From positions 1 through 8,446 of the forward strand of contig CAMLHU010000086.1 of assembly GCA_946479825.1 (NCBI GenBank): a stretch of 8,446 nt of DNA, written 5' to 3'. The position numbers and the translations under genes were made by a program. The notes under the pieces were generated by a model that did not search any database, was not told where the DNA came from, and saw only the letters and a list, made by a program, of their open reading frames with translations. This stretch comes from an uncultured Gemmatimonadota bacterium. Its GTDB lineage: Bacteria; Gemmatimonadota; Gemmatimonadetes; Gemmatimonadales; GWC2-71-9. Position 1 is the stretch's first letter, and the number at the start of each line of letters is the position of its first letter. Below, piece after piece: positions 1 to 8,446 of this stretch.

Positions 1-318
1 CTGCGCGAGGCAGCGCGGCTGATACGCGAGCGCGCCGAAGCCACCGCACGCCCGCACCACATGTACGGCGACGAGCGGATGCAGCGGATCGAGACGGCCG
101 AGCAGTGGTCGGCCGAGGTCCGCGAGTACCTCGGCGGCGACATGGGCGAGCACTGCGCCTCGATGCACCCGGCCGTCGCGCTCGCCGTCGCCGGCTGGCT
201 GTACTCCGTGGCGATCGACGACGAGTGGGAGCCGGAAACCGCCCCGCGCATCCGTGAGCGCACCGCCGCGCTCGCCGTCGCCCGCGCCTACCTCGGCGAG
301 GAGGCCGACCGTGGCTGA
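1..318 (+). CDS. Conserved actinophage-type hypothetical protein, 5'-truncated by window edge
   Basis: The frame is open from base 1, so the gene begins before the window; the ATG at 61 is internal. The first visible residues (LREAARLIRERAEAT) form an amphipathic helix that, from memory, resembles the start of a family of small proteins common in actinophages and actinobacterial prophages. The C-terminal part (ALAVAGWLYSV... and ALAVARAYLGE) is helical and alanine-rich. There are no catalytic motifs, Cys clusters or membrane segments. The visible part is 105 codons. The stop TGA at 316-318 lies inside the start of the next gene (GTGGCTGA), so the two are translationally coupled. Function is unknown. 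Coding status is well supported by G/C at third positions and by the coupling. Confidence 0.8.
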   Translation: MREAARLIRERAEATARPHHMYGDERMQRIETAEQWSAEVREYLGGDMGEHCASMHPAVALAVAGWLYSVAIDDEWEPETAPRIRERTAALAVARAYLGEEADRG

Positions 319-610
319 GTTCCTGCCCTGGCTGTTCCTGACGGTCGGGATCCTGATCTGTTCGTTCATCGCCGATGACCTGGTCGCTCCGGAGCCGGTC
401 GTACCCGACCCGGTACCGGACCGCTGGGTCGCTCCGGACGCCGACATGTTGGCGGCCTGGGTGCGTGCCGACGGGGAGTTGGCCTCGCGCCTGCGGGTGC
501 CGCTCTACATCAACCCGGTCTCCGATGGCACGACCTGGCGGGTGCGTGACCACCAGCAGCGCCGTGCTGTGGAGCTGGTCAACGCGCGCCGGGGAGGTGA
601 GCGGCGGTGA
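311..610 (+). CDS. Small membrane-anchored protein with Pro-rich linker (hypothetical)
   Basis: A 99-residue protein of unknown function. The GTG at 311 is chosen over the in-frame ATG at 254 because it is preceded by GAGGAGG at 298-304 (6-nt spacing) and overlaps the upstream stop by 8 nt. One N-terminal hydrophobic segment (about residues 4-21, FLPWLFLTVGILICSFIA) predicts a membrane anchor. It is followed by a Val/Pro/Asp linker containing a duplicated VAP[E/D] unit, encoded by the 12-nt direct repeat at 382-393 and 427-438. A soluble, mostly cytosolic-looking domain follows (about residues 45-99), ending in a basic tail RRGGERR. The topology and the basic tail suggest an inner-face membrane protein, which is inference. 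The next gene starts within the stop (GTGA). Confidence 0.75.
   Translation: MAEFLPWLFLTVGILICSFIADDLVAPEPVVPDPVPDRWVAPDADMLAAWVRADGELASRLRVPLYINPVSDGTTWRVRDHQQRRAVELVNARRGGERR
382..438 (+). repeat. 12-nt direct repeat within a gene (382-393, 427-438)
   Basis: GGTCGCTCCGGA is repeated 45 bases (15 codons) apart in the same frame, encoding VAP[E/D] at both ends of a Val/Pro/Asp linker just after a membrane segment. It is likely a small internal duplication extending a spacer. Confidence 0.7.
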
Positions 611-789
611 GCGACCTTCGCACGATCGGCTCGGCGCTGCTGGCCGGCTCCATGGCGGCGTCCGTCGTTGCCCTCATCTCGATCACCAGCGGCTTCCCGC
701 GCGTCTGGCCCGGGGCGATCCTCGCCTTCGTCTCCGCTGCGGCGGCCTGGCTGGCGGTCTTCGCGCGCGAGGGAGGTGAGCGGCGGTGA
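592..789 (+). repeat. Pair of identical 19-nt gene-junction repeats (592-610 and 771-789)
   Basis: GGGAGGTGAGCGGCGGTGA occurs exactly at 592-610 and 771-789. Each copy contains a ribosome site (GGGAGGTGA), encodes the C-terminal GGERR of one gene and supplies the GTGA start/stop overlap for the next. Looser versions occur at 1128-1144 and 6988-7001. The repeat serves two functions at once, as the end of a protein and as an initiation module. It could have spread by recombination or duplication. Confidence 0.85.
607..789 (+). CDS. Small two-helix membrane protein (hypothetical)
   Basis: A 60-residue protein starting at GTG 607, with the strong ribosome site GGGGAGGTGA at 591-600 and a GTGA overlap with the preceding gene. 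It has two hydrophobic stretches, about residues 7-26 (IGSALLAGSMAASVVALISI) and 35-53 (GAILAFVSAAAAWLAVFA), separated by a short turn (TSGFPRVWP). It therefore looks like a hairpin membrane protein with a charged C-terminal tail (REGGERR). It follows another membrane protein and the two may act together, but nothing in the sequence gives a function. Its last 19 bases repeat exactly the last 19 bases of the previous gene. A small phage membrane protein of this kind could be a holin or an exclusion factor. No neighbouring lysis gene supports a holin, so no role is assigned. Confidence 0.75.
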   Translation: MSDLRTIGSALLAGSMAASVVALISITSGFPRVWPGAILAFVSAAAAWLAVFAREGGERR

Positions 790-896
790 AGCGCTACTGG
801 CTCACGGACAAGGCCCTGGCCTACCTGTCGTCGGGTACCTGCCGCTGCGGCGCTGACGGTGACAACCCGTGTGTCTGCTCCGGAGCGGCGTCATGA
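786..896 (+). CDS. 36-residue Cys-rich miniprotein (CxC...CxC)
   Basis: A very short gene that a standard ORF length cutoff would miss. GTG 786 has the strong ribosome site GGGAGGTGA at 771-779 and a GTGA overlap with the gene before; its TGA (894-896) overlaps the next start as ATGA. Without it there would be a gap of about 100 bases in an otherwise gapless operon. The peptide is basic and aromatic at the N-terminus (KRYWLTDKALAYL), then has TCRCGADGDNPCVC, i.e. Cys19, Cys21, Cys29 and Cys31. That four-Cys knuckle could bind one zinc ion or form disulfides. No function is known to me. Coding status is inferred from the overlaps at both ends, the ribosome site and codon bias. Confidence 0.65.
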   Translation: MKRYWLTDKALAYLSSGTCRCGADGDNPCVCSGAAS

Positions 897-1144
897 GCCG
901 CCAGTACCGCTCGGGCCGCTCGCAGGGCTGGCACGGGGGCCGCGAGGTCGACGACGTCCGCGTGTACCTGGCGTGCACCGGTGAGCGGCGGCCGGATCTG
1001 ACGACCGCTGACCGGCGGGAGGCGGTGCGCCGGCTCATCGTCCGCGAGCGGCTGTCCAACAACGAGGTGGCTATCCGGCTGGGCGTGGCGTTCCGGACCG
1101 TCCAGCGCCACCGGGCGGCGATCAGACGGGAGGCGGCGGCATGA
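893..1144 (+). CDS. Small helix-turn-helix DNA-binding protein
   Basis: An 83-residue basic protein. ATG 893 gives an ATGA overlap with the upstream stop, with a GGAG at 882-885; an in-frame ATG at 869 lies inside the previous gene and lacks such a site. The C-terminal half, about residues 39-78, reads as a homeodomain-like HTH. One helix (ADRREAVRRLIVRERL) is followed by SNNEVAIRLGV (support helix and turn) and a recognition helix AFRTVQRHRAAI. The N-terminal 30 residues are Gly/Arg-rich and probably flexible. It resembles small excisionase-like or repressor-like HTH proteins of actinophages. No dimerisation or ligand domain is present. It is the first of four DNA-binding proteins in a row and is likely a phage regulator; its target is unknown. 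Confidence 0.75.
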   Translation: MSRQYRSGRSQGWHGGREVDDVRVYLACTGERRPDLTTADRREAVRRLIVRERLSNNEVAIRLGVAFRTVQRHRAAIRREAAA

Positions 1145-1524
1145 GCACTGTCTACCGCGTGAACGTGTGCGTGCCCGCCGGCCGGTGGCTTCGGGCCGTC
1201 ACTGCCGATACCCAGGCGCTGCGGGCGGATTGGGTCGCGGCGGCCGCTACCGCCGCGGTGGCGGCGCGTACGCCGGCGCTGCGGCAGGTGACCGTGACCG
1301 CGCTGGTGCGCCAGCAGACCATCGGCGGCCGCGCGGTGTTCGCCGCCGGCGATGTGCGCGCGTCGCTGGACGCCGCCCTGGAGGGCCTGGTCGCCGCCGG
1401 CGTGCTCCGCGGCCGTACCAGACGTCACGTCGTGGCCGACTCCCTCGAGCTGGGTGTGCCCACCGGCGAGCTGGAGCCGCTGCTGACGCTCGAACTCACG
1501 GAGGTGAGAGGCGATGGCGGCTGA
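1141..1524 (+). CDS. RusA-like (Holliday-junction resolvase fold?) protein with missing catalytic acids
   Basis: A 127-residue protein; ATG 1141 forms an ATGA overlap and follows GGGAGG at 1128-1133. The order of elements resembles the RusA-like family of actinophages: an N-terminal strand (YRVNVCVPAGRWLRAV), a helix with Trp31, a strand (RQVTVTALVRQQ), the helix DVRASLDAALEGLVAAGVL at 71-89, then a HVVADSLELGVPTG segment and a final strand (LLTLEL). RusA normally has DxDN...K before LDAL and a DD pair after the 'AGV' turn. Here the aligned positions read D71, R73, A74 and D77, with R90-G91 in place of DD, so metal-dependent cleavage seems lost. The assignment rests on pattern memory, not a search. 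It may be an inactive DNA-binding relative or an unrelated fold. It overlaps the next gene by 11 nt. Confidence 0.45.
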   Translation: MSTVYRVNVCVPAGRWLRAVTADTQALRADWVAAAATAAVAARTPALRQVTVTALVRQQTIGGRAVFAAGDVRASLDAALEGLVAAGVLRGRTRRHVVADSLELGVPTGELEPLLTLELTEVRGDGG

Positions 1525-2173
1525 GATCAAGACCGAGCAGCAGTTGAAGATCATGCGCCAGTACGCGGCGGGCGCCGAGCTGGTGGACATCGGCGAGAGG
1601 TTGGGCATCGACCGCGACACCGTGGCGGGCACGGTCAGCACGCTGGCCGGCTTCGTGCGGGGACGCGCGCGGGAGTTGGTGCGCCAGTACGAGGCAGCGC
1701 ATCCCAGGCCGGCCGCGCCTGCGCCGCCGACGGCGCCGCAGCAGATCGACGTGCCGGTGCTTGCGAGGACGCCGGAGCCACCGCTGGGCGCCGAGGTCGT
1801 GCTGGTGCGGGCGGAACGCGCGGGCGGAAGGTACGCGACGAAGGCGGGGAGGATCCGCGCTCTCGTCGCCGCCCTGGAGGTCGACCTGGCCGAGGCCGAG
1901 CGGGTCATCGCCCAGGAACGACGCATCCAGGACCTGAAGGCCCAGCTGGAGCGCGAGACCGCCAAGCTGCGTGAGCTGCGAAGCGGCGGCGCCAAGCCGG
2001 CGACCTCGAATGGCAGTGCCAGAACGGCGGCGTCAGGCAGTGACCCGACGACCCGCGAGGTGCGGGAGTGGGCGGCAGCCAACGGCGTCCCGTGCCCGAG
2101 CAAGGGCCGGTTCCTGCCGGCCAGCGTGCTCGAGGCGTACCACGCGGCGCATTCGGAGGTGTCCGGTGGCTGA
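1514..2173 (+). CDS. HTH - coiled coil - Lsr2-type C-terminal DNA-binding domain protein
   Basis: A 219-residue protein. ATG 1514 follows GGAGGTGAG at 1500-1508 and overlaps the previous gene by 11 nt. Three parts are visible. Residues 8-47 form an HTH-like segment (AELVDIGERLGIDRDTVAGT). Residues 64-92 are a Pro/Ala-rich linker. Residues 112-156 form a long charged helix with Leu/Ile/Val at heptad-like spacing, typical of a coiled coil. After a Ser/Gly/Thr-rich linker (157-177), residues 180-213 read as the Lsr2 C-terminal domain: REVREWAAANG, then KGR at 197-199 in place of the usual RGR minor-groove motif, then PASVLEAYHAAH. Lsr2 is the actinobacterial xenogeneic silencer that binds AT-rich DNA. 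The Lsr2 N-terminal oligomerisation domain is absent. The coiled coil may replace it (inference), giving a protein that bridges or anti-silences DNA. Confidence 0.75.
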   Translation: MAAEIKTEQQLKIMRQYAAGAELVDIGERLGIDRDTVAGTVSTLAGFVRGRARELVRQYEAAHPRPAAPAPPTAPQQIDVPVLARTPEPPLGAEVVLVRAERAGGRYATKAGRIRALVAALEVDLAEAERVIAQERRIQDLKAQLERETAKLRELRSGGAKPATSNGSARTAASGSDPTTREVREWAAANGVPCPSKGRFLPASVLEAYHAAHSEVSGG

Positions 2174-2531
2174 CGACCGAGAGGCCGCGATCCGCCTGGA
2201 CGAGCGGGTGCGGACGCTGCGGATGGCGGCGCAGAAGCTGTGGGCGGCGGCCGCCGTGCTGGACCCGGCGATCAACGACCGACTGTTGGCCGTGACCGAC
2301 CGGGAGCTGGACACCCTGCGCGCGGTGGCGGACGGGAAGTCCAACCACCAGATCGCCCGGGAGCTGCAACTGTCGGTGGAGACGGTCAAGACCCGGCTGC
2401 GGGTGCTGTATCGCAAGTTGGGTGTCGATGACCGGGCGCACGCGGTGGCGGTGGCCTACGAGTACGGGCTGCTGATCCCGGCCTACGTGTCCACCCGGTC
2501 GTACCCGGCTGTCCACCTGGAGGTGGCCTGA
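2166..2531 (+). CDS. LuxR-type helix-turn-helix transcriptional regulator without receiver domain
   Basis: A 121-residue protein. GTG 2166 is chosen because GGAGGTG (2155-2161) precedes it and it makes the GTGGCTGA overlap with the previous stop; longer in-frame extensions would run deep into that gene. Residues 1-38 form an Arg/Ala-rich helix. Residues about 42-105 are a canonical LuxR/GerE HTH: L-TDRELDTLRAVADGKSN, HQIARELQLS, VETVKTRLRVLYRKLGV, DDRAHAVAVAYEYGLL. The TVKTRLRVLYRKLGV recognition-helix region is intact. There is no phosphoreceiver or autoinducer domain, so it is a stand-alone binder like other small phage LuxR-HTH proteins. The C-terminal 16 residues (IPAYVSTRSYPAVHLEVA) are an extension of unknown role. 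It ends at TGATG, overlapping the WhiB start. Confidence 0.9.
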   Translation: MADDREAAIRLDERVRTLRMAAQKLWAAAAVLDPAINDRLLAVTDRELDTLRAVADGKSNHQIARELQLSVETVKTRLRVLYRKLGVDDRAHAVAVAYEYGLLIPAYVSTRSYPAVHLEVA

Positions 2532-2821
2532 TGGGCGAGCGCGTTGGTACCCACTACCAGACCTCGAGCATGCCGGTGCTGCCCGAGTTCCCGAACGCGG
2601 CGTGTCGGGGCGAGGACATCGACGTGTTCTTCGCCCCGGACACCGAGGCGGGCGAGGGCATCACCTGGCGGGCCGAGCAGGCGCGCCAGGTCTGCTGGCG
2701 CTGCCCGGAGCGCAAGGCCTGCCTGGAGTACGCCTTGGCGAATCCGGCGCTGGTCGGGGTGTGGGGTGGCACGACCGCCAAGGACCGGCAGGCCATGCGC
2801 GCCGACAAGGCGGAGTCGTAG
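2531..2821 (+). CDS. whiB: WhiB-like iron-sulfur transcriptional regulator
   Basis: A 96-residue protein starting at ATG 2531 within a TGATG junction, preceded by GGAGGTG at 2519-2525. It has the full WhiB signature: Cys25 (AACRGED), then Cys55-x2-Cys58-x5-Cys64 (VCWRCPERKAC) to hold a [4Fe-4S] cluster, then the GVWGG turn at 76-80 and a basic tail (TTAKDRQAMRADK) that contacts DNA. The DVFF motif at 31-34 also matches the family. WhiB proteins partner the principal sigma factor region 4 in actinobacteria. Phage copies such as that of mycobacteriophage TM4 can interfere with host WhiB function and exclude superinfection; whether this one does so is inference. The exact subfamily cannot be told, so the symbol is generic. 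Its stop is TAG, the only non-TGA stop in the operon. Confidence 0.95.
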   Translation: MGERVGTHYQTSSMPVLPEFPNAACRGEDIDVFFAPDTEAGEGITWRAEQARQVCWRCPERKACLEYALANPALVGVWGGTTAKDRQAMRADKAES

Positions 2822-3514
2822 ATGGAGCCGTACTACTCCGACGACGCGGTGACGCTGTACCTCGGCGACTGCCGCGAGATCACCGAATGGCTGGCCGCCG
2901 ACGTGCTCGTCACCGACCCGCCGTACGGGCGCGGATGGCGACAGGGAGCCGTCAAGGCCGCGGCCGGTCGATCGAAGGGCACACACAGCTCCGCCCGTCA
3001 TGGCATCGCGGGCGACAAGGACACCTCCGTCCGCGACGACGCCCTGCGGATGTGGGGCGCACGTCATGCCGTCGCGTTCGGCGACCTCATGCTCGCTCCA
3101 CCGGCTGACACCAAGCAGGTATGCGTCTACCGCAAGCCGCCAGACTCTGGTACGCGCGGTGCTACCGCAGGGCGGCGTCGAGATGTCGAGGCGATCTACC
3201 TGATCGGCCCCTGGCCATCCGGCATCGGCGGCCGGACCAGCATTTTTGCCACGTCCGCGCCTGTTCAGGGCAGCCCTTCGGGAACGGCAGCCCGCTACGG
3301 CCACCCGCACGCGAAGCCGGTCGACGTGATGGAAGACCTGATCGCATTGTGCCCACCCGGCGTCATTGCTGACCCGTTCGCCGGCTCTGGCTCGACCCTC
3401 ATCGCCGCCCGCAACCAGGGACGCCGCGCCATCGGCGTCGAACTCGAAGAGCGCTACTGCGAGCGGATCGCCAAGCGCCTCGACCACGACGTTCTACCCC
3501 TGGCGGGTGCCTGA
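2822..3514 (+). CDS. Orphan DNA amino-methyltransferase (N4-cytosine/N6-adenine, beta-type order)
   Basis: A 230-residue S-adenosylmethionine-dependent methyltransferase that would methylate an exocyclic amino group in a specific DNA sequence. ATG 2822 directly abuts the upstream TAG, with GGAG at 2812-2815. The catalytic motif IV TDPPY is at 31-35, in the N-terminal part. Residues 50-160 form the variable/target region. Then come [12 protein letters not shown] (163-174, motif X), DPFAGSGST (184-192, motif I, AdoMet binding) and [16 protein letters not shown] (205-220, motif II region). This order matches beta-class enzymes, and the length is normal for phage examples. DPPY alone does not settle N4-C versus N6-A. 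No restriction endonuclease is adjacent, so it is an orphan, perhaps protecting phage DNA. Codon use in the middle (about 3120-3260) is slightly less GC-biased than in its neighbours. Confidence 0.92.
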
Positions 3515-3732
3515 TGGCCCGCCGCCACGCCCCGGTGAACCCGCGCGCGCGAGCCCCGCGCCGCAAGCACGCGTTCTTCGCCGACGCGAGCATCCCGCCA
3601 GACCACAAGGGCAACCAGCGCTGCCGTCGCTGCGGGCTCATGGGCAAGCCGGGCGACCAGCGGCACACCGACGAGTTCCCGGAGACGCCCGCCGAGGACG
3701 TCTCCGCTCGAATCCTTGGAGAGGACGAATGA
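3514..3732 (+). CDS. 72-residue basic protein with CxxC zinc-finger-like motif
   Basis: Starts at ATG 3514 in a TGATG overlap with the methyltransferase. The N-terminal 18 residues are highly basic ([18 protein letters not shown]). The centre has HAFFADASIPPDHKG followed by CRRCGLMGKPGDQRH. Cys37 and Cys40, with His31 and His51 (and possibly His19), could form a Cys2His2-type metal site. A similar CxxCGL...H pattern is frequent in small actinophage proteins of unknown function. The C-terminal 20 residues are acidic (DEFPETPAEDVSARILGEDE), so the molecule is strongly polarised. Nucleic-acid binding is plausible for the basic part, but no role can be assigned. The ribosome site is weak, so translation probably depends on coupling to the methyltransferase gene. 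Confidence 0.7.
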   Translation: MARRHAPVNPRARAPRRKHAFFADASIPPDHKGNQRCRRCGLMGKPGDQRHTDEFPETPAEDVSARILGEDE

Positions 3733-4121
3733 CCCACCAGTACGCCGAGGCGTTCTGCCTCATGACCTACCGGGCCGACGACGACACCGAAGAAGAGCGC
3801 ATCTGGAACAGCCGTGACGGGGTGGCGCCGTTCGTCATCTCGCTGCGCTCGGGCAAGAACGCCAAGCACGTCGACTGGCACCGCGACGAGTACCGCCCGG
3901 ACTACAAGCCGAAGCCGGGTGAGCGGATCTTCGTCGACATGACCGAGGAGCGAGCCCGCGTGCACGCCATGGCCAACGCCCGCCGGTACTTCGAGGTCGA
4001 GCCCGACTCGGAGTGCCACCCGAGCAAGTTCGGATGGGAGACCCCGGAAGCGATGGCTGAGGCCATCGTCTGCGACTACTTGCATCCCGGCGCGCCCGAC
4101 CTGATCGAGGTGTCGCAGTGA
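3729..4121 (+). CDS. Conserved phage hypothetical protein
   Basis: A 130-residue protein. ATG 3729 makes an ATGA overlap with the previous stop and follows GGAGAGGA at 3718-3725; the frame stays open upstream but lies inside two other genes. The sequence is soluble and acidic, with many aromatic residues: AEAFCLMTYRADD, ERIWNSRDGVAPFVISLRSG, AKHVDWHRDEYRPDY, PGERIFVDMTEERARVHA. Its pattern of short strands and conserved-looking WNSRDG, HVDWHRDEY and PGERIFVD segments recalls a family widespread in actinophages with no known function. There are no metal-binding Cys pairs, HTH or membrane segment. His47, Asp49, His51 and Asp53 lie close together (HVDWHRD) and could bind a metal, but that is only a pattern. 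The last codons overlap the start of the lipoprotein gene (GTGA). Confidence 0.8.
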   Translation: MTHQYAEAFCLMTYRADDDTEEERIWNSRDGVAPFVISLRSGKNAKHVDWHRDEYRPDYKPKPGERIFVDMTEERARVHAMANARRYFEVEPDSECHPSKFGWETPEAMAEAIVCDYLHPGAPDLIEVSQ

Positions 4122-4372
4122 CCGGCGTGACCAAGAAGCGTCTGACGATGGTCGGCTTGGCGCTGGCTGTCGGGGCCGCCCTGGTGGCCTGTGGCGGCGG
4201 GAGCGCGTCGGCGGACCCGAAGCCGCCCGCCGGCTGGCGGACATTCAACGTTCCGAACCGTGGCGTGTCTGACGTGGCGACGTTCTGCGACCACGGCAAC
4301 CGGTCGTACAGGTACACCCGGGGCGTGGGTGTCGCTGCTGGTGACCCGTCGTGTGCGGGGGTGACCAGGTGA
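4118..4372 (+). CDS. Small secreted lipoprotein
   Basis: An 84-residue protein starting at GTG 4118 (GTGA overlap, GAGGTG at 4107-4112). The N-terminus is a type II signal peptide: positive residues KKR at 6-8, a hydrophobic core (MVGLALAVGAAL, 11-22) and the lipobox LVAC with the lipidated Cys25, followed by a Gly/Ser spacer. The mature part is about 60 residues. It includes GWRTFNVPNRGVSDVATFCDHGNRSYRYTRG and two further cysteines, Cys57 and Cys79, which could form a disulfide outside the membrane. The protein would be anchored on the outer face of the cell membrane. Small phage lipoproteins in other systems (Llp of T5, Ltp of TP-J34) block superinfection. Whether this one does is inference, based only on its location type and on being a non-lysis lipoprotein in a phage-like early region. 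Confidence 0.8.
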   Translation: MTGVTKKRLTMVGLALAVGAALVACGGGSASADPKPPAGWRTFNVPNRGVSDVATFCDHGNRSYRYTRGVGVAAGDPSCAGVTR

Positions 4373-5037
4373 ACGAGTCACCCGTGATCGAGCGCTTCCG
4401 TAAGCGTCCGCTCGAGGTCGAGATGATGCTGTGGGACGGCACCCCGGAGCGTGGCCACCAGATCAGCGACTGGGTGGACAGCTACCGCACCGACCGGGAT
4501 CCGCTCGGCTCGCTGTTCCTGTTCGACACCGCCTACGCGCAGGTGTGGAACCGCGAGGAGCGCCAGTGGCTGAGCGTTCCCGTCGGCCATCGGGTGGCCA
4601 AGGGCAAGCTGAACGAGTTCTACCCGGTGTCGCCAGCCGCGATCGCCGAGACGTTCGACCCGGCTCCGCAGCCCCTGAGGCTGTCCGAGGTCGAGGCGGT
4701 GGCACTGATGACGGACTTCCACTTCTCCATGTGCGATGACCGGGAACAGTGCCAGGACTGCACGCACAAGGTCAAGGAGTACCGAGCCGTCCTCGCTGCG
4801 GTCACGCCGTACCTCGAGGCGGAGGCGCTGCGCGCGTACGCCGACCGCCACCACGGCCAGGCCGAGGGCATGTCCCTGCCCGTCGACTACGGCACGGGCG
4901 TCGAGTACATCGCGGTATGCCAGTGCGGCTCGTCCTGCGGCGAGGACGGCTGTCCGGAGCGGACGCAGCTCATCGCTGACGCGGCGAACCACGTGCCGGC
5001 GGCCGCCGGCGAGCCGGAGGCGGTGACCCAGCAGTGA
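4369..5037 (+). CDS. Two-part phage protein: N-terminal 'RKRPLEVE' domain plus Cys-cluster C-terminus
   Basis: A 222-residue protein. GTG 4369 (GTGA overlap; GGGGGTGA at 4357-4364) is preferred to the GTG at 4351. Residues 5-98 (PVIERFRKRPLEVEMMLWDG ... NEFYPVSPAAIAETFDPA) match, from memory, a small domain seen alone in many phages, in which a 'P(V)EVEA..W(D)G' start and a 'FYP...P.IF..TY' end are conserved; its function is unknown. Residues 105-160 are helical with C122, C128, C131 and H133 (CDDREQCQDCTH). Residues 184-195 form a second cluster, CQCGSSCGEDGC. The tail is Ala/Glu-rich. The two Cys clusters could each hold zinc. The fusion of the N-terminal domain to this C-terminal region is unusual in my experience. 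The next gene overlaps at GTGA. Confidence 0.75.
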   Translation: MNESPVIERFRKRPLEVEMMLWDGTPERGHQISDWVDSYRTDRDPLGSLFLFDTAYAQVWNREERQWLSVPVGHRVAKGKLNEFYPVSPAAIAETFDPAPQPLRLSEVEAVALMTDFHFSMCDDREQCQDCTHKVKEYRAVLAAVTPYLEAEALRAYADRHHGQAEGMSLPVDYGTGVEYIAVCQCGSSCGEDGCPERTQLIADAANHVPAAAGEPEAVTQQ

Positions 5038-5561
5038 CCGACATGCTGATGGTCAGGAGCGACGTCGCGGTCGACGGCGCGTACCAGGCGGTTGTCGAGG
5101 CCGGTCCGGACGTGTCGATCCCACTGGACCGCGACCGGGCGGTGGCGTACGCGATGGCGGTGTTGACGGCGGTGATGCACGCCGATCACGACGCGGGGGT
5201 GTTCGCGCAGTTCACCGGGAAGCTGGGGCTGTCGCAGGCGCATGCGGGGCATGCGGTGGCGGCGATGCGCGAGCGCCGCAAGCCGGTCGACGACGTGGCG
5301 ACGGATCCGCTGCGGTTCGTGCCGGGCGTCTCGGCGCTCACCGGCAAGGGCTTCATCAAGGTCTCCCGCCGTGGTGTGGCGTGGTGCCAGCTCGCGCCGG
5401 CCGCGCTGGCCGAGCACGCCCTGTACGCGCTGCGCGCGGTGACGGCGACCGACGTGGACGCCGTCTACTTCCGCTACCTCACGCGAGACCTGGGCGTGCC
5501 GGAGGACCGGGCGCGGGTCGCGGTGGAGGACGTCGGCAACTACTACGAGGGGCAGCAGTGA
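5034..5561 (+). CDS. Hypothetical protein, helical, Asp/Ala-rich
   Basis: A 175-residue protein from GTG 5034 (GTGA overlap). The nearest GGAGG (5016-5020) is 13 nt away, so initiation probably relies on coupling. It is mostly predicted helix. Residues 32-55 (DRDRAVAYAMAVLTAVMHADHDAG) and 56-82 (VFAQFTGKLGLSQAHAGHAVAAMRERR) look like two helices joined by a short loop. A central part contains TDPLRFVPGVSALTGKGFIKVSRRG, and a final helical repeat contains the pair AEHALYALRAV / DLGVPEDRARVAVEDVG. 'LGLSQAHAGHAVAAM' could be a degenerate HTH but lacks a convincing recognition helix. There are no membrane segments or metal clusters. I do not recognise the family. Coding status is secure from length, codon bias and both overlaps. 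Confidence 0.75.
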   Translation: MTDMLMVRSDVAVDGAYQAVVEAGPDVSIPLDRDRAVAYAMAVLTAVMHADHDAGVFAQFTGKLGLSQAHAGHAVAAMRERRKPVDDVATDPLRFVPGVSALTGKGFIKVSRRGVAWCQLAPAALAEHALYALRAVTATDVDAVYFRYLTRDLGVPEDRARVAVEDVGNYYEGQQ

Positions 5562-6070
5562 CCAAGATCAGACTGGAGAGCAGCGTCTCCACCTCGGCGT
5601 CCCTGGCCCTCGAGCAGTTGGCCAGCAAGCTCTACGCCTCGCCGGGCATCCGGATCGTCGGCGTGGTGGAGCTGCGCCACACCGAGCGACTCCAGCCGGC
5701 GCCGGAGACCGACAAGGAACCGGCCGTGAAGATGCAGGTGTCGGCGTTGGAGATCGCCCGTGACGAGCAGGAGGACGCGCTGCGCCGGGCGATGCGGGCC
5801 CTGTACATGCACCGCACCGCTACGGGCACGATCGACGAGGACGGCGCGGTGGAGCTGTCGGAGTCGACGCTGCGCCTGGCCGCTGGCGAGTTGCACGCCC
5901 TCGAGGCGGCCCGCCTGCGGGCGGCGCTCAGCCACTGGGCGGACTACGCCCACCGGGTCCTGCACACCCAGGGCATCACCTACGCGGAGATGTGCGCAGA
6001 GCTGAGGGCGGTTGTCAACGGCCTCGATCAGGCGCTCCGGCGCGATCGGGACGGTGACTCCGATGGCTGA
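5558..6070 (+). CDS. Conserved actinophage/prophage hypothetical protein
   Basis: A 170-residue protein. GTG 5558 is chosen for its GTGA overlap and GAGGGG at 5547-5552; the frame is open well upstream but inside the previous gene. It appears to be a two-layer protein. Residues 18-60 hold a helix and strand (ALEQLASKLYASPGIRIVGV, then VELRHTERLQ). A strand-helix region follows (VKMQVSALEIARDEQEDALR, about 66-85), then a helical C-terminal half with ALYMHRTATGTIDEDG and HWADYAHRVLHTQGITYAEM. The string of 'PG.R..GVVEL', 'V..LEIA..EQED' and 'HWA.YA.RVL' recalls a family found in many Streptomyces and related phages with no known function. There are no catalytic motifs. It ends in an acidic DRDGDSDG tail and overlaps the next gene by the 8-nt ATGGCTGA. 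Confidence 0.8.
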   Translation: MTKIRLESSVSTSASLALEQLASKLYASPGIRIVGVVELRHTERLQPAPETDKEPAVKMQVSALEIARDEQEDALRRAMRALYMHRTATGTIDEDGAVELSESTLRLAAGELHALEAARLRAALSHWADYAHRVLHTQGITYAEMCAELRAVVNGLDQALRRDRDGDSDG

Positions 6071-6353
6071 CGAAGAGGCCCGTATTCGCGCGGCTATCGC
6101 CTTCGAGATCCGCGCCGAACTGGTGTGCTGCGACATCTACGACCAGCTCGCCCCGAAGCGCGCCGAGATCGCCGCCGGGCGGCCTGGTTGGGGCGAGGCG
6201 TACTCCGAGCCGGTCGACGCGATCGGCGAGCACGACCTCTGCTACTGGGCTGAGGCTGCCGCCCGAATCGCCGAGGAGCACGAGCTACGGACGCTCAACT
6301 CCGACGGTGCTCCTGTCGCTGCTGCTTCTGACCCTGAGAGGAGCCAGGGGTGA
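6063..6353 (+). CDS. Small hypothetical protein (MADEEARIR...)
   Basis: A 96-residue acidic protein. ATG 6063 (ATGGCTGA junction) is preferred to the in-frame ATG at 6012, which lies inside the preceding gene. There is no strong ribosome site, only GGGACGGTGA around 6048-6057, so coupling probably drives initiation. The core is a pair of helices: EEARIRAAIAFEIRAELVCCDIYDQL and, after a Pro/Gly/Trp turn (GRPGWGEAYSEP), a second one, LCYWAEAAARIAEEHELRTL. Cys24, Cys25 and Cys61 are isolated and do not form a standard metal site. The C-terminal 15 residues are disordered-looking (DGAPVAAASDPERSQG). Related-looking small helical proteins occur in phage early regions; the function is unknown. Confidence 0.75.
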   Translation: MADEEARIRAAIAFEIRAELVCCDIYDQLAPKRAEIAAGRPGWGEAYSEPVDAIGEHDLCYWAEAAARIAEEHELRTLNSDGAPVAAASDPERSQG

Positions 6354-6748
6354 CCGTCCCGAAGTTCAGCGACGAAGACGTGGCGCTGGTCGCCCAAGCG
6401 CTGTGGGACCAGACGCGCGCCAGCTACGCCGGCAACGCCCGCTTCAGCGCCGACCTTCCCGCCCAGCCGACATCGGTCTGCTACACCGACGCGCGAGCAG
6501 TCCTCGAGCGACTGGCCGAGTCCGGCCGTCTGCTGCCCCCTGGGGGCGAGGTCTCCTACCGGATCGTCTGGACGGGCGGGGAGGGCACGTACGTCGACAG
6601 CGACGTCGAGGACCTCGAGGACGGCCGGGATCACCTGGCGATCATCCGTGGGCTGTCGTTCGTGAAGGAGGCCCGTCTCGAGCGCCGGTACGTCAGCCCG
6701 TGGGAGGTCGTCCCGGACGACAGTGAGAAGGGAGCCGGGGATGGCTGA
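6350..6748 (+). CDS. Hypothetical protein
   Basis: A 132-residue protein starting at GTG 6350 (GTGA overlap), with GAGAGGAG at 6336-6343. Its N-terminal part is helical (SDEDVALVAQALWDQTRASY), followed by YTDARAVLERLAESGRLLPPGG. That segment resembles the second half of a small winged-helix-like domain (helix, short loop, L-PPGG turn), and a strand EVSYRIVWTGGEG follows. The C-terminal half is acidic (YVDSDVEDLEDGRDHLAIIRG) and then more basic. The N-terminal 'A..LA.SGRLLP.G' pattern is common in short actinophage proteins, but no function is known to me. It contains the 13-nt palindrome GCCCCCTGGGGGC at 6535-6547, which simply encodes part of LPPGG. The gene ends in the 8-nt ATGGCTGA overlap. 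Confidence 0.75.
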   Translation: MTVPKFSDEDVALVAQALWDQTRASYAGNARFSADLPAQPTSVCYTDARAVLERLAESGRLLPPGGEVSYRIVWTGGEGTYVDSDVEDLEDGRDHLAIIRGLSFVKEARLERRYVSPWEVVPDDSEKGAGDG

Positions 6749-7001
6749 CTGGCCGACGGTCAAGGTCGAGATTGCCTGGCCCCGCCGGGCTCGCCGGCAT
6801 GGGGCGTACGGCGTTCCGAAGGGCTGGCGCGACGTCACCAGGCACATCGAGCGCGTGTCCTGCCTGCTGACCGTCGACAACGACATGGAGGCCATGGCCG
6901 AGGCCTACAACCGCTGGTACGCCAAGGCGAATCCGCTGCCGCTGTTCGCCGACGGCCAGGCGTACCGCCGTCGCTGCCTTGCTCGTAGGAGGCGGCGGTG
7001 A
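6741..7001 (+). CDS. Small basic hypothetical protein
   Basis: An 86-residue protein. ATG 6741, with GGGAG at 6730-6734 and the ATGGCTGA overlap, is preferred to the ATG at 6723, whose extra residues would come from the ribosome-site region. The sequence starts MADWPTVKVEIAWPRRARRH. It continues with a Gly/Trp-rich turn (GAYGVPKGWRDVTRHIERVS) and a strand-like segment (CLLTVDNDMEAMAEAYNRWY), and ends in an Arg-rich tail (AYRRRCLARRRRR). The high positive charge at the C-terminus suggests contact with nucleic acid or membrane phosphates, but there is no recognisable domain. It overlaps the next start as GTGA. Confidence 0.7.
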   Translation: MADWPTVKVEIAWPRRARRHGAYGVPKGWRDVTRHIERVSCLLTVDNDMEAMAEAYNRWYAKANPLPLFADGQAYRRRCLARRRRR

Positions 7002-7318
7002 GCGTCCGACTGACGAAGCTCCTCGAGCTGCACCTGGTGCACGACCCAGACAAGGGCGAGGTGGCGGTGGAGATGCTGGCGGCCGCCGGTGAGGAGCGTG
7101 TCCGGTACACGGTCAAGGGCCGGTACGGCGACGCGAAACTCGAACCCACGGCGACGCTGGTCGTCGACCAGCCGACGTACGACGACACCTTCTCGGATCC
7201 CGGCTGGCGACGGACCCTGCCGCTCGGCCCGGCGCTGGCCCGGGTGGGTCTGGACTGCCGCCGGCTCGAGGTGCTCGAGATGAAGCGGGAGCGCCTGCCT
7301 GCCGAGGACGTGACCTGA
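6998..7318 (+). CDS. Hypothetical protein, beta-rich
   Basis: A 106-residue protein from GTG 6998, with TAGGAGG (6986-6992) five nt upstream and a GTGA overlap. It looks like a compact alpha/beta protein. Predicted strands include KLLELHLVHD, EVAVEMLA, ERVRYTVKGRYG, AKLEPTATLVVD and CRRLEVLEMKRERL. Asp16 and Asp18 lie in the loop HDPDKGE, and the loop VDQPTYDDTFSDPG is acidic, so metal binding is possible but unproven. There are no membrane segments and a single Cys. I do not recognise the family. Its TGA overlaps the next ATG by one base (TGATG at 7316-7320). Confidence 0.72.
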   Translation: MSVRLTKLLELHLVHDPDKGEVAVEMLAAAGEERVRYTVKGRYGDAKLEPTATLVVDQPTYDDTFSDPGWRRTLPLGPALARVGLDCRRLEVLEMKRERLPAEDVT

Positions 7319-7734
7319 TGACCCAGCTCTGGTCGTGGCTGCTGACGGTGGTCGGCGTGACCGGCCTGTATCTCGCCGGCCGCAAGTCGAAGGCCGGTTG
7401 GGCGGTGGGCTTCGGCGCGCAGGCGCTCTGGATCGCCTACGCGGTGGTGACGCGGCAGTGGGGCTTCATTGCCTCGGCGCTGGCCTACGGCTCGGTGTAC
7501 GCCCGCAACTGGCTGCGCTGGCGACGTGAGGCCCGGCCGGTGGAGGCCGAGCAGCGAGTAGACGACGATCGCCTGTATCTCGACCTCAAGGGCGCCCGCG
7601 AACGGCTGTGTCGGGCCCAGACCGGCCTGAACCCGACCGACGCGAACATCCTTCAGGGCGGCATCGACCGCATCGATCTCGTCGCCTGCGACCTTCCTCA
7701 GTGGTCGCGACACGATGGCGGCCGCCATGGCTGA
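7318..7734 (+). CDS. Membrane protein with three predicted helices and a cytosolic tail
   Basis: A 138-residue protein starting at ATG 7318 in a TGATG junction. Three hydrophobic segments are evident: about residues 4-20 (LWSWLLTVVGVTGLYLA), 27-44 (WAVGFGAQALWIAYAVVT) and 48-62 (WGFIASALAYGSVYA). Basic loops (GRKSK between the first two; NWLRWRREARP after the third) fit a three-helix topology with a soluble C-terminal domain of about 70 residues. The QALW.AYA...R.W.F..S...Y...YARN.LRW pattern recalls small membrane proteins of actinophages that look distantly like half of a PnuC- or SemiSWEET-type bundle. Transport is not shown. The soluble tail is acidic and helical (RLYLDLKGARERLCRAQ). The last 8 nt are shared with the next gene. 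Confidence 0.75.
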   Translation: MTQLWSWLLTVVGVTGLYLAGRKSKAGWAVGFGAQALWIAYAVVTRQWGFIASALAYGSVYARNWLRWRREARPVEAEQRVDDDRLYLDLKGARERLCRAQTGLNPTDANILQGGIDRIDLVACDLPQWSRHDGGRHG

Positions 7735-8044
7735 CCAGCTCGTCCTATGGGGTGCCGAACTCTCCCGCGGTGACCACGAGCGGCACAGCGCGGAGTTCCT
7801 CGCGGTCCACCAGCTCGGCCAGATCCGTCTGCCCTGGGACACCGCCGCCGGCGACAAGGCGGGCGACCTGATCCCGGCCTGGCGCTGCTGTCGGTGCGGG
7901 GCGATCGAGCTGTCCTGGTTCCTCCTGGAGCGCAGCCACGGCTGCGAAGACCGGCCGGACGCTTGCTCCGGGTACTGCGATTACCACCCGGTGGACCGGA
8001 CCGGGCCGTACGCCATGGACGCCCACTGGATCCCGCCGACCTGA
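7727..8044 (+). CDS. Cys/His-rich hypothetical protein (last gene of the operon)
   Basis: A 105-residue protein if ATG 7727 (ATGGCTGA junction) is used, or 109 if ATG 7715 is used; neither has a clear ribosome site, and 7727 is chosen because it copies four other junctions in this operon. The N-terminus (DQLVLWGAELSRGDHERH) is polar and helical. The C-terminal half is Cys-rich: C54, C55, C57, C73, C80 and C84, with H71 and H87 nearby (WRCCRCG ... HGCEDRPDACSGYCDYHP). The CxxC-like (54/57) and the C-x6-C-x3-C-x2-H cluster could bind one or two zinc ions. The family is unknown to me. It is followed by the terminator at 8072-8104 and so closes the transcription unit. Confidence 0.75.
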   Translation: MADQLVLWGAELSRGDHERHSAEFLAVHQLGQIRLPWDTAAGDKAGDLIPAWRCCRCGAIELSWFLLERSHGCEDRPDACSGYCDYHPVDRTGPYAMDAHWIPPT

Positions 8045-8155
8045 TCCACCGCACAACCGAACACCGACGTTCGGCCCGGCTCCGCTTCCCCTGGAGCCGG
8101 GCCGTCGTCCATCAAGTACCAACATCAACATAAGTCGATCTCCACGGGGTGATGC
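8045..8155 (+). promoter_or_regulatory. Only intergenic region: terminator plus leader of the downstream gene
   Basis: This 111-base stretch is the only non-coding DNA in the window. It holds the terminator at 8072-8104 and then an AT-richer leader (8105-8155, including CATCAACATAAGTCG). CATAAG at 8129-8134 matches a -10 hexamer at 4 of 6 positions, but I see no convincing -35 at the right distance, so a promoter is only possible. GGGGTGA at 8146-8152 may be the ribosome site for GTG 8156, with short (3-nt) spacing. Confidence 0.4.
8072..8104 (+). terminator. Rho-independent-like hairpin without U-tract
   Basis: A perfect 12-bp GC-rich stem pairs 8072-8083 (CGGCCCGGCTCC) with 8093-8104, around a 9-nt loop (GCTTCCCCT). 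It lies 27 bases after the last stop codon of the operon. There is no T-run after the stem, which is common for terminators in high-GC actinobacteria and their phages. It would stop the long upstream transcript, so the gene at 8156 probably needs its own promoter. Confidence 0.75.
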
Positions 8156-8446
8156 GTGACCTGGCTGAAGGTGGACGACGGCTTGCCGTTCGACCCGAAG
8201 ATGCTTTCGCTCGGCCGTACCAAGCGGGAGGTCAACGAGTCGGTCGGCACGCTGGTGCGCCTGTGGTCGTGGGTGGCCCCGCCGCGCCCCGAAGGCTTAA
8301 AGGCGGCGGGGGGGGTCGAGAAGATCGCCACGCCCCAGGGCCACCGATACCAGGATCGGCGCCGAGAGGGCGAGCAGCATCGGCGTCGTCGCCGCCAGCG
8401 CCTCGGCCACGCGGCGCACGCTCACGCTCCAGCCGGCGCGGGTCAG
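8156..8446 (+). CDS. Phage replication initiator-like protein, N-terminus (partial, 3' part suspect)
   Basis: GTG 8156 opens a frame that runs to the window end (97 codons). The first ~41 residues (VTWLKVDDGLPFDPKMLSLG ... NESVGTLVRLWSWVA) resemble, from memory, the start of replication-initiation or helix-loader-type proteins in actinophages, which begin 'TW.K.DD...' followed by a 'K...L....' helix and a 'G...R...W..' helix. From about residue 42 (base 8279) the translation becomes Pro/Gly- and then Arg/His-rich (RRREGEQHRRRRRQRLGHAA), with weaker G/C third-position bias. It no longer looks like protein of this family, and the expected 'DG.V' segment is missing. I therefore trust only the part up to about 8280. 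The rest is probably foreign sequence joined on; see the junction at 8277-8315. Confidence 0.5.
   Translation, partial: MTWLKVDDGLPFDPKMLSLGRTKREVNESVGTLVRLWSWVAPPRPEGLKAAGGVEKIATPQGHRYQDRRREGEQHRRRRRQRLGHAAHAHAPAGAGQ
8277..8311. repeat. 9-bp inverted repeat beside an 8-G run at a suspected junction
   Basis: CCCCGCCGC (8277-8285) pairs with GCGGCGGGG (8303-8311) around a 17-nt loop that contains the locally AT-rich GGCTTAAAG. An 8-base G run occupies 8308-8315. The structure sits where + strand coding ends and a credible minus-strand frame begins. It could be a terminator between convergent genes, or the site of a hairpin-mediated template switch. Confidence 0.6.
8315..8446 (-). CDS. Possible membrane-protein fragment on the minus strand (ActF/NrfD-like?), internal piece
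   Basis: Read from 8446 leftwards, this is a 44-codon open segment with no start or end: LTRAGWSVSVRRVAEALAAT, then TPMLLALSAPILVSVALGRGDLLD. By hand count 40 of 44 codons end in G or C, against 27 of 37 for the + frame over 8336-8446. The text has a basic amphipathic stretch leading into a transmembrane helix. The 'GWSV.VRR.AE..A.T.P...L...PI' pattern recalls subunits of alternative complex III (ActF) of environmental bacteria, which would be out of place in a phage. The identity is a memory-based guess. That the minus strand is coding here is better supported than what it encodes. Confidence 0.35.

What the first reader, a model, noticed from the sequence alone, without database searches (positions are those of the whole stretch)
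1514..2173. Phage-type protein joining an HTH, a coiled coil and an Lsr2 C-terminal DNA-binding domain
The C-terminus (residues 180-213) reads as the Lsr2 DNA-binding domain, with REWAAANG, a KGR core instead of RGR, and PASVLEAYHAAH. Instead of the Lsr2 N-terminal oligomerisation domain there is an HTH-like segment (8-47), a Pro-rich linker and a long charged coiled coil (112-156). Established knowledge: Lsr2 silences AT-rich foreign DNA in actinobacteria, and phages carry Lsr2-like proteins. Inference: this architecture could target host Lsr2 sites or form mixed nucleoprotein filaments as an anti-silencer, or act as the phage's own silencer with added sequence specificity from the HTH.
Basis: partly seen in the sequence, partly recalled or inferred. 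Interest (0 to 1): 0.7.

Follow-up and report, generated by a model that had tools for sequence, protein, structure and literature searches.

The report
HTH-stalk-Lsr2-tail mobile-element DNA-binding protein
A probable phage or plasmid gene of high-GC actinobacteria encodes a likely regulator with a DNA-reading head, a helical stalk and a modified copy of the DNA-gripping tail of the bacterial silencer Lsr2, and it belongs to an unnamed group whose members swap heads but keep the stalk and tail.

Summary
The 219-aa protein at 1514-2173 is real and multi-domain. Residues 177-212 are an Lsr2 DNA-binding domain (Pfam E 2.3e-10, above cut-off); the Lsr2 oligomerisation domain is absent. Residues 8-62 are predicted as a four-helix, GerE/NarL-like HTH, though sequence matches stay below cut-offs. 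A Pro-rich linker and one long helix (106-157) join head and tail; coiled-coil periodicity is marginal.

It is not a one-off: profile searching gave 83 proteins with stalk and tail. Five others share its head; 22 carry WhiB instead. Relatives lie in prophages, a Streptomyces phage and plasmids.

The first Arg of the AT-hook-like RGR is lost in 76 of 83, but kept in all 64 classical Lsr2 proteins counted from cellular genomes. The window's KGR is milder and also occurs in 4 of 6 phage Lsr2-like proteins looked at, so it does not set this protein apart. The missing oligomerisation domain and a 70.8% GC element without AT-rich islands argue against silencing or mixed Lsr2 filaments.

Best reading: a two-point DNA-binding regulator of the element's own early genes. 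DNA binding is untested. Novelty: new variant of a known kind.

The parts
1514..2173 (+). Gene for the 219-aa HTH-stalk-Lsr2_C protein
   Evidence: full-length homologue P0003, 33% identity over residues 7-215
1501..1506 (+). Likely ribosome-binding site GAGGTG, 7 bases before the ATG
   Evidence: Seen directly
1535..1699 (+). Head, residues 8-62: four-helix GerE/NarL-like HTH whose last helices carry the motif LAGFVRGRARELV
   Evidence: AlphaFold2; Foldseek; VIA; leave-one-out head profile 65.8 bits against a maximum of 11.8 in 300 shuffles
1700..1789 (+). Pro-rich linker, residues 63-92 (10 of 30 Pro), mostly low pLDDT
1790..1984 (+). Helical stalk, residues 93-157 (helices 93-103 and 106-157), possible but unproven dimer coil
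2042..2149 (+). Lsr2_DNA-bd domain (PF23359), residues 177-212
   Evidence: helices 180-190 and 203-218
2102..2110 (+). KGR core (residues 197-199), the place of the RGR minor-groove motif of Lsr2
2166..2531 (+). Next gene: GerE/LuxR-type HTH protein, start overlapping the end of the gene under study (neighbour, not part of the protein)
   Evidence: Pfam GerE 5.7e-15
2531..2821 (+). WhiB family gene (neighbour; the same kind of domain is fused to stalk and tail in 22 relatives)
   Evidence: Pfam Whib 6.7e-19

Best explanation
A mobile-element-encoded transcription or nucleoprotein regulator that holds DNA at two kinds of point. The N-terminal HTH (GerE/NarL-like) reads an operator of the element's own early region. 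The helical stalk pairs two subunits and sets the distance. The C-terminal Lsr2-type domain grips DNA nearby through the minor groove, with less need for AT-rich DNA than Lsr2 in the group as a whole (first Arg of RGR usually lost) and perhaps only mildly so here, where it is Lys. Two heads and two tails per dimer would loop or bridge DNA locally and so repress or organise the early genes. Shown by computation: domain make-up, no match to the Lsr2 oligomerisation domain, a group with swapped heads, the RGR change in the group. Inferred: dimerisation, DNA binding by either end, AT dependence, looping, and control of the element's own genes.
For: Lsr2_DNA-bd match and no PF11774. Head predicted as an HTH of the GerE/NarL/LuxR type, conserved as a unit in six proteins. 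Stalk and tail in 83 proteins (82 of the 112 hits that rank above the first PF11774-bearing protein, plus P0003); 22 of 83 carry WhiB, a transcription-factor domain, as head. First Arg lost in 76 of 83 (41 of 46 after thinning at 75% identity), kept in 64 of 64 classical Lsr2 of cellular genomes, 24 of 24 PF11774-bearing hits and 14 of 15 other Lsr2-tail carriers. Placement: between an ERF gene and a WhiB gene in a viral contig (L105), next to RusA in a Thermomonospora IMG/VR record (L001), on plasmids with GGDEF and in two cases WhiB genes; in the window beside two other regulator genes. High-GC element.
Confidence: 0.53

Rival explanations
1. DNA-anchoring accessory factor of the element's replication or recombination rather than a transcription regulator: the Lsr2-type tail acts as a generic DNA grip, as in the Ku-Lsr2 fusions of cluster J phages.
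For: Ku-Lsr2_C fusions are described (PMC8612146, section 9 read); Lsr2-type tails sit on large proteins that look helicase-like or nuclease-like by eye and on a methyltransferase profile. Relatives lie beside ERF, YqaJ or RusA genes; the window has a replication-initiator-like start at 8156.
Against: The head is an HTH or, in 22 relatives, WhiB, both regulator domains. Other Lsr2-tail carriers mostly keep the first Arg (14 of 15) while this group does not. The replication-like gene of the window is about 6 kb away.
Confidence: 0.2
2. Head or tail is a protein-interaction domain, for instance with WhiB, sigma factor or RNA polymerase, and only the other end binds DNA.
For: WhiB is fused to stalk and tail in 22 of 83, and a WhiB gene lies two genes downstream in the window and next to P0061. 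The tail's minor-groove motif is degenerate in the group.
Against: WhiB is found in more than 10% of actinophage genomes (PMC8612146 abstract), so proximity is weak; WhiB was near or fused at 4 of 7 independent stalk-family loci looked at. 81 of 83 tails keep the second Arg.
Confidence: 0.12
3. Anti-silencer: competes with host Lsr2 at AT-rich sites or poisons Lsr2 filaments.
For: It has an Lsr2-type DNA-binding domain with a conservative KGR core; phage counter-silencers of H-NS and MvaT exist (PMC6936261 passages).
Against: The dominant-negative silencer fragments described keep the oligomerisation domain (PMC7074111 passages), which is absent here; the core is altered in most of the group; relatives also lie on plasmids and carry unrelated heads.
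Confidence: 0.1
4. The element's own xenogeneic-type silencer (like CgpS), with the HTH adding specificity.
For: Phage-encoded Lsr2 proteins are frequent and CgpS maintains lysogeny (PMC8612146 section 9); phage Lsr2-like proteins can have KGR.
Against: No oligomerisation domain; no AT-rich islands in the window (lowest 50-bp window 0.48 GC; simulated minima mean 0.51, lowest 0.46).
Confidence: 0.05

Closest known systems
P0003, P0061, P0073, P0074, P0081 (unnamed metagenomic proteins; P0061 lies on IMG/VR contig 3300037193_001772)
   Same: Same head motif (.AG..RGRAR..V with variations), stalk and Lsr2-type tail; 33% identity over nearly the whole length for P0003
   Different: Residue before GR is A, V, L, H or T, not K; linkers and stalk length vary; P0061 as read lacks the first head helices
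WhiB-stalk-Lsr2_C proteins (Streptomyces phage Kromp gp52; Streptomyces genome proteins; C-terminal part of PHROG 472 'WhiB transcriptional factor')
   Same: Stalk and Lsr2-type tail, first Arg usually lost
   Different: Head is WhiB, not an HTH
Classical Lsr2 and phage Lsr2-like proteins (PF11774 + PF23359)
   Same: C-terminal DNA-binding domain PF23359; KGR also in 4 of 6 phage Lsr2-like proteins looked at
   Different: Have the N-terminal oligomerisation domain (those listed with PF11774 are 107-140 aa); no HTH, no stalk; cellular ones keep RGR
Ku-Lsr2_C fusions of cluster J mycobacteriophages
   Same: Lsr2-type tail on another DNA-active phage protein (PMC8612146)
   Different: Ku core; keeps the RGR motif according to that paper
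GerE/NarL/LuxR DNA-binding domains (DosR 1zlj, GerE 1fse)
   Same: Four-helix HTH fold aligned over residues 1-65
   Different: Sequence below the Pfam GerE cut-off (12.3 of 23.5 bits); here at the N-terminus of a stalk protein

Membership tests
Lsr2 family (xenogeneic silencer) | C-terminal Lsr2 DNA-binding domain PF23359 | tested here: met
   E 2.3e-10, above cut-off
Lsr2 family (xenogeneic silencer) | N-terminal dimerisation/oligomerisation domain PF11774 | tested here: not met
   No match listed up to E 10 in the Pfam scan; a predicted four-helix HTH stands there
Lsr2 family (xenogeneic silencer) | RGR minor-groove motif | tested here: not met
   KGR in the window; RGR in 7 of 83 stalk-group members against 63 of 64 classical Lsr2 of cellular genomes, the other being RGK. 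Phage Lsr2-like proteins often have KGR (4 of 6), so this row alone weighs little
Lsr2 family (xenogeneic silencer) | Preference for AT-rich DNA, filament or bridge formation | not testable with these tools
   Needs binding assays; own element has no AT-rich islands
GerE/LuxR-type HTH | Curated sequence profile score (PF00196) | tested here: not met
   12.3 bits, cut-off 23.5
GerE/LuxR-type HTH | Four-helix HTH fold | tested here: inconclusive
Stalk-Lsr2_C group (unnamed; defined here) | Helical stalk followed by an Lsr2-type tail, no PF11774 | tested here: met
Stalk-Lsr2_C group (unnamed; defined here) | Stalk homologous to that of the WhiB-headed members | tested here: inconclusive
   HHalign 71%, score 28.0 against a maximum of 17.3 in 30 column shuffles with eight rows; 6% without P0061 and the two prophage proteins; P0001 alone not above shuffles
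Coiled-coil proteins | Heptad periodicity above shuffles | tested here: inconclusive
   309 of 5000 shuffles reach the value for residues 106-157
Ku-Lsr2_C fusion | Ku domain | tested here: not met
   No Ku match for the protein in the Pfam or PHROG scans

The most novel reading that the evidence does not exclude
An unnamed class of mobile-element regulators in actinobacteria in which one portable unit, a helical stalk plus an Lsr2-derived tail that has usually shed the first Arg of its AT-hook, is joined to exchangeable regulator heads (GerE-like HTH, WhiB) and, on Streptomyces-type plasmids, is encoded behind a GGDEF protein (order WhiB-GGDEF-Lsr2 tail in two). A silencer's DNA-binding domain would have been re-used as a GC-tolerant anchor for element-specific, possibly c-di-GMP-linked switches.
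Probability: 0.37. Interest if true: 0.65.

Novelty: new variant of a known kind. Interest (0 to 1): 0.4.

Why it matters
Lsr2-type proteins on phages and plasmids are usually read as silencers or anti-silencers. Members of this group carry the label 'Lsr2 family' in databases but lack the oligomerisation domain and usually the full AT-hook core, so the label may mislead. If the reading is right, an Lsr2 domain can be tuned away from AT-rich DNA and used as a general anchor in high-GC elements, which is testable with one domain and two DNA probes.

Tried and rejected
Single-sequence protein search found only the protein itself; the two-row alignment and the linker-free six-row alignment opened the family. 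I thought the upstream gene (1141-1524) might be RusA-like, by eye; Pfam, PHROGs, tblastn in phages and plasmids and a direct comparison with the RusA of L001 gave no support, so I dropped it. AT-rich target sites in the window: the lowest 50-bp window is within the simulated range, dropped. A defence-system role: for the protein itself PADLOC gives only a match to the Lsr2-like end of a methyltransferase profile. Heads of P0002, P0005, L042 and L118 look HTH-like by eye, but the head profile does not find them significantly, so they are not counted as sharing the head. The structural comparison is filled by the head (residues 1-65); Lsr2 DNA-binding domain structures did not appear among the rows shown, and I did not search the tail alone.

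Corrected on re-check: my first count of classical Lsr2 (59 of 63 with RGR) mixed cellular and phage proteins; three of its four exceptions are from annotated phages. One search separates them (64 of 64 cellular keep the first Arg; phages 1 RGR, 4 KGR, 1 TGR of 6). My first list of other Lsr2-tail carriers (12 of 12) had left out L034 (KGR), L037 (RGS) and L083 (RGR); with them it is 14 of 15. For these reasons I lowered the best explanation from 0.55 to 0.53 and the novel case from 0.40 to 0.37, and raised the anti-silencer from 0.08 to 0.10. The Fisher test used the incomplete list and is not relied on.

Literature: searches (open-access PMC papers only). None of the listings showed an HTH-Lsr2 or WhiB-Lsr2 fusion; subscription papers are not covered. 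PMC8612146: abstract, outline, found passages and section 9 read; PMC7074111, PMC6936261, PMC8002715: passages only; the rest: search listing only.

Full report
What is there. The ORF 1514-2173 encodes 219 aa in a tightly packed plus-strand run of small genes, 70.8% GC. Residues 177-212 match Pfam Lsr2_DNA-bd (PF23359) at E 2.3e-10 and the solved Lsr2 domains 2kng, 6qkq and 6qkp at about 4e-4. The Lsr2 N-terminal oligomerisation domain PF11774 is not among the matches. HTH matches at residues 7-41 stay below the curated cut-offs. PHROG matches include phrog_31427 (unknown function, residues 121-215) and phrog_1223 (Lsr2-like).

Relatives. A single-sequence search of the protein collection returned only the protein itself (7995 candidates scored). 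With P0002 added, P0003 appeared: 33% identity over residues 7-215, covering head, stalk and tail. A six-row profile without linkers gave 112 proteins at E 0.01 or better among 7999 scored candidates. The 82 above the first PF11774-bearing protein, plus P0003, make the 83 counted here. By N-terminus: 22 WhiB, 46 starting MTIAAL-like, 15 others. Six of the 15 (P0001, P0003, P0061, P0073, P0074, P0081) share the window's head, P0061 without its first helices as read; leaving each out in turn, the profile of the other five scores it at 40.8-65.8 bits against 5.8-11.8 as the maximum of 300 shuffles. Some WhiB-headed members contain the MTIAAL segment after WhiB (P0037, P0068, P0079), so the headless forms may be split from WhiB-headed ones (inference).

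Stalk kinship. My pattern cut a stalk from 70 of the 83 (13 dropped); 59 of the 68 WhiB- or MTIAAL-headed ones entered the test. Eight window-type and prophage stalks against these 59: HHalign 71%, score 28.0; 30 column shuffles reach at most 17.3; reversed 17.8. With the six window-head rows 52%; without P0061 as well 6%. In a profile search P0061 (8.5e-6) and P0002 (1.5e-5) were found, P0001 was not above its shuffles. The kinship of the stalks is likely, not firm.

Where the relatives live. P0002 lies in an IMG/VR record and is named by NCBI from Thermomonospora cellulosilytica; RusA is the next gene. P0061 lies in an IMG/VR contig after YqaJ and ERF genes and before a WhiB gene. P0005 of Haloactinopolyspora alba is in an IMG/VR record beside a SNF2-type helicase gene. 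Kromp gp52 is in a Streptomyces phage. Four Streptomyces/Kitasatospora plasmids carry stalk-Lsr2_C matches (the four records, all fetched); of the 19 plasmid records, 16 matched only the WhiB part and were not fetched. A ParA/ParB-bearing contig, G534:C8, has one too. With the window-head profile, 5 of 394 Actinomycetes genomes match at 1e-12 (at most 7 candidates scored per genome); G477's is a classical Lsr2 and G357's covers only the tail, leaving 3. The group is accessory. WhiB is near or fused at 4 of 7 independent stalk-family loci looked at (window, L001, L105, L071; not L111, L112, L073/L113), which is weak since WhiB is common in actinophages.

The RGR change. Lsr2 and H-NS enter the minor groove with a Q/RGR motif (PMC6936261 and PMC7074111, passages). 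In the 83 proteins the residue before G is Arg in 7 (5 of 46 after thinning at 75% identity); the commonest cores are VGR (32) and TGR (26); Lys only in the window. The second Arg is kept in 81. Classical Lsr2: first Arg in 64 of 64 from cellular genomes (63 RGR, 1 RGK) and RGR in 24 of 24 PF11774-bearing hits (overlap between the two sets not checked). Other Lsr2-tail carriers without stalk: first Arg in 14 of 15 (L034 is the exception). Against this, six Lsr2-like proteins of annotated phages read KGR in 4, TGR in 1, RGR in 1, while the Lsr2 of viral contig L074 reads RGR. They were picked as matches to P0001 or P0003, so the sample is biased, but it shows that phage Lsr2 domains too depart from RGR and that the window's Lys may simply be the phage form. 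So the strong loss (to Val, Thr and others) marks the stalk group; for the window's protein the change is mild. It supports weaker AT dependence of the group's tails, or loss of DNA binding by some of them, as the tandem relative L118 (SGV, AGQ) warns.

How it most likely works. Head specificity for an operator, stalk-mediated pairing, tail as an auxiliary minor-groove anchor, giving local looping or bridging and control of the element's early genes (0.53). Rivals: replication or recombination anchor (0.2), one end as a protein-interaction domain (0.12), anti-silencer (0.10), own silencer (0.05). The silencer-type readings are lowered by the missing oligomerisation domain and the lack of AT-rich islands: the lowest 50-bp window is 0.48 GC at 8104, within the simulated range; of the four relatives' loci tested, L001 has a window (0.48) just below the lowest of 100 simulations (0.50), the other three do not. 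The abstract of PMC8612146 reports that Lsr2-encoding phages have overall lower GC.

Novelty. Fusing the Lsr2 tail to another phage protein is known (Ku-Lsr2, PMC8612146), and the stalk-Lsr2_C sequence is already inside PHROG 472 (P0026, which has no WhiB, matches its positions 349-520) and under NCBI names. Seven searches of open-access text listed no paper that I could see describing the HTH or WhiB forms. I therefore file it as a new variant of a known kind.

Noticed in passing
L114 7679-9531, L115 5788-7369, L116 5880-7438, L120 2780-4354; L111 6157-8609: On all four plasmid records with a stalk-Lsr2_C match, the gene upstream is annotated GGDEF (in L120 the annotation of the matched stretch itself is broken); in two (L115, L120) WhiB precedes GGDEF. 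In L111 a GGDEF gene (Pfam 9.6e-29) lies about 1.2 kb upstream. No background rate was measured and GGDEF was not looked for at the phage loci.
   Followed up: partly
L118 7810-8550 (G582:C25): Protein with an HTH-like start (by eye), a stalk, an Lsr2-type tail, a second helical stretch and a second Lsr2-type tail; both RGR places are degenerate (SGV, AGQ).
   Followed up: partly
L035, L036, L038, L039, L040, L072: Lsr2-like proteins of annotated phages often have KGR or TGR instead of RGR (5 of 6), unlike cellular Lsr2; small, biased sample.
   Followed up: partly
L030, L031-L033, L056, L083, L095, P0106; PADLOC profile PDLC03328: Lsr2-type tails with RGR on large proteins that look helicase-like, nuclease-like or other by eye, and at the end of a type II methyltransferase profile.
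   Followed up: no
L037 1243-1719 (Thermobifida phage P1312 gene 011): A 158-aa protein with an Lsr2-type tail reading RGS, lying between capsid and head-tail adaptor genes.
   Followed up: no
window 8156-8446: ORF whose first 47 residues match phage replication initiators and then turns unrelated after a G-rich run; possibly a contig-end artefact or join. Described only.
   Followed up: no
window 7318-7734: About its first 80-90 residues match a widespread actinophage protein often annotated PnuC-like transporter (318 records); the rest is unmatched there.
   Followed up: no
L043 and L073 (P0005): The one-residue insertion after the core in the window (GRFLP) recurs in P0005 (GRFLP) but not in the other window-head relatives.
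   Followed up: no
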